From contig JAJDET010000366.1 in the NCBI GenBank assembly GCA_029259655.1, positions 1 to 64,000 of the forward strand: 64,000 nucleotides of DNA, read 5' to 3'. Under the pieces are notes generated by a model. The model was not told the origin of the DNA. It saw nothing but the letters and a program-made list of their open reading frames with translations, and ran no database searches. Positions within the stretch are counted from its first letter, which is position 1; each line of letters starts with the position of its first letter. The position numbers and the translations under genes were made by a program. This document shows, piece by piece, positions 1 through 64,000 of the stretch. This stretch comes from Planctomycetota bacterium (lineage in GTDB: Bacteria; Planctomycetota; UBA1135; GCA-002686595).

Positions 1-1023
1 CGCAGGCTGGCGGAGACCGAGGAGTCGACGGTCGATGCCGCGCTCGCCGTCGGGTTCGAGAGCACGTCGGCCTTCCACGAGAACTTCAACCGGATCCAGC
101 ACCTCCGGCCCGGTGAGTACCGGGCACTCGCGCGCAAGGACGCGTTCGTGCTGCGCCTCCCGGAGGACTACCGCCCGCAGGAGATGCTCGCCTACGTCGG
201 GCGAGACGAGGAGAGCGAGACCGAACGGCGCAACGGTTCGAGGTTCGCCAAGGCGCTCACGCTCGACGGGCGCCCGGCGGTGCTCGAGCTCGAGATCGCG
301 CGAGGCCGCGCGCGCTGCCGTGTGGATTCCGGCGCCGCGCCGTCCTCGAGAGCCATGAGTCGCGCGCACCGGGTCGCGCTTCACATGCTCGGCCTGCAGA
401 CCGATCCCGGTCCGTTCGAGCGCCGGATTCGACGCGTCGCCGGAGCGTCTCGACTGGTGCGCGGTCGTCTCGGACTGCGCGTTCCGCTCACGGCGGACCC
501 CTTCGAGGGCCTCGTGTGGGCCGTCGTCGGTCAGCAGGTGAACCTCGCGTTCGCGATGACCGTCCGGCGCCGGTTGATCGCCCTGGCTTCGCGACGCGGT
601 CGCGCGGGAATGCGGCCGCACCCCACCCCGGCCGAGGTGGCGCGGCTCGAACCCTCCGACTTGCTGGCGTTGCAGTTCTCGAACCGCAAGGCGGAGTACC
701 TGATCGACCTCTCCCGGGCCGTGCGTTCCCACGAGCTCCCGCTCGACGAGCTCGCCCGAGGCTCCGCGACGCGGGCGGAGCGAACGCTCTCTGGCTTCCG
801 GGGCGTCGGCCCCTGGTCGGCCAACTACGTGATGATGCGGGGGTTCGGGTTCGCCGACTGCCTGCCGGTCGGGGACTCCGGGCTGGTCGCCTCGCTCCAG
901 GAATTCTTCGGGCTCGACCGACGTCCGGACGCCGACGAAACGCGGGAATGCATGCAACCGTTTCGCCCCTGGCGAAGTCTGGCTTGCCTCCACTTCTGGA
1001 AACGTCTCGGAGATCCCACATGA
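1..1023 (+). CDS. AraC-type HTH / AlkA DNA-3-methyladenine glycosylase fusion (5' end missing)
   Basis: The reading frame is open from base 1, so the gene begins outside the window. The first 40 residues seen (RRLAETEESTVDAALAVGF, then an FHENFNR block and LRPGEYR) are the second half of an AraC-family helix-turn-helix, as in Ada. They are followed by an AlkA-type glycosylase domain: the N-terminal beta part, then the helix-hairpin-helix (FRGVGPWSANY, about 815-850) and an Asp in PVGDSGL about 20 residues later, the position of the catalytic Asp of AlkA. The enzyme is expected to remove alkylated bases from DNA, with the HTH giving alkylation-dependent regulation. The ATG of ogt overlaps its TGA stop, so the two are co-transcribed as an adaptive-response pair. 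The zinc/methyl-acceptor part of Ada, if present, would lie upstream of the window. Confidence 0.9.
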   Translation, partial: RRLAETEESTVDAALAVGFESTSAFHENFNRIQHLRPGEYRALARKDAFVLRLPEDYRPQEMLAYVGRDEESETERRNGSRFAKALTLDGRPAVLELEIARGRARCRVDSGAAPSSRAMSRAHRVALHMLGLQTDPGPFERRIRRVAGASRLVRGRLGLRVPLTADPFEGLVWAVVGQQVNLAFAMTVRRRLIALASRRGRAGMRPHPTPAEVARLEPSDLLALQFSNRKAEYLIDLSRAVRSHELPLDELARGSATRAERTLSGFRGVGPWSANYVMMRGFGFADCLPVGDSGLVASLQEFFGLDRRPDADETRECMQPFRPWRSLACLHFWKRLGDPT

Positions 1024-1553
1024 AGCTCTCGACCCACCAGTTCTCCTCCCCGGCGGGGAAGCTCCTCGCCGCCGTCGACTCGGAGCGGGCGCTCGTGCGC
1101 CTCGAGTTCGTCGGTGAGGACTCTCGCGAGCTCCTGGAGCAGAACCTCGAGGACCACGGTCACGACGTCCGCTCGAACCGCGCGGCCTGCGCCGAGGTCG
1201 AGCGTCAGCTCCGCCAGTACTTCCGCGGAGAGCGCCGCGAGTTCGAGCTCGACCTGGCTCCGGAGGGCACGGATTTCCAGCACAGCGTCTGGGATGCCGT
1301 CGAGGGGGTTTCCTTCGGACGAACGGCGACCTACGCGGAGATCGCGCGCCGCGTCGGGTCCCCGCGCGCAGTCCGTGCGGTCGGCCGCTGCAACGCGACC
1401 AACCCGATCGTCATCGTCGTGCCTTGCCACCGCATCGTCGGGTCCGACGGGAGCCTGACGGGATACGGCGGAGGGCTCGCGGTGAAGCAAGCCCTCCTCG
1501 AGCTCGAGGGGGTCGACTACTCGACGCGGATCGTCTCGAAGTCCCCGTCGTAG
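1020..1553 (+). CDS. ogt: methylated-DNA--[protein]-cysteine S-methyltransferase
   Basis: A 177-residue suicide repair protein that transfers the methyl group from O6-methylguanine to its own cysteine. The active-site block VPCHRIV (Cys136) and the helix-turn-helix region with the preceding Asn-rich strand (CNATNPIVIV) are intact, and the length is typical of Ogt/MGMT. The ATG start overlaps the stop of the upstream AraC-AlkA gene as ATGA, so translation is probably coupled. Its 3' end overlaps the 3' end of the convergent minus-strand gene by 37 bp. There is no N-terminal Ada domain. Family assignment is secure; regulation by the upstream AraC module is inference. Confidence 0.95.
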   Translation: MKLSTHQFSSPAGKLLAAVDSERALVRLEFVGEDSRELLEQNLEDHGHDVRSNRAACAEVERQLRQYFRGERREFELDLAPEGTDFQHSVWDAVEGVSFGRTATYAEIARRVGSPRAVRAVGRCNATNPIVIVVPCHRIVGSDGSLTGYGGGLAVKQALLELEGVDYSTRIVSKSPS

Positions 1554-3370
1554 ACCATTCCGATCAGCGCGTCCTCGGGGACGGGGATCAGCGACCGCAG
1601 GACGAGGTGGTAGTCGCGCACGGCCACGACCTCCATGAGCGGGTAGATACTCGACTCGAACACCGTGAAGTCGAGGACCTGGCCCTCGTAGGCGTTGAGG
1701 TACAGCCGGTGGTCGAAGGCGAAGAAGAGATCGTCCTGGACCAGCGAGAACACGACGTGCTGCTCGGAATCGGAGGTCACGCTCACGACCCCGTCCTTGT
1801 CGCGGAAGTCGACCAGCTCCATCCGCGCCCGTGTGACGAACGGTCCGAAAGAGGTGGCTCCGACGGAGGCCTCGACCGGTTCGAGGACGGGCGCGAGCAC
1901 CGAGAGCGCTCCGGCACTGTCCACGAACGCCTGGAGGTAGCCGTCGCGTTGCCTCACCGCGAAGTGGACCTCGCGCGCGAGAGGATCGGCAGCGACCGGC
2001 GATCCCTGTGCCATCAACGTGGCCTGGAGCGTGAGGTTGTCGACCGCATTGAGCTCGACGTGACTGGTGCCGTTGTCGTGCGAGACCAGCGAGACCCTGT
2101 AGGTCCACTTGCTGTTCTGCGGTCTGAGAGCGATGTCGACGCTGGAGCCGGGCGTCATGCCCAGCATGTCTCCGATCACGGCGACGGTGGGCTCCTCGAA
2201 GAGAATGCTGGACAGAACGAACTCGCTGTCCTCGGTGATCTCCAGCGCGCCCGCGACGACGTTTCCGCTGCCGCGTGAGGGCGTCAGCGGCCCGAGGGTG
2301 CCATCCTCGAAGACGACGGTCTCCGCGCGATCGTTGGCAGCCTCGAAGTTGCCGTAGACGTCGTGCATCAACTGTCGCGCGATCCCCGTGAAGGTCATGG
2401 CCTTCGTCTCGGGAACGAACTTCGTGGGGAAGGGATACCAACCGCGAATGTTGAAGTCGTCGGGACTGCCGCCGGCCGCGCGGTACTTGCGCAGCGCGTC
2501 GCGGGAGTTCATCTGATAGACCTCTTCCGAGGTGATCCCGCCGATGTTGTCGTTTACGAACCAGCCGAAGCGCATCCCGTAGGTGCGCTGGACGGCTCGC
2601 TCCACCGCCGCGAGCTTGTCCCACCCTCCCGGGGTCTCCTCGTTGTACGTGTAGGGAGAGTCCGCGAGGAAGGACTCCAGCTCGTGTCCCCGCGATTCCA
2701 GGATCGGGAAGACCGTGTCGAACAGGTCCGAGAGGCGACCATAGTTGGCGACACCCCACGTCGGGTAGCCTTGGACCTCGTAGTGCGGAACCGGTTCGAT
2801 CAGTGCGAACTCGAGGTTGGGGTAGTGCGCCTTGACCTCGTCCAGGTAGTCGGCCAGCTCGTGGGCCGCCACGTCCCAGGGCATGCCCATGTCCCGCAGG
2901 ACGTGCGAGAAGGGTGAGTCCAGGACCACGACGTCGATCTGGCCGCCGAGTCGCACCCAGCGCGCGAACGCGGACAGCTCCTTCTTGGCGCGCTTCTCGC
3001 CCGTGAGGTGCCACAGCGCGGGAGACGAGCCCGGGAAGTCGCGCAACCCTCCGGCCTCCACGGCGACGCCGATCTCGGCGTCGGCGAACATGACCGCCGC
3101 ATCGGTCAGCGTCGCATCGTCCAGGTAGCCGGGGTTCGACGGCTTCGGCAACCAGGAGTGCATGTGGAACTCGAAGAACTGGGCCTGGTTCTGGATCCAC
3201 GTCCAGGAGTCCGGATCCTCGAACAGTTTCTTGTACTCCGGGATCCCGCCGCTGTAGGAAGGCCCGATGAAGAACCGCTTGGGGTTCTGGGCGAAGGCGG
3301 TTCCTGCGAGTGTAATGCCGAGGACCGCGGCGCCGGCGAGGCGCGCGGTGGTCTGAACCAATCTGGCCAT
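1517..3370 (-). CDS. secreted protein of unknown function
   Basis: I do not recognise the family. The 617-residue product starts with a clear Sec signal peptide (MARLVQTTARLAGAAVLGI..., cleavage after AFA). The ATG at 3370 was chosen because GGAGGAG lies about 10 bases upstream and the signal peptide begins there; an upstream in-frame ATG would add 27 residues of non-signal sequence. The first 400 residues alternate hydrophobic strands and acidic or aromatic segments (for example VVVLDSPFSHVL, FALIEPVPHY, RFGWFVNDNIGG, NIRGWYPFPT), which resembles a TIM-barrel glycosidase-like fold; the last 250 are beta-rich. No catalytic motif could be named. Monocistronic, divergent from the DyP peroxidase gene. 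It could be an exported carbohydrate-active enzyme, but that is a guess from texture. Confidence 0.8.
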   Translation of the reverse strand: MARLVQTTARLAGAAVLGITLAGTAFAQNPKRFFIGPSYSGGIPEYKKLFEDPDSWTWIQNQAQFFEFHMHSWLPKPSNPGYLDDATLTDAAVMFADAEIGVAVEAGGLRDFPGSSPALWHLTGEKRAKKELSAFARWVRLGGQIDVVVLDSPFSHVLRDMGMPWDVAAHELADYLDEVKAHYPNLEFALIEPVPHYEVQGYPTWGVANYGRLSDLFDTVFPILESRGHELESFLADSPYTYNEETPGGWDKLAAVERAVQRTYGMRFGWFVNDNIGGITSEEVYQMNSRDALRKYRAAGGSPDDFNIRGWYPFPTKFVPETKAMTFTGIARQLMHDVYGNFEAANDRAETVVFEDGTLGPLTPSRGSGNVVAGALEITEDSEFVLSSILFEEPTVAVIGDMLGMTPGSSVDIALRPQNSKWTYRVSLVSHDNGTSHVELNAVDNLTLQATLMAQGSPVAADPLAREVHFAVRQRDGYLQAFVDSAGALSVLAPVLEPVEASVGATSFGPFVTRARMELVDFRDKDGVVSVTSDSEQHVVFSLVQDDLFFAFDHRLYLNAYEGQVLDFTVFESSIYPLMEVVAVRDYHLVLRSLIPVPEDALIGMVYDGDFETIRVE

Positions 3371-3689
3371 GGGGGGGGTCTCCTCCGCTGAATCGGGAGG
3401 GTTGGCGGTCTCGTCTGGTGGCTCTCTAGGTGGGACGTCTCGTGCGAGCACCGGTTGCCGTCCGAGTGGCCGGAAAGGGGACGATCAGAACCGTGTCGGT
3501 CCATTGTTTTGGCAAGCCCCGGATTCGTCAACGGGGCCCGTCCGAACAAGACGACGAGAGCCTGTGAGGGGGACGGAAAGGGGGGTATTCGCCCCCGGCA
3601 CCGAACCTCCAGCGCACATGAGAGAGACCGGAGAACGGGCTCTTCCGACCGGGACCTGGCGGGAACCGCGATCGCTACAATCCCGCGCC
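3371..3689. other. divergent intergenic region without a gene
   Basis: This 319-bp gap separates the start of the secreted-protein gene (minus) from the DyP start (plus), so it must hold promoters for both. I saw no convincing coding frame. It has two small inverted repeats: GCCCCG at 3516-3521 with CGGGGC at 3532-3537, and GGGGG at 3581-3585 with CCCCC at 3592-3596. Neither is followed by a T-run, so they are not obvious terminators. No good -35/-10 pair could be assigned. Confidence 0.5.
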
Positions 3690-4613
3690 ATGCCCGCGAA
3701 CCAACCCGGAATCCTCCTCGACCCGACGCCGGCACCGATGTTCCTCGTGCTCCGGGCGGGGGAATCGGAAGACGCCCTCCGAACCACGGCGCGGGTGGTC
3801 TCCGCGCTCCCCGAGTGGACGGCCGAGATCGACATGCTCGGTGGCGGTCGCGGAACGCTGAGGGCGACGGTCGCCTTCGGAGCGGAGTTCTGGAAGAGGA
3901 TCGCCGGAGACTCTCCGAAGCGGCTCGCACCGCTCGAGCCGCTCGACGGTCCCGGCGGGCGCGCAGTCGCCACGGGCGGGGACGTCTTCGTCCACTTGCA
4001 CTCGGAGAGACGCGACCTCTCGATCGAGGTGGCGCTGCGCCTCCTGGCCGAGCTCGACGACGCCGCGGAGGTCGTCGAGGAAGTGCAGGGCTTCCGCTAC
4101 CTGGACTCTCGGGATCTGACCGGTTTCATCGACGGTACGGAGAATCCCGGAGCCGACGAACGTGCCGACGTGGCCCTCGTCGGGGACGAGGACCCCGAGT
4201 TCGCGGGCGGGAGCTACGTGCTCGCCCAGCGCTACGTGCACAACATGCGCTACTGGGGTCGGCTCTCCCGGGAAGAGCAGGAAGGCGCGATCGGGCGCAT
4301 GAAGGCGGACAGCGAGGAGCTTCCGGACGACGTCCGGCCGGCGACCGCGCACGTCAGCCGCGTGGTGATCGAGGAGGACGGGCGCGAGCTCGAGATCGTC
4401 CGCCACAGCTCGCCCTACGCCGACACGTCCGAGCAGGGGCTCTTCTTCGTCGCCTACTGCCGCACCCCGGTGACCTTCCACAAGATGCTCGCGCGGATGT
4501 TCGGCACGAGCGGGGACGGCCTCCACGACCGCTTGATGGACTTCACCGAGGCCGTCTCGGGGGCGCTGTTCTTCGCGCCCTCGGAGGAGCGGCTGGCAGC
4601 GCTGGGTGAGTAG
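3690..4613 (+). CDS. Dyp-type haem peroxidase (YfeX-like)
   Basis: A 307-residue dye-decolourising peroxidase. The family signature GFIDGTENP is present at residues 145-153, with the distal-side catalytic Asp at 148. The expected proximal haem ligand is His221 in TAHVSRV, and Arg238 in EIVRHS matches the conserved distal Arg. Length and the SEQGLFFVAYCRTP C-terminal block fit the YfeX/P-type subgroup, which is cytoplasmic and has no Tat signal; none is seen here. The ATG at 3690 was chosen because homology begins there and the upstream part of the open frame is intergenic in character. No encapsulin gene or encapsulin-targeting tail is visible nearby. Role: peroxide-dependent oxidation of haem-like or aromatic substrates. 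Confidence 0.93.
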   Translation: MPANQPGILLDPTPAPMFLVLRAGESEDALRTTARVVSALPEWTAEIDMLGGGRGTLRATVAFGAEFWKRIAGDSPKRLAPLEPLDGPGGRAVATGGDVFVHLHSERRDLSIEVALRLLAELDDAAEVVEEVQGFRYLDSRDLTGFIDGTENPGADERADVALVGDEDPEFAGGSYVLAQRYVHNMRYWGRLSREEQEGAIGRMKADSEELPDDVRPATAHVSRVVIEEDGRELEIVRHSSPYADTSEQGLFFVAYCRTPVTFHKMLARMFGTSGDGLHDRLMDFTEAVSGALFFAPSEERLAALGE

Positions 4614-4680
4614 AGCCTGCCGCGGAGCCGCGCGGGAAGCATCCGTCCCGGGGGGCAGTTGAGTTAGTCTGGACGTTCCT

Positions 4681-5820
4681 GTGCCGCCCACCTCCCGAGC
4701 CGCCGTCGTCCTCCTGGGGATCCTGACCACGATCTTGATCGGGTGGGTGCTGCACGTGGGGGCCGGCATCCTCCAGCCGCTGGTGATCGCGCTCCTGCTC
4801 GCCAGCATGCTGCAGCCGGTGGTCCGGTTCCTCGGCCGGCACCACATCCCGCCGCCGGTGACGGTGATCCTCATCGTCACCCTCATCTTCCTGGGCGTCG
4901 CGCGCGTCGGGCTCCTGCTCCAGGCCAACGTCCAGTGGCTCTTCAGCCAGGGCCAGCGCGAGAGCCGCGTCGAGGACGTCGACCCGCTGTCCCCGGATCA
5001 ACAGGAGCTCGCGCAGCAGTTCGACTGGGACGTGTTCCTGGACCGCTTCCAGGCCTGGATGGTCGAGCGCGAGTTCCCGGATCTGTTCACGGAGGTCGCC
5101 AGCAACTGGCTCCGCGACTTCGACGTCGACGCCTTCACGACCGGCATCATCGGCGGCGGGCTCGACTTCATGACGGGCCTGCTCCTGGTCGTGATCTACA
5201 TGCTGTTCATCTTCGCGGAGCAGGCCGTCTTCCGGCGGAAGATCCTCTCCATCTTCGAAGGGCGGCGAGAGGACGCGCGAACCGTGCTGGACACGATCGG
5301 GCGCGGCATCCAGCGGTATCTCGGCGTGAAGACGATCACGTCGCTGGCAACGGGAGCCATCTGCTACGCCGTGCTGGTTTCTCTCAGCGTGCCCTATGCG
5401 ATCCTGCTCGGCGTCCTCACGTTCGCGTTCAACTACATCCCCACGTTCGGGAGCATCATCGCGGGAGGCCTGGCGACCTTCGTCGCGATCGTCACGGTGC
5501 CCGAGCCCGGCCTCGCGACACCCGTGATCGTCGTGATCACCTATCTCGCGGTGAACCTGACGCTCGGGAGCTACGTCGAGCCCAAGATCCTCGGCCGCGA
5601 GCTCAACCTGTCTCCGCTCGTCGTGATCATCTCGGTCGTCGTGTGGGCGGGACTCTGGGGAGCCGTGGGGACCTTCCTCGCCGTTCCGCTGACGGCCGCG
5701 CTCCAGATCATCCTCGCCAGCAACGAGAACACGCGTCCGATCGCGGTGATGCTCTCGAGCGGCCCGCCGAAGGAGCGGAAGCCGCCGAAGAAGCCACCGA
5801 AGTCGGCCACGGCGGCCTGA
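4681..5820 (+). CDS. AI-2E family transporter (TqsA/PerM-like permease)
   Basis: A 379-residue polytopic membrane protein with the family layout: two N-terminal helices (about 8-50), a third helix near 60-80, a soluble segment (about 90-155), and a C-terminal block of five or so helices with the typical PYAILLGVLTFAFNYIP and VEPKILGRELNLSPLVVI stretches. The protein ends in a Lys/Pro-rich tail (KERKPPKKPPKSATAA). Start codon is GTG at 4681. Members are variously linked to autoinducer-2 export, sodium/proton antiport or osmotic stress; the substrate cannot be deduced here. It follows the DyP gene on the same strand after 67 bp. Confidence 0.9.
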   Translation: MPPTSRAAVVLLGILTTILIGWVLHVGAGILQPLVIALLLASMLQPVVRFLGRHHIPPPVTVILIVTLIFLGVARVGLLLQANVQWLFSQGQRESRVEDVDPLSPDQQELAQQFDWDVFLDRFQAWMVEREFPDLFTEVASNWLRDFDVDAFTTGIIGGGLDFMTGLLLVVIYMLFIFAEQAVFRRKILSIFEGRREDARTVLDTIGRGIQRYLGVKTITSLATGAICYAVLVSLSVPYAILLGVLTFAFNYIPTFGSIIAGGLATFVAIVTVPEPGLATPVIVVITYLAVNLTLGSYVEPKILGRELNLSPLVVIISVVVWAGLWGAVGTFLAVPLTAALQIILASNENTRPIAVMLSSGPPKERKPPKKPPKSATAA

Positions 5821-5823
5821 CGC

Positions 5824-6474
5824 TCAGTCCGCGACCTTGATCCCGTTCTCGTAACGACCCGACCGCTCGGGGTCCGGACTGCCGTCGTCCTTCCAGGCCT
5901 GCCAGACCCCCACTCTCGGCGGGCCGTTCGCGGGGCCCTCGGCTTGCTTCTGGCCGTTGCGGAACCAGAGTGTCCTGTGGACGGCGACGTCGTCCTCGAA
6001 GACCTCCTCCCGCTTCTTGTTGCCGTTCTCGAACCAGGTGGTCGTCGTCCCGACCTGCGTCCCCAGGTCGAACTCGACGCTCACGCGCGGCTTGCCGTCC
6101 GGGTACCACTCCTCCCAGAGACCGTCCCGCTTCCCCTGGTCGAAGTGCCCGGTGCTGGCGTGCACGCCGCTGGCGAACCAGTGAGCCCAGAGACCGTGCG
6201 GCTGCCCGTACCGGTAGGACTGAATCGTCCGCACGTCGCCGTTCTCGAACCAGGTCGTCCACTCGGCGTGGCGCCGCCCCTCGCGGTAGACGCCGAGCGA
6301 TTTCCGATTGCCGTTCTCCCACCAGGTGGTCCAGGCGCCTTCCGGCACCTCGTCGCGGTAGCGGATCACGGACCAGAGCTGATCGCCCCCGGCGTAGTGA
6401 ATCCGTCGGACCTCGTCTCCGCAGCCGGCGAGCAAGAAGGCGGGCAGGAGGGCGAAGAGGAGAATGCGGCGCAT
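5824..6474 (-). CDS. lipoprotein with MORN-variant (YwqK-type) repeats
   Basis: A 216-residue product with a lipoprotein signal (LLPAFLLAGC, lipid Cys about residue 18) followed by about seven tandem repeats of the form GxWxxWxENGxxxxxxxYxxGxxx (WTTWWENGN, WTTWFENGD, WAHWFASG, WEEWYPDG, TTTWFENGN, TLWFRNGQ, WQAWKDDG). These are the MORN_2/YwqK-like repeats; members are often called toxin-antitoxin YwqK antitoxins, but no toxin partner is seen here. The ATG overlaps the stop of the upstream sulfatase gene (TGATG), which indicates translational coupling. A periplasmic scaffold or binding role is inferred; nothing catalytic is visible. Confidence 0.88.
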   Translation of the reverse strand: MRRILLFALLPAFLLAGCGDEVRRIHYAGGDQLWSVIRYRDEVPEGAWTTWWENGNRKSLGVYREGRRHAEWTTWFENGDVRTIQSYRYGQPHGLWAHWFASGVHASTGHFDQGKRDGLWEEWYPDGKPRVSVEFDLGTQVGTTTTWFENGNKKREEVFEDDVAVHRTLWFRNGQKQAEGPANGPPRVGVWQAWKDDGSPDPERSGRYENGIKVAD

Positions 6475-7835
6475 CACTCCTCCTCCTCGTCGTCGTCGCC
6501 GAGGTACCCCAGGTCCTTCATCTGGTCGAGCTGCGTCGGCGTGAGCTCGAGCTCTCCCGAGTGCTCGTAGAGCCGACTGCGTTCCTGAGCCTTCGCGATC
6601 ACGCCCCGGAGCTCCTGCTTGAGATCCGCTACCACCTCCGGAAACTCGTCCGCGACGTCCCTCGACTCGGCGGGATCGCTCCCGAGGTCGTAGAGCTCCA
6701 CGTCACCCTCGATCGAGTCGACGATCAGCTTCCACCGTCCGCGCAGGATGCAGTCGAGCGAGTTCTGCTCCGAGAGGCGGGTCTCCGCCACGGCGGAGCG
6801 CTCCGCTCCGGGTCGACCCTCGAGGAGCGGTCCCAGGCTCATGCCCTCGATGTCGGCGGGAGAGACGAGGGGCGGGACGCGTTCGAGGATGGTCGGGAAG
6901 ACGTCCACCATGCTCACCAGGTCGTCCACACGCCGCGGTTCGACGCCGGGCACACGCACGACGAGCGGCACGCGGACGAGCTCGCCGTAGAGACTGTGGC
7001 CGTGGCGCAGCGCTCCGTGGTCGAGGAACTCCTCGCCGTGGTCGGAGAAGAAGACGACGATCGTGTCCTCGGCCAGCCCGAGCCGTTCGAGCGAGTCGAG
7101 CACGCGGCCGATGTGGCGATCCGTGAAGGTGATCTCGCCGTCGTAGAGATCGAGCTCCGTGAAGGTGATCTCGCCGTCGAGCTCGGTCGTCCCGAACTGC
7201 TCCGAGATGCCCGCGTGGGGCATGTAGGCTTCGTGGGGATCGAAGTAGTGCAGCCACATGAGCCAGGGAACGCCGTCGGCGGCGGCCGCCTTCTGCTCGA
7301 GGAAACGAATCCCGCGCTCGGAGACGATCTCCGAGGTGACCGTCCTCCTCTGGTCCGCGACGGTGTGGCTGAAGTCGCCGTCGAAGTGGATGAAGCCCTG
7401 CTGCAGGCCATAACGCCGGACCAGGAAGACATGGCTCGTCACCGCCATCGTGTCGTAGCCGGCGTCCCGCAGGATCTCGGGGAACGTCAGGAACGAGGAG
7501 TCCAGGCGTGAGTTGAAGGTCCAGCAACCGTGCGTCGACGTGTAGTAGGAGGTCAACACCGACGCGAGACCGGGCAGGGTCCAGGACGAAGAAGCCTGCG
7601 CGTTGTCGAAGACCACTGCCCCGCGGGCCCAGCGATCGAGATTCGGCGTCGTCGGGCGCTCGTACCCGTAGATGCCCATGTGGTCCGCACGCAGCGTGTC
7701 CACGCTGACGAGCAGGACGTTGGGCGGCGAGCCCTCGTAGCGGGGCCGGAACTCCCGATCGCGCCGCACGAACCAGGTCGCCAGCGCCAGGGCCGTGATC
7801 GCGACGATCAGGCCGATGAGGTTCCTGCCCACCAT
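6474..7835 (-). CDS. membrane-anchored sulfatase-like hydrolase (alkaline phosphatase superfamily)
   Basis: A 453-residue protein with one N-terminal membrane helix (about 5-23) and a sulfatase-fold domain outside the membrane. Metal-site residues are recognisable: VSVDTLRADH (Asp46, Asp51) near the N-terminus and FFSDHGEEF further on. At the nucleophile position the sequence is SSWTLPGLASVL, so Thr86 replaces the Cys/Ser of C/S-x-P-S-R sulfatases and no formylglycine can form. It may therefore be a phosphodiesterase, a phosphotransferase or an atypical sulfatase. A 12-codon block encoding DGEITFTELDLY is partly duplicated (see findings). The C-terminus ends in an acidic tail (DDDEEEE). It lies 87 bp downstream of the sigma-factor fusion and overlaps the lipoprotein gene. 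Confidence 0.9.
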   Translation of the reverse strand: MVGRNLIGLIVAITALALATWFVRRDREFRPRYEGSPPNVLLVSVDTLRADHMGIYGYERPTTPNLDRWARGAVVFDNAQASSSWTLPGLASVLTSYYTSTHGCWTFNSRLDSSFLTFPEILRDAGYDTMAVTSHVFLVRRYGLQQGFIHFDGDFSHTVADQRRTVTSEIVSERGIRFLEQKAAAADGVPWLMWLHYFDPHEAYMPHAGISEQFGTTELDGEITFTELDLYDGEITFTDRHIGRVLDSLERLGLAEDTIVVFFSDHGEEFLDHGALRHGHSLYGELVRVPLVVRVPGVEPRRVDDLVSMVDVFPTILERVPPLVSPADIEGMSLGPLLEGRPGAERSAVAETRLSEQNSLDCILRGRWKLIVDSIEGDVELYDLGSDPAESRDVADEFPEVVADLKQELRGVIAKAQERSRLYEHSGELELTPTQLDQMKDLGYLGDDDEEEE

Positions 7836-7922
7836 GGGCCGAGGATGTTAGGTGGGCACGCGGACGGCCGCAATCGATGGCGGATCGGGTGGAGACCGAC
7901 GCCCCGCCTCGAACCACCGGTC

Positions 7923-10436
7923 TCAGGGGCGGATTCGGGTCACCTCTCCGGCACGCAGGGACACTGGCAGGCGCAGCACCTGCTCTTCGCCGGAGAGGAG
8001 GACGAGCGTGCGCGCCGTCTCCGACACCGAATAGACGTCGGAGCGCCCCTTCTCGAAGTGCCCCGCCTCCGAGGTGAAGTTGACGTCGCCGTGACTCCTC
8101 CGGAGAACGAGCGTGAGGCCGGCGGCGTCCTCGATGCGGAACGAGTCGGCGACACCGGCCTCCGTGAGCTCGACCGAGAAGTGGAGGTTGGCGGCGAGCA
8201 CGATCTCGAGCTCGTCGCCGTTCTCGACGTCGTCGAGGGAGCGGTGAACGAATCCGACACCGGCTCCGCCCCAGACCTGGAGCTCGACACCCTCGGTCGC
8301 GAGCGCGTCGAACACGAAGCGCCCGTCCGGGCCGGTGATCGCCTGCGTTCGCGCGAAGGCGTACAGGCTCTCGCCCGGCCCGTCGTCGTCCGCCGGAGTC
8401 TCGAGCTTCCTGATCGGCGAGATCGTGACGCCCTCGACGGGATCGCCGTTCGGTCGCACCACGCGGCCGGATAGAGCCACGCGCGTCGCTCCGGGGAGGA
8501 CGATCTCGACGCCTTCGGTCCCCGCCTGGACCGGTCCCATCCGCGCCGCACGGAGCGCCGGTCCGACGGCCCACAGGTCGTAGCTCCTGTCGAGCAGCCC
8601 CTCGATCTCGAAGCGCCCTTCGGCATCCGTCCGCCCCGACTCTTCGGACGCCGCCAGGAGCTCCTCGACGTAGCCGGCGTGCGCGTACGAGACGTCCGAC
8701 CTCTCCTCCATCAGCCACCCGAAGACGGAGCGGTCGACGAGGCGCACGTCGACGTCCGGGACCGGGAGACCGTCGGAGTCGACGACGCGGCCTCGAAGGG
8801 CGAGCGGCGTCCCGTCGAGCGCGAGGAGACAGAACGCCGGCCAGCCGGTTTCCGGGTGGAGCACGGTGTCGCGCGCCAGCCTCGCGGGGAGAAAGCCCGG
8901 AGCCAGCGCTCGCAGCTCCGTGTCCTCGATCGGCACGCCGTTGAACCACAGGTCGAGCTGGAAGCCGCCGTCCCGATCGGTCTGGGTGCTGACGTGGCCG
9001 ATCGCCACCCACGCGCCCTCCACCGGACGACCGCGCGGATCGACGACGCGCCCCAGCAGGAACTCCGAGCCGGCCTGAGCGGTGGTGAGCACGACGCGCA
9101 GTCCGACCGCCGGACGCCCGTCGAGCTCCACGGTGGCGTCCTCGAAGCCGGTCCTCTGCACGCGCAGGTGCGCGCGCTCGAGACAGGGGGCTCGTCCGAT
9201 TGAGAATATCCCGACCGGGTCGCTCTCCACCACCCACTCCGCGAAGGACGACCGGTCGAGCGGGATCCCGAAGTCGCTCTTCACGCGACTCGCGATCACC
9301 AACCGGACCTCGGCCTCGACCACCGGATCGCCGTTCTCGTCCACGATCTCGCCCGCGAGCTCGCACGACTCCGCGACCACGACGACGACGGACTCGCGCG
9401 GAGCGTTCCCGAGCACGACCCCCTCGAGGAGCGTGACGTAGGTCTCGCTCGCGGCGACGACACGCCCTCCGCGCGCGAGCGGGGGGAACAGGGCCTCGCC
9501 GGTCGCGTCCGTCACGACGCGCGCGATTTCCGCCGTCCCCGACAGGAGCACGAGGTCGAGACCGGGGACGGGCCGTCCAGCGGCGTCGACGGCGATCGCG
9601 AAGAGGTCGCGCTCGAGTGCGACGAACGCCGTCGGTGCCGCGTCCGGTCCGGGCTCCGGCTCCGGCGCAGCGGTACGGGCAACCTCGCTGCGCGCGGCAG
9701 CGAGGGGCGGCGCGAGCTCGGGGGACGCGGCCTCGACCGCGTGGACCTCACGCGACTCCGCGGCCGGGAGAGACTCGGTCTCCGACCCCAGTGCCCACCA
9801 CCCTCCGATGAGGAGCGTTCCGGCGACGGAGCCGGCGACGAGTGCGACCTTGCTGCTCACGATCAGGCCTCCTGTGCTCAGGCCGGCGGCCGCGGGCCGC
9901 TCGGCGACGAGGGGAAGGAGTGCCGTGAGCCACGAACCGCCGCCGTCCTCGCGCGCGAGGCGCTCGCGCAGGAGCCGTCTCGCGCGCATGAGCCGCGTCT
10001 TGACGGTCGCCGTGGAGACGCCCAGATCGCGGGCGATCTGGACCGGCTGGCGATCGTCGAAGTAGCGCAGGAGGACGGTGGTCCGATAGGGCTCGTCGAG
10101 CTCCATGACGGTCTCGACGACGCGCTTCTGGACCGCGGCTCGCTCGAGCACGTCGCCCGCCCCGCTCTCGGGGACGCGCTCGCCGTGCGCGAGACTCTCG
10201 CGATCCTCTCGGCGCGCTCCCCCTCGCCGCTCCTGGCGTACGAGGTTCTTCAACACCGTCGCCAGCCAGCGGCGGATCGACGAACCCTCGGGCGGCGGCG
10301 TCCTGTGGACGGCCAGCCACGCTTCCTGCGTCAGGTCCTCGGCCAGGTGAGCGTCGCGGGCGAGGCTCGTCGCGAGGCCGCGAACCCAGTCGAGCTCGCG
10401 CAGGAGGAGAGGGGAGAGGGGAGTGGGCTCCGGCAT
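7923..10436 (-). CDS. ECF sigma factor fused to a membrane anchor and carboxypeptidase-regulatory-like repeats
   Basis: A single 837-residue open frame. Residues 1-165 form an ECF sigma factor: region 2 (AEDLTQEAWLAVHR, IRRWLATVLKNLVRQERR) and region 4 with its HTH (LDEPYRTTVLLRYFDD, IARDLGVSTATVKTRLMRAR). A hydrophobic helix follows at about 188-214 (IVSSKVALVAGSVAGTLLIGG). The remaining 620 residues carry at least five beta-sandwich carboxypeptidase-D-regulatory/CnaB-like units, each marked by a G-x-V-V-D-x-x-G-x-P-V pattern (GRVVDPRGRPVEGA, GRVVDSDGLPVPDV, GRVVRPNGDPVEGV, GEIVDENGDPVVEA, AIAVDAAGRPVPGL). With the sigma part inside, the repeats would be extracytoplasmic, making a membrane-tethered sigma factor with a built-in sensor. 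The ATG at 10436 is the start that precedes the sigma homology. No separate anti-sigma gene is adjacent. Confidence 0.9.
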   Translation of the reverse strand: MPEPTPLSPLLLRELDWVRGLATSLARDAHLAEDLTQEAWLAVHRTPPPEGSSIRRWLATVLKNLVRQERRGGARREDRESLAHGERVPESGAGDVLERAAVQKRVVETVMELDEPYRTTVLLRYFDDRQPVQIARDLGVSTATVKTRLMRARRLLRERLAREDGGGSWLTALLPLVAERPAAAGLSTGGLIVSSKVALVAGSVAGTLLIGGWWALGSETESLPAAESREVHAVEAASPELAPPLAAARSEVARTAAPEPEPGPDAAPTAFVALERDLFAIAVDAAGRPVPGLDLVLLSGTAEIARVVTDATGEALFPPLARGGRVVAASETYVTLLEGVVLGNAPRESVVVVVAESCELAGEIVDENGDPVVEAEVRLVIASRVKSDFGIPLDRSSFAEWVVESDPVGIFSIGRAPCLERAHLRVQRTGFEDATVELDGRPAVGLRVVLTTAQAGSEFLLGRVVDPRGRPVEGAWVAIGHVSTQTDRDGGFQLDLWFNGVPIEDTELRALAPGFLPARLARDTVLHPETGWPAFCLLALDGTPLALRGRVVDSDGLPVPDVDVRLVDRSVFGWLMEERSDVSYAHAGYVEELLAASEESGRTDAEGRFEIEGLLDRSYDLWAVGPALRAARMGPVQAGTEGVEIVLPGATRVALSGRVVRPNGDPVEGVTISPIRKLETPADDDGPGESLYAFARTQAITGPDGRFVFDALATEGVELQVWGGAGVGFVHRSLDDVENGDELEIVLAANLHFSVELTEAGVADSFRIEDAAGLTLVLRRSHGDVNFTSEAGHFEKGRSDVYSVSETARTLVLLSGEEQVLRLPVSLRAGEVTRIRP

Positions 10437-10500
10437 CCGAGAGCCACGGTGCCGCTCGGCGCCGAGCGGATTCAGGATACCGGAGGTTTCGCGAGCCGGC

Positions 10501-12126
10501 TCAGGGAGCGTCGACCGCACCGGCCTCGACGCCGCCCGTGCGGATCCGCCCCGCGAGATCGTCGAAGACCTCGTGCGCAGGAGCCCCCGAGCCGAGCAAC
10601 ACGCTCGCGATCGACGGCGTCGCGTCGTGGGCGACACCGTTCCAGGAGACGGACAGGAAGTCGCCCAGCCCCGTACCGGCCAAGTAGCCGGAGGCCCCCG
10701 TACCGCTCACCGAGCCGAAGGCGACGTTGCCGGAGACCGTGACGCCGCCCGAGCCCCCCGAGAAGAGGATCGCGTTGCTGTTCAGGCTGTAGCACGCGTT
10801 GTTCGCGAACGTCATCCCCGGCTTTCCATTCCAGTCGTTGAGCAGCGCAGCGCGGCCGGTGTTGACGAACGTGTTGTTGACCACGATCAGGTCGGTGACC
10901 GTGCCCTGGTGGTCACCGCTGTAGAAGGCGTTCAGGCCGTCGATCAGGACATTGTTCCGCACGATGGCCTCGCCCTGAACCTGCATCACGTTGTCGCCGG
11001 CGTTCCAGCAGACGTTGCGCTCGATGAGGTTCACGGGCATTCCGCCGGTCCCGTAGACCAGGATGCTCGGGTAGTTGGTGTCGTGGACGGTGTTCTCGGC
11101 GATCCAGCAGCCCCACGAGCCCTGCTTGACCTCGATCCCGTCTCCCTGCGAGCCGCCGCAGTCGTAGACGTGGTTCAGCGCGATCACGACGTTGTTAGCG
11201 ATCGGGCTCGCGAAGTTCCCGCCGATGTAGAACCCCTCGCCGGTGCCGCCCGTCGAGTGAACCTGGTTGCGCGTGAAGTACAGGAACGACGTCGGGACCG
11301 AGTTCGCGGCGATCGCGTTGTCGTTCATGTCGTGCACGTGGCACTGGTCTATCCAGACGTTCTGGCAGTCGTGCAGGCGGAGTCCGATGCTCCCGCCCGT
11401 GATCTCGATCCCGCGCATGACGACGTAGCGGCAGGCACCGCCCTGTCCCATGTTCACCGTGTTCTGGCTCGCGTTCGAGCGCGTGATCACCGGCGTCGCC
11501 CCCGGCGCCGCCACGATCCAGATCGGGTTTCCCGCCGTGCCGACCAGGCTGATGTCGAGCAGCGAGTCGATCGTGTACGTCCCGCTCCCGATCCGAAGCT
11601 CGTCGCCCGGTGACAGGGACTGGATCACGGTCTCGAGCGCCGCGCCGTTCTGGGCGGAGGTCTGGCCGAAATCGTAGTTGAACGGAATCGTCGTCAGAGG
11701 TCGTGCGGCGGACCACGGCGGGAAGTACTGCTCCGGACTGCCCGGCGCCACCGCGAGCGTCTCCTCGACCGACGGCAACCCCTCGCCGCCCGTACCGACG
11801 CTCGTCACGACGCAGTACAGATCTCCGCCGACCCCCGTCACCTGGTAGGGCGGCGCGGCGACCTGCACGAAGGGCTTCCCCGTCGGGTCGATGGCGGGCG
11901 TCTCGGCCCAGTACACGCGATAGGCCGTCGCGTCGACGACCGTCGGCCAATCGACGAGAACGTTGCCGTTCGCCGTCGTCAGCGCGAGCGACGTCGGCGC
12001 GGCAGGTCCGGCCGGCGACGGGCTCCCGGCCACAGCACCTCCCCCACCGCCCCCGCCGCCGCAGCCGGCGCAGCCGGCGAGTGCGATTCCAACGACGAGA
12101 CAACCGACGCGTGCGCGCTCGAGCAT
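10501..12126 (-). CDS. right-handed parallel beta-helix lipoprotein
   Basis: A 541-residue exported protein with a lipobox (ALAGC, followed by a second Cys and a Gly run), a fibronectin-III-like segment (about 45-140, with DWPTVVDATAYRVYW) and a beta-helix of about 22-residue turns rich in Asn, Gly and Val (for example NVVIALNHVYDC, WIAENTVHD, IVRNNVLIDG, LIVVNNTFVNTG, VTVSGNVAFG). This is the pectate-lyase/PbH1 fold used by polysaccharide lyases and cell-surface adhesins; no lyase catalytic set could be identified. The ATG at 12126 has GGAAAGGGAAG upstream; longer in-frame extensions lack a signal peptide. It is 64 bp upstream of the sigma-factor fusion on the same strand, so they may share a transcript. 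Confidence 0.87.
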   Translation of the reverse strand: MLERARVGCLVVGIALAGCAGCGGGGGGGGAVAGSPSPAGPAAPTSLALTTANGNVLVDWPTVVDATAYRVYWAETPAIDPTGKPFVQVAAPPYQVTGVGGDLYCVVTSVGTGGEGLPSVEETLAVAPGSPEQYFPPWSAARPLTTIPFNYDFGQTSAQNGAALETVIQSLSPGDELRIGSGTYTIDSLLDISLVGTAGNPIWIVAAPGATPVITRSNASQNTVNMGQGGACRYVVMRGIEITGGSIGLRLHDCQNVWIDQCHVHDMNDNAIAANSVPTSFLYFTRNQVHSTGGTGEGFYIGGNFASPIANNVVIALNHVYDCGGSQGDGIEVKQGSWGCWIAENTVHDTNYPSILVYGTGGMPVNLIERNVCWNAGDNVMQVQGEAIVRNNVLIDGLNAFYSGDHQGTVTDLIVVNNTFVNTGRAALLNDWNGKPGMTFANNACYSLNSNAILFSGGSGGVTVSGNVAFGSVSGTGASGYLAGTGLGDFLSVSWNGVAHDATPSIASVLLGSGAPAHEVFDDLAGRIRTGGVEAGAVDAP

Positions 12127-12281
12127 GCTTCCCTTTCCGCTTCCCGACTCCCGGAGACCGGAGCTGGATCGACGGTCGGCGACGGCTGAATTGAGCGGAG
12201 CGTGTAACGACTGAGCACGAACACGGGTTGACCCCTCACGAGGGAGAGCGGACGATCGTCGGGCGGAAAGCAATTCCGACC

Positions 12282-13457
12282 GTGGAATACGATCTCGTCG
12301 TCGTCGGAGCGGGGCCCGGAGGCTCGAACGCCGCGGCGGCAGCGCTCGCCGGCGGGCTCGAGGTCGCCCAGGTCGACCGCGCGCGGTTCCCGCGCATCAA
12401 GCCCTGCGCCGGCGGGCTCACGATCAAGGCCTGCGAGTCGCTCGCGCTCCCGCTCGAGCCCTCCCTGCGGTCGACCTTCCGCGCCTTCGAGTTCAACGCT
12501 TGGCGCGGGACGGAGCGTCGCTTCGGCTACCGGAGCCCGATCCTGAAGATGGTCCTGCGGCCGGAGTTCGACAACCACCTGGTCGAGCGCAACCGGACGT
12601 CGGATCGCTTCCGGTTCTTCGACGGCGAGCCCGTCGTCGCGATAGATCGCGATTCCGACCGCTTCGTCGTGCGCACGCCCGAGCGCGAGCTCGTCGCGCG
12701 GCAGCTCGTCGGCGCCGACGGCGCGAACGGCACGACCAACCGCCTGTTCCGGATCGCCTCGCCCAGGCGACGGGCTGTCGCCGTCGAGATCAACCTCTAT
12801 CGCGACCGCGCCCGGATCGAGCCGGAGCCCGTCCCCTGCTTCGACTTCGGCTTCCTCCCGCTCGGGTACGGCTGGATCTTCCCGAAGGACGACCACTGGT
12901 CGGTCGGCCTGTACGCCCTGTCGGCGAGCGGCGTCGATCTCCGCGCTCGGCTCGCGGAGTACGTCGAGGCCCGCGGCTTCGACGTCGACGGCGATCCGCT
13001 CGACACGTTCGAGGCCCACACGATCCCGCTCGGCGGCCACCGCCTCGCCGTCCCCGACGAGCCGGTCTACGTCGTGGGCGACGCCGGCGGCTTCGCGGAC
13101 GCGCTCACCGGCGAGGGCATCTTTCACGCGCTCGAGAGCGGCAGGCTCGCGGGCGAGACGGCCATCCGGGTCGCGCGGGGCGAGGCGAAGCCGCGGGCCT
13201 ACTACCGCAGTCTCTGGCGGCGAGTCCTGCCCGACACCTTCCTCACGCACCACCTGGCCGACCGCTTCTATCGCGATCCGGCGCGCAGCCTCGCGTGGCT
13301 CGCGAAGCCGGTGCTCTGGCGACCGATCGTTCACGGCTACGGTCGCGGAGCGACGGTCGTGGAGTCGCTCGTCCGCGGCCCGCTCTACTGGGCGACCTCG
13401 CTGATGCGGCGGACGACGTCGATCGTCGCGCGCACGCGGCCGACGAGGTCGGCGTAG
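12282..13457 (+). CDS. geranylgeranyl reductase-like FAD-dependent oxidoreductase
   Basis: About 391 residues. The N-terminus is a dinucleotide-binding fold (EYDLVVVGAGPGGSNAAAA) and the C-terminal FAD motif reads VYVVGDAGGFADALTGEGI, the hallmark of the geranylgeranyl/digeranylgeranylglycerophospholipid reductase (GGR) group, as is KPCAGGLT near residue 42. These enzymes reduce isoprenoid double bonds in lipids, quinones or chlorophyll side chains; the substrate here is unknown. The GTG at 12282 places the beta strand directly at the N-terminus and has a GGCGGAAAG about a dozen bases upstream; a TTG at 12228 would add 18 residues. The 3' end overlaps the 3' end of the convergent methyltransferase gene by 73 bp. 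Confidence 0.87.
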   Translation: MEYDLVVVGAGPGGSNAAAAALAGGLEVAQVDRARFPRIKPCAGGLTIKACESLALPLEPSLRSTFRAFEFNAWRGTERRFGYRSPILKMVLRPEFDNHLVERNRTSDRFRFFDGEPVVAIDRDSDRFVVRTPERELVARQLVGADGANGTTNRLFRIASPRRRAVAVEINLYRDRARIEPEPVPCFDFGFLPLGYGWIFPKDDHWSVGLYALSASGVDLRARLAEYVEARGFDVDGDPLDTFEAHTIPLGGHRLAVPDEPVYVVGDAGGFADALTGEGIFHALESGRLAGETAIRVARGEAKPRAYYRSLWRRVLPDTFLTHHLADRFYRDPARSLAWLAKPVLWRPIVHGYGRGATVVESLVRGPLYWATSLMRRTTSIVARTRPTRSA

Positions 13458-15616
13458 CTCGCGAGGTCGTCCGCGGTGAGCTCGCGGCCGGCGCGGTCCT
13501 TCTTCCACTTGCGCGCGGGCGCGTAGGCGCCGATCCGGAAATCCAGCACCTCGGGAGGGACGTCTGCCTGTCTCGCGACGGGAGTGTCTCCGAGGTGCAC
13601 GCCGAGCAACTCCCGCCCGAGTGCCGCGAACGCCCGGAACTGCCGCGCATCGCGCGGCGGCGGGATGCGCGGGAAGTCGACCGCGAGCTCGTCCTCGTGC
13701 TTCGCGCGATAGCCCGGTGCGTGGAGCACGGCGTAGACGTACGCGAGGAGGTCGGGCGCGGGTGTGTCCGCGTCGGGAACGATGCGCCGTGCCTGGTCGG
13801 CGTCCACGTTGGGCACGAGCGGACCGTCCCCTTCCCCCACGAGGAGTGGGAAGCAGTGCGATCGCTCGCGGCTCCGGTTCGAGATCAGGTTGTCGTCGAC
13901 GAGCCGGCGGGAGGCGAACACGTGCCGCCAGGGCGGCGCGGCGAGCTGGCGGCAGACGACGAGGGCGACGTTCTTGACACCGTCGAGGTGTCGCATGAGC
14001 CTCCGCCGATCGCAGAAGACGAGCGCGCGGTGGTAGAGGATGCGGCGCGTGTCGAAGGGTCGGTAGGCGTAGTCGCGCAGGCTGAGGTCGAGGTCCGGTG
14101 CCTCCCGGAACCGCTCTCGCGCGCGCTCGAGCTTCCAGCCGGCGTTGTCGCGAATGCGGAGCCGCGCGCGCAGGTCGTCCACGGACTCGTGCGGATCGAG
14201 GAGCAGCGCGGCCCGCTCGCGCAGCGGCGCGTCGTCGAAGTCGACGACGAGCCGGTCGTGCGCGGTGACGATCCCGGAGACGGAGCGCGGGAAGAGCTCG
14301 GCGAGACCGGGCCACGACGCGTACTCGGGAGACGCACGCCTGCGCGGCACGAAGAACCAGCTCGGCGAGGTCGGCCGGATCTCGTGCGTGGCGAGGTCCT
14401 GTGCGGTCCCGTCCGCGAGACGGTCGAGCTTCTCTCGCCGTGTCCCGGAGAGGCGACCGTGAGTCACGCAGCTCCGGACTCCGGGCACGCGCGAGCCGAG
14501 GACGACGGACGTCCCCTGGTCGATCCCGAACAGGCTCTCGTCGACGGCGGCGTCCTCGCGGCGGCGCAGGCGCGAGCCGGAGAGATCGAGGATCCAAAGG
14601 CGCGAGAAGGTCGCGCACAGGGACGCCCGCATCCCGCGCAGCGTACGCGCGTCGAGGTACCCGTTGCTGGTCACGAGCCCGACGACGCCCACTCCGGCCC
14701 GCTCGATCGCGAGCTCCGCCAGCCGGACGAACTTCACGTAGTCGTCCTGGAGGTGCATCTCGAGCCGCAGCGCGCCCTTCTCCACGACGCGCTCGCCTGC
14801 GGCGTGTTTGTAGGGCTCGACCAGCGCGCGCGCGGCCGGTTCGAGGTTCCCGGAGCGAATGGACCAGGGCGGGTTGCCGAGCACGACCGTCACGCCGGCG
14901 GGCCAGACCTCCGTCGATGTGAGCGGGTTCGCGCCGCGCAGATCGAAGGCGATGTCGGGCCCGTCGAGCTCCCGCATCACCCGTGCGAGGTTGGCGCGGG
15001 CCAGGGACCGCGGCGCGTCGAGCAGCTCGAAGCCGACCAGGCGCTCCGCGAGCTCCGTCGCCGCGAAGTCGCGCCAGTGCTCGCCGAGCGTCACCCGCAT
15101 CCGCCGCAGGACACTCGCCAGGAAGACACCGCTCCCGGTCGCCGGATCGACGATGCGCACGAACGCGCTGTCGGGATCGACGCCGCCGGGAATGTCGAAC
15201 CCGTGCCGCGCCGCGAGCTCCGCCCACGTCGTGCGGTCGGCCAGCCCGTCGGCGAGCCCGAGCTCCTCGCGGAGGGCGCGGTCCACGCCGGCGACGACGT
15301 GGTCGGCCAGCGGCGCCGGCGTCGTGTAGACGCCTCGCCGCGAGCGCCGTTCGATGTCGGCTGCCGCGATCAGGAGCTCGTGCGCCAGGAAGGCGGGCTC
15401 CGTCCCGGGGAAACGCTTCGCGAGATCGGTGCGGATCCGGTCGGGGTCCGCTCGCTCGAGCGCCGCCTCGAGCTCGGGCGAAGAGCAGGCTCGCTCACCC
15501 GGCGAGGTCAGCCACTCCGCGAGCGCAAGACAAGCGGCCTCGTCCGCCCCCCCCACTCGCGCGACCGCTCGTGCGAGCGCCAGCGCACTCCGGTGGGGCA
15601 GAGCTCGAGTCGGCAC
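13385..15616 (-). CDS. solitary N6-adenine DNA methyltransferase with C-terminal specificity domain (type ISP/IIG-like)
   Basis: A 743-residue protein. It has motif X (RRGVYTTPAPLADHVV, about 93-108), motif I (IVDPATGSGVFL, about 155-166) and the catalytic motif IV NPPW (in VVLGNPPWSIRSGN, near 250). The C-terminal half, with FFVPRR, RPFDTRRILYH and the LISNRSRERSHCFPL block, matches the target-recognition part of type ISP restriction-modification enzymes. No nuclease or helicase domain precedes it and no separate restriction gene is adjacent, so it may act as an orphan methylase or be a remnant of a larger system. A GTG at 15616 fits the start of recognisable sequence. It is the last gene of the ABC-transporter/EEP operon, 59 bp after the EEP stop. 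Confidence 0.85.
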   Translation of the reverse strand: MPTRALPHRSALALARAVARVGGADEAACLALAEWLTSPGERACSSPELEAALERADPDRIRTDLAKRFPGTEPAFLAHELLIAAADIERRSRRGVYTTPAPLADHVVAGVDRALREELGLADGLADRTTWAELAARHGFDIPGGVDPDSAFVRIVDPATGSGVFLASVLRRMRVTLGEHWRDFAATELAERLVGFELLDAPRSLARANLARVMRELDGPDIAFDLRGANPLTSTEVWPAGVTVVLGNPPWSIRSGNLEPAARALVEPYKHAAGERVVEKGALRLEMHLQDDYVKFVRLAELAIERAGVGVVGLVTSNGYLDARTLRGMRASLCATFSRLWILDLSGSRLRRREDAAVDESLFGIDQGTSVVLGSRVPGVRSCVTHGRLSGTRREKLDRLADGTAQDLATHEIRPTSPSWFFVPRRRASPEYASWPGLAELFPRSVSGIVTAHDRLVVDFDDAPLRERAALLLDPHESVDDLRARLRIRDNAGWKLERARERFREAPDLDLSLRDYAYRPFDTRRILYHRALVFCDRRRLMRHLDGVKNVALVVCRQLAAPPWRHVFASRRLVDDNLISNRSRERSHCFPLLVGEGDGPLVPNVDADQARRIVPDADTPAPDLLAYVYAVLHAPGYRAKHEDELAVDFPRIPPPRDARQFRAFAALGRELLGVHLGDTPVARQADVPPEVLDFRIGAYAPARKWKKDRAGRELTADDLASYADLVGRVRATIDVVRRISEVAQ

Positions 15617-15675
15617 ACGCCCATGGACGGCTCTCGAAGAGCGCGGGTCAAGCGCGCGGCCGGGTCTCGAGCCCG

Positions 15676-16503
15676 TCAGCGGCGGTAGATCAGGTCGGCG
15701 GCCACGGGGTGGTGGTCCATGTCGCCCAGGCGGCGGCCGTGGACGGGACCGGCGGAGAGGACCTCGAACGCGGTCGGGTCGACGAAGACGTAGTCGAGCC
15801 GTCGATCCGGCTCGGCCGTCGAGCCCGCGCCGCGCGCCGCGTCGAGCAGCCGGTCGGCGACGAAGTTGTAGGTCTCGACGTCGCGGTAGGCGTCGTCCGT
15901 GAAGAGGTCGCGGCGCTTGTCGAGGTCGAGGTCGATGTTGAGGTCGCCCAGGAGGAGGTAGCCCCCGACCTCCGGCACGATCAGGAGCGCCTCGAGCGCG
16001 GCTCCGATCTCGGCGTTGCGCTCTGCGGCCGAGGCCACGTCGGCATGGATGCCCAGTGCGGCGACGACGCGGCCGTCCCCGTGCTCGAACCGGACGATGA
16101 GCGCACCGGGCGGAAGCGAGCCGGAGGGTTCGATACGCCGCAGGTTCGGGAGTCGGGAGAGCGCGACGACCCGACGACCGCGTCCGCTCTTCGCGGTCTC
16201 GAGCTCCCAGCCGGCACCGAGGGCGCTCGCCAGGGCCGCGGTCTGCGGACCGAAGCGCACCTCCTGGAGGAAGACCAGGTCGGGCTCGAGCTCGACGAGC
16301 GTTCGCGCGACGTGCTCGACGTGGTCGTCGTCGAGGGAACGCCCCCAATCGCCTCCGGCCTGCCCGACGTTCCAGGTCACGACGCGCAGCGTGCCGGGCA
16401 CGCGTGGGCCGAGCTCGAACGGCGGAATCTCCGCCACGGGCAGCCCGAAGCCCGCGAGGAGGAGCAGTGCGGCCAGGAGATACAGCGCGAGCTCGGCTCT
16501 CAC
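15676..16503 (-). CDS. endonuclease/exonuclease/phosphatase (EEP) family protein
   Basis: A 275-residue protein with an N-terminal hydrophobic helix (ELALYLLAALLLLAGFGL) that would anchor or export it, then an EEP/DNase-I fold: TWNVGQAGG (metal-binding Asn), FLQEVRF (metal-binding Glu), GDLNIDLDLD (catalytic Asp/Asn) and the terminal DMDHHPVAADL (catalytic Asp-His). All catalytic signatures are intact. Substrates in the superfamily are nucleic acids, phospholipids or inositol phosphates; with an exported position a phosphodiesterase is likely. The GTG start overlaps the permease stop (GTGA), so it belongs to the ABC-transporter operon. Confidence 0.88.
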   Translation of the reverse strand: MRAELALYLLAALLLLAGFGLPVAEIPPFELGPRVPGTLRVVTWNVGQAGGDWGRSLDDDHVEHVARTLVELEPDLVFLQEVRFGPQTAALASALGAGWELETAKSGRGRRVVALSRLPNLRRIEPSGSLPPGALIVRFEHGDGRVVAALGIHADVASAAERNAEIGAALEALLIVPEVGGYLLLGDLNIDLDLDKRRDLFTDDAYRDVETYNFVADRLLDAARGAGSTAEPDRRLDYVFVDPTAFEVLSAGPVHGRRLGDMDHHPVAADLIYRR

Positions 16504-17339
16504 GAGGTCTCCTCCCGCTTCCGGAAGCGCCGCAGGGCGAGTCCGAGGAAGAGCGCCGTGAACCCGAGGCACTTGGCGGCGTCGCGGCCGATCGCGATCC
16601 AGTCGACCTCCTCGCGGAACAGCCCGCGCCAGTAGGCGAGGTGGCTCGTGAAGAGCCACGGGCGGAGCTCGCGGAAGAAGTGGATCTCCGCGACGACATA
16701 CAGGACGAGGTAGAGCGCGACGGCGGTCCCGACGGCGTTCACCGGCGAGCGCGAGAAGGCCGAGACGAGGAACGCCAGTGCGAGCGGCGTGAAGAGCGCG
16801 ATCGACGCGGCGGGCCAGGCCAGGAGGAAGCGCACCATCGCGGTGGACTGCGGGAGGTGCTGATGGTGGTCGGTCATCTGGAGCACCCCCGGATAGAGGT
16901 CCAGATCGCCCCACCCCACGGCCACGAGTCCCAGTCCGAGCGCCAGCGCGAGGAAGAGTCCGACGAGCAGCGAGATGAAGACGGCGGCGAGCGTCGCCTT
17001 GGCGAAGAACAGACGCACGCGCGACACCGGACGCGCCAGGACCAGCTTCAGGACGCCGCTCGCCGTGTCGCCGGCGAGCTGCGCCCCGCCCTCGGTCGCG
17101 GCGAAGATCGGCAGGATCAGGAGCGAGCCGAAGTAGAACGCGTAGAGCGCGAAGGTCAGCCCGTTGAAGTACGAGCTGTTCTCGAACGTGTAACGGAACT
17201 CGGCGTCGCCGCGCGTCTCGCTCTGGGCATAGGTGTAGAAACCGACCAGCATCAGGGCGAGGAAGAGCGCGAGGGAGCCCGCGGCGACCAGCGGACGGCG
17301 CGAGCGCAGGAGCCGCAGGGCCTCGAGCCGGACGATCAC
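16500..17339 (-). CDS. ABC transporter permease (ABC-2 type)
   Basis: A 279-residue permease with six predicted helices: one near residue 20-40, then a large loop (QSETRGDAEFRYTFENSSYF), and further helices at about 65-85, 110-145, 180-205, 210-230 and 255-270. The GDTASGVLKLVLARPVSR stretch is typical of ABC-2/NosY-like permeases. The GTG start overlaps the stop of the ATPase gene (GTGA), and its own stop overlaps the next gene, so all three are translationally coupled. Together with the ATPase it forms a simple exporter; the substrate is unknown. Confidence 0.9.
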   Translation of the reverse strand: MIVRLEALRLLRSRRPLVAAGSLALFLALMLVGFYTYAQSETRGDAEFRYTFENSSYFNGLTFALYAFYFGSLLILPIFAATEGGAQLAGDTASGVLKLVLARPVSRVRLFFAKATLAAVFISLLVGLFLALALGLGLVAVGWGDLDLYPGVLQMTDHHQHLPQSTAMVRFLLAWPAASIALFTPLALAFLVSAFSRSPVNAVGTAVALYLVLYVVAEIHFFRELRPWLFTSHLAYWRGLFREEVDWIAIGRDAAKCLGFTALFLGLALRRFRKREETS

Positions 17340-18091
17340 GACGAGCTCCTTCCCGCGACCTCGCGCAGCCGCGCGAGCAACGCGCGCTCGAGCGTGGGAG
17401 CGCCCGTCTCGCGCAGGAGCTCCGCGGGACTGCCGCCGAAGAGCTCCCGCCCCTCGTGCAGGACGAGCAGGCGGTCGACGAGCTCCTCGACCTCCACCAG
17501 GAGGTGGCTCGACAAGAGGACGGCGGTCCCGTGCTCGTCGCGCAGCCGGCGCAAGACCTCGCGCAGCTCGAGCACGGCCAGGGGATCGAGCCCGTCCGTG
17601 GGCTCGTCCAGCACGATGAGCTCCGGGACGGGCACGAGCGCCTGAGCGAGCGCGAGCCGCTGTCGCATCCCGAAGGAGAAGGCGCGCACGCGCTCGTCCG
17701 CGCGATCGGCGAGGCCCACGGTCTCGAGCGCGCGCTCGATCTCGCTCGCCTTCGCGCGACCGCCGCCGATGCCGACCAGGTGCACGAGGTGCTCGCGCGC
17801 CGTGAGCGCCTCGAAGAGCGCCGGCGGCGCGAAGGCGAAGCGCGTCCGGCGCATGACGGCCGGGCGCTCGCGCGCGGGGTCGAGGCCGAAGACGCGCACT
17901 TCCCCCGAGTCCGGGCGCAGGAAGCCCGCCACGAGCTTGAGCAGCGTCGTCTTCCCGGACCCGTTCGGTCCGATCAGGGCGGCGATCTCGCCGGGTCGAA
18001 CCTCGAGGTCCACGCCGTCGAGCGCCACGCGCGCGGCGAAGCGACGGTTCGCGCCGGAGACGCGTATGGGGAGACCGTCCTTGTCCGTCAT
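17336..18091 (-). CDS. ABC transporter ATP-binding protein
   Basis: A 251-residue ATPase with Walker A (GPNGSGKTT), a somewhat unusual signature (SFGMRQRLALA), Walker B (LIVLDEPTDGLD) and the H-loop (LLSSHLLVEVEEL). It fits the CcmA/NosF class that pairs with ABC-2 permeases. The ATG at 18091 precedes the first beta strand; upstream in-frame ATGs would add residues with no homology. First gene of a four-gene operon (ATPase, permease, EEP protein, methyltransferase). It is divergent from the hypothetical gene starting at 18185, with 93 bp between them for both promoters. Confidence 0.93.
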   Translation of the reverse strand: MTDKDGLPIRVSGANRRFAARVALDGVDLEVRPGEIAALIGPNGSGKTTLLKLVAGFLRPDSGEVRVFGLDPARERPAVMRRTRFAFAPPALFEALTAREHLVHLVGIGGGRAKASEIERALETVGLADRADERVRAFSFGMRQRLALAQALVPVPELIVLDEPTDGLDPLAVLELREVLRRLRDEHGTAVLLSSHLLVEVEELVDRLLVLHEGRELFGGSPAELLRETGAPTLERALLARLREVAGRSSS

Positions 18092-18184
18092 GCCATGCGC
18101 GGGTAGCGCGGCGCAGAGCATAGCTCGGCCGCTCGCGGTGTTCGCTCTGGCGAACGCATCCATGACGCACGTAGGCTCTCTCGC

Positions 18185-18916
18185 GTGGAACCCGCCGAAC
18201 GCTTCGCCGCCGCGCTGCTCGAGGTCGAGGCCCGGCTCGACTGGGAGGCGCTCGGCCGCGTCTACTGCTCGGAAGGCGGCGCCGACTTCTTCGGCCCGGA
18301 GGACCGCGAGGCGCTGCGGGACGCGGGGCTGCGGGTCGCGGCGAAGCTCGGAGACGCTCTCCTTGGGCTACCGAGAGGGGGCTCGCGGCGGAGCCTCTAC
18401 GTCGGAGCCGCGCTGGCGGAGCTCGCGCCCATGCTGTTCGAGGTCGTCGTGCGCGGGCGGGAGGTGGTTGCGGTCAACCTCCACGGCGAGGAGGCGCGCA
18501 TGCTCGACGGAGCCCTGGCGGAGGTCGGCACGGCGCTCGACCTCGCGCTCCCGCGCATCGAGACACGCCCGCTCGCGGAACAGCGGGACTTCGACCACGT
18601 GTGGATCGTCAGCGTCCTGAACGACCCGGAGACGTTCCCCGCGCTGCACGACGAGCTCTACGGGCGCCAGGGCGCCGAGCTCGCGACCGGGCGCGGCGAC
18701 GCGGAGCGGGAGCGCGAGGCCGCGCGGAAGCTCCTGGCGGACGCGCTCGAATCGCTCGCGACCCCGGCGATCGTGACGACGACCGACGAGGAGCTCCCGC
18801 TCGTCGCGGGAGTCCTGCGCGAGCGCGGCCTCGTCCACCGGGCGTCGAAGACCGCGATCCTCTCGCCGATCGTCGGCGATCCGATCCGGATGCTCTCGGT
18901 GTCGGCCGCTACCTGA
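18185..18916 (+). CDS. conserved hypothetical protein
   Basis: I do not recognise this 243-residue soluble protein. It is acidic, with no signal peptide or membrane helix. Strands and helices alternate (LYVGAALAELAPMLFEVVVRG, VVAVNLHGEEARML, HVWIVSVLNDPETF) and the last part reads IVTTTDEELPLVAGVLRERG then ILSPIVGDPIRMLSV, which resembles a regulatory or enzyme-like alpha/beta fold. Codon use is like its neighbours, so it is a genuine gene. GTG start at 18185. Its end overlaps the convergent lipoprotein gene by 8 bp. Confidence 0.75.
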   Translation: MEPAERFAAALLEVEARLDWEALGRVYCSEGGADFFGPEDREALRDAGLRVAAKLGDALLGLPRGGSRRSLYVGAALAELAPMLFEVVVRGREVVAVNLHGEEARMLDGALAEVGTALDLALPRIETRPLAEQRDFDHVWIVSVLNDPETFPALHDELYGRQGAELATGRGDAEREREAARKLLADALESLATPAIVTTTDEELPLVAGVLRERGLVHRASKTAILSPIVGDPIRMLSVSAAT

Positions 18917-19814
18917 GCTCCGCCTGGAACTCGATGCGGTCGACGTTGCGGCACTTCGTGCACAGGGGATAGGCGACGTCGACCGGCGCGTCGGGGCACT
19001 CGGGGCAGCGGAAGGTGTAGCTCGAGTCCTCGGTGACCCAGCGCTCGATCGCTCGCCGCTCGCGCTCGCCGAACGCGGCCTCCGAGCTCACCGCGGCGTC
19101 GAGCGTGCGAATCGCGAGCTTGTAGGCGGCCTTCTCGTCGATCCGCCTGAGGTTCTCGAAGACGGCGCTGTAGATCCAGGGACGCATGGCCTCGCCGATC
19201 TCCGCGCGATCGAGCATCTCGTCGAGCCGCGCGAGGTCCGTCGAGCCGTCGATCGCCCGCAGGACCTGGTTCACCTGGTCCTGGTACTGGAGCCGTGAAT
19301 ACACGGTGAGCAGACAGAGCTTGATGTGCAGGTTGGCGCCCTCGGCGCCGAGCTCCTCGAGCTCGGGCGGGAGCAGCTTCTCGCCATCGTCGACGAGATC
19401 GGCGTGCCGGGCGGCCGGGAACGAGTCGAGCCCGTAGGTGCCGTGGTAGTTCGTCGCGACGAGGTGCGCGACGCGCGAGCTGCGCCGGCTCTCCTGACCG
19501 CCCAATCCGGCCCAGGCCCCGCTCACGGGCTCGGTCAGGTACGGCGAGCCGAAGAAGGCCTGCATGTGAGCGCGTGTCGCCACGTAGTTGGCGAAGAAAC
19601 GCTGCAGCGTGTAGTCGTCGGCGACACTGCCCGTGTTCACGAGGAGCTCCGTCGCCTGCGCCTCGGCGCGCTGCAGGTCGTTCGACTCGAGGCTCGCGAG
19701 CGACGCGGCGAGGAGGTTGCGGTTCTCTCCGTAGATCTTCTGCGTCGAGCAGCCGACCGCGAGAACGAAGGCGGCGGGCACGAACAGGGCGAGCTTCGTG
19801 ATCGATGTGTTCAT
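18909..19814 (-). CDS. lipoprotein with C-terminal zinc-ribbon-like motif
   Basis: A 301-residue lipoprotein (lipobox VLAVGC, Cys about residue 22) that is mostly alpha-helical, with TPR-like helix pairs (LLAASLASLESNDLQRAEAQ and later). Near the C-terminus CPEC and, 15 or so residues later, CTKC form a four-Cys zinc-ribbon pattern, unusual for a periplasmic lipoprotein. It starts 4 bp after the stop of the preceding lipoprotein gene and is the third gene of the Ser/Thr-kinase operon. Function unknown; a role in an envelope complex sensed or regulated by the kinase is inference. Confidence 0.8.
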   Translation of the reverse strand: MNTSITKLALFVPAAFVLAVGCSTQKIYGENRNLLAASLASLESNDLQRAEAQATELLVNTGSVADDYTLQRFFANYVATRAHMQAFFGSPYLTEPVSGAWAGLGGQESRRSSRVAHLVATNYHGTYGLDSFPAARHADLVDDGEKLLPPELEELGAEGANLHIKLCLLTVYSRLQYQDQVNQVLRAIDGSTDLARLDEMLDRAEIGEAMRPWIYSAVFENLRRIDEKAAYKLAIRTLDAAVSSEAAFGERERRAIERWVTEDSSYTFRCPECPDAPVDVAYPLCTKCRNVDRIEFQAELR

Positions 19815-19818
19815 GGCG

Positions 19819-20421
19819 CTACTGGGGCTTGATCCCGACGTAGAAGGGATGGAGCTCGTCGTCGATCGTCACGTTGAAGCCCACGAGGGAGTGGTACAGG
19901 TCCACCCCGCGGCTCGTGTCGCCCTTCTCGTGGATCAGGCTCCGATCGCGGACGGTGAACTCGTCCTTCGGAGAGAGCTGGAAGTAGACGAACCCCGACG
20001 TCCCCTCGGTTCCGAGGAAGCCGGTGCGGAACTTGTTCTCGCGGACCTTCGGTGCGGACTTCTTGCCGAGCATCTCGGCCAGCTCCTCGGGATCCACGGG
20101 GCGCAACGCGGTCCCGTCCTGCAGGTAGAGCGTGATCTCCCACTGGTCCGGGTTCAGGAGGATGTTCCGGTGCTCGGCCCCCTCGCCGCGCAGGCCGATC
20201 TGGAGCCTCACGGGGATCACACCGCGTCGCTTGACGAGGTCCGTATCGAAGATCTCGGCGTACTCGGGTTCGAAAGTGGCCTGCGCATTCACCATGTTCT
20301 CGTGGCTCAGCGCGGGGAAGCCGAGGAAGTTCTGCGGAGCCTCCCCCAGGTCGTACTCCGGTTCCGGAAGGCTGCTGCACCCGAGCGTCAGGGCCGCGAG
20401 CGCGAAGACGTGACGTAGCAT
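19819..20421 (-). CDS. lipoprotein of unknown function
   Basis: A 200-residue protein with a short lipoprotein signal (MLRHVFALAALTLGC, Cys at 15). The mature part is beta-rich (RRGVIPVRLQIGLRG, QWEITLYLQDGTALRPV, SGFVYFQLSPKDEF, FNVTIDDELHPFYVGIKPQ) with no recognised motif. It sits 23 bp downstream of the kinase gene and 4 bp upstream of the zinc-ribbon lipoprotein gene, so the three form one operon. The start at 20421 is set by the lipobox; the open frame upstream runs antisense-like through the kinase gene and is not coding. Confidence 0.8.
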   Translation of the reverse strand: MLRHVFALAALTLGCSSLPEPEYDLGEAPQNFLGFPALSHENMVNAQATFEPEYAEIFDTDLVKRRGVIPVRLQIGLRGEGAEHRNILLNPDQWEITLYLQDGTALRPVDPEELAEMLGKKSAPKVRENKFRTGFLGTEGTSGFVYFQLSPKDEFTVRDRSLIHEKGDTSRGVDLYHSLVGFNVTIDDELHPFYVGIKPQ

Positions 20422-20444
20422 CGTTCTTTCTCCTGGTCCTTTCC

Positions 20445-23243
20445 TCAGTCCTCTGCGTGAACGAGCTCGAGGACGTACACGTCCCGCCGCTCTTCGCGCA
20501 CGACACCGTACTCCGCGGACGCCCAGCGTGTCGTGTCCGTGGAGAGATCCTCGACCACCAGGCAGGCGATCGGTTCGCGGAGCAGACGCTCGCGGAACTC
20601 GTCCACGACCTCTCTTCTCGGGAGGCTGCGGTTGCGCGGGATCTCCCCGTCGGTCCCGGGCCTCCAGACGGCCGTCTGCGCGGCGGGATCGAAGAGATCG
20701 ACGATCGCGCGGTTGTCGTTCCCCAGGAGCTCGCCGTCGCGGAACGTGTAGCGGAGCTCGTCGTCGCGTGACTCGAGGTCCCCGCCGCGCTCCGTCAGCG
20801 TCTTGCGCCGCACGACCCAGACGACCTCGTCGCCCTGTTCGGTGCCGACGACGCTGTCGACGACCCAGGCCCTCGTGGGGCGCCCGATCTGCTGGTCGAG
20901 GTAAGTGCGAGTGCGGCGAGTGCTCTCGCCCAGGCTGTGGAACAGCCCGAACTGAAGGGCGAGCACCGTCCGCCAGCTGGAGGCCGCGGGATCGTCCTCG
21001 AGCCGGATCGAGAGCCCCTCGGGATCGCGGTCCACGTACCACCTGCGGGCGTACCAGAACCAGCGGATCGGATCGGCCACGTCGGCGCCGAGGGCGTCGG
21101 GATGGCGGTGTGCGTAAGCGCCCCATCGATCGAGGACCGTGTTCGCGCGGAGCGCTCCGAGATCGAGCTCGCCGTCGACCTCACACGCGCGCACGGACAC
21201 CACCAAGCGTTCGAGGAACGGCCCGAGCTCGTCCCAGCCGTAGGTCTCTCCGTGAGCGATCACGGGATCGGGGTCCTGGTCGGCGGGACCGTCGACGATG
21301 CTCTGCGCGCGCTCGAGGCTCGCTTCCCGCAAGATCTCGTACTCGCCGTCGATGGCGACGCGCAGCGACGCGATCGCGGCTTCCACGCGCGCGAGCCGAT
21401 CGACTTTTCCGTCCGCGTCGACTTCCAGCGCGTAGTCCATCCACGCGCCCGAGGCGATCCGGAAGGGCTCGAGGCTGCGCTCGACACGCTCGAGCTTGGC
21501 GGTGGCGCCCTCCAGCTCCTCGCGCGTGCCGCTGGTCGAGAACGCGTCGAGCCCGGCCGCCGCGCCGGCGAGGTCGGCCAGGAAGTCGCGGCCGCCGATC
21601 TCCTTCTCGGCGAAGAGCTGGCTCTCGGCGAGGCGGCGGAACCGCTCGAGGGCCTCGGCTCCATGCCCGCCGTCGATGAAGTCGAGGATCTTGTCCAGAC
21701 CCTCCGCGGCCTGTGCGCGCGGCTGCGTCGCGCGATCCTGCGCTCGGACCTTGTCGGCGAGCGCCTTCGCCTCCTTCGCGAGGAGGTCACGCTCGCGGCG
21801 GGCCTCCTTCAGCTGGTCCTTCATCATCTCGATCTGCTGCGCGAGGACCTGCTGGCCGCTCGCCTCGAGGACCTCGTCGTCGCCCTGGTCGCTCAAGTCC
21901 GCCAGGAGCTCGTTGATGCGGAGGTTCTTCTCCTCGAGCGCGGTCTCCTTCTCGGAGAGCTCCGTGCGCACGCCGGCCACGATCTCCTCGAATCTCGAGC
22001 GCTGGGTCTCCATGTCCTTGACGTGCTTCGCGAGGAGATTGGTCTCCTCCGAGTTGAACCGGGACTGGATCCTGCCCGTCTCGCGCAGCTGGGTGAAGAT
22101 GACGTAGCCCTCTCCCACGGCCGCGAACAGCGAGATGCCGAGCATCCCACCGACCCAGGCCGGGACGCCGGTCGGGAGCTTGTAGGCCTTCGAGCCCTCG
22201 ATCGCCGCGATGAACTCGCTCGCGCTCGCGAAGCGCTTCTCGCGGTCCTTCTCGAGCGCGCGCCGCAGGATCTTCTGCACCGACGGCTTCAGGTGCTCGA
22301 GCCCCTTGACCATCGGGGCGACCTTCGTCTCGAGCAGCGAGGTCGAGACCTCCTCGAGGGTCGACCCTTCGAACGGCCGGGAGCCCGAGAGCATCTCGTA
22401 CAGCACGATGCCGACCGAGAAGAGGTCGGAGCGCGCGTCGAGTCGCTGGCCCTGCGACTGCTCGGGCGACATGTACATGGGCGTGCCCGAGACCTGCCCC
22501 TCGGAGACCTCTGCCGCGAGCGCGGCGATGCCGAAGTCGAGCAACCGCACTCCCACGCCGTAGGAGTTCTGGTCGGTCTTCGGCACGCGGGCGGCCATCA
22601 TGATGTTCGACGGCTTGATGTCGCGGTGGACGAAGCCCTGCTCGTGCCCGCTCTGGAGCCCCAGCAGCGCCTGGCGTACGATCTCGAGAGCGTGCCGCGT
22701 GTTGAGCTGCTGCTCGCGGCGCAGGAGGTCGTGGAGCGACTCGCCGTCGACCAGGTCCATGGTCAAGAACAGGCGCCCGTCCTCCATCTGCCCGGTGTCC
22801 CGGACCTGGTTGACGTTCTCGGACACGAACTTCTGTGCGGCGCGGATCTCCTGGAAGAAGAGGTCGCGGAAGCGCTCGTTCTTCGAGAAGCGCGGACGCA
22901 GGACCTTGAGCGCGACCTCGCGCCCCTCGATCTGCCTGTCTCGCACGCGATAGACGCGACCCATGCCGCCCTCGCCGAGCAGCGCCGAGACCTCGAACCG
23001 GTTCGCGAAGACGTGCGAGGCGGACTCGGTCCGCGACGGCTCCGCGCGCTCCCCGGTCATGCCCGGAGGCGGCGTCGCGAGCGTGGCGTCGGGGTCGCCC
23101 CCCAGGATCATCGTGGGGTCGCCGTCGGCCTCGTCGCTGATCGTCGGGTCCTCGGCGCCCGTCCTGTGGATCGTCGGGTCGCCTCCGTGGGCGTCCGCCG
23201 GAACCGGGGGCGGGCTGGTCTCTTCCTCTTCGGACGGCGGCAT
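20445..23243 (-). CDS. membrane Ser/Thr protein kinase (Pkn/Hanks type)
   Basis: 932 residues. The kinase domain spans about 82-350: Gly loop LLGEGGMGRVY, Lys113 (VALKVL), catalytic HRDIKPSN (Asp208), DFG at 236-238, and the activation segment VSGTPMYMSPEQ. A membrane helix lies at about 362-384, followed by a long coiled coil (about 385-500, Glu/Lys/Arg-rich) and a 400-residue C-terminal region of unknown fold that should be extracytoplasmic. The first 60 residues are disordered and carry repeated Asp-Pro-Thr units (GDPTI, EDPTI, GDPTM, PDATL). Two lipoprotein genes follow in the same operon and an FHA gene is divergent 241 bp away, which suggests a phosphorylation circuit. The start at 23243 is the first in-frame ATG. 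Confidence 0.93.
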   Translation of the reverse strand: MPPSEEEETSPPPVPADAHGGDPTIHRTGAEDPTISDEADGDPTMILGGDPDATLATPPPGMTGERAEPSRTESASHVFANRFEVSALLGEGGMGRVYRVRDRQIEGREVALKVLRPRFSKNERFRDLFFQEIRAAQKFVSENVNQVRDTGQMEDGRLFLTMDLVDGESLHDLLRREQQLNTRHALEIVRQALLGLQSGHEQGFVHRDIKPSNIMMAARVPKTDQNSYGVGVRLLDFGIAALAAEVSEGQVSGTPMYMSPEQSQGQRLDARSDLFSVGIVLYEMLSGSRPFEGSTLEEVSTSLLETKVAPMVKGLEHLKPSVQKILRRALEKDREKRFASASEFIAAIEGSKAYKLPTGVPAWVGGMLGISLFAAVGEGYVIFTQLRETGRIQSRFNSEETNLLAKHVKDMETQRSRFEEIVAGVRTELSEKETALEEKNLRINELLADLSDQGDDEVLEASGQQVLAQQIEMMKDQLKEARRERDLLAKEAKALADKVRAQDRATQPRAQAAEGLDKILDFIDGGHGAEALERFRRLAESQLFAEKEIGGRDFLADLAGAAAGLDAFSTSGTREELEGATAKLERVERSLEPFRIASGAWMDYALEVDADGKVDRLARVEAAIASLRVAIDGEYEILREASLERAQSIVDGPADQDPDPVIAHGETYGWDELGPFLERLVVSVRACEVDGELDLGALRANTVLDRWGAYAHRHPDALGADVADPIRWFWYARRWYVDRDPEGLSIRLEDDPAASSWRTVLALQFGLFHSLGESTRRTRTYLDQQIGRPTRAWVVDSVVGTEQGDEVVWVVRRKTLTERGGDLESRDDELRYTFRDGELLGNDNRAIVDLFDPAAQTAVWRPGTDGEIPRNRSLPRREVVDEFRERLLREPIACLVVEDLSTDTTRWASAEYGVVREERRDVYVLELVHAED

Positions 23244-23484
23244 GTCGGCCTCGCGAGTATCGTCGGGGGTGGGAAGCGCGGGTGACTATTCGAGGCGAAG
23301 CGGATTGTACGGCCGGCCCAGGTGGCTCCCCAGGGCTCGGCCGGACGCCGTGCCGCCCGTGAACCCCCTCCTTCGGCGGGGTGGGCCCGAGCGCTTGACC
23401 GGGCTACTCTCTTAGCCGCGCTCCTGGACGCGTGAGGCGCTCCGGGGCTCCCCCGAACCCCATCCCCGCGATCCGAGGCAGCCC

Positions 23485-24036
23485 GTGTTCAAGCTCCGCC
23501 TGATCCAGAACGGAGTCCCCGACGAGGTGGTCACCGTTGAGGGCGAAGAGGTCGTGATCGGTCGCTCTCCCGACTGCGACCTCGTGATCCCGCAGCCCTA
23601 TGTGAGCAAGCGCCACGTGAAGATATTGCGCGGTCTCGTCGTGGTCGACCTGGGCTCGCGCAACGGAACCTTCATCGGGAAGACGCGGGTCAAGGCGGCC
23701 GCGGTGCTCAAGACGAACCGGATCAACCTCGGAGACGAGGACGCCGTCGTCGAGATCGACCTGGTGGGCGACGACGAGGACACGATGACCGCAGCGTCGA
23801 TCGACCGGGAAGCCGTCGAGCTCGAGGCGAAGACGGCCAACCTGGAGAAACAGCTCGAGGTCGCGCGCGCCGAGGTGGCGGACCTGCGCCGCAGCTCCGC
23901 ACCGCCCCGCGAGGAACCGCTCGACGAGACCGCGAAGCTCGACCGGGCACGGATCCAGCTCGAGAGCCGTCTACACGCCCAGCGCGAGGAGATCGCGCGT
24001 CTCCGCGCAGAGCTCGACGGCCGCACCCCCGACTGA
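23485..24036 (+). CDS. FHA-domain protein with C-terminal coiled coil
   Basis: 183 residues. An FHA domain occupies about 1-95, with the phosphothreonine-binding signature GRSPDCDLVIPQPYVSKRH and GSRNGTF. The rest is a charged coiled coil (about 108-178, VELEAKTANLEKQLEVARAEV). FHA domains bind phosphothreonine peptides, so the divergently transcribed Ser/Thr kinase is the natural partner. GTG start at 23485. An acidic linker (GDDEDTMTAAS) with a possible phosphorylatable Thr separates the two parts. Cytoplasmic; no signal or membrane segment. Confidence 0.92.
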   Translation: MFKLRLIQNGVPDEVVTVEGEEVVIGRSPDCDLVIPQPYVSKRHVKILRGLVVVDLGSRNGTFIGKTRVKAAAVLKTNRINLGDEDAVVEIDLVGDDEDTMTAASIDREAVELEAKTANLEKQLEVARAEVADLRRSSAPPREEPLDETAKLDRARIQLESRLHAQREEIARLRAELDGRTPD

Positions 24037-24118
24037 CCATCTCACAGTCTCCGCAGCCGCTCCACTCCGCGCAGTCCCTTCTGGTGCCCGTGCCCGTGCC
24101 CGATGCCTTTCTTCTTAT

Positions 24119-25966
24119 CTACTCTCCCAAGTACCCGAGCTCCCGCAACCTCTCCGCCAGCTCCGGACTGACATCCCCCGCCCCCGTCACATCCACCGCA
24201 TCCGGCCAGCACTCGCGACTCCACCACTCCGCGAGCGCGACGAGCTCGTCGTATTCCGGATGCGCCTCGGGGTCCAGGACGAGCTCCCGCTCCCCGGGGT
24301 CCTCGGAGACGTCGTACAGGACCGGCCCCCGCTCGCGCTTGAAGTCGCGGAAGAGCGCGACGTCCCGCGTGCGCACCGCGATGAGACCGTCGTAGGTCGA
24401 GAGGATCGTCCGGTCGGGCACCGCGCGCTCGAGCGCGAGGAGGCTCGTGCCGCGCAGCCCGGAGACCGGCTGCAACCCGAGCACGTCGACGACCGTCGGG
24501 AACAGATCGAGGTTCTGAACGGGAACCTCGGAGCGATGTGGTGCGACGCCGAAGCTCGCGGGAAAGCGTACGACCATCGGAACGCGAGTGACGTCCTGGT
24601 GCACGTTCGGGTGCGCGTGGCCGAAGTTGCCGCGGTCGAAGAACTCGTCTCCGTGGTCGGAGAAGAAGACGATCAGGCTCTCGTCGTAGAGCCCGTGCGC
24701 CTTCAGGTGGTCGAGGATCTCCCCCACGGCGTCGTCGGCGTCCTTGATGTCGCCGTCGTAGAGGTCGAGCAGGAACTGCAGGCGCTCGGGCGTGTCGGCG
24801 CGCTCCGCCTCCCACTTCTCGACCCGGTGGTAGGCGAGCAGCTCCTCGACCAGCCCGGTCGAGACCGGCGGGTTCGCCGGATCGAACTTCCCCCGGACGT
24901 ACTCGCCGTCGCGCAGGTAGGGCCAGTGCGGCTGCTCGATGTGTACGAAGAGGAAGAAGGGCCCGCCGGCGAGCTCGTCGATGGCCGCCTTCGCCCACTC
25001 CGCGATCTCGGCCGGCCGCGCATCCTCGACGAACTGGAGATAGCGGTCGATCCCCTGGTCCATCCGGAAGGAGAAGTCGAGGTTCGGGTTCTGGACGAAG
25101 GCGCGCGTCGCGTAGCCGGCGGCCTTGAGCGACTCTGCGAGCAGCGTGCGCGAGGTCCGCAGGCGCCGGATGTCGACCTCCCACCCCGGCACGCCGGCGA
25201 GCGTCGACATGTAGGACGGCCGCGTCCAGTTGTGGTTGCTGTAGGCGCGCTCGTAGAGCACGGCGTCCTTCGCGAGCGCGTCGACTGCGGGCGTCGTCTC
25301 GCGCTCGTAGCCGTAGCACGAGAGGTGGTCGGCGCGCGTCGAGTCCCAGGTGAGAAAGAGGACGGGGCGCCCGGTGTCGGACGGCCGCGCGGATTCCATG
25401 AGGCCCCAGGCCGCGACGAGGGCGACAGCGGCGACGGCGAGGAGGAACAGGCTCACGCGACGCAGCGCGCTCGCCCGGAAGCGCAGCCCCCCGCGCGCGA
25501 CGACGACTGCGAGGACGAGGCCGGCGAGGAGGATCGCGAGCGCGGGCCACACCGCGTCCGACGCGAGCCCGAGGTGCCGCACGCGCCAGAACAGGTTCGG
25601 GACCGCGAAGCCTTCCCGGACGCGCGCGACCGCCCAGCTCTCGGGCGCCTCGAGCACCGGGACGAGCCACGCCGCCTGGACCGCGCCGAGCAGGACGAGG
25701 ATTCCCGCGACCCGGCGTCCCCCGCTCCTGAACCATGCGGCGACCAGCGCACAGGGAACGCCGAGCGCGAGCGCTAGCGCGAAGCTCCGCGCGACCTCGC
25801 GCCAGACGTAGGACGCCGCGATGTAGCCGTCGTAGCCGTTCGCGTCGCCGATGGCGAGGCCGTTCCGCCACCCGCCGATCGCGGCCGCGGCCAGGAAGGG
25901 CGCGACGAGGGCGATCGCGACGGCGATGTGCCCGGGTGCCTCCCGCTCTCCGTTCCTTCCTTTCAT
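24119..25966 (-). CDS. polytopic membrane sulfatase-like hydrolase
   Basis: 615 residues. Five N-terminal membrane helices (about 13-31, 60-78, 86-104, 139-157, 171-189) precede a sulfatase-fold catalytic domain outside the membrane. Metal-site motifs are TWDSTRADHLSCYGYERETTP (Asp208, Asp213) and FFSDHGDEFFDRG. The nucleophile position reads NHNWTRPSYMS, with Thr248 in place of the Cys/Ser that is converted to formylglycine; this layout (membrane helices plus Thr nucleophile) is that of phosphoglycerol/phosphoethanolamine transferases and LTA synthase. It may modify a surface glycan or lipid rather than cleave sulfate esters. ATG at 25966; a longer open frame upstream lies antisense-like over the mannosidase gene and is not coding. 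It follows the mannosidase after 41 bp. Confidence 0.87.
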   Translation of the reverse strand: MKGRNGEREAPGHIAVAIALVAPFLAAAAIGGWRNGLAIGDANGYDGYIAASYVWREVARSFALALALGVPCALVAAWFRSGGRRVAGILVLLGAVQAAWLVPVLEAPESWAVARVREGFAVPNLFWRVRHLGLASDAVWPALAILLAGLVLAVVVARGGLRFRASALRRVSLFLLAVAAVALVAAWGLMESARPSDTGRPVLFLTWDSTRADHLSCYGYERETTPAVDALAKDAVLYERAYSNHNWTRPSYMSTLAGVPGWEVDIRRLRTSRTLLAESLKAAGYATRAFVQNPNLDFSFRMDQGIDRYLQFVEDARPAEIAEWAKAAIDELAGGPFFLFVHIEQPHWPYLRDGEYVRGKFDPANPPVSTGLVEELLAYHRVEKWEAERADTPERLQFLLDLYDGDIKDADDAVGEILDHLKAHGLYDESLIVFFSDHGDEFFDRGNFGHAHPNVHQDVTRVPMVVRFPASFGVAPHRSEVPVQNLDLFPTVVDVLGLQPVSGLRGTSLLALERAVPDRTILSTYDGLIAVRTRDVALFRDFKRERGPVLYDVSEDPGERELVLDPEAHPEYDELVALAEWWSRECWPDAVDVTGAGDVSPELAERLRELGYLGE

Positions 25967-26007
25967 GGACGCGCCGTCGGGGAAGATAGGGCCGCGGGCG
26001 CCCGACT

Positions 26008-29000
26008 TCACTCCTTCGTGAGCACCAGCTCGCCGAAGAGCGACGAGTCCTTCCCCCCCACCATGCCGCCGGTCCACTGCGTGGCGCCGCGGTAGCCCTC
26101 GCCGTCGTCGTCGTTGGCGATGTAGCTGAAGCCGAGCACGGCGCCGGGTTCGAGGGGCATGCGCGGGAGCAGGGAGCGGGGGATGACGAGCTCGTAGAAC
26201 GTCCGGCCGCCTGCGCGGGAGACGTCCACCTTCGCCTCGTCGAGGCGCCCGGTCCGGCCGGCCTCGCCGCCGTACCAGCACCAGACGAGCGGACCGTCCG
26301 GCGTGTGGGCGGCGCCGAACTCGAGGTCGCGCCCGCCGTAGCCGAAGTCGGCCGACGGCGCGGTGGTGAGCGCGAACTGCACCGAGTCGCCCTCCCAGAT
26401 CGTGCCGTCGGTGTGGGTCTGGCTCAGGGTCTCGTCCTCGACCACGAAGCACAGGGCGAGGCCGCTCGAGCCGTAGCGCACGGCGCACCGCACGCTCCCG
26501 AGCTCGCCCTCGGCGCGCGTGAACTCCGCGTCGTCCCAATCGACGATCAGGCCGTCCACGCGGATGTCCGCGAATGCGCGGCGCGCCGTCTGGACCGGCG
26601 CGACGGTGTAGGCGGCGGCGACGGCGCTTCCGTTCGGACCCGTAGCGCGCAGGCTCCCGCGCGTGCTCGCCTCGTCGGGCTCGACGTCGAAATCGACGGC
26701 GAGCGTGCGCAGACCGTCGGCGGCGTCGAAGCGGCGCGTGGCCTCGCGCACCGCGAAGCCGTCGGGGACTTCGAGCTCGAGCGGCGTGTCCGGTTCGATT
26801 CCCGTGAGGCTCGTCGCCCGAACTTGCACGCGGCTCGTCTCGCCGTGGCGCAGCCGCACGCGGTCGACGTCGAAGGTGAGGATCGACTTCCGGGGATCGC
26901 TCGTGATCGCGATCGTCTCGCCGTAGACGACCGTTCCGCCGAAGAGCACCTCGAGCATGGCCCAGTTGTCGAGTGCGAAGCCGAGCGGCGCGGTGAGCTC
27001 GAGCTCCCCCTGCGCAGGCACGACGACCTCGTGCGTCCAGTCCGGCACGGCGTCCCACATCGACATCGGAAGGAGCCAGCGCGCGGTGGCGGGGATCGGG
27101 CCGTCCGTGAGGTTCCTGACGACGGCGGAGAGCGCGTCGCCCTCGCTCACGATCGCCGTCGCGTTCGCGATCTCGATCACGGGCGCCTCGGAATCGGCAT
27201 CGGGTCCGGAGATCCAGACCGACGCAGTCACCGGACGAACGACACCGTGGCCGTCCGCCGTCAGCGTGAGGAGCGAGCGGCCGGTCGGTGCGCTCGAGAC
27301 CTCGAGGGTCGCCCGGCCGAACGAGGCGGCGGCGACCGCGAGGGTCGGCGGGTCGATCACGACGTCCATCTCCTCGGGCGCGAGCGCCGTCAGGTCGACC
27401 TCGACCTCGCGCGCGCGGTCGTTGTTGACGACGAGGAGCTCGATCGTCACGCGGCCGTCGGCGTGGACGACCTCGCGCGCGTCCGGCACGAGCGCGAGCA
27501 CGCCGTTCGCCGTGACGCCCTCGCCGCGGTTCTCGAGCCAGTAGGCGCTCGGTGCGACGTCGCCCTCGGTCGGATCGAGGCTCGGCGCGTCGGGGTCGCG
27601 CGGCGCGGGCGTGCCCTCGAGCAGGACGGTCTCGTAGGCGTGCGGTTCCATTGCGAAGAGCAGGACGCCGTCCTCGAGCGCGAGCGCCTCGCCCTCCTCC
27701 TCGAGCAGGTTCGAGCGCCACGCGCGCGTCGCGTCGAAGGCGAGGGTCCCGAGCTCGACGCGTGCCTCGGTCGCGCGACCCGTGCCGTTCCACAAGCGCA
27801 ACGCGACTCGCGTGGGCCGCTCGGGCGCGTCGGGCAGGCGCCAACGCGCTTCGGGAAAACCCGCGGGCTTGAGCGCGGCGACGGTCACGCCGGTCGGCGA
27901 GACTTCGAGGAACGAGGCGCTGGGCGGGAGGTCGCCCTCGTGAGCCTCGACGTCGCGCGCGACGAGCGGGTGCTGCACTTCCTGCGCGCGCGCGTTGAGC
28001 CCGAGATCCCGGTAGTCCCCCTCACCGGCGACGAGGCTGTAGCGGAAGACGTGGCTCCCGTGCATCGTCCCGAACGGCGCGCCGTCCGGCAGCCGCCGCG
28101 TCGGCGGATCCATCCACGTCCCCGACGGCCAGCTCGTGCAGCTGCGCAGGAGATTGAGGCCGAAGCGACCATCCTCGGTCGTGTGCACACTGATCGGCCC
28201 GCGGTTCACGAGCGCGAACGTTGGCGCGAATCGAGAGGCGGGATGAAGAGTCCAGGGGTTGTCGCCTTGGAGGATCTCTTCCAGGTAGTAGCCAAGCGAA
28301 CCGGATCCCGGACGGACGACAAGGGTCGGCAAGCTGTCATGGACCCTTCCGACGTTGCCGACCCAATCGATCTCGGAGTGATCGTGGCCAAGAGAGTGGA
28401 GGATCTCTCGTTCGTCTCGGGCGAGCACGACGCGAAAGTCGGGGAGATTGGAATCGTATTCGAGGGTTCCGTAACGGCGCCCGACGTCGTGCGTGATCGT
28501 TGTCGTCGCCCCCAGCCCAACCAGGACTCCGGCAAGACGATTCGCCTGGGACAGCAGCTCTCTTGAAGCGTCGGCATCGATGATGATCTCGGCCACGCTT
28601 CCGTCTACGCCGGGGCCCAAGGAACCGAACCCGGCCCACTGCCAGCACGTTTGGTCGAGCGTCCAAGGGTCCTTCGCTGTGTCCACGTCACGCCCGAATG
28701 GTCGTCCGATCACGGCCGCCGCCGTCTGGAAGATGGGCTTCATCCGACCTCGGCCCTCCAGATCGAACGGGAACTCGACCCGCAACAGCTGATTGCGTCC
28801 CTTCCAGTCGAGGATGTGCGTCTCGAAGTCGACTCGCGCCACTCCGGGTAGAAGCTCGATGACCTGACGCTTTCGGAACTCCGGGTACTCGGCTTCGACA
28901 ACGAGTCGGTGCGGATGGTCTGGATCGGGGGGGAGAAGCCGGGCCGTCACCCCGGTGCCGTCACGCTTCTTGCCGGTCGGCGCCAGATGCCAGGGCCCTT

Positions 29001-31005
29001 CGCCGTGACCGGGCAAGACGGCGTATTCCTCGTGAACTACGAGGTCGTTTGCCGGTCCGAGCAAGAGCCCACGACCGCTCCGCAGTTCGACCAAGCTGCG
29101 GATCGTTCCGCCCTTCTCGAGGTCGAGCTCCACTCGAAAGTGCTCGTTGACGAGGACGACCCCGTCGACCGTCGTGGAACCGTCCTCCACGCTCGCGAGC
29201 GGCGCGAAGCCGAGCGCCGGGACCGGCGCGCCCTGACTGACCTTTCGGCCGTCCGCGGTCTCAGCCCAGCCGCGGCGCGGCCCTGCGGTGGCGTTCCAGA
29301 CGACGCCACGGGCTCCGCGGGTGTCGATCCGGCTCTCGAGGTAAGCCAGCGAGCGCTCGCGCACCTCTTCGGCGAGCTCCAGCGCGTCGCGATAGCCCGC
29401 CATCACGTCCACGTAAACCTGGTCCGACATCGAGCCCGTGATGCCGTCGTGGTGGGCGTTGAAGAGGAGCTGGCGCCAGGCGCGGTCGAGCGCGAGCGAG
29501 GGGTAGTCAGCGCCCTGGACCGCTGCGACCGTGGCCCAGATCTCCGCCTCGCGCAGGGTCGTCTCGCACTCCCGGTTGGCGAGCTTGAGGTCGACGAACG
29601 ACACCGCGCAGCCCGTGTAGATCGGGTTCATGTCGCGCGTGATCACGGTCGGGACGATGCCCTTCGCGTCGATCTCCTCGCGCACGGCACGGAAGAAGTC
29701 CGCGCTCGTGTCGAGCACCGCCCGCGGCGAGACGTACTTCGCGTTCCAGGCCCGCACGACCTCGCCCAGGTTCTCGAGCGGCCGCACGAAGTCCATGTGC
29801 ATCGGGAAGAGCACGTGGTGCGTCAGCGCCGGGCGCTTCAGGTCCTCGAACATCGCCGCGATCAGCGCGTTCGTGATCTCCGGGTCGTCCGAGGCGCGGT
29901 TCGAGCCGTTCGCGAACTTCGCGTAGGCATAGCCGTAGTGCCCCGTCATGTAGTGCGTGAGCACCGACTCGCCGTCGGGCGACATCCACAGGAACTCGCT
30001 CGGGAAGTTGACCTGGTCGCGCGGCGCTCCCCACTGGTGGAAGGGACCGCGGGCGAAGGCGCCGGAGGTGTGACCGCTGCGCGCCATCAGGCTCGGGAAC
30101 GACGGGTCGTGGCCGAAGACGTCGCACTGCCAGAACGTCTCGCCGCTCCCGCCCAGCACCTCGCGCTGGAAGAGCACCCCGTAGGCCGCGTTGCGCGCGA
30201 CGGCCTCGGCCGAGACGAGCGTCGTCGAGAGCTCGTTGTAGGTCCCGCCGACGGCGCCGACGCGTCCCTCGGCCACGTACTCGAGCAGCCGCTCCCCCTG
30301 CTCCGGCCGCGCCTCGAGGAAGGTCTTCAGGTACGGGAGCTGGTGCATCGCGACGCGGTAGTCCGGGTCGTCCTCGCAGCGCGCGAGGTACTGCTCAACG
30401 AGCTCGAGCCCCGGGCCGACGTGCGCGTCCATGAAGCGCCCGGTCTCGGTGTAGTGCGCCTGCGTATTCCACCAGACCGGGTCGTAGTGGAAGCCCGGCA
30501 CGAAGTGCATCACCCAGTCGGTGTCCGGGCGGGAGTAGGCGACCTGGCGCTCGTACCAGACCTCTCCGTCGCGGAGGGCAAGGGTCACCAGGCGCCGCTC
30601 GACGCCAAGGGGAAGCGGAACCGGGATGTCCAGGGTCGCCGCGTCGGCCGACATCCGGTACGTGAAGTCGGGCGAGACGAGGATCGGATAGACCGACACG
30701 AACGGGGCGGTGTCCCCACCGATGTACCCGGACTCCTGCGGGCGGGTATCGAGGACTCTCGCCGGTCTGGGCTCGGCGTCGACCTCCTGCACGACGTCGA
30801 GGCAGACGACCGGCGTTCCCTCGACGGGCCTCGTCAGCCGGAGCCGGAGCACGGCGGACGGACTCTCCGCCGGCCCGAGCACCAGCGACGTCTCCTCGAC
30901 CTCGAACGGGAAGCCCTCGACCTTCGTCGCGGCGTCGCCGCCGTCGTCGAGGTATTCCTCCTGCGGGGTGAACGCGAGCGCGACCAGTAGGACGCAGACC
31001 GACAT
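26008..31005 (-). CDS. large secreted GH38-type alpha-mannosidase with C-terminal CBM9-like domain
   Basis: 1665 residues, well over the usual 850-1050 of GH38 enzymes. A short signal peptide (MSVCVLLVALAFTPQ) is followed by an N-terminal beta domain and the GH38 catalytic region from about residue 165: PGFHYDPVWW (zinc ligands His173, Asp175), WQCDVFGHDP (nucleophile Asp295) and FNAHHDGITGS (zinc ligand His, near 515). Large beta-sandwich domains fill about 600-1470, and the last 180 residues (from about FADIRVDGLIVDWDDAEF) look like a family-9 carbohydrate-binding module. Expected to act on alpha-mannosides of algal or fungal glycans in the periplasm or outside. The ATG at 31005 was preferred to a GTG one codon earlier. 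Codon use in the middle differs sharply from the flanks (see findings). Same strand as the sulfatase-like gene, possibly one polysaccharide-utilisation operon. Confidence 0.9.
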   Translation of the reverse strand: MSVCVLLVALAFTPQEEYLDDGGDAATKVEGFPFEVEETSLVLGPAESPSAVLRLRLTRPVEGTPVVCLDVVQEVDAEPRPARVLDTRPQESGYIGGDTAPFVSVYPILVSPDFTYRMSADAATLDIPVPLPLGVERRLVTLALRDGEVWYERQVAYSRPDTDWVMHFVPGFHYDPVWWNTQAHYTETGRFMDAHVGPGLELVEQYLARCEDDPDYRVAMHQLPYLKTFLEARPEQGERLLEYVAEGRVGAVGGTYNELSTTLVSAEAVARNAAYGVLFQREVLGGSGETFWQCDVFGHDPSFPSLMARSGHTSGAFARGPFHQWGAPRDQVNFPSEFLWMSPDGESVLTHYMTGHYGYAYAKFANGSNRASDDPEITNALIAAMFEDLKRPALTHHVLFPMHMDFVRPLENLGEVVRAWNAKYVSPRAVLDTSADFFRAVREEIDAKGIVPTVITRDMNPIYTGCAVSFVDLKLANRECETTLREAEIWATVAAVQGADYPSLALDRAWRQLLFNAHHDGITGSMSDQVYVDVMAGYRDALELAEEVRERSLAYLESRIDTRGARGVVWNATAGPRRGWAETADGRKVSQGAPVPALGFAPLASVEDGSTTVDGVVLVNEHFRVELDLEKGGTIRSLVELRSGRGLLLGPANDLVVHEEYAVLPGHGEGPWHLAPTGKKRDGTGVTARLLPPDPDHPHRLVVEAEYPEFRKRQVIELLPGVARVDFETHILDWKGRNQLLRVEFPFDLEGRGRMKPIFQTAAAVIGRPFGRDVDTAKDPWTLDQTCWQWAGFGSLGPGVDGSVAEIIIDADASRELLSQANRLAGVLVGLGATTTITHDVGRRYGTLEYDSNLPDFRVVLARDEREILHSLGHDHSEIDWVGNVGRVHDSLPTLVVRPGSGSLGYYLEEILQGDNPWTLHPASRFAPTFALVNRGPISVHTTEDGRFGLNLLRSCTSWPSGTWMDPPTRRLPDGAPFGTMHGSHVFRYSLVAGEGDYRDLGLNARAQEVQHPLVARDVEAHEGDLPPSASFLEVSPTGVTVAALKPAGFPEARWRLPDAPERPTRVALRLWNGTGRATEARVELGTLAFDATRAWRSNLLEEEGEALALEDGVLLFAMEPHAYETVLLEGTPAPRDPDAPSLDPTEGDVAPSAYWLENRGEGVTANGVLALVPDAREVVHADGRVTIELLVVNNDRAREVEVDLTALAPEEMDVVIDPPTLAVAAASFGRATLEVSSAPTGRSLLTLTADGHGVVRPVTASVWISGPDADSEAPVIEIANATAIVSEGDALSAVVRNLTDGPIPATARWLLPMSMWDAVPDWTHEVVVPAQGELELTAPLGFALDNWAMLEVLFGGTVVYGETIAITSDPRKSILTFDVDRVRLRHGETSRVQVRATSLTGIEPDTPLELEVPDGFAVREATRRFDAADGLRTLAVDFDVEPDEASTRGSLRATGPNGSAVAAAYTVAPVQTARRAFADIRVDGLIVDWDDAEFTRAEGELGSVRCAVRYGSSGLALCFVVEDETLSQTHTDGTIWEGDSVQFALTTAPSADFGYGGRDLEFGAAHTPDGPLVWCWYGGEAGRTGRLDEAKVDVSRAGGRTFYELVIPRSLLPRMPLEPGAVLGFSYIANDDDGEGYRGATQWTGGMVGGKDSSLFGELVLTKE

Positions 31006-31020
31006 CACCGCCAGCCTACC

Positions 31021-31060
31021 GAAACAAGAAGACCCCGCGGCCTTGCGGCGCCGCGGGGTC
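31021..31060 (-). terminator. intrinsic terminator of the ferredoxin gene
   Basis: GACCCCGCGGC at 31031-31041 pairs perfectly with GCCGCGGGGTC at 31050-31060 (11-bp stem, 8-nt loop). Read on the minus strand, the stem is followed at once by TTCTTGTTTC (31030-31021). It lies 23 bp past the fdxA stop and 15 bp before the mannosidase start, so it separates the two transcripts. Confidence 0.85.
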
Positions 31061-31083
31061 CTGATCGTTCGCGTGCGGAGGCC

Positions 31084-31422
<339 letters not shown>

Positions 31423-31447
31423 CTTTGAATTCCTTTCGGGCGGGGAT

Positions 31448-31476
31448 TCTATACTCGCCCCCCCCCGGACGATCAA
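31448..31476 (-). promoter_or_regulatory. sigma70-type promoter of fdxA with a poly-C/G spacer
   Basis: On the minus strand TTGATC (31476-31471) and TATAGA (31453-31448) are separated by 17 bp, and the -10 box is 25 bp from the ATG. The spacer contains nine consecutive C (plus strand 31458-31466). Match and spacing are good, but activity is inferred. Confidence 0.6.
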
Positions 31477-31483
31477 CGGCGGC

Positions 31484-32077
31484 TCAAGCCTTCTTGCCGC
31501 GACCGCGCGCCGAGGACTTCTTGGTCCCGCTCGCCGCGACTTTTTTCTTCGCGGGAGCCTTCTTCTTCTCGACCGCCGGGCGCTTCTTCGGCTCGAGGAC
31601 CTTGCTCGGCGCCGCCCCCCCGACCATCGGGGCCCCTGTGATCGCGTTCAGCGTCCGCGCGAGCTCGTCCGCGAGGGCGTGCCGCTCCTTGTCGCTCTTC
31701 GCGGCACCAGCGGCCCGGGCCAGGTCCGCGACCCCGATCGCTCCCACGAGCCGGCCGGACTCGTCGACCACCGGCAGCCGGCGGACGCGGGTCGACGCCA
31801 TCAGCGCGGCCGTGGTCAGGAGGTCCTCGCCGGGCTTCACCGTCTTCGGGTTCCGGCTCATCGTCTCGGACACGGGGATCTCGGTCAGGGGGGACCCGCG
31901 GAAGTGGGCGCCGATGCACACGTCGCGGTCCGTGATCGTCCCCACGAGCTGCTCGCGCGAGTCGACGACCGGGAGCCAGCCGCGGTCGTTCGCCCAGAAG
32001 TGCCCTGCGACATCGTTCAGGTTCTCGTCGACGCGGCACGTGTGCACCGCGGACGCCATCCAGTCTCCAACCTTCAT
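31484..32077 (-). CDS. CBS-domain protein with lysine-rich C-terminal tail
   Basis: 197 residues. Two CBS motifs (about 5-60 and 72-128) form one Bateman module (for example [15 protein letters not shown] and [18 protein letters not shown]), which usually binds adenine nucleotides. From about residue 150 the protein changes to a Lys/Ala/Pro tail ([18 protein letters not shown]) like those of histone-H1-like or AlgP-type proteins, which suggests nucleic acid or polyanion binding. ATG at 32077 with GAGGTAGC upstream. It is upstream of fdxA on the same strand, 61 bp apart, and divergent from the USP gene at 32245. Confidence 0.88.
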
Positions 32078-32244
32078 CTTGCTACCTCGCTTTGAATTCG
32101 GGCGGAACAGTCTAGCGCCGTGATTCCGGAACGGAAGGCCCCACGGCGGGCAGTGGTGGGCCGAGGCGTCGGCGCCGCTGCGCACATCGCCGTAGAGGCG
32201 AGACTCCCGCCCCCGTCTATCCTCCGGATCGAGGGAGAACTGCC

Positions 32245-33141
32245 GTGATCGAGAGCCGGGACATCGTCGTGGGAGTCGTCGTGGACGACGACGCCCGATC
32301 CGTGAGCGAGACGAGCCGCAAGGCCGCGGCTCAGGCGTGCTGGGTCGCGCAGCGGACCCGGGCTCGGGTCACCCTGCTCCACTCGACCTGGTCCGACGTC
32401 GAGGGGGAGGGAGAACCGCCGTCCGTCGTCGCGACCGAAGCGCTGAAGACCGCGGCGGAGGAGCTCGGGGCGGACGGGGTCCGCGTCGGCACTGCGTTCA
32501 CTCGCGAGCGCCCCTGGCTGGCGCTGGTCCAGCGCGCCCTGCGCAAGGAGAGCGACTTCGTCTTCGTCGGCCGGAGGGAGATGGTGGACCGAGACCGACT
32601 CCTGGGCACGAACACGGAGAAGCTCCTGCGCAAGTGCCCGAGCCCGGTCTGGGCCGTCGCCCCGGGGAGCGATCTACTGTCGCACTCCATCCTCGCCGCG
32701 ACCGACCTGACCGAGGTCGGCGCGCGCGTGACCCGGATGGGCGCGACACTGGCCGCGATGGCGGGAGCGGAGCTCCACATCGTCCACGCCTGGCAGAAGA
32801 CGATGCAGTTCCAGCTGGAATGCGCACGGCTCACCGACGACGCGGTCGAGCGGCACATCGAGGGCTACGAGGCCGAGCTCCGCGAGCGCATTCTCCAGGC
32901 GATGGACGGCGACCAGGCGACGGTCGCGCCGCTCCTCCACGTGGGCTGCACGAGCCCCGATCGCGCGATCCTGGAGGGCGTGTCCGCGCTCCATCCCGAT
33001 CTGGTGGTGATGGGGACGCTCTCCCGCTCGGGTCTCCCCGGAGTCCTGGTCGGAAACACGGCCGAGCGCGTCCTCGACCGGATCCAGTGCTCGCTGCTCG
33101 CGATCAAGCCCCAGGGGTTCGTCAGCCCGGTACGAAGCTGA
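32245..33141 (+). CDS. universal stress protein, tandem UspA domains (UspE-like)
   Basis: 298 residues with two USP domains (about 5-140 and 146-292). The second ends in VVMGTLSRSGLPGVLVGNTAERVL, a G-2x-G-9x-G-N/S/T nucleotide-binding loop; the first has a similar but degenerate version (FVGRREMVDRDRLLGTNTEKLL). Cytoplasmic stress protein, tandem form as in UspE. GTG start at 32245 with GAGGGAG about 9 bases upstream. Divergent from the CBS gene at 32077 across 167 bp. Within the island it matches the tandem USPs of the DosR regulon (e.g. Rv2005c). Confidence 0.9.
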   Translation: MIESRDIVVGVVVDDDARSVSETSRKAAAQACWVAQRTRARVTLLHSTWSDVEGEGEPPSVVATEALKTAAEELGADGVRVGTAFTRERPWLALVQRALRKESDFVFVGRREMVDRDRLLGTNTEKLLRKCPSPVWAVAPGSDLLSHSILAATDLTEVGARVTRMGATLAAMAGAELHIVHAWQKTMQFQLECARLTDDAVERHIEGYEAELRERILQAMDGDQATVAPLLHVGCTSPDRAILEGVSALHPDLVVMGTLSRSGLPGVLVGNTAERVLDRIQCSLLAIKPQGFVSPVRS

Positions 33142-33207
33142 ACGTACGACGGTCGCACCCTCCCCTCTGCGACCTCGGTCGGATGTGCGCCAGAGGCGAT
33201 CGCGCCG

Positions 33208-33687
33208 ATGATCGGTGTCATGTCCCTGCCCGCCGAGATCGTCAAGGACCCCTGTACGGTCGAGGCCTTCACGGACGCGATGACGGCGGCGTGTCGCATG
33301 GATCTCTTCAACGTGGGTTCGCTCATCGTCGTCGACGGAGGTCGCCCGGTGGGGATGCTCACGGATCGCGACCTCGCCCTGTTCGTCATCGAGGGAGAGC
33401 GCGACCCCGCGTCGTGTTCGGTCGCCGAGTGCATGAACGAAGACGTCGTCACGATCGGCGTCTCCGAGAGCCCCACGGACGCCATCGAGCTCCTTCGGCT
33501 TCACGGCATCCGTCGCCTGCCGATCGTGGACGGCGACGGTCGGCTCGTGGGGATCGTGGCCGCGGACGACCTCGTCCAGTACCTCGCGCGCGAGCTCGCG
33601 GACCTCGGTTGCGCGATCCGGCGTGAGCTCGCACAGGAAGGGATGGCCGCCGGCATGTCGGGTTCGCGCGTCCTCGGCAAGGAGTAG
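33208..33687 (+). CDS. CBS-domain pair protein
   Basis: 159 residues, essentially a single Bateman module: CBS1 about 10-65 (VGSLIVVDGGRPVGMLTDRDLALF) and CBS2 about 76-130 (HGIRRLPIVDGDGRLVGIVAADDLV). A 25-residue tail follows. Adenylate or NAD-type ligand sensing is the family's usual role. The next CBS gene starts 2 bp after its stop, so the two form an operon. An inverted repeat GTACGA-N3-TCGCAC lies upstream at 33144-33158. ATG at 33208; ATG at 33220 is an alternative. Confidence 0.88.
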   Translation: MIGVMSLPAEIVKDPCTVEAFTDAMTAACRMDLFNVGSLIVVDGGRPVGMLTDRDLALFVIEGERDPASCSVAECMNEDVVTIGVSESPTDAIELLRLHGIRRLPIVDGDGRLVGIVAADDLVQYLARELADLGCAIRRELAQEGMAAGMSGSRVLGKE

Positions 33688-33689
33688 AA

Positions 33690-34292
33690 GTGAGGAGCAC
33701 GTCCCAGCACCTGAAGCGCGTACAGACGATCCGAAACGACGCCAGCGCCCATGCGGCCGCGCGCGCCATGCGCTACGAAGCCGTGGGATGCCTCGTCGTC
33801 GTGAACGACGACGAGGTTCCGGTCGGGATCGTCACGGACCGCGACCTGGCCCTGCGAGCCGTCGCGACCTCGCACGAGCCGCACGGACTCGCAGTCGCGG
33901 ACATCATGTCGCGCGAGCTCGTGACGACCACGCCGGATACGCCGATGCACGACGTCCTCCAGCTCATGAAGGCCCGCGGCATCCGGCGTATCCCGGTCAT
34001 GGACGACGGCGAGCTCGCCGGAATCGTGGCGCTGGACGACGTGCTGGAGGAACTGTCGAGAGACATCCGCGAGCTCGCGGCCGAAGCTCCCAGGCGCTAC
34101 CGCACGGCCCCTAGCTCGAGCCGCTTCGAGCACGTGCGACACGGGATCGAGCGCGGCCTGGAAGACCTGCGTTCGAAGCTCGAGTACGCCCAGTGGTACG
34201 CGCGCGAGACACTGGTCGACGAGCTCGACGAGCTCCGGGACCGCCTGCGTCTCCCGCCGCACTCCGGGAACGAGGAAGACGGCAGTCGCTGA
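33690..34292 (+). CDS. CBS-domain pair protein with helical C-terminal extension
   Basis: 200 residues. CBS pair at about 8-62 and 70-128 (RYEAVGCLVVVNDDEVPVG, ARGIRRIPVMDDGELAGIV), then a charged helical tail (about 135-200, RHGIERGLEDLRSKLEYA) of unknown role. GTG start at 33690 with AAGGAG partly in the preceding stop region; 2 bp from the stop of the upstream CBS gene, so translation is likely coupled. Resembles mycobacterial Hrp1 (Rv2626c) in its CBS part. Convergent with the CBS gene ending at 34296 (3-bp gap). Confidence 0.88.
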   Translation: MRSTSQHLKRVQTIRNDASAHAAARAMRYEAVGCLVVVNDDEVPVGIVTDRDLALRAVATSHEPHGLAVADIMSRELVTTTPDTPMHDVLQLMKARGIRRIPVMDDGELAGIVALDDVLEELSRDIRELAAEAPRRYRTAPSSSRFEHVRHGIERGLEDLRSKLEYAQWYARETLVDELDELRDRLRLPPHSGNEEDGSR

Positions 34293-34295
34293 CGA

Positions 34296-34751
34296 TCAGC
34301 GCGCGAGCCACTCCTCGAGGAGTCGCGCGGAGACCGCGATGAAGTCGCTCTCCGTGACGATTCCGACCAGGCGCCGCCCGTCGACGACGGGCAGGCAACC
34401 GAGGCCTCTCTCGTGCATGATCTCGAGCGCCCGAAGGCACGGAAGCGTGCGCGAGACCGCAACGGGATCGGGACGCATGATCTCGCCGACCTCCAGGTTG
34501 GGGCTCTGCGAGCACGCGATCACGTGGAGGATCGTCCTGTAGGTCACGAGCCCCACGAGGTTGTCGCTGGGAGTCACGACAGGCAGGTGGAGGACGCGCT
34601 TGCGATCCATCAGGGCGGCCACGCTGCGCACTCGATGGTGCACTTGTGCGGCCAGCGCCGGCGTGGTCATCACGTCCTCCACGAGACGACAGTTGCCCCA
34701 GGGGGCACCGGCGTTCGACTCTCTCCGGCGGTGTCTGAAGAGGGAGCTCAC
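34296..34751 (-). CDS. CBS-domain pair protein
   Basis: 151 residues: CBS1 about 25-80 (VLHLPVVTPSDNLVGLVTYRT) and CBS2 about 90-146 (MHERGLGCLPVVDGRRLVGIVTESDF). The N-terminus before the first CBS (SLFRHRRRESNAGAPWGN) is short and basic. Start is GTG at 34751, 4 bp after the stop of the four-CBS gene, so it is the second gene of that operon. No catalytic domain. Confidence 0.87.
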   Translation of the reverse strand: MSSLFRHRRRESNAGAPWGNCRLVEDVMTTPALAAQVHHRVRSVAALMDRKRVLHLPVVTPSDNLVGLVTYRTILHVIACSQSPNLEVGEIMRPDPVAVSRTLPCLRALEIMHERGLGCLPVVDGRRLVGIVTESDFIAVSARLLEEWLAR

Positions 34752-34755
34752 GTGC

Positions 34756-35568
34756 TCACCTCGCGATCTCCTCGGGGTCGCGGAGCGTGACCAGACAGTG
34801 GTCGAGGAGATCGGTGAGCGTGATCATGCCGACCAGGAACTCGTCGTCGACCACCGGGAGCGCACTGACGCGGTGCCTCAGCAAGAGCTCGGCCGCGCGC
34901 GAGAGACGCTCGTCACTCTTCAGCGTGACGACCTCGCGCGTCATGACCTCTTCGACGCGTGCTTCGGGGTCGCGGCCGGAGCCCGCGGCGCGATGAATGT
35001 CGCGATCGGAGATCAGGCCGATGAGCCGGCCCTGGCCGACGACGGGCGCGTGCCGCACGCCGATCGAGAGCATCAGCTCTCCGGCGTGCTCGAGCGTGGT
35101 GTCCTCGGACACGGTTGCGAGGCCCGTCACCATCTTCTCGCCGACGACCGGATCGTCCGTACCTCCGCCGCAGCGACTCAGGAAGAGCCGGACGATGTCC
35201 ATCTCGGACACGACGCCCACGAGTCGCCCGTCCTCCACGACGGGGAGACACCCGATTCGACGGCCGAGCAGGTCCAGGCAGACCGAGAGGACGTGGGTGT
35301 GCGGCGCGACGGTCACGGCGGGCACCGAGACGATGTCCCCGACCAGGCGGTCGCGGGTCTCCGGAGCGAAGGCATCCCGCACGCGCGCGGGCAGCCAACC
35401 CGTCGCCACGAGCAGGTCTCGGTCGGAGAGGACGCCGACCAGTCGCTCGCCGTCGAGGACGGGCAGGTGACGGATCCGGTTCTCGTCCATTCGCGCCACG
35501 GCGTCGTCGACCGTCGCGTCGACGGAGATGCACACGGGCTTCGAGGTCATGATCTCGCTGGCGTTCAT
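34756..35568 (-). CDS. four-CBS-domain protein
   Basis: 270 residues made almost entirely of four CBS motifs in two Bateman modules (about 5-60, 72-130, 142-198, 208-265), with recognisable strand-turn-strand units (IRHLPVLDGERLVGVLSDRD, IGCLPVVEDGRLVGVVSEMD, VRHAPVVGQGRLIGLISDRD, VSALPVVDDEFLVGMITLTD). Such proteins can bind several adenylate ligands. The ATG at 35568 follows GAAAGGAA. First gene of a two-gene CBS operon, divergent from the UbiB-type gene; the 175-bp gap holds the inverted repeat listed at 35652. Confidence 0.92.
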   Translation of the reverse strand: MNASEIMTSKPVCISVDATVDDAVARMDENRIRHLPVLDGERLVGVLSDRDLLVATGWLPARVRDAFAPETRDRLVGDIVSVPAVTVAPHTHVLSVCLDLLGRRIGCLPVVEDGRLVGVVSEMDIVRLFLSRCGGGTDDPVVGEKMVTGLATVSEDTTLEHAGELMLSIGVRHAPVVGQGRLIGLISDRDIHRAAGSGRDPEARVEEVMTREVVTLKSDERLSRAAELLLRHRVSALPVVDDEFLVGMITLTDLLDHCLVTLRDPEEIAR

Positions 35569-35651
35569 ACGGTTCCTTTCGCGCTCGTCGGCCTGAAGGA
35601 CTCCCATGCGCAGTCTCCCCCATCAGGAGCGGAGGCGGAGTGGGTCGACGG

Positions 35652-35668
35652 GCGTACGAAACGCACGC
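35652..35668. promoter_or_regulatory. 17-bp inverted repeat in the CBS/UbiB divergent region
   Basis: GCGTACGAAACGCACGC is a near-perfect palindrome (GCGTRCG-N3-CGYACGC) between the divergent four-CBS gene and the UbiB-type gene, 84 bp from the first start and 76 bp from the second. Its minus-strand half GTGCGTT resembles GTGCGTA elements upstream of other island genes. Candidate operator; inferred. Confidence 0.4.
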
Positions 35669-35743
35669 AGAGGCCGTATTCCCGGCGTCGACTACGCTCC
35701 TGTACGGAGGTACGGGTCACGGGTTCGGACCTACGATTCGCCC

Positions 35744-37405
35744 ATGAGCGGGTCGATCGTCCTCCAGACGCTGGGCGCGGCGCGCGACCTCGGTCGGCTA
35801 CACGAGATCGCGGCGGTGCTGGCGAAGCACGGGTTCGCCGACCTCGTCCGGCGCCTGGGGATCGCGAGCGGGCTCGAGCAGGCGGGACGCCTCCTGCACC
35901 TCGAAGGCATGCGCGGTCTCGCGGACAAGGGTCGCGAGGAGAGCGTGCGCGAAGCGCTCGAGGAGCTCGGCCCGACCTTCGTGAAGGTGGGCCAGATCCT
36001 GGCCGGTCGGAGCGACCTGCTCCCGCCCACCTGGACCCGCGAGCTCGCTCGTCTGCACCAGTCCGCCGCGCCGGTCCCGATCGAGGAGATCCGCGCACAG
36101 CTCGTGGAGGACCTCTCCTCTCCTCCGGAGGAGGTCTTCGAGCACTTCGACCCCGAACCGCTCGCCGCAGCGTCGATCGCCCAGGTGCACCGCGCGCGGC
36201 TGTTGTCGGGGGAGGAGGTCGTGCTCAAGGTTCGCCGCCCCGGCATTCGCCAGAAGGTCGAGGCGGACGTGCGACTGCTGGGGCGTCTGGCGGAGCTCGC
36301 GGAGCGCGAGCTGCCCGAGCTCGCGCGCTACCGACCGCGGAGCCTCGTGCGCCAGGCCACCCGGTCCCTCCTGCGCGAGCTCGACCTGCGCTACGAGGCG
36401 CGCAACGCCCGGCGTCTCTTCGACCAGTGTCGGGACGGCGGGATCGCGATCCCGCGCGTTCACGACCGCTGGACGCGTGAGCGGCTGCTCGTGCTCGACT
36501 TCCTCGAGGGGCCGAGCATGGGCGAGTGGCTCGCGAGCGGCGAGGGCTCCGCCGCAGACCGCGTTCGTGCGGCGCGGGAGGGAGCGGATGCGGTGCTCGA
36601 GATGGTCTTCGTGCACGGTTTCTTCCACGCCGACCCCCATCCCGGGAACGTCCTGGTCCTGGAGGACGGCCGGCTCGGGCTCGTCGACTTCGGGATGGTC
36701 GGAGTGCTCTCGGACGAACGCCGGCTGGAGTTCCTCGAGCTCCTTGCCGGAGTGTCGGAGGGAGAGGTCGATCGCGTGGTCGACGTCCTGCTCGACTGGT
36801 CGCACGACGGGCGGGTCGACGAGGACGTCCTGCGCGAGGAGTGCGCGGCGTTCATCGAGCGCTATCGAGACCTGGCGCTCCGCGATCTCGACACCGGAGC
36901 GCTCCTGGCCGACGTCACGACGCTCCTGCGCGCGAACGACCTGTTCCTGCCCGAGGACGTGGCGCTCCTGCTGAAGGTCTTCGTCACGCTCGAGGGCCTC
37001 GGTCTGGAGCTCGACCCGGAGTTCGTCATGTCCCGGCACGTGGAGCCCTTCGCGGTCCGGGCCCTCGTGGAGCTGCGCTCTCCGGGCGCGGTCGCCAGGC
37101 GCGGCGCGCGCCTCCTGACGCGGCTCCTGACCCGCGTGCCGCGGGACGGACGGCGGTTCCTGAAGCGCCTGCGCTCCGGTCGTGCCGGCGTCGACATCGA
37201 CGTTCCGCAGCTCGACCGCTTCAGCGCCGTGGTGTCGCGCAGCGCGAACCGGGTCACGATCGGGCTGGTCACCTCGGCGCTGATCGTCGGGACGGCGATC
37301 TGCACGTCAGTGGCCGAGGAGCCGCTCCCGGCCTGGCTCGGGTTCGCGAGCTCCGTCGTCGTCGGTGCGTGGCTGATCCTCTCGATCCTCCGCTCCGGTC
37401 GCTGA
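35744..37405 (+). CDS. UbiB/ABC1 (ADCK-like) family protein kinase-like protein
   Basis: 553 residues. It shows the family-specific KxGQ motif (KVGQILAGRSDLLPP, 81-95), the Ala-rich nucleotide loop (AAASIAQVH), the catalytic HADPHPGN (about 294-302) and DFGMVG, and two C-terminal membrane helices (about 500-520 and 528-550). UbiB-family proteins are atypical kinases/ATPases needed for quinone synthesis or lipid handling at membranes. ATG at 35744 was chosen because family similarity begins within 25 residues. Position inside a CBS/USP island suggests a link to respiratory adaptation; this is inference. Confidence 0.92.
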   Translation: MSGSIVLQTLGAARDLGRLHEIAAVLAKHGFADLVRRLGIASGLEQAGRLLHLEGMRGLADKGREESVREALEELGPTFVKVGQILAGRSDLLPPTWTRELARLHQSAAPVPIEEIRAQLVEDLSSPPEEVFEHFDPEPLAAASIAQVHRARLLSGEEVVLKVRRPGIRQKVEADVRLLGRLAELAERELPELARYRPRSLVRQATRSLLRELDLRYEARNARRLFDQCRDGGIAIPRVHDRWTRERLLVLDFLEGPSMGEWLASGEGSAADRVRAAREGADAVLEMVFVHGFFHADPHPGNVLVLEDGRLGLVDFGMVGVLSDERRLEFLELLAGVSEGEVDRVVDVLLDWSHDGRVDEDVLREECAAFIERYRDLALRDLDTGALLADVTTLLRANDLFLPEDVALLLKVFVTLEGLGLELDPEFVMSRHVEPFAVRALVELRSPGAVARRGARLLTRLLTRVPRDGRRFLKRLRSGRAGVDIDVPQLDRFSAVVSRSANRVTIGLVTSALIVGTAICTSVAEEPLPAWLGFASSVVVGAWLILSILRSGR

Positions 37406-37505
37406 CTGCGCAGCCCGCGCCCTCCTGCTACGCCCAAGAGCCCGCTGCCCGAGGCGCGGCGACATCCGATGCTTCGACTGGACGTTCCAGCCACAGGAGG
37501 CCTCG

Positions 37506-37727
37506 GTGAATCCGATAGTGAAGACCTTCCTCTCCCGTGCCGTGCCCTACTTCGCAGGCGCGATGCTCTTGATCGGCATCTTTCCGACCTACGCCGCGAT
37601 CCAGGGCGGCGACTGGGGCTCGTTCTTCTCGGCCTTGCCCGACGCGTTCCTCGCCGCGGTGTTCGTGTCGGCGCTCGCGACCGCGGTAGTCCACTACGGC
37701 GCCGAGGAGGATCGCGCTACCGCGTAG
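37506..37727 (+). CDS. small two-helix membrane protein
   Basis: A 73-residue protein with two predicted membrane helices (about 14-32 and 46-64) and a short acidic tail. GTG start with a strong AGGAGG 5-6 bases upstream makes it a convincing gene. No family recognised. It follows the UbiB-type gene after 100 bp on the same strand and ends 73 bp before the convergent CBS gene, with GGCCTTTTCGGCC (a possible small stem-loop, 37776-37788) in between. Confidence 0.72.
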   Translation: MNPIVKTFLSRAVPYFAGAMLLIGIFPTYAAIQGGDWGSFFSALPDAFLAAVFVSALATAVVHYGAEEDRATA

Positions 37728-37800
37728 CCGACATGTCGGCCACGCGTGACTTGGCGCGTCTCCGCGCCGGGCTCGGCCTTTTCGGCCGCGCCTCTAGAAT

Positions 37801-38304
37801 CTAGAGCTTCTCGGCCAGGAAGCGGACGACGTCGAAAGCGGAGACGATTCCGACGAGTCGGTTTTTCTCGACGACCAGCAAGCGGTGGACACGGCTCTCC
37901 ACCATCTTCTTGCCGAGCTCGCCCAGGGTCGTGTCGGGATCGACGCTGAGGATGGAGGGGTTCATCCAGTCTCGTACGGTCTTCCCGTCGAGGACGCGCG
38001 GACTGTAGTCGCTCGTCGAGGGCACGTAGTCCTCTTCGTCGAAAGGGACTCCGACGTCGGCGAGCTCGTACTCGTGCCGCTCGCCATCCAGCCGGCCCTC
38101 CCGGATGTGCTCCGTCCGGGCGATGTCCCGTGCGGACAGGATCCCGACGAGCCGGCCCGCGTCGATGACGGGTGCCCCGCTGATCCGGTTCTCCTCGAGG
38201 ATCTCGATCGCTCGCTCGATCGCCAGATCGGCATCGAGCTGGACGACCTTCGCCTGCATCAGGTCACGTGCGGTCGCACGCGTCAGTTCAGTCTCGACCT
38301 TCAT
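37801..38304 (-). CDS. CBS-domain pair protein
   Basis: 167 residues: CBS1 about 12-70 (ISGAPVIDAGRLVGILSARD), a 40-residue linker rich in acidic residues (FDEEDYVPSTSDYS) and CBS2 about 105-165 (VHRLLVVEKNRLVGIVSAFD). The long linker between the motifs is the layout seen in bacterial CBS proteins of about 16-18 kDa. ATG at 38304 with AGGAGG 8 bases upstream. The stop codon lies inside the palindrome CTCTAGAATCTAGAG (37792-37806). Divergent from the USP gene at 38576. Confidence 0.9.
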   Translation of the reverse strand: MKVETELTRATARDLMQAKVVQLDADLAIERAIEILEENRISGAPVIDAGRLVGILSARDIARTEHIREGRLDGERHEYELADVGVPFDEEDYVPSTSDYSPRVLDGKTVRDWMNPSILSVDPDTTLGELGKKMVESRVHRLLVVEKNRLVGIVSAFDVVRFLAEKL

Positions 38305-38444
38305 CTTGGTCCTCCTCGGGGTCATCGAGCCGCTGCATTCCGGGCAGCTGAGCTCACTCGCGAGGGCCGCTGCCCCTACGGAGAGACTAGTTCGTGGCCG
38401 AAGCCACCGCGCAGCGCCCGACTTCGCATTCGGCGGAGCGAGAG

Positions 38445-38501
38445 GTGCGTATGCGGACCCTGCGCGTCGACCGCACTCGGCGCGAAGCGAGTACGTACTC
38501 G
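38445..38501. promoter_or_regulatory. candidate regulatory elements upstream of the USP gene
   Basis: GTGCGTA at 38445-38451 and a perfect 14-bp palindrome CGAGTACGTACTCG at 38488-38501 lie in the 271-bp divergent region, the palindrome 74 bp before the USP start codon. A further inverted repeat, GGGCAGC/GCTGCCC (38342-38348 and 38369-38375), is nearer the CBS gene. Function inferred from symmetry and recurrence. Confidence 0.4.
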
Positions 38502-38575
38502 GGGGAACGTCCGACGACGTCTCCTGGCCTTACTATCAATCCGTACAGAGACCCTCGGAGCCAAGGAGGTCCCCC

Positions 38576-39499
38576 GTGGAACCCAAGAGAATCATCGTCG
38601 GAGTGGACGAAGGGGAGCTCGCGCAATACGCCGTCAGCACGGGAGTCGAGCTGGCGAACCGGTTCGGCGCAAAGCTCGAATTCGTTCACTGTGTCCCGCT
38701 CGAGAGTGAGGCCTGGGCGGCTGCTGCCGCCATCGACTGGTACGCCATCCGCACGGACGTTCTCGTCGATCGGCGCGAGCGCATCCTCGCGCAGCTGAAG
38801 GAGTGGTGCCCTGCGAGCCCCCGGATCGGTTCGCTCGACGACGCCCTGGTCATGCTCGACACGAGACCCAACCGCGCCATCGCGAAGTACGCGGCGGAGA
38901 AGGGAGCCGACCTGATCGTCCTCGGCGGGCATCGGAAGACCGGCATCTTCGACTTCGGAGGCACGGCCCGCGCCCTGCTTCACCACGCGCCTTGCGCGGT
39001 GTGGACGCAACCGTGTGCGCAGCGTGAGGTGAAGACGATCCTCGCACCGGTCGATCCGTCCGACATGAAGGACCGCACGCTCGAATGGCTACGGTGCCTG
39101 GCACAGGACGCAAAGTTGATCGTGATGAGCGTCTTCGAGCCGCCTTCCTTCGCCTACGAACCCTTCCAGGCCGGGCCGACCGGCCTCCCGATCAAGATCA
39201 TGCGAGAAGCCGTCGAGAAGCGCTTCGTCCAGTTCGTCGCGGATACGGACTGGGGCGGCTCCGATGTCGAGACCCTCTTCACGGAAGGCGATCCGGTCGA
39301 GGAGATCCTCGCCGCAGCGAAGTCCGTGGACCTCATCGCGATGGGAACGCACGGCCGCGGAGCCGTCGAGCGAGCCGTCCTGGGGAGCGTTGCCTACGGC
39401 GTGCTCAAGGGCGCCAAGTGCCCGGTGCTTGCCGTGCCGACGCGATCGGCGGACAGCCTGCTCTCCTCCGCGGACGAGACCGTCGGGGCCACGACCTAG
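38576..39499 (+). CDS. universal stress protein, tandem UspA domains
   Basis: 307 residues with two USP domains (about 5-145 and 152-298). The first begins KRIIVGVDEGELAQYAV and has VLGGHRKTGIFDFGGTARALL; the second has the full ATP-binding loop MGTHGRGAVERAVLGSVAYGVL. GTG start at 38576 after AAGGAGG. Upstream carries the palindromes listed at 38445. Convergent with the APH/ATPase fusion gene (5-bp gap). In the mycobacterial dormancy regulon a USP gene (Rv2005c) adjoins the same kind of fusion (Rv2004c), as here. Confidence 0.92.
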   Translation: MEPKRIIVGVDEGELAQYAVSTGVELANRFGAKLEFVHCVPLESEAWAAAAAIDWYAIRTDVLVDRRERILAQLKEWCPASPRIGSLDDALVMLDTRPNRAIAKYAAEKGADLIVLGGHRKTGIFDFGGTARALLHHAPCAVWTQPCAQREVKTILAPVDPSDMKDRTLEWLRCLAQDAKLIVMSVFEPPSFAYEPFQAGPTGLPIKIMREAVEKRFVQFVADTDWGGSDVETLFTEGDPVEEILAAAKSVDLIAMGTHGRGAVERAVLGSVAYGVLKGAKCPVLAVPTRSADSLLSSADETVGATT

Positions 39500-39504
39500 G
39501 ACGA

Positions 39505-41094
39505 TCATCCCGCGACGATCCGATCGAGCACGGTCGCGACGAGGACCTCGATCCTCGTCGCGCCCGTATCCGCGCGTACGCGGATCGGGAGCTCCGTCGG
39601 ATCCTCGAAAGCCTCGCGCGCGCGGAGGTAGACCTCGAGGTCCGCATCGGAGACCTCGCGCTCGTCGCGCATCCGGACGCGCAGTCGCTCGCGAACCACG
39701 GCCTCGTCGGCCTCGACGCTCACACAGCACAGGCGGACGCCGAGCTCCTCGGCGGCGTGCGCGAAGGGCTCGCGCTGCTCGCGCTGCATGAAAGCGGCGT
39801 CGACGACCACGCTCCGCCCTTCGACCAGCTCCTGCCGCGATCTCTCCAGGATGTCGCGATAGGTGCGCCGGCTCGTCGAGGGCGAGTAGATCCCGGCACG
39901 CCACGCATCCGTCCCACGCTGCGTCGGCGCGAGCCCCGAGAGCCGCTTGCGACGGACGTCGCTCCTGTGGACGGCGGCGGAGAGCGGGCGTGCGATCGCT
40001 CTCGCGAGCGTGCTCTTCCCCGTCGCAGGAAGGCCGCAGGTGAGGACCAGCACCGGGGGGAGCTCGTAGCCGACGGCGAGATCGAGGTACGCCATCGCCT
40101 CGCGGAGCTTCGCCGAGCGCGCCTCCGCGTCCAGGGCCTCGTCGACCGACGACAGGCAGGCGACCTTGGCCCGGACCACCGCGCGGTAGGCCTTGTAGAA
40201 GTCGATCAGCTCCACGAGCTCCGCGTCGCCGGAGAGTGCGGCGTACTCCTGGACGAGGTAGCGCCCGAAGGCCGAGTATCCGCGGAGATCGAGATCCATG
40301 ATCAGGAACGCGAGGTCGCAGGCGACATCGGCGCATCGAAACCGCGGAGAGAACTCGATGCAGTCGTAGATCGCGATGCCGCGCTCGGCACAGCAGATGT
40401 TCTCGGCGTGCAGGTCGCCGTGCCCGTCGCGAATGCGCGCGCCCGCGACCCTGCGCGCCAGGATGTCTCGGTGCTCGATGAGGAACCGGCGAGCCCGGTC
40501 CACGAGGAATCGGTGGCGCTCCGACGAGAGGGCCGCGCCGTCGTCCAGCGCGCCGACGAACCGCCCGACGTGCTCGAGGTTCTCCTCCACCAGAGCGGCC
40601 ACCGCGGAGGGAGCGCCGTACTCGTCGATGCCGGGGCCCGTCGGCGCACCGGCGTGGAACTTCGCGAGCACTCCGGCCAGCTCGCGGATGCGCTCGTTGT
40701 CCACCTCGCCGCGATCGAGGCGAGCCGCGAGCATGCCGTTCGCCGGCAGGCGCCGCATTTTCACGGCCCACTCGACCGCTCGTTCCTCGTCGCCGGCGCC
40801 GCCGATCACGAGGGAGCCCGTCCGGTCGCGGACGATCGGCACGACGCCGAGATGGACGTCGTCCGTCAGGCGGCGGTTGAGGCGGACCTCCTCCTCACAG
40901 AAGAAGCGCCTGCGTTCGAGGTCCGTGAAGTCGAGGAAGCCGAGGTCCACGGCGCGCTTGACCTTGTAGACGTGCTCATCGGTGAAGAAGAGCAGCGAGA
41001 TGTGCGTCCGAGCCGAGGTCACCGCCTGCGGGCGGTGGGGATGAGCCTCGGGGCGCAGGAGATCGGCTTCCAGCTCGCGTTCGTCCATGCCCAT
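39505..41094 (-). CDS. aminoglycoside-phosphotransferase-like / P-loop ATPase fusion (Rv2004c type)
   Basis: 529 residues. The first 340 form an APH/choline-kinase-like domain: THISLLFFTDEHVYKVKRAVD (strand with Lys), HGDLHAEN (225-232, catalytic Asp227) and IYDCIEFSPRFR. The last 190 are a P-loop kinase domain: GLPATGKST (354-362), HRSDVRRKRLSG and VVVDAAFMQREQR. The same two-domain order occurs in mycobacterial Rv2004c, a DosR-regulon gene, and in proteobacterial homologues that accompany Hsp20 and USP genes. Substrate unknown. ATG at 41094, with a second at 41088. It follows hsp20 on the same strand with two stem-loops between them. Confidence 0.9.
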   Translation of the reverse strand: MGMDERELEADLLRPEAHPHRPQAVTSARTHISLLFFTDEHVYKVKRAVDLGFLDFTDLERRRFFCEEEVRLNRRLTDDVHLGVVPIVRDRTGSLVIGGAGDEERAVEWAVKMRRLPANGMLAARLDRGEVDNERIRELAGVLAKFHAGAPTGPGIDEYGAPSAVAALVEENLEHVGRFVGALDDGAALSSERHRFLVDRARRFLIEHRDILARRVAGARIRDGHGDLHAENICCAERGIAIYDCIEFSPRFRCADVACDLAFLIMDLDLRGYSAFGRYLVQEYAALSGDAELVELIDFYKAYRAVVRAKVACLSSVDEALDAEARSAKLREAMAYLDLAVGYELPPVLVLTCGLPATGKSTLARAIARPLSAAVHRSDVRRKRLSGLAPTQRGTDAWRAGIYSPSTSRRTYRDILERSRQELVEGRSVVVDAAFMQREQREPFAHAAEELGVRLCCVSVEADEAVVRERLRVRMRDEREVSDADLEVYLRAREAFEDPTELPIRVRADTGATRIEVLVATVLDRIVAG

Positions 41095-41145
41095 CACCCC
41101 CAGAGTAGAGATCGGGCGACACGGATGACTCCGCGCCGCCCGATG

Positions 41146-41240
41146 CACGACTCGTCGCAGGACGAAGTCGTGGGAGCCGCCACCCCGGCATGGCTCCAGC
41201 AACGGCTCCGCGACATCGCCGGTGCGGGGTGGCGGGCTCC
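41146..41240 (-). other. two adjacent stem-loops after the hsp20 stop codon
   Basis: CACGACTCGTC (41146-41156) pairs with GACGAAGTCGTG (41161-41172), with one bulged base and a 4-nt loop. GGAGCCGCCACCCCG (41173-41187) pairs with CGGGGTGGCGGGCTCC (41225-41240), again with one bulge. They abut each other and begin 3 bp past the hsp20 stop in the transcript. Neither has a T-run, so they look more like mRNA 3' structure, processing or attenuation signals than a classic terminator. Confidence 0.5.
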
Positions 41241-41242
41241 GG

Positions 41243-41713
41243 TCAGTCCGTCTTCACATCGATTCGCCGAGCTCGCGACGGTTCGGTCCTGAGAAAGGAG
41301 ACCTCGAGGATTCCCTTCTTGTAATGGGCGTCGATCGTGTCCGCGTCGGTCACGAGACCGGTCGGGAGCGCGATCGAGCGCTCGAAGGGGCCGTACTGCG
41401 ACTCGACGTGGTGGAAGCACTCTTCCTCCTCCTCGTCACTCCACTTTCGCTCGCCCGAGATGACGAGCTGATCGCCCATCACCTGTACCTGGATGTCGTC
41501 CTCCTCGAGCCCGGGGAGCTCCGCGGTGACCGTGAACCGGGTCTCGGTCTCCGAGACGTTGACGGGCGGGAACCCGGACGTCCGGAGGACCTCGGGGAGC
41601 CGGCTCTCGAGCGCCGCGAGGGGGGTTGCCAGGGCCCCTCGGAAGTTGTCCCAGAAGTAGTCGCTATCGGGCCGAGCGCTGATCGCACGCTTTTTCCAAG
41701 GGGTGAGTTTCAT
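41243..41713 (-). CDS. Hsp20 / alpha-crystallin small heat shock protein
   Basis: 156 residues. The alpha-crystallin domain covers about 50-145, with AELPGLEEDDIQVQVMGDQLVISGE split across its first strands and YKKGILEVSF as the conserved A-x-x-x-n-GvL-like strand. A C-terminal IDV (I-x-V) is available for oligomer contacts. ATP-independent holdase chaperone. The ATG at 41713 has AGGAGG 7 bases upstream and is preferred to ATG at 41731. Divergent from the histidine kinase gene (118 bp between), so the chaperone gene and the sensor gene may share control elements. Counterpart of HspX/Acr in the DosR regulon. Confidence 0.95.
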   Translation of the reverse strand: MKLTPWKKRAISARPDSDYFWDNFRGALATPLAALESRLPEVLRTSGFPPVNVSETETRFTVTAELPGLEEDDIQVQVMGDQLVISGERKWSDEEEEECFHHVESQYGPFERSIALPTGLVTDADTIDAHYKKGILEVSFLRTEPSRARRIDVKTD

Positions 41714-41831
41714 GATTGCCTCCTCGGACATTCGGGAACAACTCGAGAGTACGCGCGGGCCTCGGAGACGGCGCCTAGTAGAGCGACGTAGTCGGGGTTC
41801 GAAGGTTGCGTAGCGGTTATCCTCGACGGAG

Positions 41832-43703
41832 ATGAAAGAGCACCTCGACGAGGAGAGCGCGAAGGCCACGCTCTCGAAGGTCGGAGCCGAGTCTCTCTCG
41901 AGCTACATCGAGCGGTCCGTCGACCTGATCACGGTCGTCGACCTCGAGGGGCGATTCCTCTACGTCAACCCGGCCTCGGAGCGGTTCTTCGGAGTGCCGC
42001 CCGCGGACTGCGAGGGTCGACAGGCCTTCGACTTCGTCCACGCCGACGACGTGGAATCCACGCGGGCCGCGCTAGGCACGTGGCTCGAGAAGCGCGAGAC
42101 GAGCGCGGAGACGCACGAGAACCGGCAGGTGAACGCAACCACGGGCGAAGTGTTCCACGTCCTGTGGACGATCGTTCCCGAGCTCGACGAGGAAGGGCTC
42201 CCGTGCAAATTCACGTCGATCGCGCGTGACATCACCGAGCTCCGACGCGTCGAGCGCGAGCTGACGTCCAAGGAGCTCTATCTCCGGTCGATCTTCGCCG
42301 GAATGCTCGACGCGGTCGTGACCATCGACCCCATCGGCACCATCGTGGACGCCAGCACGTCCTGCTTCGACGTCTTCGGCTACCCGTCCGACGAGCTGGT
42401 CGGAAAGAACGTCTCGATGCTGATGCCCGAGCCGCATCGTTCCAGCCACGACGACTACCTGGCTCGCTATCGCGAGACGGGCGAGACGTGGATCCTGAAC
42501 ACGACGCGACGGTTCGAGTGCGTCCACGCGAGCGGGAAGGCCATCATCTGCGAGCTCGCCGTCTCGCGCATCGACATCCCCGGTGGTGGAGTGTTCTTCT
42601 GCGGGAGCTTCCGGGACGTCACCGAACGCGTCCGGACCGAATCCATCCTGGCCGAGAACGAGCGCCGCTTCAGGGCCGTCTTCGACCAGGAGTTCCAGTA
42701 CGTCGGCATGCTCGCGCCGGACGGCACGCTGTTCGAGGTGAACCAGGCGGCTCTCGAGGTCATCGGTGCCGATCGTGCAGAGGTCATCGGCACGCCGTTC
42801 TGGGAGACGCGCTGGTGGGAGCACTCGGAGGACGAGCGCGTACGCCTGCGCGAGGCGGTCGAGGCCGCCGCACGCGGAGAGCTCACGCGTTTCGAGGCGC
42901 GGGTCGTCACGCCCGACGGCGATCGTCGGTCGGTCGACTTCTCGGTGAAGCCCGTCATCGACGAGGCGGGCGAGGTCGTGCTGCTCGTCGCCGAGGGTCG
43001 GGACATCACAGCGATGAAGCGGGCTCAAGAGCGCGAGACGTCCATGCTCCGCGCCTTCGCGAGCATCGGCGAGTCCGCCTCCGTGCTGGCGCACGAGATC
43101 AAGAACCCGATCACCGCCGTGAACGCCGCGCTGCGCGCCGTCGCCAAGGAGCTCGGAGAGGACGAGAAGGAGATCCTCGAGGAGCTCGTCGGGCGCATGC
43201 AGAAGCTCGAGCGGCTGATCCGGAGAACGCTGACCTTCGCGAAGCCGCTCGAGGTGCGCGTGCGGCGCGTCGACGTCGCGGAGCTGTTCGCCGAGATCTC
43301 CGGCATGCTCGCGGACGAGCTCGAGGAGAAGGGCGTCACGCTCGAGACCTCGTGCGAGGAAGCCTGCCCGCTGGTCGTCGCGGACGGCGACCTCCTGGAG
43401 GAGGTCCTGCTCAACCTCGCGCGCAACGCGATGGAGGCCGGTGCTCGCACGGTGAAGCTCTCCGAGCAGCGGGTGGACAACGACTTCGTCTGCATGGCCG
43501 TCGACGACGACGGCTCCGGAATCGCACCCAGCATCCTGACGAGCATGTTCGCTCCGTTCGTCACCACCAAGGAGACGGGGACGGGGATCGGGCTCGCGAT
43601 CTCCAAGAAGATCGTCGAGCAGCACGGCGGGAGGATCCGGGCCGGCGCGAGCGAGCTCGGCGGAGCGCGATTCGAGGTCACACTCCCGGCGTCACCCGGC
43701 TGA
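41832..43703 (+). CDS. three-PAS sensor histidine kinase with FixL-like haem-PAS signature
   Basis: 623 residues, no membrane helix. PAS1 about 22-138, PAS2 about 148-265, PAS3 about 275-395, HisKA about 405-475 with phospho-acceptor His421 (LAHEIKNPITAV), then HATPase (LLNLARNAMEAG, DDGSGI, TGTGIGLAI). PAS2 contains MPEPHRSSHDDYLARYRETG: aligned to Bradyrhizobium FixL, His206 falls on the haem ligand His200 and Arg226 on Arg220, which contacts bound oxygen, with identical spacing; FFCGSFRDVTER matches the last PAS strand. This predicts a cytoplasmic haem-based oxygen sensor. The response-regulator gene follows after 221 bp. The ATG at 41832 is the first in frame. Haem binding is predicted from motif alignment only. 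Confidence 0.9.
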   Translation: MKEHLDEESAKATLSKVGAESLSSYIERSVDLITVVDLEGRFLYVNPASERFFGVPPADCEGRQAFDFVHADDVESTRAALGTWLEKRETSAETHENRQVNATTGEVFHVLWTIVPELDEEGLPCKFTSIARDITELRRVERELTSKELYLRSIFAGMLDAVVTIDPIGTIVDASTSCFDVFGYPSDELVGKNVSMLMPEPHRSSHDDYLARYRETGETWILNTTRRFECVHASGKAIICELAVSRIDIPGGGVFFCGSFRDVTERVRTESILAENERRFRAVFDQEFQYVGMLAPDGTLFEVNQAALEVIGADRAEVIGTPFWETRWWEHSEDERVRLREAVEAAARGELTRFEARVVTPDGDRRSVDFSVKPVIDEAGEVVLLVAEGRDITAMKRAQERETSMLRAFASIGESASVLAHEIKNPITAVNAALRAVAKELGEDEKEILEELVGRMQKLERLIRRTLTFAKPLEVRVRRVDVAELFAEISGMLADELEEKGVTLETSCEEACPLVVADGDLLEEVLLNLARNAMEAGARTVKLSEQRVDNDFVCMAVDDDGSGIAPSILTSMFAPFVTTKETGTGIGLAISKKIVEQHGGRIRAGASELGGARFEVTLPASPG

Positions 43704-43837
43704 CGCGGGATCGCCCCGCGCGTGTCCGGAGGCTCGGCCGCGTGCTCCTCGGGCCGGCGCTGGTGGACACTGACGCCGTCCCCGCCTGTTGCCGCAGTGC
43801 GAGTGGTCAGACCGGGGGCGTATCGAGATGAGAACAA

Positions 43838-43844
43838 GTGCGTA
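43838..43844 (+). promoter_or_regulatory. GTGCGTA element upstream of the response regulator
   Basis: GTGCGTA followed by GTAGGCA, 81 bp before the regulator start. The same heptamer occurs upstream of both nearby USP genes (38445, 45111). A possible -10 box TAGAAT lies at 43884-43889. Candidate autoregulatory site; weak. Confidence 0.3.
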
Positions 43845-43924
43845 GTAGGCATCGAGTGCGCAGACCGCAGACGCACGGGGCGTAGAATCTCTCTACTGAA
43901 CCGCAACCCTTTCTTCCTCGAGCC

Positions 43925-44587
43925 ATGGAAGACCAGCCAACTCTCGTTTACCTCATCGACGATCAGGCGATGATCCGCGCCGCGTTTCGGAGCATGCTCG
44001 AAGCCGACGCGAGATTCTCGGTCGTCGGCGACAGCGGAGACGCTCGTGCCGCAATCGCGGAGATCGAGCGATCGATGCCGGACATCGTCCTCCTGGACAT
44101 CACGATGCCGGGACTCTCGGGGATCGACGCGATCCCCCTGATCCGCAAGGCGTCGCGCCGGACGAAGGTGGTGATGATGACGCACCACAAGGGCGAGACG
44201 TTCGTCGACCAGGCGCTTCGCGCGGGAGCCGAGGGCTACCTCGCGAAGGACTCGGATCCCAGCGAGCTCTTCCTCGCCATCGAAGCCGTTCATCGCGGCG
44301 ACCCGTTCGTGTCCCCGCGCGTCGCGGCAGGACTCGTCTCGCGCTACCGCGTGGGAGAGGACGTCAACTCGAAATCCGCGAGCCGGCTCGAGACTCTCAC
44401 GCCGCGCGAGCGCGAGGTCTTCCAGCTCCTCGCGCTGGGGAAGGCGAACAAGGAAGTCGCTCGCGAGCTGGGAATGAGCCTCGGAACGGCCAAGAAGCAC
44501 CGCGAGAACTTGCAGCGCAAGCTCGACTGCCACTCTGCGGCCGAGCTGGCCCGCCTCGCCATTCGCGAGGGGCTGCTCTCCAGCTGA
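43925..44587 (+). CDS. NarL/FixJ-family response regulator
   Basis: 220 residues. Receiver domain about 5-120 with Asp12/Asp13, phospho-acceptor Asp58 (IVLLDITMPG), Thr and Lys (YLAKD) positions intact. LuxR-type HTH at about 155-215 (LTPREREVFQLLALGKANKEV, LGMSLGTAKKHRENLQRKL). The natural partner of the haem-PAS kinase upstream, and, like DosR and FixJ, a member of the NarL class. ATG at 43925. Target genes are inferred to be the surrounding USP, CBS, hsp20 and ferredoxin genes. Convergent with the single-domain USP gene, 6 bp apart. Confidence 0.94.
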   Translation: MEDQPTLVYLIDDQAMIRAAFRSMLEADARFSVVGDSGDARAAIAEIERSMPDIVLLDITMPGLSGIDAIPLIRKASRRTKVVMMTHHKGETFVDQALRAGAEGYLAKDSDPSELFLAIEAVHRGDPFVSPRVAAGLVSRYRVGEDVNSKSASRLETLTPREREVFQLLALGKANKEVARELGMSLGTAKKHRENLQRKLDCHSAAELARLAIREGLLSS

Positions 44588-44593
44588 GAGCGC

Positions 44594-45043
44594 TCAGGGC
44601 TTCGCCTGGGGGAACGACAGCACCGGCACCGTCGAGTGACGGATGATCGCCTCCGCGACGCTGCCCAGGGCGAGGTGGCGGAAACCTGTCCGCCCGTGCG
44701 TGGAGATGCACAGGAGGTCCACGTCGTGGTTCTCCGCCCAGTCGGCCACGCCCGGCGCAACCTTCTCGGCGGTGATGACCTCGATGGCCACCTCGATGTC
44801 CGCCCCGAACGCACTGCGTGCCTCCTCGAGGGCGGTCTTCGCCTCGGCGATGCGCTTGTGCGTGTCCGGTGGCGAGATCGGCGGAGCCAGCGGTGCTCCG
44901 TGGGGCGCGATCCGGAGCTCCTCCGCGACGTGCATGAGTGTGACCCTGGCACCCATCGCGCGGGCAAGGTCCGCGACCGTCGGCGCGTGTTGAAGGGACT
45001 CCTGCGAGAGGTCCGAAGTGATGAGGATGTGGTCGATCTTCAT
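44594..45043 (-). CDS. universal stress protein, single UspA domain
   Basis: 149 residues; one complete USP domain (KIDHILITSDLSQESLQ at the start, ISTHGRTGFRHLALGSVAEAII as ATP-binding loop G-2x-G-9x-G-S). ATG at 45043. Cytoplasmic, likely dimeric. The 113-bp region upstream carries GTGCGTACGC, with GTGCGTA as in other island promoters. Last stress gene of the island. Confidence 0.94.
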   Translation of the reverse strand: MKIDHILITSDLSQESLQHAPTVADLARAMGARVTLMHVAEELRIAPHGAPLAPPISPPDTHKRIAEAKTALEEARSAFGADIEVAIEVITAEKVAPGVADWAENHDVDLLCISTHGRTGFRHLALGSVAEAIIRHSTVPVLSFPQAKP

Positions 45044-45110
45044 GGCGGGTAGTGGGCTGGATCTCGTAGGTCAGTATGCAGCAATGCGCACGCGTAGTGG
45101 TCGCGTCCAG

Positions 45111-45117
45111 GTGCGTA
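45111..45117. promoter_or_regulatory. GTGCGTA element upstream of the single-domain USP gene
   Basis: GTGCGTACGCCCGCA, containing the 8-bp perfect palindrome GCGTACGC (45113-45120), 68 bp upstream of the USP start and 40 bp past the stop of the DUF445 gene. Third copy of GTGCGTA in the island's intergenic DNA. Candidate regulator site; inferred. Confidence 0.35.
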
Positions 45118-45156
45118 CGCCCGCATGGGGCCATCGTCGTAGGCCAGGCGAGCCCA

Positions 45157-45759
45157 TCAGGCGAGCGCCTGCATCGCCAGAACCTGCGTGATCCCGATCA
45201 GGATCCCCAGCAGTGCGCCCAGGAGCTCGATCGTGCGCAGCTCGCGCGAGGCCACCTCGAGCACGAGCGCCTCCAGCTTCTCGACCGAGAAGGCTGCGAC
45301 CTTCTCGCGAACGAGAGCCTTCACGTCGAGCCCGTGCTCCAGGGTCTCCTCGAAGCGATCGAGCAGCGCACCGCGGTCCTTGAGGAGGCTCTTCACGAGG
45401 CTGTCGCGCAGATCGGCGATCCGCTCGTCCGTCAGGAACCCGCCGACGAGCGGCAGCGAGCGCAGGCTCTCGACCTTGCGCGCGAGCCCGCGATCGAGCG
45501 CTTCCTTGACGATGCTCTCGAGGTCGATCCCCTCCAGCCCGCGCGCGATGTCCTCGTGGTCGAGCAGGTGATCGCCGACGATGCGCCCGATGCTCTCCGC
45601 GAGCTCCGGCTGGCGCCGCGGGACCAGGCCCTGGAAGCAGAGACCGAGGAACTTCACGGGGCGGACCGGCCGGAAGATCATCCGCACCGCGAGGTAGTTG
45701 GTCAGGTAACCGATCGCGCCGCCGAGCAGCGGGACGAGGATCCAGGTCCAGGGGCTCAT
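45157..45759 (-). CDS. DUF445 family membrane protein
   Basis: 200 residues. The N-terminal helix and signature WILVPLLGGAIGYLTNYLAV, followed by MIFRPVRPVKFLGLCFQGLVPRRQ, are characteristic of the DUF445/YheB family. A long amphipathic helical region (about 45-175) and a C-terminal membrane helix (LLGALLGILIGITQVLA) complete it. Function of the family is not established. ATG at 45759; the open frame continues 21 codons upstream without similarity and into the divergent MarR promoter region. Confidence 0.88.
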   Translation of the reverse strand: MSPWTWILVPLLGGAIGYLTNYLAVRMIFRPVRPVKFLGLCFQGLVPRRQPELAESIGRIVGDHLLDHEDIARGLEGIDLESIVKEALDRGLARKVESLRSLPLVGGFLTDERIADLRDSLVKSLLKDRGALLDRFEETLEHGLDVKALVREKVAAFSVEKLEALVLEVASRELRTIELLGALLGILIGITQVLAMQALA

Positions 45760-45812
45760 GCCGGCGGAGGATAGCGAGGCCTGCCACGACCCCCATCGCC
45801 GCAGACGCGAGC

Positions 45813-45841
45813 TTGCAGCCAATTTAATTGGTTGCTACAAG
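45813..45841 (+). promoter_or_regulatory. promoter with MarR-type operator for the MarR-GNAT gene
   Basis: TTGCAG (45813-45818), a 17-bp spacer and TACAAG (45836-45841) form a promoter. The spacer is filled by CCAATTTAATTGG (45819-45831), a perfect palindrome around one base, and symmetry extends with one mismatch pair to 45815-45835. An AT-rich palindrome in such GC-rich DNA, placed between -35 and -10, is typical of MarR autorepression. The predicted transcript start is within a few bases of the ATG at 45849, so the mRNA may be leaderless. Confidence 0.75.
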
Positions 45842-45848
45842 CACTTGA

Positions 45849-46784
45849 ATGTCCCGGGATCAGATCGCCGACCTGCGCTCGTCCTCGCGCAGCGTGGTGC
45901 GCCGGCTCGGGATGCTCGGCACCCGCTGGGAGCGGACCGGCCATTCCCACTCCCAGTGCCACGCCCTCATCGAGCTCGGGGCCCGGGGCCCCCTCACTCC
46001 GGGCGAGCTGGCCCAGCGTCTGGAGCTCGATCGCTCGACGGTCAGCCGCCTCGTCGCCTCGCTCGTTCGCGCGGGCTGGGTGGCGGACGCACCCCACGCG
46101 AGTGACGGTCGGAGCAAGGCTCTGCGGCTGACCGGGGCCGGCACGCGCGAGGTGCACCGGATCGACGAGAGCGCCGACGAGCTCGTGGCCGGCGCCCTCT
46201 CGGAGCTGTGCGATGAAGAGCGCACCGCGGTCGTCGACGGCATGGCCCTGTACGCGCGAGCGCTCGCTCGGTGGCGCGCAGAGGTGGAGTACGAGATCGC
46301 TCCCATCGAAGCAGGGGACGCCGCCGCGATGGCGCGCATCGTCCGCCAGGTGATGACGGACTTCGGCGCGGTCGGCTGCGGCTTCGCGAGTGAGGACGAG
46401 GAGCTCGACGACCTTCACGGAGCGTACGACGAGGCGGACCGCGCGTACTTCGTGGTTCGCGACGACGGCGAGGTGCTCGGTGGTGGCGGCATAGCGCCGC
46501 TCGAAGGCGGGCCGGACGGGGTTTGCGAGTTGCGCAAGATGTACCTCGCAGCCGGCGCACGCGGGAAGGGCCTCGGGCGCCGACTCCTCGAACACTGTCT
46601 CGCAACAGCACCGGGGCTGGGCTTCCATACCGTCTACCTCGAGACGTTGGATGCCATGTCGGAGGCGCGCCGCCTCTACGAGAAGGCCGGGTTCCGCCCG
46701 CTGGAGGGCCCCATGGGGCAAACGGGCCACCACGGTTGCAACGCGTGGTTCGTCCTGGAGCTGACTACAGGTCCGTCGCGATGA
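45849..46784 (+). CDS. MarR-family regulator / GNAT N-acetyltransferase fusion
   Basis: 311 residues. Residues 1-145 are a MarR winged helix (CHALIELGARGPLTPGELAQ, LDRSTVSRLVASLVRAGWV, wing with SDGRSKALRLT). Residues 150-308 are a GNAT domain with the acetyl-CoA loop RKMYLAAGARGKGLGRRLLE and YEKAGFRPLEG. This fusion is known in many bacteria; the GNAT part may acetylate a small metabolite sensed by the same protein. The operator upstream suggests autoregulation. ATG at 45849 with no Shine-Dalgarno, consistent with leaderless translation. Its end overlaps the small convergent gene by 20 bp. Confidence 0.93.
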   Translation: MSRDQIADLRSSSRSVVRRLGMLGTRWERTGHSHSQCHALIELGARGPLTPGELAQRLELDRSTVSRLVASLVRAGWVADAPHASDGRSKALRLTGAGTREVHRIDESADELVAGALSELCDEERTAVVDGMALYARALARWRAEVEYEIAPIEAGDAAAMARIVRQVMTDFGAVGCGFASEDEELDDLHGAYDEADRAYFVVRDDGEVLGGGGIAPLEGGPDGVCELRKMYLAAGARGKGLGRRLLEHCLATAPGLGFHTVYLETLDAMSEARRLYEKAGFRPLEGPMGQTGHHGCNAWFVLELTTGPSR

Positions 46785-46875
46785 CGTACATGAGGTAGAC
46801 GACTCCGAGGACGAAGCCGCCGGCGACGATCAGGAGGACGCGCAGGCTCTTCCGGTCTTCGCTGTTGAGCGGCAC
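46765..46875 (-). CDS. 36-residue single-helix membrane peptide next to oxidase subunit III
   Basis: A small frame that reads VPLNSEDRKSLRV, then one hydrophobic helix (LLIVAGGFVLGVVYLMYVIA) and ends TDL. GTG start one base after the stop of the subunit-III gene, so it is almost certainly co-translated. The basic N-terminus and single helix resemble the small subunit IV/CtaF-like peptides that accompany haem-copper oxidases, but the sequence is too short to assign a family. It overlaps the MarR-GNAT 3' end by 20 bp. Confidence 0.65.
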   Translation of the reverse strand: MPLNSEDRKSLRVLLIVAGGFVLGVVYLMYVIATDL

Positions 46876-46876
46876 G

Positions 46877-47626
46877 TCAGGTGCTCAAGTACAGCACCGC
46901 GAAGAGCGCGATCCACACGCCCCCCATGAAGTGCCAGTAGAGCGAGCCGAGCTTGAGGGGGAGGGTCCACGCTCCGCGCTCGGCACGCGCGAGCCAGCGC
47001 ACGCGCGCGAGATATCCGAGACCCGCCACGACGTGCAACGCGTGGAGGAAGGAGAACGTGTAGAAGGCCGTTCCCCAGGCATTGCTCGAGATCTCGGTCC
47101 CCGCCGACCAGAGCTCCCTCCAGACGTACGCCTGTGCTGCGACGAAGCCGCAGCCGAGGAGCAGAGCGATCCCGACCCAACGGCGTGCCGCGGCGCGCCG
47201 CGCCCCGATGTCCGTGCGCGAGGTGCGGGTCAGCGCCACACTGCTCGCCACGAGCAGGGCGGTGCTCGCCCAGAGCCCGTTGGGCGTGCCCCGAAAGCCC
47301 TCGGGCGGCCAGGCCTCGCTGCCGCGGCGGAGCATGAAGTAGGCCGCGACGAACACCACGAAGAGGAGCGTGATGGCCAGGAGGACGATCGAGAGTCCGA
47401 GCTCGCTCGGTCCGAGCGCCAGAGCGTCTCCCGGACGCTCGGCCGGCTCGTCCTCGTCGTCTCCGTCCCCTCCTCCACCACGACCCCCGTCCTCCGGTCC
47501 GGAGGGAGGTTGAGGAGGTCCCCCGGCCCGTTTCCGACGGCGGCGGCGGGGGGAGATCTCCGCGGCGGGGGGCACGAGAAGCCCGGTTCCGGCCCCTCCC
47601 GCATCGATGGAGGAGGAAAGCGCCAT
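46877..47626 (-). CDS. cytochrome c oxidase subunit III-like protein (orphan)
   Basis: 249 residues. After a disordered N-terminus (about 1-70, runs of Arg, Pro, Gly and Asp/Glu) come five membrane helices with typical subunit III features: LLFVVFVAAYFMLRRG, the Trp-rich WRELWSAG, FYTFSFLHALHVVAGL (Gly-His in the conserved helix) and LYWHFMGGVWIALFAVLYL. Subunit III helps assemble and protect the haem-copper oxidase. No subunit I or II gene is within reach; the flanking gene upstream is an unrelated rhomboid on the other strand. ATG at 47626 with CGGAG upstream. Confidence 0.87.
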   Translation of the reverse strand: MALSSSIDAGGAGTGLLVPPAAEISPRRRRRKRAGGPPQPPSGPEDGGRGGGGDGDDEDEPAERPGDALALGPSELGLSIVLLAITLLFVVFVAAYFMLRRGSEAWPPEGFRGTPNGLWASTALLVASSVALTRTSRTDIGARRAAARRWVGIALLLGCGFVAAQAYVWRELWSAGTEISSNAWGTAFYTFSFLHALHVVAGLGYLARVRWLARAERGAWTLPLKLGSLYWHFMGGVWIALFAVLYLST

Positions 47627-47712
47627 GTCTCCGAGTGAATTCTCCCCCGCTCTGGATCATTTGGTGGCGCGGAAACCCGATTCCGGCAACGCTCGCCGCC
47701 TCCCCCACGACC

Positions 47713-48657
47713 ATGGACGCCGAACCCCGCCAGCACGAGGCGATTCACCGGACCCGCTCCGCGAGGGCGGCCCGGGAGTACGGGCTCGTGCTCCGCGCCC
47801 GTGGAATTCCCTTCGTGGACGTTCACACGGGAGGCGAGCACGTGCTCGCCGTTCCGGCGGAGCGGGCCGGCGAGGCGCGCGCCGAGCTCGGGCGCTACGC
47901 GGAGGAGAACCTGGCCTGGCCCCCGGAGCGCACGGCGCCGGCCTTCGTCTCCAGCGGCAAGACCGCCGCGATCCTGTGGTGCGTGGTCATCGCGGTCGTG
48001 TTCCTCCTCGAGCGCGATCGCGCATTCTCACTCCCGTGGCACGCGGCCGGACGCGTCGACGGAGCCCGGATCGCCGCGGGCGAGTGGTGGCGTTCGATCA
48101 CCGCGCTGACACTGCACAGCGACCTCGCGCACCTGTTCGGGAACGCGCTCTTCGGCGCGGTGTTCGTCGCGCTCGCTTGCCAGCTGCTCGGTACGGGCGT
48201 GAGCCTCCTCGGCATCCTCGCGACGGGCATGCTGGGGAACCTCGTGAACGTGTGGGTCCAGGGACCGGATCACCTCTCGGTAGGGGCCTCGACCGCGGTG
48301 TTCGGCGCGATCGGGCTCCAGACCAGCTTCCTGTGGGCGCACCGCCGAAGACAGCGCTACTCGACCGTCTACGTGTGGGCCCCGATCATTCTCGGGCTCG
48401 CCTTCCTCGCGTTCCTCGGGATGCCGAGCTGGCGGCCGGAGGAGGTCCTCGAAAACCTCGCGAACGCGGAAGCCGGGTTGGTGCGCAAGACCGACTACAT
48501 GGCGCACGCCACGGGCCTCGCCGTCGGGCTGCTCCTCGGTGCGATCGCCGGGCGACTGGCGCCCGGTTCGCTGCAACGCCGAGACGTGCAGCTCACTACC
48601 GGGATCTCGTGCGCACTTGCCCTGATCCTCGCCTGGGTCCTCGCATTCGCGGCATGA
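47713..48657 (+). CDS. rhomboid family intramembrane serine protease
   Basis: 314 residues. A soluble N-terminal region (about 1-80, similar to the small domain seen in front of many rhomboids) is followed by six or seven membrane helices. Catalytic Ser193 sits in VGASTAVFGAIG and His265 in YMAHATGLAVG; HSDLAHLFGN (135-144) is the conserved loop/TM2 motif. All residues for activity are present. ATG at 47713; a GTG at 47635 would add 26 residues. Divergent from the subunit-III gene. Confidence 0.92.
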   Translation: MDAEPRQHEAIHRTRSARAAREYGLVLRARGIPFVDVHTGGEHVLAVPAERAGEARAELGRYAEENLAWPPERTAPAFVSSGKTAAILWCVVIAVVFLLERDRAFSLPWHAAGRVDGARIAAGEWWRSITALTLHSDLAHLFGNALFGAVFVALACQLLGTGVSLLGILATGMLGNLVNVWVQGPDHLSVGASTAVFGAIGLQTSFLWAHRRRQRYSTVYVWAPIILGLAFLAFLGMPSWRPEEVLENLANAEAGLVRKTDYMAHATGLAVGLLLGAIAGRLAPGSLQRRDVQLTTGISCALALILAWVLAFAA

Positions 48658-48706
48658 AAAGCGGCCGAGCCCCCCGGGACGGAGGCTCCACCAGTAATCC
48701 GCATTT

Positions 48707-48749
48707 GAACGCACGCGTGTCGGCTCGAACACGTAGCGCGCGTGCGTTC
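48707..48749. repeat. perfect 11-bp inverted repeat downstream of the rhomboid gene
   Basis: GAACGCACGCG (48707-48717) and CGCGTGCGTTC (48739-48749) are exact inverted copies with a 21-bp spacer, 50 bp past the rhomboid stop. No T-run follows, so a regulatory site or a weak terminator is possible. A second small stem (GTGCCT/AGGCAC, 48785-48803) lies further on. The surrounding 240 bp hold no gene that I can support. Confidence 0.5.
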
Positions 48750-48899
48750 CCAGATCCGGGCGTTGAGCCGGGTCGTCGCGTTCGGTGCCTGTTTTCGAGG
48801 CACGGTTTCGGGCGCTCGGCTGCTAATGAAGAGAGCACCCGAGACGATCCACCGACGACGAACATTCCCGAAGTCAACCAACCCCGAACGGTTCGCGCC

Positions 48900-49103
48900 A
48901 TGACACGCTCGCTACCCAAGGCGCACACGATCTCGCAGGAAGACTCGGCGTACCTGGCTTTCCCGGCCTTCCTCGCCCTGGTCGTCCTGACCTCGATCCT
49001 GGTGCTCGGCCTGCTCGGAGAATCCGAGCGAGAGGCCCAGGCCGGGAACGGCCCGTCCCGTACGGCGGACGAACGGGGGGAGCTGATCGTCAGGGAGTCG
49101 TGA
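48900..49103 (+). CDS. small single-helix membrane protein
   Basis: 67 residues: a short polar N-terminus (TRSLPKAHTISQEDSAY), one membrane helix (LAFPAFLALVVLTSILVLGL) and a polar acidic tail. High GC3 and the sharp hydrophobic block make it plausible, but there is no clear Shine-Dalgarno and no recognised family. Convergent with the MBL-like gene (68-bp gap). Confidence 0.5.
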   Translation: MTRSLPKAHTISQEDSAYLAFPAFLALVVLTSILVLGLLGESEREAQAGNGPSRTADERGELIVRES

Positions 49104-49171
49104 GCCGGACTTGAGGTTCTGGCGCGCGCTGATGCGCCAAGTCACGAGAGGTCGACCTGTCGGCCGCGTCT

Positions 49172-49786
49172 CTAGAGGCGCGCCAGGAGGTCCGCGTAGG
49201 CCTCCTCGGCCTTCCACCACGCGCTGTCGCCATCTCCCAGGCAAACGGCTCGCTTGGGGAGGTCCGCCAGGGACTGCAGTCCGCGCACGACCTCCCGGCG
49301 GTCGGCGATCTTCTCGTCGGGGAGGATCCTCAGGCGACCCGACTCGTGACTGCGCACCATGTCTCCGAACAGGAGCACCTCGAGCGGACGCAAGTAGAGC
49401 GCCATCTCGACCGGCGTCTTGCCCCCCGGGAGCTCGTGGACGTCGATCTCGAGCTCGTCGGGGATACCGTCCTGAGCCGTGTACCAGCCGTCGACGTGCG
49501 TGGCCAGCTCGCCGAAGCGCGGGAGCTCCTCGAACGGCGCGTACACCTCGAGTCCCATCTCTTCGGCCAGCTCGGGAGTCGCCCGCACGTGGTCGAAGTT
49601 GGTCACGATCACGTAGCGGGCCCCGCCGTTCGCGTCGAGGACGGCGCGCTCGGCCACGTTGAGCTCCAGCGGGTCGAACAGAACGCCGCCGTCCGGGCGC
49701 GCCCAGAAGAAGGCGTTGAAGTCGATCGCGCGGTCGGGCTGGTAGCGGCCCCAGTAGTGGAGCCCTTCGATGCATGTGCGTTTCAC
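49172..49786 (-). CDS. metallo-beta-lactamase-fold-like protein, degenerate metal site
   Basis: 204 residues from GTG 49786 (another GTG at 49822 would add 12). The order of strands resembles an MBL fold: FNAFFWARPDGGVLFDPL at the start, a YVIVTNFDHVRATPELAEEMG helix where H-x-H-x-D-H normally sits, VLLFGDMVRSHESGRL as the Asp-containing strand, and VCLGDGDSAWW near the end. The usual histidine motif is reduced to NFDHVR, so a binuclear zinc site is unlikely as such. Function unknown. Divergent from the GT39-like gene. Confidence 0.75.
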   Translation of the reverse strand: MKRTCIEGLHYWGRYQPDRAIDFNAFFWARPDGGVLFDPLELNVAERAVLDANGGARYVIVTNFDHVRATPELAEEMGLEVYAPFEELPRFGELATHVDGWYTAQDGIPDELEIDVHELPGGKTPVEMALYLRPLEVLLFGDMVRSHESGRLRILPDEKIADRREVVRGLQSLADLPKRAVCLGDGDSAWWKAEEAYADLLARL

Positions 49787-49845
49787 GGCGGGGGAGGTTA
49801 TCACGCCGACGCGCCGACGCACGCGTTCCCGTCGGTCGCGCTAGC

Positions 49846-51408
49846 ATGCGCGGCGTGCGCCCCGAGACCCGCTCCTCGCCGCCCGGTCGAGAGTCCTACC
49901 TCCTGATGTGGCTGGTCTGGGCCCTGGGCGTGGCGTGCGCAGTCCTCTCGATCGTCCTGGTGGTCGAGACGGTTCAGACCATGGCGGTGCGGACCGGAAG
50001 TCCCCTGGTCTACGACCGCCTCGGAGGGTCGATCGTCGACCACTGCATTCGCATCCGCCAGGGGCTCCCGATCTATGCCGAGCCCGACGACCGCTTCGTC
50101 GCGATCGTCTACACGCCGCTCTACTACGTCCTCGCGGCAGGGGTCATGTCCGTCGTGGGCGAGGGCGTCTTCGCCTGCCGGCTCACGTCCGTGCTCCTGA
50201 TCGGAGGGTCGCTCGCGGTCGCCGTCGCCCTCGTCCGGCTCACGACCCGCCGTGTCGGGTGGGCGCTCTTCGCGCTGCCGATCGCGGCCGCCGGTTACCC
50301 GATCTGCGCCTTCTTCTACGACTCGCCCAGGACCGACCAGGCGAGCACGCTCATGGTGCTCCTCGCGATCTGGACGGCGGCTCGTTTCGCGGGACTCAGG
50401 AGCGGGGTCGCCCTGGGAGTCCTCCTCGGCCTCGCGTACTTCAGCAAGCAGAGCACGCTCGCGTTCTCGGCGATCTTCCTCCTCGGCCTCCTGTTCCTCG
50501 ATCACCGGCGAGCACTCCTGGCCGGCGTCGTGTTCGGCGTCGGCACCGGTGCCGCGGTGGGTCTGATGACCTGGATCTCGGACGGCTGGTTCTGGACGTA
50601 CTGCGTGTACCTCACCACGCAGCACGAGATGCCGATGCAGCGCGCACTCGCGGCTCTTCGGGACGATTGGGGCACGGCCTTCCTCATCCCGGTCCTCGTG
50701 TGCGCGGGCGTCGCCCTCGCTCTGGCCCTCTGCAAGCGAAGGGGCGAACCCGAGCGCAGGACGTTCATCCTGTTGCTGGGCGGCCTGGGCATCGCGGCCT
50801 TCAGCTTCACGTCGCACACGCGGGTCGGGGCGACCTTGAAGGTGCTGATGCCGTTCTGCCTGTTCGCGGCCGCGGCGGTGCCGGCGGGCATGGGCTGGCT
50901 GGAGGGACTGCGGGAGGGACGGGCCTGGCGCTCGTGCGTTCGCCTGCTGGCACTGCTCCTCGTCTCCGGCTACCTGCTCCAGCACCGGTTCGATCCGGAA
51001 GACGCGCTCACGTCTCCGAGGGCGCTGGTGCTCTGGGACGAGCTGAAGGTGGAGGTCGAGCGGTACGCGAGGAAGGGCCAGGTCTGGGTCGGACCGTGGG
51101 GCTACTTCACGACTCCCATGGAAGGGCAGGGCATGCGGCCGGAGCAGGTCGCCCTCGAGGACTACCTGGGGATTCACGGTCACTCGACCGGCCTGCCGTT
51201 GCCGCCCGCGCTGGTCGAAGCGATCCGCGAGCAGCGCTTCGTCGCGATCATCTGGCACGTGTATGGCGGCAACGACCGGCTGCACCAGCTCCTGAAGGAG
51301 CACTACGCCCCCACCGGCAAGCCCCTGAACACGCACGTGGGGATCGTCAGGAGGAAGATGGTCGTTCGGGCGTGGGAGCCTCGCCCGCGACCGGGAACGG
51401 ACGGCTGA
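49846..51408 (+). CDS. GT39-like polytopic glycosyltransferase
   Basis: 520 residues with about ten membrane helices between residues 15 and 390 and a 130-residue soluble C-terminal part. The first loop carries GLPIYAEPDDRFVAIVYTPLYY, similar in position to the acidic catalytic loop of ArnT/RgtA/PMT-type enzymes that use polyprenyl-phosphate sugars; FFYDSPRTDQAS in the next loop also fits. Likely transfers a sugar on the outer face of the inner membrane. ATG at 49846. It stands at the upstream end of the polysaccharide locus, 111 bp before the GT9-like gene. Family assigned from layout, so the subclass is uncertain. Confidence 0.8.
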   Translation: MRGVRPETRSSPPGRESYLLMWLVWALGVACAVLSIVLVVETVQTMAVRTGSPLVYDRLGGSIVDHCIRIRQGLPIYAEPDDRFVAIVYTPLYYVLAAGVMSVVGEGVFACRLTSVLLIGGSLAVAVALVRLTTRRVGWALFALPIAAAGYPICAFFYDSPRTDQASTLMVLLAIWTAARFAGLRSGVALGVLLGLAYFSKQSTLAFSAIFLLGLLFLDHRRALLAGVVFGVGTGAAVGLMTWISDGWFWTYCVYLTTQHEMPMQRALAALRDDWGTAFLIPVLVCAGVALALALCKRRGEPERRTFILLLGGLGIAAFSFTSHTRVGATLKVLMPFCLFAAAAVPAGMGWLEGLREGRAWRSCVRLLALLLVSGYLLQHRFDPEDALTSPRALVLWDELKVEVERYARKGQVWVGPWGYFTTPMEGQGMRPEQVALEDYLGIHGHSTGLPLPPALVEAIREQRFVAIIWHVYGGNDRLHQLLKEHYAPTGKPLNTHVGIVRRKMVVRAWEPRPRPGTDG

Positions 51409-51519
51409 CGGGCGGAAGCCCTCCATCAGGAGGCGAATCCGGTCGACGAGAGGGGCGTGAGGTCTCTTCCTCCTGAGAGCCCGGACCGGGCTGCCGGGGC
51501 GACCTTCGGCGGGACGAAC

Positions 51520-52656
51520 ATGCTCCTCGGAGCGCTGGCGCGCGCGGCGTGGCCCGGCCGCCCGCCGGAGCAACCCGAACGGGTCTGTCTGTGGCGTACC
51601 GGCAACGTCGGGGACCTCGTGTGCGCGCTCCCGGTGCTTGCCGCCGCGCGCGTGCGGTGGCCCGAGGCGCAGCTAACCCTGCTCACGTCGCCCGGTGCGC
51701 GCGGCGCGCCCGGCGCGCGCGAGCTCCTCGCGGACGCGACCTGGATCGACGACCTCAGCGTCTATCACCCCGACGAGGTCTCCTGGAGGGCGTTCGCGCG
51801 CGAGCTGCGCGATCGCCGCTTCGACGTCGTGCTGCGATTCCCGCAGAACCGGACCTCTGCGCGCCGCGAGCTCCGCGACCTCGCCTTCCTGCGCTCGGCG
51901 GTCCGTCCGGGATGGGCGCGCGGGTTCGCCGTGGGAGGCCTGACTTGGATCTCACGCGGTCTCGGCGCCCGGTACGCCCACGGCCGGACGCTCGAGCACG
52001 AGTCGCGACGCCTCCTCGATCTCCACGAGGAGGCCGGCGGACCGGTCCGCCGGCCCGAGTTTCCGCTCCCGATCGGCGGTGCGGTTGCCGAGCGCGCGGA
52101 ACACCTCTTCGCCGAACACGGCCTCGGCCGCGGTCCGCTGCTCTGCATCGCGCCGGGGGCCAAGCGCGCGACGAACCGCTGGCCCGCCGAGCGCTTCGGC
52201 GCCGTCGCCCGGAGCTGGCTGGCCAACGGAGATCCGGTGGTCCTGCTCGGGGGGGCCGGAGATCGACCGCTCGCCGAACGCGTCCTGGAGGTCGCCGGCG
52301 AAGGTCTGGTCGACCTCTGCGGCGAGAGCCCGCTCACCCTGTCGGCGGCGATCCTCGCACGCGCGAGCGTGTGCGTCGCGAACGACAGCGGGTGCATGCA
52401 CCTGGCAGCGGCCGTCGGGACGCCGTGCGTGATCCCGTTCTCCGCACGCGACGCGACGGGACGCTGGCATCCCTTCGAACCGGATGGGGAGACCACGAGG
52501 CACGCGGTGATCCGGCGCTCCCCGCCCTGCTCGCCGTGCTGGCTCGAGACCTGTCCCCACGACAACGCCTGCCTGATCGACATCGAGACCGAGGAGGTCC
52601 TGCGCTCGGCCCGGGAGCACGCCCGGCGCCTCTCCTCGCCCGCGGTCGCAATATGA
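51520..52656 (+). CDS. GT9 (heptosyltransferase-like) glycosyltransferase
   Basis: 378 residues with the two Rossmann halves of GT9: WRTGNVGDLVCALPVLAAAR at the N-terminus, APGAKRATNRWPAERFGAV opening the second half, and CVANDSGCMHLAAAVGTPCV as the sugar-nucleotide-binding motif. A Cys-rich stretch near the end (RRSPPCSPCWLETCPHDNAC) is common in ADP-heptose:LPS transferases. ATG at 51520 (a GTG at 51457 is an alternative). Acts in the cytoplasm on LPS core or a related glycan. The next gene starts after 172 bp with no gene between. Confidence 0.92.
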   Translation: MLLGALARAAWPGRPPEQPERVCLWRTGNVGDLVCALPVLAAARVRWPEAQLTLLTSPGARGAPGARELLADATWIDDLSVYHPDEVSWRAFARELRDRRFDVVLRFPQNRTSARRELRDLAFLRSAVRPGWARGFAVGGLTWISRGLGARYAHGRTLEHESRRLLDLHEEAGGPVRRPEFPLPIGGAVAERAEHLFAEHGLGRGPLLCIAPGAKRATNRWPAERFGAVARSWLANGDPVVLLGGAGDRPLAERVLEVAGEGLVDLCGESPLTLSAAILARASVCVANDSGCMHLAAAVGTPCVIPFSARDATGRWHPFEPDGETTRHAVIRRSPPCSPCWLETCPHDNACLIDIETEEVLRSAREHARRLSSPAVAI

Positions 52657-52828
52657 GCTTTCCTACGCGTCGCTGCGATCAGGGGGATGCGAGGCACGAG
52701 TCAGGCCTCCCGAGGCTCCGCGCGCGATTGTCCCGGAAGGTCCTTCGCCTTCCTGTCGATAAGTCCGGCTGGGCCCGACTCCGCGGGCTCCCTCGTCCCC
52801 CCAACCGCATCCGGAGAGATCGCTCGAG

Positions 52829-53590
52829 ATGGAAGGAGCAGTGAGAACCCGTGCCGTCGGAGGGTTCCTCCGGTGGCACCGCCAAGCGTGGCTCCTGTAC
52901 GGAGGTCTCGCGGTATGCACCGCGATCTCGGCGTGCAAGGCACCGCCGCTCGTGGAGGGGACCGTTCCGCCCTCGACCATCGTGAGCGACCTGGACTGGG
53001 GCGCGTACACGCTCGGTGCCGGGGACGTGGTCTCCGTGGTGGTCTTCCGCCACCCCGAGTTCTCCACGCCCGAACGCGGTGAGCGGATCGACGGAGTCGG
53101 AAGCGTGAGCCTGCCGCTCGTCGGCCCGGTGTCGGTCGGCGGCGCGACGACCGACGAGGCTCGCACGGTGATCGCCGAGCGGCTCGCCGAGTACCTCGTC
53201 GATCCCGCCGTGAGCGTCTCGGTCGTGAGCTACGGGGCGCGGCGCATCTACGTGTTCGGCGAAGTCGGGAGCCCCGGAGCGTTCCCCCTCGACCGACCGA
53301 TCAACGCACTGCAGGCACTCTCGCTGGGCGGCGGGTTCCGCGAAGGAGCCGACCGTGAAAAGGTCGCCCTCCTGCGCGCCTCGAACGACGACCTCGAGGT
53401 GCACTACTTCAACGCGGCCACGCCGGGCCGCGACGGCCTGGTCGCAGTTCAGCCGGGCGACTTCCTCTTCGTGCGTCAGACGGGCGCCGGGACCTTCCGC
53501 GAGCAGGTCGTGCCCTACGCAGCGACGCTCGCGCCGATCATCGGATCTCTCACCAACTTGCTCGTGATCTCCGACGCGCTGGACGACTGA
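52829..53590 (+). CDS. polysaccharide export lipoprotein (Wza-like)
   Basis: 253 residues. Lipobox AISAC (Cys36) after a longer-than-usual basic N-terminus. The poly_export domain (about 58-135, YTLGAGDVVSVVVFRHPEF) is followed by one SLBB-like domain (RRIYVFGEVGSPGAFPLDRP, about 150-225) and a short hydrophobic C-terminal segment. One SLBB domain and no long amphipathic helix make it shorter than E. coli Wza (about 380 residues). Forms the outer-membrane or periplasmic export channel with the kinase encoded next (3-bp gap). Confidence 0.93.
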   Translation: MEGAVRTRAVGGFLRWHRQAWLLYGGLAVCTAISACKAPPLVEGTVPPSTIVSDLDWGAYTLGAGDVVSVVVFRHPEFSTPERGERIDGVGSVSLPLVGPVSVGGATTDEARTVIAERLAEYLVDPAVSVSVVSYGARRIYVFGEVGSPGAFPLDRPINALQALSLGGGFREGADREKVALLRASNDDLEVHYFNAATPGRDGLVAVQPGDFLFVRQTGAGTFREQVVPYAATLAPIIGSLTNLLVISDALDD

Positions 53591-53593
53591 GAC

Positions 53594-56413
53594 ATGTCCG
53601 AAGGAAGCGCAGAACACGACGGCATTCGCATCGAGGAGATCGTGGGCCTCCTCCGCCGGCGGTCTCGGACCGTCGCGCTCACGGCCGCCATCGTCTTCAT
53701 GGCGATGTTCGCCTGGGTGGAGACCCGGATCCCGGTCTACCGCGCCTCGGCCACGGTCTTGATCGATCGCGATCAGGGCCAGAGCGGACTGCTCTCGGAG
53801 CTGGCGTCGATCGGCTCCGCTCCCGCCGCCGCCAGCGAGATCGCCATCCTCACCTCGCGCTCGATCGCGGAACAGGTCGTGCGCGGAGCCGGCGAAGACG
53901 AGGTCGGGCACCCCGGCGTGCCCGGGTTCGATCGACATCTCGGCCTCGCGACGACCGTCGAGGACCAGCAACTCCGCCCCCTCTCGACCTTGTGGGCGAG
54001 GTTGTTCGGCGATTCGTCGTCGAGCGGGAGACTCCACGCGCACGTGGACGAAGCGGGGCCGGGGGCGCCGAGCTCCGTTCTCGTGGGTTTCCCTGCGCCC
54101 AATCGCGTGCGCCTCTCCGAGCCGGGATTCCTCGAACCGCTGGGCATCGGCGCCGCGTCCGAGCTGTTCGAGCTCGAGCCCGACCAGCCGCTCGAGTACC
54201 GCGGGCTCGTCCTGCGACTTCACGTCGAGGGAGACGTGAGCGGTCGCGAGTTCCTGATCCAGCACGTCTCGCCGGACACCGCCGTACGCCGGCTCGTCTC
54301 GAATACGCGCGTGATCGAGACCGAGCGGGACTCGGGGGTCGTCCTGGTGACGGTCAGCGATTCGGACCCCGTCCGCGCCGCGCGCACGGCGGACGCGCTG
54401 TGCCTCAACTACTTCGACCTGAGCATCGAGCGCGGGAGCAAGCGTGCGTCGCAGACCGTGACGTTCATCGAGACCCAGCTCGAGGCCCAGATCGCCGAGC
54501 TCGCCGCCGCGGAGAGCGCGGTGGTCGACCTGCGCGCCGATCACCCCGAGACGATCGACATCTCCGCGTCGGCGCAGGTCTTGATCCAGCGGCTCTCGGA
54601 CTTCGAGGTCGAGCGAGTCCACCTGCAACTCGCCTACGCCTCCCTCGAAGAGGCGATCGGCCTGCTCGAGGAAAACGAGCTCGATGCTCTCTCGCGCCTC
54701 GGCAACGAGGTTGCCGACCCCATCTCGCGCGCCTACATCGAGCAGATCAGCACGCTGACGTCCGAGTTCGAGCTGCAGGCGATGAGCGACGGCGGGCCGT
54801 ACAAGCTCTTGCTCCAGACGAAGCTCGAGAAGCTCTCGTCCGATGCCGACGACCTCGCCTCGGAGGCGATGGCGCTGCGCGCGGTCATCGAATCCTACGA
54901 GGCGGGCGATGACGCTGCGCTCGCAGGCCTCACGGGTCGTGAGGACGACGGCTTCGGCGTCGGACCGCTGGTCGCGGGCTATCTCTCGCGGGTCTCCGAC
55001 CTGCGCGCGGAGCAGGCCGAGCTCTCCCAGGTCTACACCGAGGAGTTCCCGCGTATCGCGGAGCTCCGCTCGGTGATCTCCGACCTCGAGGCGAGGGTAC
55101 TCGAGCAACTGAAAGGCCGTCTGGAGGCGCTGCAGAAGCTTCGCGCGGACCGCGCTCGCCTGATCGCGAAGACGCGGACCATCCTCGACGAGTACCCGGG
55201 CGAGGAGCGCGAGAAGATCCGGATCGCGCTCGAGAACATCCGCGCACGGACGATCGAGCACCTGCGGGCGCGCTTCGGCGGCGTCGGCACGAAGAAGAGG
55301 ACCCTCCAGGAGCAGATCGCCCAGATCGAGGAGCGCCTCGGAGAACTGCCGGAGAAGGAGCGCCGTCTGGCGGGTCCGTTGCGCCGGCTCGAGACGCACT
55401 CGGAGATCGTCAAGTTCCTGCTCAAGAGCAAGCAGGACGCGGAGATCGCCCGCGCCGCGACGGTCGCCACGGCCGACTTCATCGACCCCTCGACGCCGCC
55501 GATCCTGCGCTATGCACCGCGCGTGGGATTCACCCTCGCGATGTCGGTCCTGATGGGTTTCGCCCTCGGCATGGGAGTCGCCTACCTGCGCGAACGATTC
55601 AAGGGCAGCGTCCACACCGAGGCCGAGCTCGAGGCGGTCTCCGGACTCCCGGTCCTGGGCGCGATCCCCGACTTCAAGAGCGGACGCTTCAAGAGCCAAG
55701 GTGCAGGCCCGGGTTTCCTCGCCGTGCGCGACGATCCGGAGAGTCCGGTGGCCGAGGCCTATCGTTCGCTGCGCGCGAACCTCCGCTTCGCCCTCGGCGG
55801 CGACCGCGAGATCCGGACGCTCGCCGTGACCTCCTGCGCGCCGGGCGAAGGCAAGTCCACGACGAACGCCGACCTCGCCATCGCCTTCGCGAACGGGAAC
55901 AAGCGTGTGCTCCTGGTCGACGTCGACATGCGCAAGCCGACGGTTCACCGGAACTTCGGAGTGGATCGGGAGCCGGGACTCGCCGACATCCTGGTCGACG
56001 ACGTCGATTGGCGCCAGTGCGTCTGCCCCACGACGGTGCCCGACCTCGACGTCTTGCCGGCCGGCTTCCACCGCGGCAAGCCCGGCGACCTGCTCGCGCG
56101 CCCGGAGATCGGAACGCTGGTGGACACACTCGCGGACAACTACGACGTGGTCGTCTTCGACCTGCCCCCGGCGCTCGTCGTCGCGGACGTCGAGATCTTC
56201 GCTCACAAGCTCGACGCGATGCTGCTCCTCTACCGCGCCGACGGCGCCGCGCGGGAGGCGATTCAATCGGCGGCATCCCGGCTGCGCCAGACGGGATCGA
56301 ACCTCGTCGGCTGTGTGCTCAACGCCGTTCGCCCGTCTCACGGACGGAGCAGCGCGTACTACAGCTACTACGACTACGGCTCCTCGGACTCCCGCTACCG
56401 GAAGGGTGCATGA
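53594..56413 (+). CDS. Wzz/Wzc-type chain-length determinant and BY-kinase
   Basis: 939 residues. Wzz domain with membrane helix 1 (about 29-47) and helix 2 (about 637-658); a long periplasmic coiled coil lies between. The cytoplasmic part is a bacterial tyrosine kinase: Walker A APGEGKSTT (Lys about 753), Walker A' (LLVDVDMRKPTVH) and Walker B (VVVFDLPPALVV). The C-terminus has a Tyr cluster with six Tyr in the last 18 residues (922-935), the usual autophosphorylation tail. Controls polymer length and export with the Wza-like protein. Its stop overlaps the next glycosyltransferase start (ATGA). ATG at 53594. Confidence 0.95.
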   Translation: MSEGSAEHDGIRIEEIVGLLRRRSRTVALTAAIVFMAMFAWVETRIPVYRASATVLIDRDQGQSGLLSELASIGSAPAAASEIAILTSRSIAEQVVRGAGEDEVGHPGVPGFDRHLGLATTVEDQQLRPLSTLWARLFGDSSSSGRLHAHVDEAGPGAPSSVLVGFPAPNRVRLSEPGFLEPLGIGAASELFELEPDQPLEYRGLVLRLHVEGDVSGREFLIQHVSPDTAVRRLVSNTRVIETERDSGVVLVTVSDSDPVRAARTADALCLNYFDLSIERGSKRASQTVTFIETQLEAQIAELAAAESAVVDLRADHPETIDISASAQVLIQRLSDFEVERVHLQLAYASLEEAIGLLEENELDALSRLGNEVADPISRAYIEQISTLTSEFELQAMSDGGPYKLLLQTKLEKLSSDADDLASEAMALRAVIESYEAGDDAALAGLTGREDDGFGVGPLVAGYLSRVSDLRAEQAELSQVYTEEFPRIAELRSVISDLEARVLEQLKGRLEALQKLRADRARLIAKTRTILDEYPGEEREKIRIALENIRARTIEHLRARFGGVGTKKRTLQEQIAQIEERLGELPEKERRLAGPLRRLETHSEIVKFLLKSKQDAEIARAATVATADFIDPSTPPILRYAPRVGFTLAMSVLMGFALGMGVAYLRERFKGSVHTEAELEAVSGLPVLGAIPDFKSGRFKSQGAGPGFLAVRDDPESPVAEAYRSLRANLRFALGGDREIRTLAVTSCAPGEGKSTTNADLAIAFANGNKRVLLVDVDMRKPTVHRNFGVDREPGLADILVDDVDWRQCVCPTTVPDLDVLPAGFHRGKPGDLLARPEIGTLVDTLADNYDVVVFDLPPALVVADVEIFAHKLDAMLLLYRADGAAREAIQSAASRLRQTGSNLVGCVLNAVRPSHGRSSAYYSYYDYGSSDSRYRKGA

Positions 56414-57603
56414 GCGGCGCGGTCCACAGGCTGGCGTACCTGGTCTCGCACCCGATCCAGTACCAGGCCCCGCTCTTGCGGCATCTCGCCGCGCAGCCGG
56501 ACCTCGACCTCGAGGTCCTTTTCCTGAGCGACGTGTCGGCCGGTCGTCACACCGATCGCGGCTTCGGGACCGAGGTCGAGTGGGACGTCCCCCTGCTCGA
56601 CGGCTACGCCCACGTGTTCCTCGACTCGTGGTACCGGACGAGCCGCATCAACTTCGCGGAACCGCTCGTGCGCGGACTTCGCCGGCACCTCGCCGAGGGG
56701 GAGTTCGACGCCCTGTGGGTCCACGGCTGGTACCACCAGGTCAACCTGCGTGCCATGAGCACGGCGCGAGAGCTCGGCATGCGCGTGCTCTTGCGCGGTG
56801 AGTCCTTCGTTCGCGGCAGGCGCTCGCGCGTGAGGGATGCGCTTCAGCGGCGGGTCCTCGGACTCGCCGATGCCTACCTCGCGATCGGCTCGCTAAACCA
56901 CCGGTTCTACCGGTACCACGGCATCGGGACGGAACACATCTTCGACGTGCCCTACGCCGTCGACAACGCCTTCTTCCGCGAGCGCGCGCTCGCCGCGTCG
57001 AGGACGCGCGAAGAGCTGCGCTCGGAGCTCGACCTCGAGCCCGGTCGACCCGTCGTGCTCTACGCCGCGAAGCTGCTGCGGCACAAGCGGCCGGACGACC
57101 TCCTGCGCGCGTACGAGGAGATCTCCCCCGGCGGACGCGAGCCCGATCCCTATCTGCTCTTCGTCGGCGACGGACCCGAGCGCCAGCGCCTGGAGACCCG
57201 CGCGGCGTCGAACGGTTGGAGCTCCATCCGCTTCCTCGGGTTCAAGAACCAGACGGAGCTGCCTCGCCTCTACGACCTGTGCGACGTCTTCGTGCTGCCC
57301 TCCGACCACGAGCCCTGGGGTCTCGTGGTGAACGAGGTGATGAACGCGGGACGGCCCGTGATCACCACGGACTGCGTCGGCGCCTCGATGGACCTGATCA
57401 CAGAGGGCGTCAACGGTTTCACGGTCCCGGTCGGCGACACCGCCTCGCTCGCGGAACGGCTGCGTGAGGTCCTGTCCGACGACGTGCTCAGGAAAGCCAT
57501 GGGTCGAGCGTCGCTCGAAATGATCAGTGACTGGGACTTCGCCCGCGACTACCGAGGCCTCGCGAGCGCGCTCGGAAACGAACAGAGGAAGCTCGCGGCA
57601 TGA
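56410..57603 (+). CDS. GT4 family glycosyltransferase
   Basis: 397 residues with GT-B fold. N-terminal half LAYLVSHPIQYQAPLLRHLA; C-terminal half VVLYAAKLLRHKRPDDLLRAY, LFVGDGPERQRLE and the E-x7-E nucleotide-sugar motif in PSDHEPWGLVVNEVMNAGRPV. Cytoplasmic enzyme adding one sugar to the lipid-linked repeat. ATG overlaps the Wzc stop and its own stop overlaps the next start, so it belongs to one translationally coupled series. Confidence 0.94.
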   Translation: MSGAVHRLAYLVSHPIQYQAPLLRHLAAQPDLDLEVLFLSDVSAGRHTDRGFGTEVEWDVPLLDGYAHVFLDSWYRTSRINFAEPLVRGLRRHLAEGEFDALWVHGWYHQVNLRAMSTARELGMRVLLRGESFVRGRRSRVRDALQRRVLGLADAYLAIGSLNHRFYRYHGIGTEHIFDVPYAVDNAFFRERALAASRTREELRSELDLEPGRPVVLYAAKLLRHKRPDDLLRAYEEISPGGREPDPYLLFVGDGPERQRLETRAASNGWSSIRFLGFKNQTELPRLYDLCDVFVLPSDHEPWGLVVNEVMNAGRPVITTDCVGASMDLITEGVNGFTVPVGDTASLAERLREVLSDDVLRKAMGRASLEMISDWDFARDYRGLASALGNEQRKLAA

Positions 57604-58697
57604 CACCCACGGCCGTCACCGGGCGGAGCAGGGCGCGGTCCCGCGTGCTCTCCATCCTGTACGTGGGGTGCCTCGGTCGCTCTTCGCGCAGTTCGATGGT
57701 CATGCGCGCTCTGCGCGAGCTGGGGCACCAGGTCCGCGCGGTCAACTCCGACGCACTCGACGAGCGCGGCGAGCGGCTCTACTTCCGCGACCCGGTGTGG
57801 AAGGTCATGAGCAAGCTCGGCCGGCCGCCCGACCGCGCCGGTCTGAACCGGTCGATACGCCATGCGCTCACACAGGGTCCGGTGGACGTCTTGTGGGTTG
57901 CGAAGTCGCCGTCGCTCCGGCCGGAGACACTGGTCCGGGCGCGCAAGCTCCATCCGCGGTTGCGGATCGTCTTCCATTCGGAGGACGACATGTTCCTCCG
58001 CCACAACCAATCGTCGTGGTTCCGCACGTCCCTTCCGCTCTACGACGTGGTGTTCACGCACAAGAGCCGCAACACCGCCCCGGGAGAGCTGCCCGCTCTG
58101 GGGGCGCAGCGCGTCGTCTTCGTCGACAAGTGCCACGACCGCTACCTGCACCGTCCGGTCGAGGTCACGGGAGCGGATCGCGAGGCGCTCGGTGGTGAAG
58201 TCGGTTTCGTCGGGACCTTCGAGGCCGAGCGGGCCGACGTGATGCTGCGCCTCGCTCAGGCCGGAGTCGGCGTCCGTATCTGGGGCGATCACTGGAAGAA
58301 ATGGCGCGGCCGCCACCCGCTTCTGAATGTCGAGGGGCGGGCGCTGTCGGCGGACGAATACGCGCGCTCGATCTGCGCGACCGACGTGAACCTCGGTTTC
58401 CTCCGGAAGCAGAACCGGGACCTGCAGACGGGGCGGAGCGTGGAGATTCCGGCCTGCGGGGGCTTCATGCTCGCCGAGCGCACGGACGAGCACCTGAACC
58501 TCTTCCTGGAGGGGGTCGAGGCCGAGTTCTTCGACGACTTCGAGGAGTGCCTGGGCAAGACGAGGTTCTACGTCGAGAACGCCGCGGAACGCCGCCGCAT
58601 CGCTGCCGCGGGGCTCGAGCGCTGCATGTCCGGAAGGTACAGCTTCCACGACAGGTTGACCGAAATGCTGCGCGTCGCGCGCGGGGACGAGAAGTGA
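57600..58697 (+). CDS. CgeB-like glycosyltransferase
   Basis: 365 residues. Start motif ILYVGCLGRSSRSSMVMRAL; C-terminal block LNVEGRALSADEYARSI then GRSVEIPACGGFMLAERTDEH, the pattern of CgeB/glycosyl_trans_1_2 spore-maturation-type transferases. A central HSEDDMFLRHNQSSWF probably lines the active site. Cytoplasmic. ATGA overlaps at both ends tie it to its neighbours. Confidence 0.88.
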   Translation: MTPTAVTGRSRARSRVLSILYVGCLGRSSRSSMVMRALRELGHQVRAVNSDALDERGERLYFRDPVWKVMSKLGRPPDRAGLNRSIRHALTQGPVDVLWVAKSPSLRPETLVRARKLHPRLRIVFHSEDDMFLRHNQSSWFRTSLPLYDVVFTHKSRNTAPGELPALGAQRVVFVDKCHDRYLHRPVEVTGADREALGGEVGFVGTFEAERADVMLRLAQAGVGVRIWGDHWKKWRGRHPLLNVEGRALSADEYARSICATDVNLGFLRKQNRDLQTGRSVEIPACGGFMLAERTDEHLNLFLEGVEAEFFDDFEECLGKTRFYVENAAERRRIAAAGLERCMSGRYSFHDRLTEMLRVARGDEK

Positions 58698-59890
58698 AGG
58701 TCTGCGTCTCCGTGATGGGTCGATTCCACGCCTTCGACCTGGCGCGCGAGCTCCACCGACACGGCTCCCTGGCGCGGCTGATCACGTCCTATCCCAAGTT
58801 CGCGGCGTCGAGGTTCGGCGTCCCGCGCGAGCTCGTGGCCAGCGTGCTCTCGAGCGAGCTCATGCGACGCGGCTGGACGCGGCTCCCGCACCGCATCACG
58901 AACGGCGTGAACCCTCAGAACTTCTTCCACGAGCACTTCGAGGCCCGGGCCGCGCGCAGGATCCCCGAGGGCGCCGACGTCTTCGTGGGGTGGTCGGGCG
59001 GCTCGCTGGCGGGCATCCAGCGCGCGCAGGCGCTGGGCATGACGACGGTCGTCGAGCGGGGCAGCAGCCACATCCGGGCGCAGTGCAAGTTGCTCGCCGA
59101 GGAGTACGAGACGTTCGGGCTCCGTCCGCGGGTTGCGCACCCCGGCATGGTCGAGAAAGAGCTCCGCGAGTACGAGGAGGCCGACTTCATCGCTACTCCG
59201 AGCCGTTTCGTGGTGCGGAGCTTCGTCGAGGAGGGGATTCCGGAGCACAAGCTCCTGCACGTCCCCTACGGCGTCTCGCTCAAGAGCTTTCGCCCGCCCG
59301 AACCGGGGACACGCGAACGCCAGAACGTGTTCCGCGTGATTCACGTCGGCGGCGTGAACCTGCGCAAGGGCTGCCACTACCTGCTCCGGGCGTTTCGCGA
59401 GCTCGACCTTCCGAACTCGGAGCTGTGGTTCGTCGGAAGGGTCGCGCCCGAGATGAAGCCGTTCCGGGAGCGCTACTCGAGCGATCGGATCGTCTTTCGC
59501 GATCCCGTGCCCCAGTCGAAGCTCGTCGACCTCTACGCCCGCGCGTCGGTCTTCTGCCTGGCCTCCATCGAGGAGGGGCTGGCGATGGTCACGGCGCAGG
59601 CCATGGCCTCTGGGCTACCGATCGTGGCGACGACGAACACCGGCGCGGAGGATCTCGTCAACGACGGGACCGACGGCTTCATCGTTCCCATCCGCGATGC
59701 GGGCGCACTGGCCGAGAAGCTCGAATGGCTGTACGCGCATCGCGAGGCGCGGCTCGCGATGGGTCGCGCCGCACACGAGCGCGTGAGCTCCGGGTTCACC
59801 TGGCGCGACTACGGCGACCGCATCGTGCGCGCCTACCGTGCCGCGCACGATGGCCGCGCGCGCGTCGAGCGCGTGGAGGCGGCTGCGTGA
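58694..59890 (+). CDS. GT4 family glycosyltransferase
   Basis: 398 residues, GTG start in a GTGA overlap. GT-B fold: VCVSVMGRFHAFDLARELH at the start, VFRVIHVGGVNLRKGCHYLLR opening the donor domain, and the E-x7-E motif in LASIEEGLAMVTAQAMASGLP. An additional GSSHIRAQCKLLAEEYE helix in the acceptor domain resembles lipid-linked-oligosaccharide mannosyltransferases. Sugar specificity unknown. The next gene overlaps its stop. Confidence 0.93.
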   Translation: MKVCVSVMGRFHAFDLARELHRHGSLARLITSYPKFAASRFGVPRELVASVLSSELMRRGWTRLPHRITNGVNPQNFFHEHFEARAARRIPEGADVFVGWSGGSLAGIQRAQALGMTTVVERGSSHIRAQCKLLAEEYETFGLRPRVAHPGMVEKELREYEEADFIATPSRFVVRSFVEEGIPEHKLLHVPYGVSLKSFRPPEPGTRERQNVFRVIHVGGVNLRKGCHYLLRAFRELDLPNSELWFVGRVAPEMKPFRERYSSDRIVFRDPVPQSKLVDLYARASVFCLASIEEGLAMVTAQAMASGLPIVATTNTGAEDLVNDGTDGFIVPIRDAGALAEKLEWLYAHREARLAMGRAAHERVSSGFTWRDYGDRIVRAYRAAHDGRARVERVEAAA

Positions 59891-60723
59891 CGAACCTCCT
59901 CCCGCGTCTCGAGTTCGCCGTCCAGTCGCTGTACCGGAGCCAGAAGAGTTGCCCGTACTGTCGCTCGCGGGACTCCGACACCGTGGGACGCAAGCACCTC
60001 GCGGTGAAGATCCGCTGCTGTCGGGGCTGCGGGCTGTGCTTCACCGACCCCCTGTACCGGTCGTCGCTCTTCGGTTCGCTCTACGACTCGACCTACGACG
60101 CCGAGGGCTCAACGACGGCGCTGCCCTCCCCCACCGAGCTCGACGCGCGGAAGGGGAACCTGTTCGCCGGCACCGACAAGGACTTCCGCGACAGGATCTC
60201 GCGACTGCTCGAGCTCGCGCCGGGGTCGCGGCTGCTCGAGCTGGGGTCGTCCTGGGGCTACTTCGTGTTCCAGGCGCGGGCGCTGGGTTTCGACGCCGAG
60301 GGTGTCGAGATCGGCCGCACGCGACGCGAGTTCGGCGTACGAGCGCTCGGCGTCCCCCTCGTGGAGAGCCTCACGGACGTCGATCAGCGGGAATTCCACG
60401 TGGTCTACACGGCGCACGTGCTCGAGCACTTCACGGACCTCACGACGATCTTCGACGAGCTTCACGCCGTGCTCGTCCCGGGCGGACTGCTCGCGATCGA
60501 AGTGCCGCACTTCGACCTCGATGGTCGCGGGCCGGCCGCACTCGCGAGCATGGGCGCCGTCCACCCGCTCGGGTTCACGCGTGAGTTCTTCGCGCGGAAC
60601 CTCCCGCACCACGGCTTCGAGGTCGAGGGCTTCTTCGACGCGTGGGACGAGGTCCTCGACGCCCCCGCGCGAGATAGCAGGAGCAGCGTCGTGATCGTGC
60701 TCGCGCGCGCGCACGAGGCCTGA
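59887..60723 (+). CDS. SAM-dependent methyltransferase with N-terminal zinc finger
   Basis: 278 residues. A CPYC...CCRGCGLCF zinc-binding knuckle (about 22-52) precedes a class I methyltransferase: motif I LLELGSSWGYFVFQAR, FHVVYTAHVLEHFTD and GGLLAIEVPHFD. Probably methylates a sugar or the glycan end, a common capping step that sets polymer length. GTG start overlapping the previous stop (GTGA). The same knuckle-methyltransferase layout occurs in sugar C-methyltransferases. Confidence 0.9.
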   Translation: MTNLLPRLEFAVQSLYRSQKSCPYCRSRDSDTVGRKHLAVKIRCCRGCGLCFTDPLYRSSLFGSLYDSTYDAEGSTTALPSPTELDARKGNLFAGTDKDFRDRISRLLELAPGSRLLELGSSWGYFVFQARALGFDAEGVEIGRTRREFGVRALGVPLVESLTDVDQREFHVVYTAHVLEHFTDLTTIFDELHAVLVPGGLLAIEVPHFDLDGRGPAALASMGAVHPLGFTREFFARNLPHHGFEVEGFFDAWDEVLDAPARDSRSSVVIVLARAHEA

Positions 60724-60726
60724 GCC

Positions 60727-62286
60727 TTGCGTACCGCGAAGCCCGAAGCCGCCTTCGCCGGCGGGCGCACGGGACGCTTTCGCCGGGGTGCGATCGCGAC
60801 GCTCACCTCGCAGGTGATTCGCGCCGTGGGTCAGGTCGTGCTCGTGCCCGTGTTCCTCGCGGCGTGGGGCCAGCAACTCTATGGCGAGTGGCTGATGCTC
60901 TCGGCCATCGCCGCGCAGATGGTCCTCGTCGACATGGGTGTGACCACCTACGTCCTCAACCGGCTCAACCAGGACTACGCGACGGGTGAGCTCGAGCGCT
61001 TCACACGAACACTGCACAGTGCGCTCCACTGGTGTCTCAGGCTGTGCGTCGCGGCGATCGCCCTCGTCGGGTTCGCGGCATACGCGCTCCCCGTCGAGCA
61101 CTGGTTCCAGCTCGAGATCGTCGGCCACGGGACGGCCGCGACGGTGGCGATACTGCTCGCGGTCCAGGTCGCAGCCCAGGTTCCGTACGGACTCGTCACC
61201 GGCCTCTACCGGACGGTCGGGGAGTACGCGACGGGCATGACGGTCTACAATGCGCAACGCGTGCTCCTGATCGCGCTCACGGCGCTCGTCGTCGTCGCCG
61301 GGGGCAGCCTGGTCCAGGTGGCGCTGGCGCAGATCGTCCCGCTCGCGGCCTGCCTTGCCTGGGCTCTCGCGGACTTGCGACGGAGACACCCCGAGATCTC
61401 GCTCGGGACGGCGCGGCGCGAGCCCGGGCTCGCGCGCTCGTTCCTGGGCCCCAGCTCCCTCTTCTTCCTGATCCGGGGGAGCCAGGCGGCGTCGATCCAG
61501 GGCACGACACTCATCGCAGGCGCACTCTTCGGTCCCGCCGCCGTGACCGTGTTCGTGACACTCCGGACGCTGTGCAACCTGGTGCGGCAGGTCGCGAGCT
61601 CGTTCGCGAACGCGCTGTGGCCGGAACTGACGGCGCTGGAGGCGCGCGGCGATCTCGAGACGCTGAGACGCGTTCACGCGCTCGCCGTGAAGGTCATCAC
61701 TGCGACGTGCATCGCAGCAGCGGTGACGCTGCGCTACACCGGAGAGGTCGTCGTCGAGCTCTGGACGGGCGGCGAGCTCGCCTACGCGAGCGGCCTGATG
61801 GACGCGCTGCTCCTGATGCTCGTCCTGCAGGCTCCGTGGACGACGAGCTCCGTCTTCCTCGTCGCGACCAACAGGCACCGACCGGTGGCGATCTGCTACG
61901 CGATCACGAGCGTGCTGGGGCTCGGCCTGGGCTTCCTGCTCGCGCGCTCGATGGGACTGTCGGGCCTGATCCTCGGCCTGCTCGCTGCGGATCTCGCCGT
62001 CTCCGCCTGGATCGTGCCGCGCGCGACCTGCGAGCTCGTAGGCGAGAGCCTGCGCCGGTTCGCCGGTCGGGTCCTTCTACCCGCACTCCCGATAGCCGGA
62101 GCGATCTGGTTCACGGCGGGGGCCGCCGCGCGCATCGCGGCCGGCGCGGGCTCGATCGGGAGCACGATCGCAGTGGCCGCCACGGTGGCGGTCGTCGCAC
62201 CGGCGCTCACCTACCTCGCCTGGCTCGACGACTACGAGCGCGGCCGCGTGCGCTCGATTCTCTCGCGCTTCACGGCACGCGCGTGA
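60727..62286 (+). CDS. Wzx-type polysaccharide flippase (MATE/MVF superfamily)
   Basis: 519 residues with about 13-14 membrane helices and basic loops; the N-terminal ATLTSQVIRAVGQVVLVPVFL is typical of Wzx/O-antigen flippases, and the SSLFFLIRGSQAASIQGTTLIAG helix pair marks the second half. Translocates the lipid-linked repeat across the inner membrane. TTG start at 60727, 3 bp past the methyltransferase stop. Last gene of the locus; a strong stem-loop follows. No Wzy polymerase with its usual profile is seen in the window. Confidence 0.9.
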   Translation: MRTAKPEAAFAGGRTGRFRRGAIATLTSQVIRAVGQVVLVPVFLAAWGQQLYGEWLMLSAIAAQMVLVDMGVTTYVLNRLNQDYATGELERFTRTLHSALHWCLRLCVAAIALVGFAAYALPVEHWFQLEIVGHGTAATVAILLAVQVAAQVPYGLVTGLYRTVGEYATGMTVYNAQRVLLIALTALVVVAGGSLVQVALAQIVPLAACLAWALADLRRRHPEISLGTARREPGLARSFLGPSSLFFLIRGSQAASIQGTTLIAGALFGPAAVTVFVTLRTLCNLVRQVASSFANALWPELTALEARGDLETLRRVHALAVKVITATCIAAAVTLRYTGEVVVELWTGGELAYASGLMDALLLMLVLQAPWTTSSVFLVATNRHRPVAICYAITSVLGLGLGFLLARSMGLSGLILGLLAADLAVSAWIVPRATCELVGESLRRFAGRVLLPALPIAGAIWFTAGAAARIAAGAGSIGSTIAVAATVAVVAPALTYLAWLDDYERGRVRSILSRFTARA

Positions 62287-62290
62287 GGGA

Positions 62291-62324
62291 CCGGTACGGT
62301 GCCGACGTCGCGGCACCGTACCGG
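62291..62324. terminator. bidirectional stem-loop between convergent genes
   Basis: CCGGTACGGTGCCG (62291-62304) pairs perfectly with CGGCACCGTACCGG (62311-62324): 14-bp stem, 6-nt loop. It lies in the 47-bp gap between the Wzx stop and the protease stop, so it can serve both transcripts. A T-rich tract is weak (GAATTCCCTT). Confidence 0.75.
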
Positions 62325-62333
62325 CGAATTCCC

Positions 62334-63767
62334 TTACTGCAGCAGGACCGACGCCGCGTTGCTCACGTTGTCGATCACGCCCGAGGTCGTGAACGAGAAG
62401 AAGGCGTGGTCGACCGTGACTCCGGAGAAGGCCGGGTGCGTGCCCGACGGCAGGAGGAGGGCTGCGGTGGCGCGTCCATCCGTGTCCCAGTTGCCCGCCC
62501 AGTTCTGAAAGAGCTGGTTCGCCGGCTTGAACGTCAACTGCATGTACGCGTCGAAGTTGAGCGGGAGGATGCCCGCGGCCCCGAGATCGATGCCCGGTGA
62601 CGTGCCGGAGATGCTGCCGAGCACCCAGTAGAACGTCGAGCCGTTCTGTGCGCCGGCATCGAGGGACAGGTTGAGGGTCCCGCCGGTGACGATGTCCAGC
62701 TGGCTGGCGTCGTCGCGCAGGTGCGGGATCGAGAAGACGTCCGCCAGCAAGGGCCGATAGTGCTCGATCGAGCAGCGCATGCGGAGGATCTGTTGCGGCG
62801 TGAACTCCCACATGCAGAGGTCGTTCGAGTAGTCCATGTAGTTGTGGATCGGATCCGCCGAGCTGCACGAGTTCTTGGTGCCCGGGCACCCGTTCGTCGG
62901 CGACGACTCGCGGTTCGTGTCGCAGACGCGGTCACCGGTCGAGTTGCAACCGGCGATCGTCCCGCACCCGAACGAGAAGGTGTGCTCGAGGCCGAGGTAG
63001 TGCCCGACCTCGTGGGTCGCCGAGCGCCCCATGTGGAAGGGCGGGCCGAAGGGCGCGTTGCGGCCGATCGTCGAGTGCAGCACGACCACTCGGTCGGTGT
63101 TGCTCCCCGCGATGCCGCCCTGGGGCAGGTCGGGGACGTAGCCCAGCGCGCCGCCCGCACTGTTCGAGTAGATGTTGAGGTAGCGGTTCGTGTCCCACGC
63201 GAGCGTGTTCCAGTACGAGCCGAAATCGTTGTACCAGTTGTTGTTCGTCGAGAGAGTGGTCCCGCTCGTGGGGTTGCCCGAGGGATCCACCGTTGCGAGA
63301 CGGAACTGGATCAGCGCGTCGTTGCCGGGGGCACCGTTCGTCGCGAACGTGGCACGGAAGTCCTCGTTGAGGATCTCGACCTGGTCTCGGATCCGTTGCG
63401 GACTGACGAAGCCCACGCCGCTGGTCCTCTGGATGATGTGGAACACCACCGGGATCTCGTAGATGAAGTCCGGGGAGTAGACCGCGCTCGGATTCGTGTT
63501 GTTGTAGGTGCAGTCGGAAGGCGACCCGGCGTCGGCTCCCGAGGAAGGCAGGATCGGGAAGGACGGGTGCGGAGCGCGCTCGGGCAGGCTGCAGCGCAGT
63601 CCCTTCTCGAGGAACAGGTCCGACTCGGCGTATTCCTTCCAGGTCGAGAAGTCGCGGCCTTCGACGGTGATCACGGGATCGCCGGCGGGGATCTTGCCAG
63701 CACGCTGGGCGTCCGGAGCGACCGAGATCGCGACCGAGACCGCCCCCAGGAGGAGGATCGTCTTCAT
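62334..63767 (-). CDS. secreted M43 (pappalysin-like) metalloprotease
   Basis: 477 residues with an N-terminal signal peptide (MKTILLLGAVSVAISVA). Zinc site HEVGHYLGLEH (His252, Glu253, His256, His262) and Met-turn NYMDYS (Met311) identify a metzincin of family M43; paired Cys around 268-300 and 301-318 likely form disulfides. The last 120 residues are a beta-rich domain (from about GGTLNLSLDAGAQNGS) that is found at the C-terminus of many secreted planctomycete proteins; this family link is from memory of such sequences. ATG at 63767 with no purine-rich ribosome site. The 233 bp upstream (63768-64000) hold the promoter; I see no other gene there. Confidence 0.9.
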   Translation of the reverse strand: MKTILLLGAVSVAISVAPDAQRAGKIPAGDPVITVEGRDFSTWKEYAESDLFLEKGLRCSLPERAPHPSFPILPSSGADAGSPSDCTYNNTNPSAVYSPDFIYEIPVVFHIIQRTSGVGFVSPQRIRDQVEILNEDFRATFATNGAPGNDALIQFRLATVDPSGNPTSGTTLSTNNNWYNDFGSYWNTLAWDTNRYLNIYSNSAGGALGYVPDLPQGGIAGSNTDRVVVLHSTIGRNAPFGPPFHMGRSATHEVGHYLGLEHTFSFGCGTIAGCNSTGDRVCDTNRESSPTNGCPGTKNSCSSADPIHNYMDYSNDLCMWEFTPQQILRMRCSIEHYRPLLADVFSIPHLRDDASQLDIVTGGTLNLSLDAGAQNGSTFYWVLGSISGTSPGIDLGAAGILPLNFDAYMQLTFKPANQLFQNWAGNWDTDGRATAALLLPSGTHPAFSGVTVDHAFFSFTTSGVIDNVSNAASVLLQ

Positions 63768-64000
63768 GAGGGGGAGGTGGAGAGAGGTGTGGGACGGTGA
63801 CGGGAACCTGCGGAAGCGGCCCGGACACCGGAGAGGGGGGGCTCTGAATAGAACGTACGGCTGTAATCCGCCGGCGGTAATGGCTCCCCTTCGGAATAAG
63901 GGGGCATTTCGTGAGGCCCCTTGGAGTGGGCGAAAAACTCCCGAGTTGGTGGAACCCCGTGCCCCTTCGTCCAGTCTCAAAGACGCTCGGGCGTGTGCGT

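Follow-up and report, generated by a model that had tools for sequence, protein, structure and literature searches.

A family of predicted membrane-tethered ECF sigma factors with beta-sandwich outer arms in Planctomycetota

Introduction

How could a signal from outside the cell reach a promoter if the sigma factor and its putative sensor were parts of the same polypeptide? The question is raised by one gene, P0001, in a 64,000-nucleotide stretch of DNA from a Planctomycetota bacterium (the window), which joins an ECF sigma factor to a predicted membrane segment and an array of beta-sandwich units. Planctomycetes have many ECF sigma factors without a recognisable partner. C-terminally extended ECFs are already known, including WD40-extended planctomycete ones (PMC8567305, PMC11032199). 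Here we describe the architecture of P0001, the family to which it belongs and the ways in which such a protein might work.

Results

An earlier note on this DNA had read P0001 as a single open frame that carries a sigma factor, a helix and at least five CarboxypepD_reg units, and this reading held: 837 codons run uninterrupted from an ATG at 10436 to a stop codon at 7923-7925, with the Pfam domains in order (Table 1). The longest mechanical open reading frame begins at a GTG at 10637, which falls within the upstream gene. Pfam detected Sigma70_r2, Sigma70_r4_2 (r4_2) and five CarboxypepD_reg stretches (2.7e-32), and a Sigma70_r2 scan of the genome recovered the sigma-2 domain at the same place. 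Regions 2 and 4 are present, region 3 is absent and a 29-residue linker separates r2 from r4_2, an arrangement that fits an ECF (group IV) factor. P0001 scores 60.5 bits against the NCBIfam sigma70-ECF superfamily (cut-off 42.9), and among the matches listed for it no narrower NCBIfam family exceeds its own cut-off. By domain content, the N-terminal part is an ECF (group IV) sigma-70 factor, predicted to bind RNA polymerase and direct transcription. We also considered whether two genes had been joined by a frameshift or an error; this is ruled out because the layout recurs, in open frames, in 26 further genes of its genome and in dozens of genes from other genera.

Table 1. Coordinates of P0001, its parts, its neighbours and the sigma-linked beta-helix loci
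Feature	Position	Strand	Size or evidence
Whole gene P0001: fused ECF sigma, predicted membrane segment, beta-sandwich arm	7923..10436	minus	837 aa
Sigma-70 region 2, residues 13-75	10212..10400	minus	Pfam PF04542, 1.9e-10
Sigma-70 region 4, residues 105-156	9969..10124	minus	Pfam PF08281, 3.4e-11
Predicted cytoplasmic juxtamembrane stretch, residues 165-191	9864..9944	minus	conserved pattern W..ALLPL....G.LIV..K (also G.L(I/V)..K)
Predicted membrane-spanning segment, residues about 192-214	9795..9863	minus	hydrophobicity and charge across 34 proteins
Pro/Ala/Glu-rich linker, residues 215-272	9621..9794	minus	pLDDT <50; identity 17%, lowest of all segments
Beta-sandwich array, residues 273-837	7926..9620	minus	CarboxypepD_reg x5; all-beta model; Foldseek CnaB-like
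Upstream neighbour, right-handed beta-helix protein	10501..12273	minus	64 bp gap; Pfam PF13229, 3e-12
Downstream neighbour, sulfatase-family enzyme	6474..7835	minus	87 bp gap; Pfam PF00884, 8e-51
Sigma-linked beta-helix loci	contigs C352, C32, C245, C92 and C95, C174, C53		loci L129, L128, L125, L134

To place the protein in relation to the membrane, we measured hydrophobicity and charge in P0001 and its relatives. In P0001, the best hydrophobic 19-mer spans residues 192-210 with a mean Kyte-Doolittle value of 1.83; the 95% level of shuffled-sequence controls is 1.84 and about 5% of shuffles reach 1.83, so P0001 taken singly is moderately hydrophobic and the case for a membrane segment rests on the family. 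Across the 34 proteins compared, the 19-mer of highest hydrophobicity in the region always begins at residue 183-210. The mean net charge is +1.9 over the 25 residues before the segment and –2.1 over the 25 residues after it, and 32 of the 34 proteins follow the positive-inside rule for an N-in/C-out orientation. This constant position, together with the charge bias, makes the membrane segment convincing. All fused members of the genome have a hydrophobic segment 20-50 residues past the sigma part, and only about 27-35 residues lie between sigma-4 and the segment. The charge around the segment predicts a cytoplasmic sigma part, one membrane helix and an extracytoplasmic arm, as the earlier note had proposed both for the single helix that would hold the sigma factor at the membrane and for the placing of the beta-sandwiches. 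Within the juxtamembrane stretch, W169 and G189 are nearly invariant (alignment A1) and residues 168-177 form a helix in the AlphaFold2 model. Judged by its sequence, the stretch (W..ALLPL....G.L(I/V)..K) is short for a classical anti-sigma domain.

The AlphaFold2 model of P0001, built on a 33-sequence alignment (mean pLDDT 82.7), is confident and helical over residues 8-177 and confident and all-beta over residues 278-835 (mostly pLDDT >85). Residues 175-272 are of low confidence and unmodelled; the membrane segment falls within this region, with no helix modelled, and the linker (residues 215-272) is likely disordered according to the model. Foldseek matched the N-terminus to the Mycobacterium tuberculosis ECF sigma factors SigL and SigH, and the arm to CnaB-type pilin arrays and alpha-2-macroglobulin arrays. 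Because whole-chain TM-scores were low, we take these matches to indicate fold type and not orthology. CarboxypepD_reg units can serve merely as structural spacers, and our analysis of the P0001 arm identified no ligand-binding site.

P0001 is one of a family of about 27 in its own genome, larger than the single gene first noted. A search of the 6.4-Mb genome returned nearly 30 further places with a sigma part and an extension, and 27 genes, P0001 included, were confirmed to carry a sigma part, a hydrophobic segment and an extension of 394 to 1153 residues, lengths that are affected in some genes by contig ends. The genome has 90 Sigma70_r2 matches in all. A second fused sigma/beta-sandwich gene (L008, C297:101161-103716) lies on the same contig as P0001, outside the window and about 91 kb off. 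The domain combination, which the earlier note had described from this gene, was also found in other genomes: of 41 close genomes, counting its own, 29 have homologues at E<=1e-15; several genera exceed 20 matches, and those without any mostly have smaller genomes. Across an evenly drawn sample of the phylum Planctomycetota, 32 of 149 genomes have matches at E<=1e-20. Many of the phylum-sample matches cover the sigma part and the membrane segment but end early in the arm, so the outer parts vary across the phylum. The named records with matches belong to Planctomycetota; one of them, CP036434, is the cultured Saltatorellus ferox Poly30, with 46 places, and in Planctomycetes bacterium CA13 there was no matching place among the named records. 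When we scanned 40 members from the own genome and Poly30, Sigma70_r2 was present in 40/40, Sigma70_r4_2 in 39/40 and CarboxypepD_reg in 38/40.

In alignment A1, mean pairwise identity is 41% in sigma-2 and 47% in sigma-4, compared to 21% in the membrane segment and 26% in the arm, and it is lowest in the linker (Table 1). The sigma part is thus best conserved and the arm divergent, as would be expected if different inputs fed a single kind of output. The open frame and the sigma regions are kept across genera at about 30-40% identity. In all, 94 members were assembled. In a FastTree phylogeny of 75 members, the proteins of single genomes are scattered among those of other genomes, and P0001 groups with L016 (genome G018, another genus; support 97) and not with its own paralogues; many deep branches of this tree are long and unsure, and its sample is biased to P0001-like matches. 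We therefore rejected a recent local duplication in the own genome; the paralogues look old.

We also searched for anti-sigma partners. The genome has zf-HC2 domains in 10 places, and by coordinate comparison nine of these adjoin unfused sigma genes (contigs C42, C105, C344, C341 twice, C316, C50, C174 and C151). None adjoins any of the 27 fused genes in this genome-wide scan, which covered zf-HC2 only among the anti-sigma families. No anti-sigma gene directly flanks P0001, whose neighbours encode the beta-helix protein and the sulfatase, and zf-HC2 is found neither in P0001 by Pfam nor in the list of 25 Pfam families for the 40 members. The earlier suggestion that no separate anti-sigma is involved therefore stands as far as zf-HC2 near P0001 is concerned. 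At C42:1732-2493, a sigma-2 domain is closely followed by tandem zf-HC2 domains; both are in open frames of 488 aa, and this could be a further sigma/anti-sigma arrangement. The genome also encodes S2P-type (M50) and Prc-type (S41) proteases; because both are common, with 10 to 14 of the 14 control genomes encoding them, their presence supports release by cutting weakly. No site-1 protease or cleavage motif was identified in this analysis.

The fused genes differ in their surroundings. Directly downstream of the sulfatase is a gene for a small, lipoprotein-like MORN_2 repeat protein (5827-6477, minus strand), and the MORN_2 protein, the sulfatase and the sigma gene are possibly in one operon. 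Elsewhere in the window, positions 13388-16699 (minus strand) encode a single-polypeptide restriction-modification-like protein with Type_ISP_C and N6_Mtase domains. Because unrelated genes flank the remaining fused genes and the nearest homologues (L016/L145), no common ligand or target is readable from context. The genome also encodes 17 secreted-looking beta-helix proteins, a family of their own, whose genes are associated with sigma genes. Three are no more than 600 bp from a fused gene (0.086 expected, P 1e-4), and another three are beside other sigma genes, so that 6 of the 17 lie this close to one (against 0.29 expected, P 6e-7, a value that assumes uniform placement and ignores contig ends). 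The beta-helix neighbour of P0001 itself is outside this 17-member cluster.

Discussion

We propose that P0001 is a single-protein transmembrane signalling sigma factor, of which its genome has about 27, and we place modest confidence, a little above even, in the reading that the arm senses and that two-step proteolysis frees the sigma part. The proposal starts from features read in sequence: the domain order, the conserved segment, the topology signal, the lack of adjacent or fused zf-HC2 and the conservation across the family. From these we infer that tethering inhibits the sigma factor, that release is proteolytic and what kind of signal is received. The helix and the short conserved juxtamembrane stretch would keep the cytoplasmic ECF sigma at the membrane, so that it would not be free to act. 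The outer beta-sandwich array would receive a signal, which may be a ligand, surface contact or envelope strain; an outer protease would then cut first and an S2P-type intramembrane protease second, setting free the sigma part as an active fragment of about 20-23 kDa.

Release by cutting leads because the best precedent, IutY of Pseudomonas putida (ECF243, a sigma/anti-sigma fusion of 374 aa; PMC5411451, PMC8999054), shares the layout. In IutY, a direct tether links the sigma to a single membrane helix and a periplasmic regulatory domain, and Prc and then RseP release it (PMC5411451). Like P0001, IutY is one protein with a cytoplasmic ECF sigma, a short stretch, a single helix and an outer domain; in contrast to P0001, it has a CSS-type periplasmic anti-sigma domain and a partner outer-membrane receptor, IutA, and the outer part of the P0001 family is far larger (about 565-620 aa of CarboxypepD_reg-like units). 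FecR is absent from P0001 by Pfam and from the 25 families listed for the 40 members, and the flanks of P0001 hold the beta-helix and sulfatase genes and no TonB-dependent receptor gene. ECF52 (SCO4117 of Streptomyces coelicolor) has a sigma part, a membrane region, a Pro-rich stretch and an outer domain, and proteolytic release was proposed for it; it carries a zinc finger (pfam13490) as well as a carbohydrate-binding module, and reports of it come only from Actinobacteria (PMC5826349). P0001 shares the membrane region followed by a Pro-rich stretch and an outer domain; however, its family was found here in Planctomycetota, and shows neither a zinc finger (including one between the sigma part and the membrane segment) nor a carbohydrate-binding module in the Pfam listing. 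Gemmataceae ECFs with WD40 repeats (ECF57-type) have a C-terminal extension thought to mediate protein-protein contact (PMC8999054, PMC8567305, PMC11032199). These are likewise planctomycete ECFs with long C-terminal extensions and many paralogues, but the P0001 family has CarboxypepD_reg beta-sandwiches past a predicted membrane helix instead of WD40, which occurs neither in P0001 nor among the families listed for the 40 members. The SigI/RsgI systems of Clostridium thermocellum resemble the family in that several paralogous membrane sensors, with outer domains of diverse kinds, are wired to separate sigma outputs (PMC12203970), although there the sigma factor and the sensor are two proteins and RsgI is an anti-sigma.

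Other ways of working were weighed against this proposal. The arm could mainly be a rigid spacer or adhesin-like stalk whose last unit senses contact or strain; activation would still be proteolytic, but the signal would be mechanical or protein-protein and not a soluble ligand. The pilin and surface-protein stalks among the Foldseek neighbours, the near-constant length and recognisable C-terminal unit of the compared members and the secreted-looking beta-helix genes beside some fused genes all point that way, but the C-terminal unit is no better conserved than the remaining arm (24% vs 26% identity, alignment A1) and by a crude heuristic, signal-peptide-like products are no more frequent overall in the immediate neighbourhood (16/63 vs 47/188), and we regard this as unlikely. 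Slightly less likely still is that the sigma acts uncut, freed for RNA polymerase at the membrane by a conformational change or by clustering of arms. The conserved juxtamembrane motif W..ALLPL..G.LIV..K could pass on a conformational signal, and extended ECF41 and ECF42 are thought to be conformational and not cleaved (PMC8999054); however, the best-matched precedent, IutY, is cleaved (PMC5411451), and no dimerisation or HAMP-like family is among the Pfam families listed for the 40 members.

The sulfatase next to P0001 had suggested a surface glycan as ligand to the earlier note, and in favour of a glycan receptor tied in function to the adjoining sulfatase and beta-helix lipoprotein are the shared strand of the three genes and the short gaps between them. 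This idea lost ground: the 6.4-Mb genome has about 130 sulfatase-family domains, sulfatases within 600 bp of any of the 27 fused genes are barely above chance (3 vs 0.66 expected, nominal P 0.03) and the context is not conserved, since different genes flank the other paralogues and L016/L145. We consider it quite improbable. That the fusion is an artefact or degenerate and has no sigma function we hold to be extremely improbable, as the frame and the sigma regions are kept in 27 paralogues and across genera and the sigma is the best-conserved part.

The kind of protein is already known from IutY and ECF52; the large family itself is undescribed in the literature searched, and an earlier mention is possible. 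The earlier note had called the combination little studied, in agreement with our search pairing sigma factor with carboxypeptidase regulatory domain, in which we found no description of a sigma factor with a membrane helix and a carboxypeptidase-regulatory-like arm; the main ECF-classification and planctomycete-genome papers lay outside this literature.

If the proposal of a tethered, protease-released sigma is true, one polypeptide would wire outside signals to promoters by a very short sigma route used about 27 times per cell, and about 30% of the genome's sigma-2 domains would belong to the fused family. A bolder view, that one-protein sigma receptors are a principal signalling class in these planctomycetes, with about 27 parallel sensor-to-promoter lines in one cell acting on RNA polymerase without anti-sigma while anchored, seems to us unlikely. 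Saltatorellus ferox Poly30, with its complete genome, makes localisation, cleavage and regulons directly testable. The layout points to a large, little-studied one-piece route from outside signal to gene expression.

Follow-up and report, generated by a model that had tools for sequence, protein, structure and literature searches.

GH38-family gene and its sulfatase neighbour

The window, a 64-kb stretch of DNA (64,000 bases), belongs to contig C297 (106,070 bases) of a draft genome whose 376 contigs add up to 6.41 Mb; it is 91% complete with 3.7% contamination and is probably metagenome-assembled. A GH38-family alpha-mannosidase-like gene lies on the minus strand at 26008-31008, and its reading frame of 1666 codons (1666 aa) runs without a single internal stop, confirming that the frame stays open as the first-pass annotation had reported. 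The assignment is based on the open reading frame list with its translation and on Pfam matches to all three GH38 domains: the N-terminal catalytic domain PF01074 (E-value 1.1e-40; 140.2 bits, above the cut-off of 25), the middle domain PF09261 (2.4e-20; 72.8 bits, above the cut-off of 31.1) and the C-terminal domain PF07748 (7.5e-8), matched at residues 620-752. The gene is single-copy, with one match in its own genome, and a paralogue was accordingly ruled out as a gene-conversion donor.

An AlphaFold2 structure prediction of residues 160-1160 gave a mean pLDDT of 66 and a pTM of 0.74. Even at this low mean pLDDT the model recovered the GH38 fold (Z 27.9 against 6lz1_A, 646 residues aligned, rmsd 4.3). 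Further fold matches were chain D of bovine lysosomal mannosidase (model residues 456-863), galactose mutarotase and PL26 lyases, and from the lysosomal mannosidase and mutarotase matches the super-sandwich domain of the enzyme is predicted at about residues 615-1022 (27943-29166, minus strand). The N-terminal, middle and C-terminal domains and the overall fold thus resemble those of GH38 alpha-mannosidases (PF01074, PF09261, PF07748; PDB 6lz1, 2wyh, 1o7d). Compared with the solved members, however, the protein is long (about 1666 aa), carries a long additional C-terminal part and shares only 11-20% sequence identity in structural alignments.

Directly downstream, a sulfatase reading frame (PF00884, 8.3e-40) adjoins the GH38 gene at 24119-26008 on the minus strand, its start not being fixed. 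It forms the lower part of a long open frame (24119-27844, minus strand) that overlaps the GH38 gene in a different frame, and only this part, from 24119 to about 26008, is gene-like. A role of the GH38 enzyme in the breakdown of sulfated or mannose-bearing glycans would fit such a neighbour. The gene is patchily distributed: in the class, 2 of 154 genomes carry it (this one and G047), and in a draw from the phylum 8 of 392 do, its own included. One further carrier, L009, came from the genome_contigs collection, in a record labelled Phycisphaerae.

A bounded low-GC3 block inside the GH38 gene

The first-pass annotation had described a block of about 1 kb with different codon use at 28140-29140. 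We scanned the gene for its best single segment of lowered GC3 and found it at codons 624-952 (28153-29139, minus strand), which agrees with that position to about 13 bases, and an in-frame recount reproduced exactly all 11 of the 20-codon GC3 counts on which the description had been built. GC3 is 0.742 inside the block and 0.939 outside it, with a log-likelihood ratio of 46.7 for the segment, whereas 100 codon shuffles gave no more than 10.6. When the gene was fitted with one to seven pieces, BIC selected three (1020.3, compared with 1083.5 for one piece and 1024.6 for four), with GC3 of 0.94, 0.74 and 0.94 and cuts after codons 621 and 954. Total G+C falls from 0.716 in the flanks to 0.634 in the block. 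The change is visible in single codons: arginine CGA accounts for 9 of 28 arginine codons in the block and 2 of 86 in the flanks, and histidine CAT for 4 of 13 and 0 of 26, respectively. With the codon choice of the flanks and the amino acids of the block itself, a GC3 of 0.934 would be expected where 0.742 is observed (z = -14.3), and amino-acid content is therefore ruled out as the cause of the dip.

Within 2 log-likelihood units, the upstream (5') junction falls anywhere in codons 563-645 (29074-29322, minus strand; best fit codon 624), whereas the downstream (3') junction is confined to codons 929-967 (28108-28224, minus strand; best fit after codon 952), so the left edge of the block is less sharp than the right. 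The alignment of the protein to its orthologues is unbroken across both junctions. In the predicted model the first strand of the super-sandwich marks the start of the block, which stops about 70 residues short of the end of the domain and covers its first four fifths. The earlier placement of the block between the catalytic and C-terminal regions hence needs refining, as the block takes in the PF07748 match (620-752) and most of the super-sandwich. The 3' junction lies in a conserved stretch, GLNLLRSCTSWPSG, which ranks at the 96th-97th conservation percentile among residues 557-1666. Such stretches are where homologous recombination would meet identity; the position of this junction is consistent with recombination without being telling.

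Orthologues lack the dip

GC3 was compared in eight full or near-full orthologues, which share 40-53% identity with the GH38 protein over the alignment, and in one partial orthologue (L015); L003-L008, L016 (the same gene as L017), L018 and L019 were left out as N-terminal-only or weak matches. The first-pass annotation had held that the same dip in orthologues would speak for selection on the domain, and the dip was absent from all nine. Block and flank values were 0.753/0.757, 0.778/0.789, 0.614/0.616, 0.864/0.853, 0.768/0.774, 0.927/0.904, 0.963/0.966 and 0.812/0.799 in the eight and 0.774/0.785 in L015, no difference exceeding 0.025; in this comparison the GH38 gene had 0.742/0.944. The dip is therefore specific to this lineage and not a property of the domain.

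We then related GC3 to conservation. In the block it was lowest, 0.675, at residues common to 6-8 of the eight orthologues, and reached 0.760 at residues common to 2-5 and 0.775 at those common to 0-1; across these classes the flanks ranged from 0.903 to 0.965. Since the most conserved residues of the block have the lowest rather than a high GC3, weaker constraint in a variable region was rejected as an explanation. The pattern points to a segment that took shape under a different codon regime.

Contrast within one gene stands out in the part of the genome scanned

To place the dip in its genomic context, a census was taken of 101 stretches totalling 1,262,788 bases of the 6.41 Mb, about a fifth of the genome; five of the stretches were all N. 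A simple gene caller, crude enough to have overlooked at least the sulfatase beside the GH38 gene, returned 615 genes after frames shorter than 200 codons or scoring below 15 were dropped, and the 543 genes of at least 250 codons were scanned for GC3. The best dip was interior in 143 of these, and the GH38 gene had the strongest interior dip of the 543 (47.2; second 29.3). This ranking excludes dips at gene 5' ends as probable wrong starts; with them counted in, 12 of the 543 genes exceed the value of the GH38 gene, and the sequences of two of the 12 (L061 and L083) were inspected. A 329-codon stretch with GC3 of 0.742 or less occurs somewhere in 9 of 356 other genes, six of which have a gene mean below 0.79. 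Thus, so low a value does occur elsewhere in the genome, and what is unusual is the contrast within one gene.

Two called genes in L083 (contig C153), at 11526-14138 and 14350-15258, have GC3 of 0.54 and 0.60 against a genome median of 0.90, and could be foreign DNA, contamination or miscalled frames. Elsewhere in the genome, two close paralogues of another family, putative TPR-CHAT proteins, both show an interior dip, located in their homologous linker region (L111:2-1996, plus strand, 0.79 vs 0.97; L119:1816-4710, plus strand, 0.76 vs 0.92). A more distant paralogue (L071:1-3594) is without an interior dip.

Ancestry of the block and search for a donor

Protein identity to the orthologues is 56-67% in the N-terminal part, 36-54% in the block and 33-47% in the C-terminal part, and none of them stands out in the block. 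Separate phylogenies of the three parts had been proposed as a check. Maximum-likelihood trees of nine sequences were built for residues 206-620, 624-952, 624-870 and 953-1664, and the GH38 protein took no settled position in any of them, so the trees speak neither for nor against recombination. Normalised to the spread among the other sequences, its distances to the orthologues were 0.90 and 0.85 in the flanks and 1.02 in the block, i.e., it is nearer to them in the flanks; L013, which has no dip, shows a like shift. Private changes were also in excess in the block (6/70 vs 5/229 in the flanks, Fisher p 0.02), but this was not taken as proof because dipless L013 matches it (6/70 vs 2/226).

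One orthologue, L002, has a GC3 of 0.75 and belongs to the one other genome of this order in which the gene was found, which makes a donor from that order possible. At the 142 block residues common to both, the GH38 gene and L002 have identical codons 75 times, where 55.6 were expected and none of 5000 permutations reached 75; for the other seven orthologues p ranged from 0.03 to 0.96. Among 36 pairs, the pair with L002 ranks highest for codon sharing in the block (z 3.8). However, the excess sits in G/C-ending codons (64 vs 46.6 expected) and not in the A/T-ending codons that make the dip (11 vs 8.3 expected), and L002 was one of eight comparisons, so the hint is weak. Protein identity in the block lends it no support, being 48% to L002 and thus not above that of the other orthologues. 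As the protein distances and the tree do not line up with the high synonymous sharing, L002 was kept only as a hint of the donor lineage. Per codon, the block was fitted slightly better by the low-GC3 genes of its own genome (log-likelihood -1.043) than by the best orthologue gene (-1.088).

The search for a donor found none in the prokaryote genomes drawn or in genome_contigs, nor in viral contigs or phages. A phage, viral or plasmid donor was accordingly rejected, the plasmids having yielded only distant Streptomyces-type genes. These distant relatives of the block, with 34-35% identity, lie at 77680-78420 of NZ_CP108122.1 and 1100045-1100860 of NC_016113.1.

Probable replacement of a segment and its alternatives

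We consider it probable, at roughly 65%, that the central block of the GH38 gene was replaced by a homologous segment from a relative of lower GC3. A bounded segment between equal flanks, far beyond what codon shuffles produce, supports this reading; the diffuse left edge and the slightly better fit of the block to low-GC3 genes of its own genome count against it. The first-pass annotation had likewise suggested recombination with a lower-GC relative, which, with the orthologues lacking the dip, stands as the best explanation, although its donor did not turn up in the search. In such an event, about 1 kb would have been swapped in frame, with no visible insertion or loss, for the matching segment of a homologous gene from a relative whose genes had a GC3 near 0.74. 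Homologous recombination, presumably gene conversion after DNA uptake, would have set in close to where the super-sandwich begins and left in the conserved stretch about 330 codons further on. The product would be a mosaic enzyme in which GH38 activity is expected to persist. That the exchange was close to a domain swap, in which most of the super-sandwich came from another lineage and was kept because it changed the cutting specificity of the enzyme, appears doubtful.

Equal flanks around a foreign middle are also what an assembly chimera would yield, if the assembler had joined the central part of an orthologue from a co-occurring species into the contig, and the fragmented, slightly contaminated draft described above leaves room for such an error. 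Yet this requires two joins 1 kb apart, each in frame, and no second copy of the gene was found in the bin. Moreover, exact DNA matches to any of eight orthologues extend over no more than 13 and 17 bases in the two junction zones (codons 600-650 and 925-970), shorter than common assembly k-mers, whereas matches elsewhere in the gene reach 35 bases. A join with a donor as distant as these orthologues is therefore unlikely; a closer donor outside the genomes sampled might have longer matches, and we regard a chimera as rather unlikely overall. We hold as unlikely, too, that codon choice changed locally in this lineage because selection at synonymous sites was relaxed or altered (through translation speed, mRNA structure or an overlapping or antisense element) and with no transfer at all. 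The codon use of the block does resemble that of low-GC3 genes of the same genome, and the dip common to the L111 and L119 paralogues indicates that interior dips can persist within a gene family here. In contrast, the dip of the GH38 gene is missing from every orthologue compared and GC3 is lowest just where residues are conserved. Structured RNA was rejected as a cause, Rfam at the gathering threshold giving no family match in 25500-31500, and so was an antisense gene over the block, because neither of the long antisense frames (26305-28566 and 28909-30990) spans it, both having an end within it. Selection maintaining the dip as a trait of the domain throughout the family would explain why the block starts at a domain edge, but the near-identical block and flank GC3 of the nine orthologues rules it out for those seen and makes it highly improbable in general.

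Replacement of a segment within a gene is a well-known and well-documented event in bacteria, and the present case is ordinary in kind. Introgression between Campylobacter coli and Campylobacter jejuni gives mosaic alleles, in which, as proposed here, an internal gene segment has another ancestry and comes from a related species; there both parents were sampled, at about 15% nucleotide divergence, whereas the GH38 segment is known from composition alone (PMC3139442). Within-gene lateral transfer was likewise described in E. coli and Shigella, where 678 of 5282 gene sets (12.8%) had breakpoints inside gene boundaries. There, breakpoints were obtained by phylogenetic methods across strains, while phylogenies of the GH38 block were uninformative (PMC3212841). 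The GH38 gene, a single case in which amino-acid content, conservation and domain type were checked as confounders, suggests that codon composition alone can flag the replacement of a segment even when no close relative has been sampled. A whole-gene tree of the GH38 gene would probably blend two histories.

Within the same window, a universal-stress-protein gene with two Usp stretches (38105-39496, plus strand) has a weak interior dip of its own at codons 89-207, with GC3 of 0.68 vs 0.87 and a log-likelihood ratio of 9.4.
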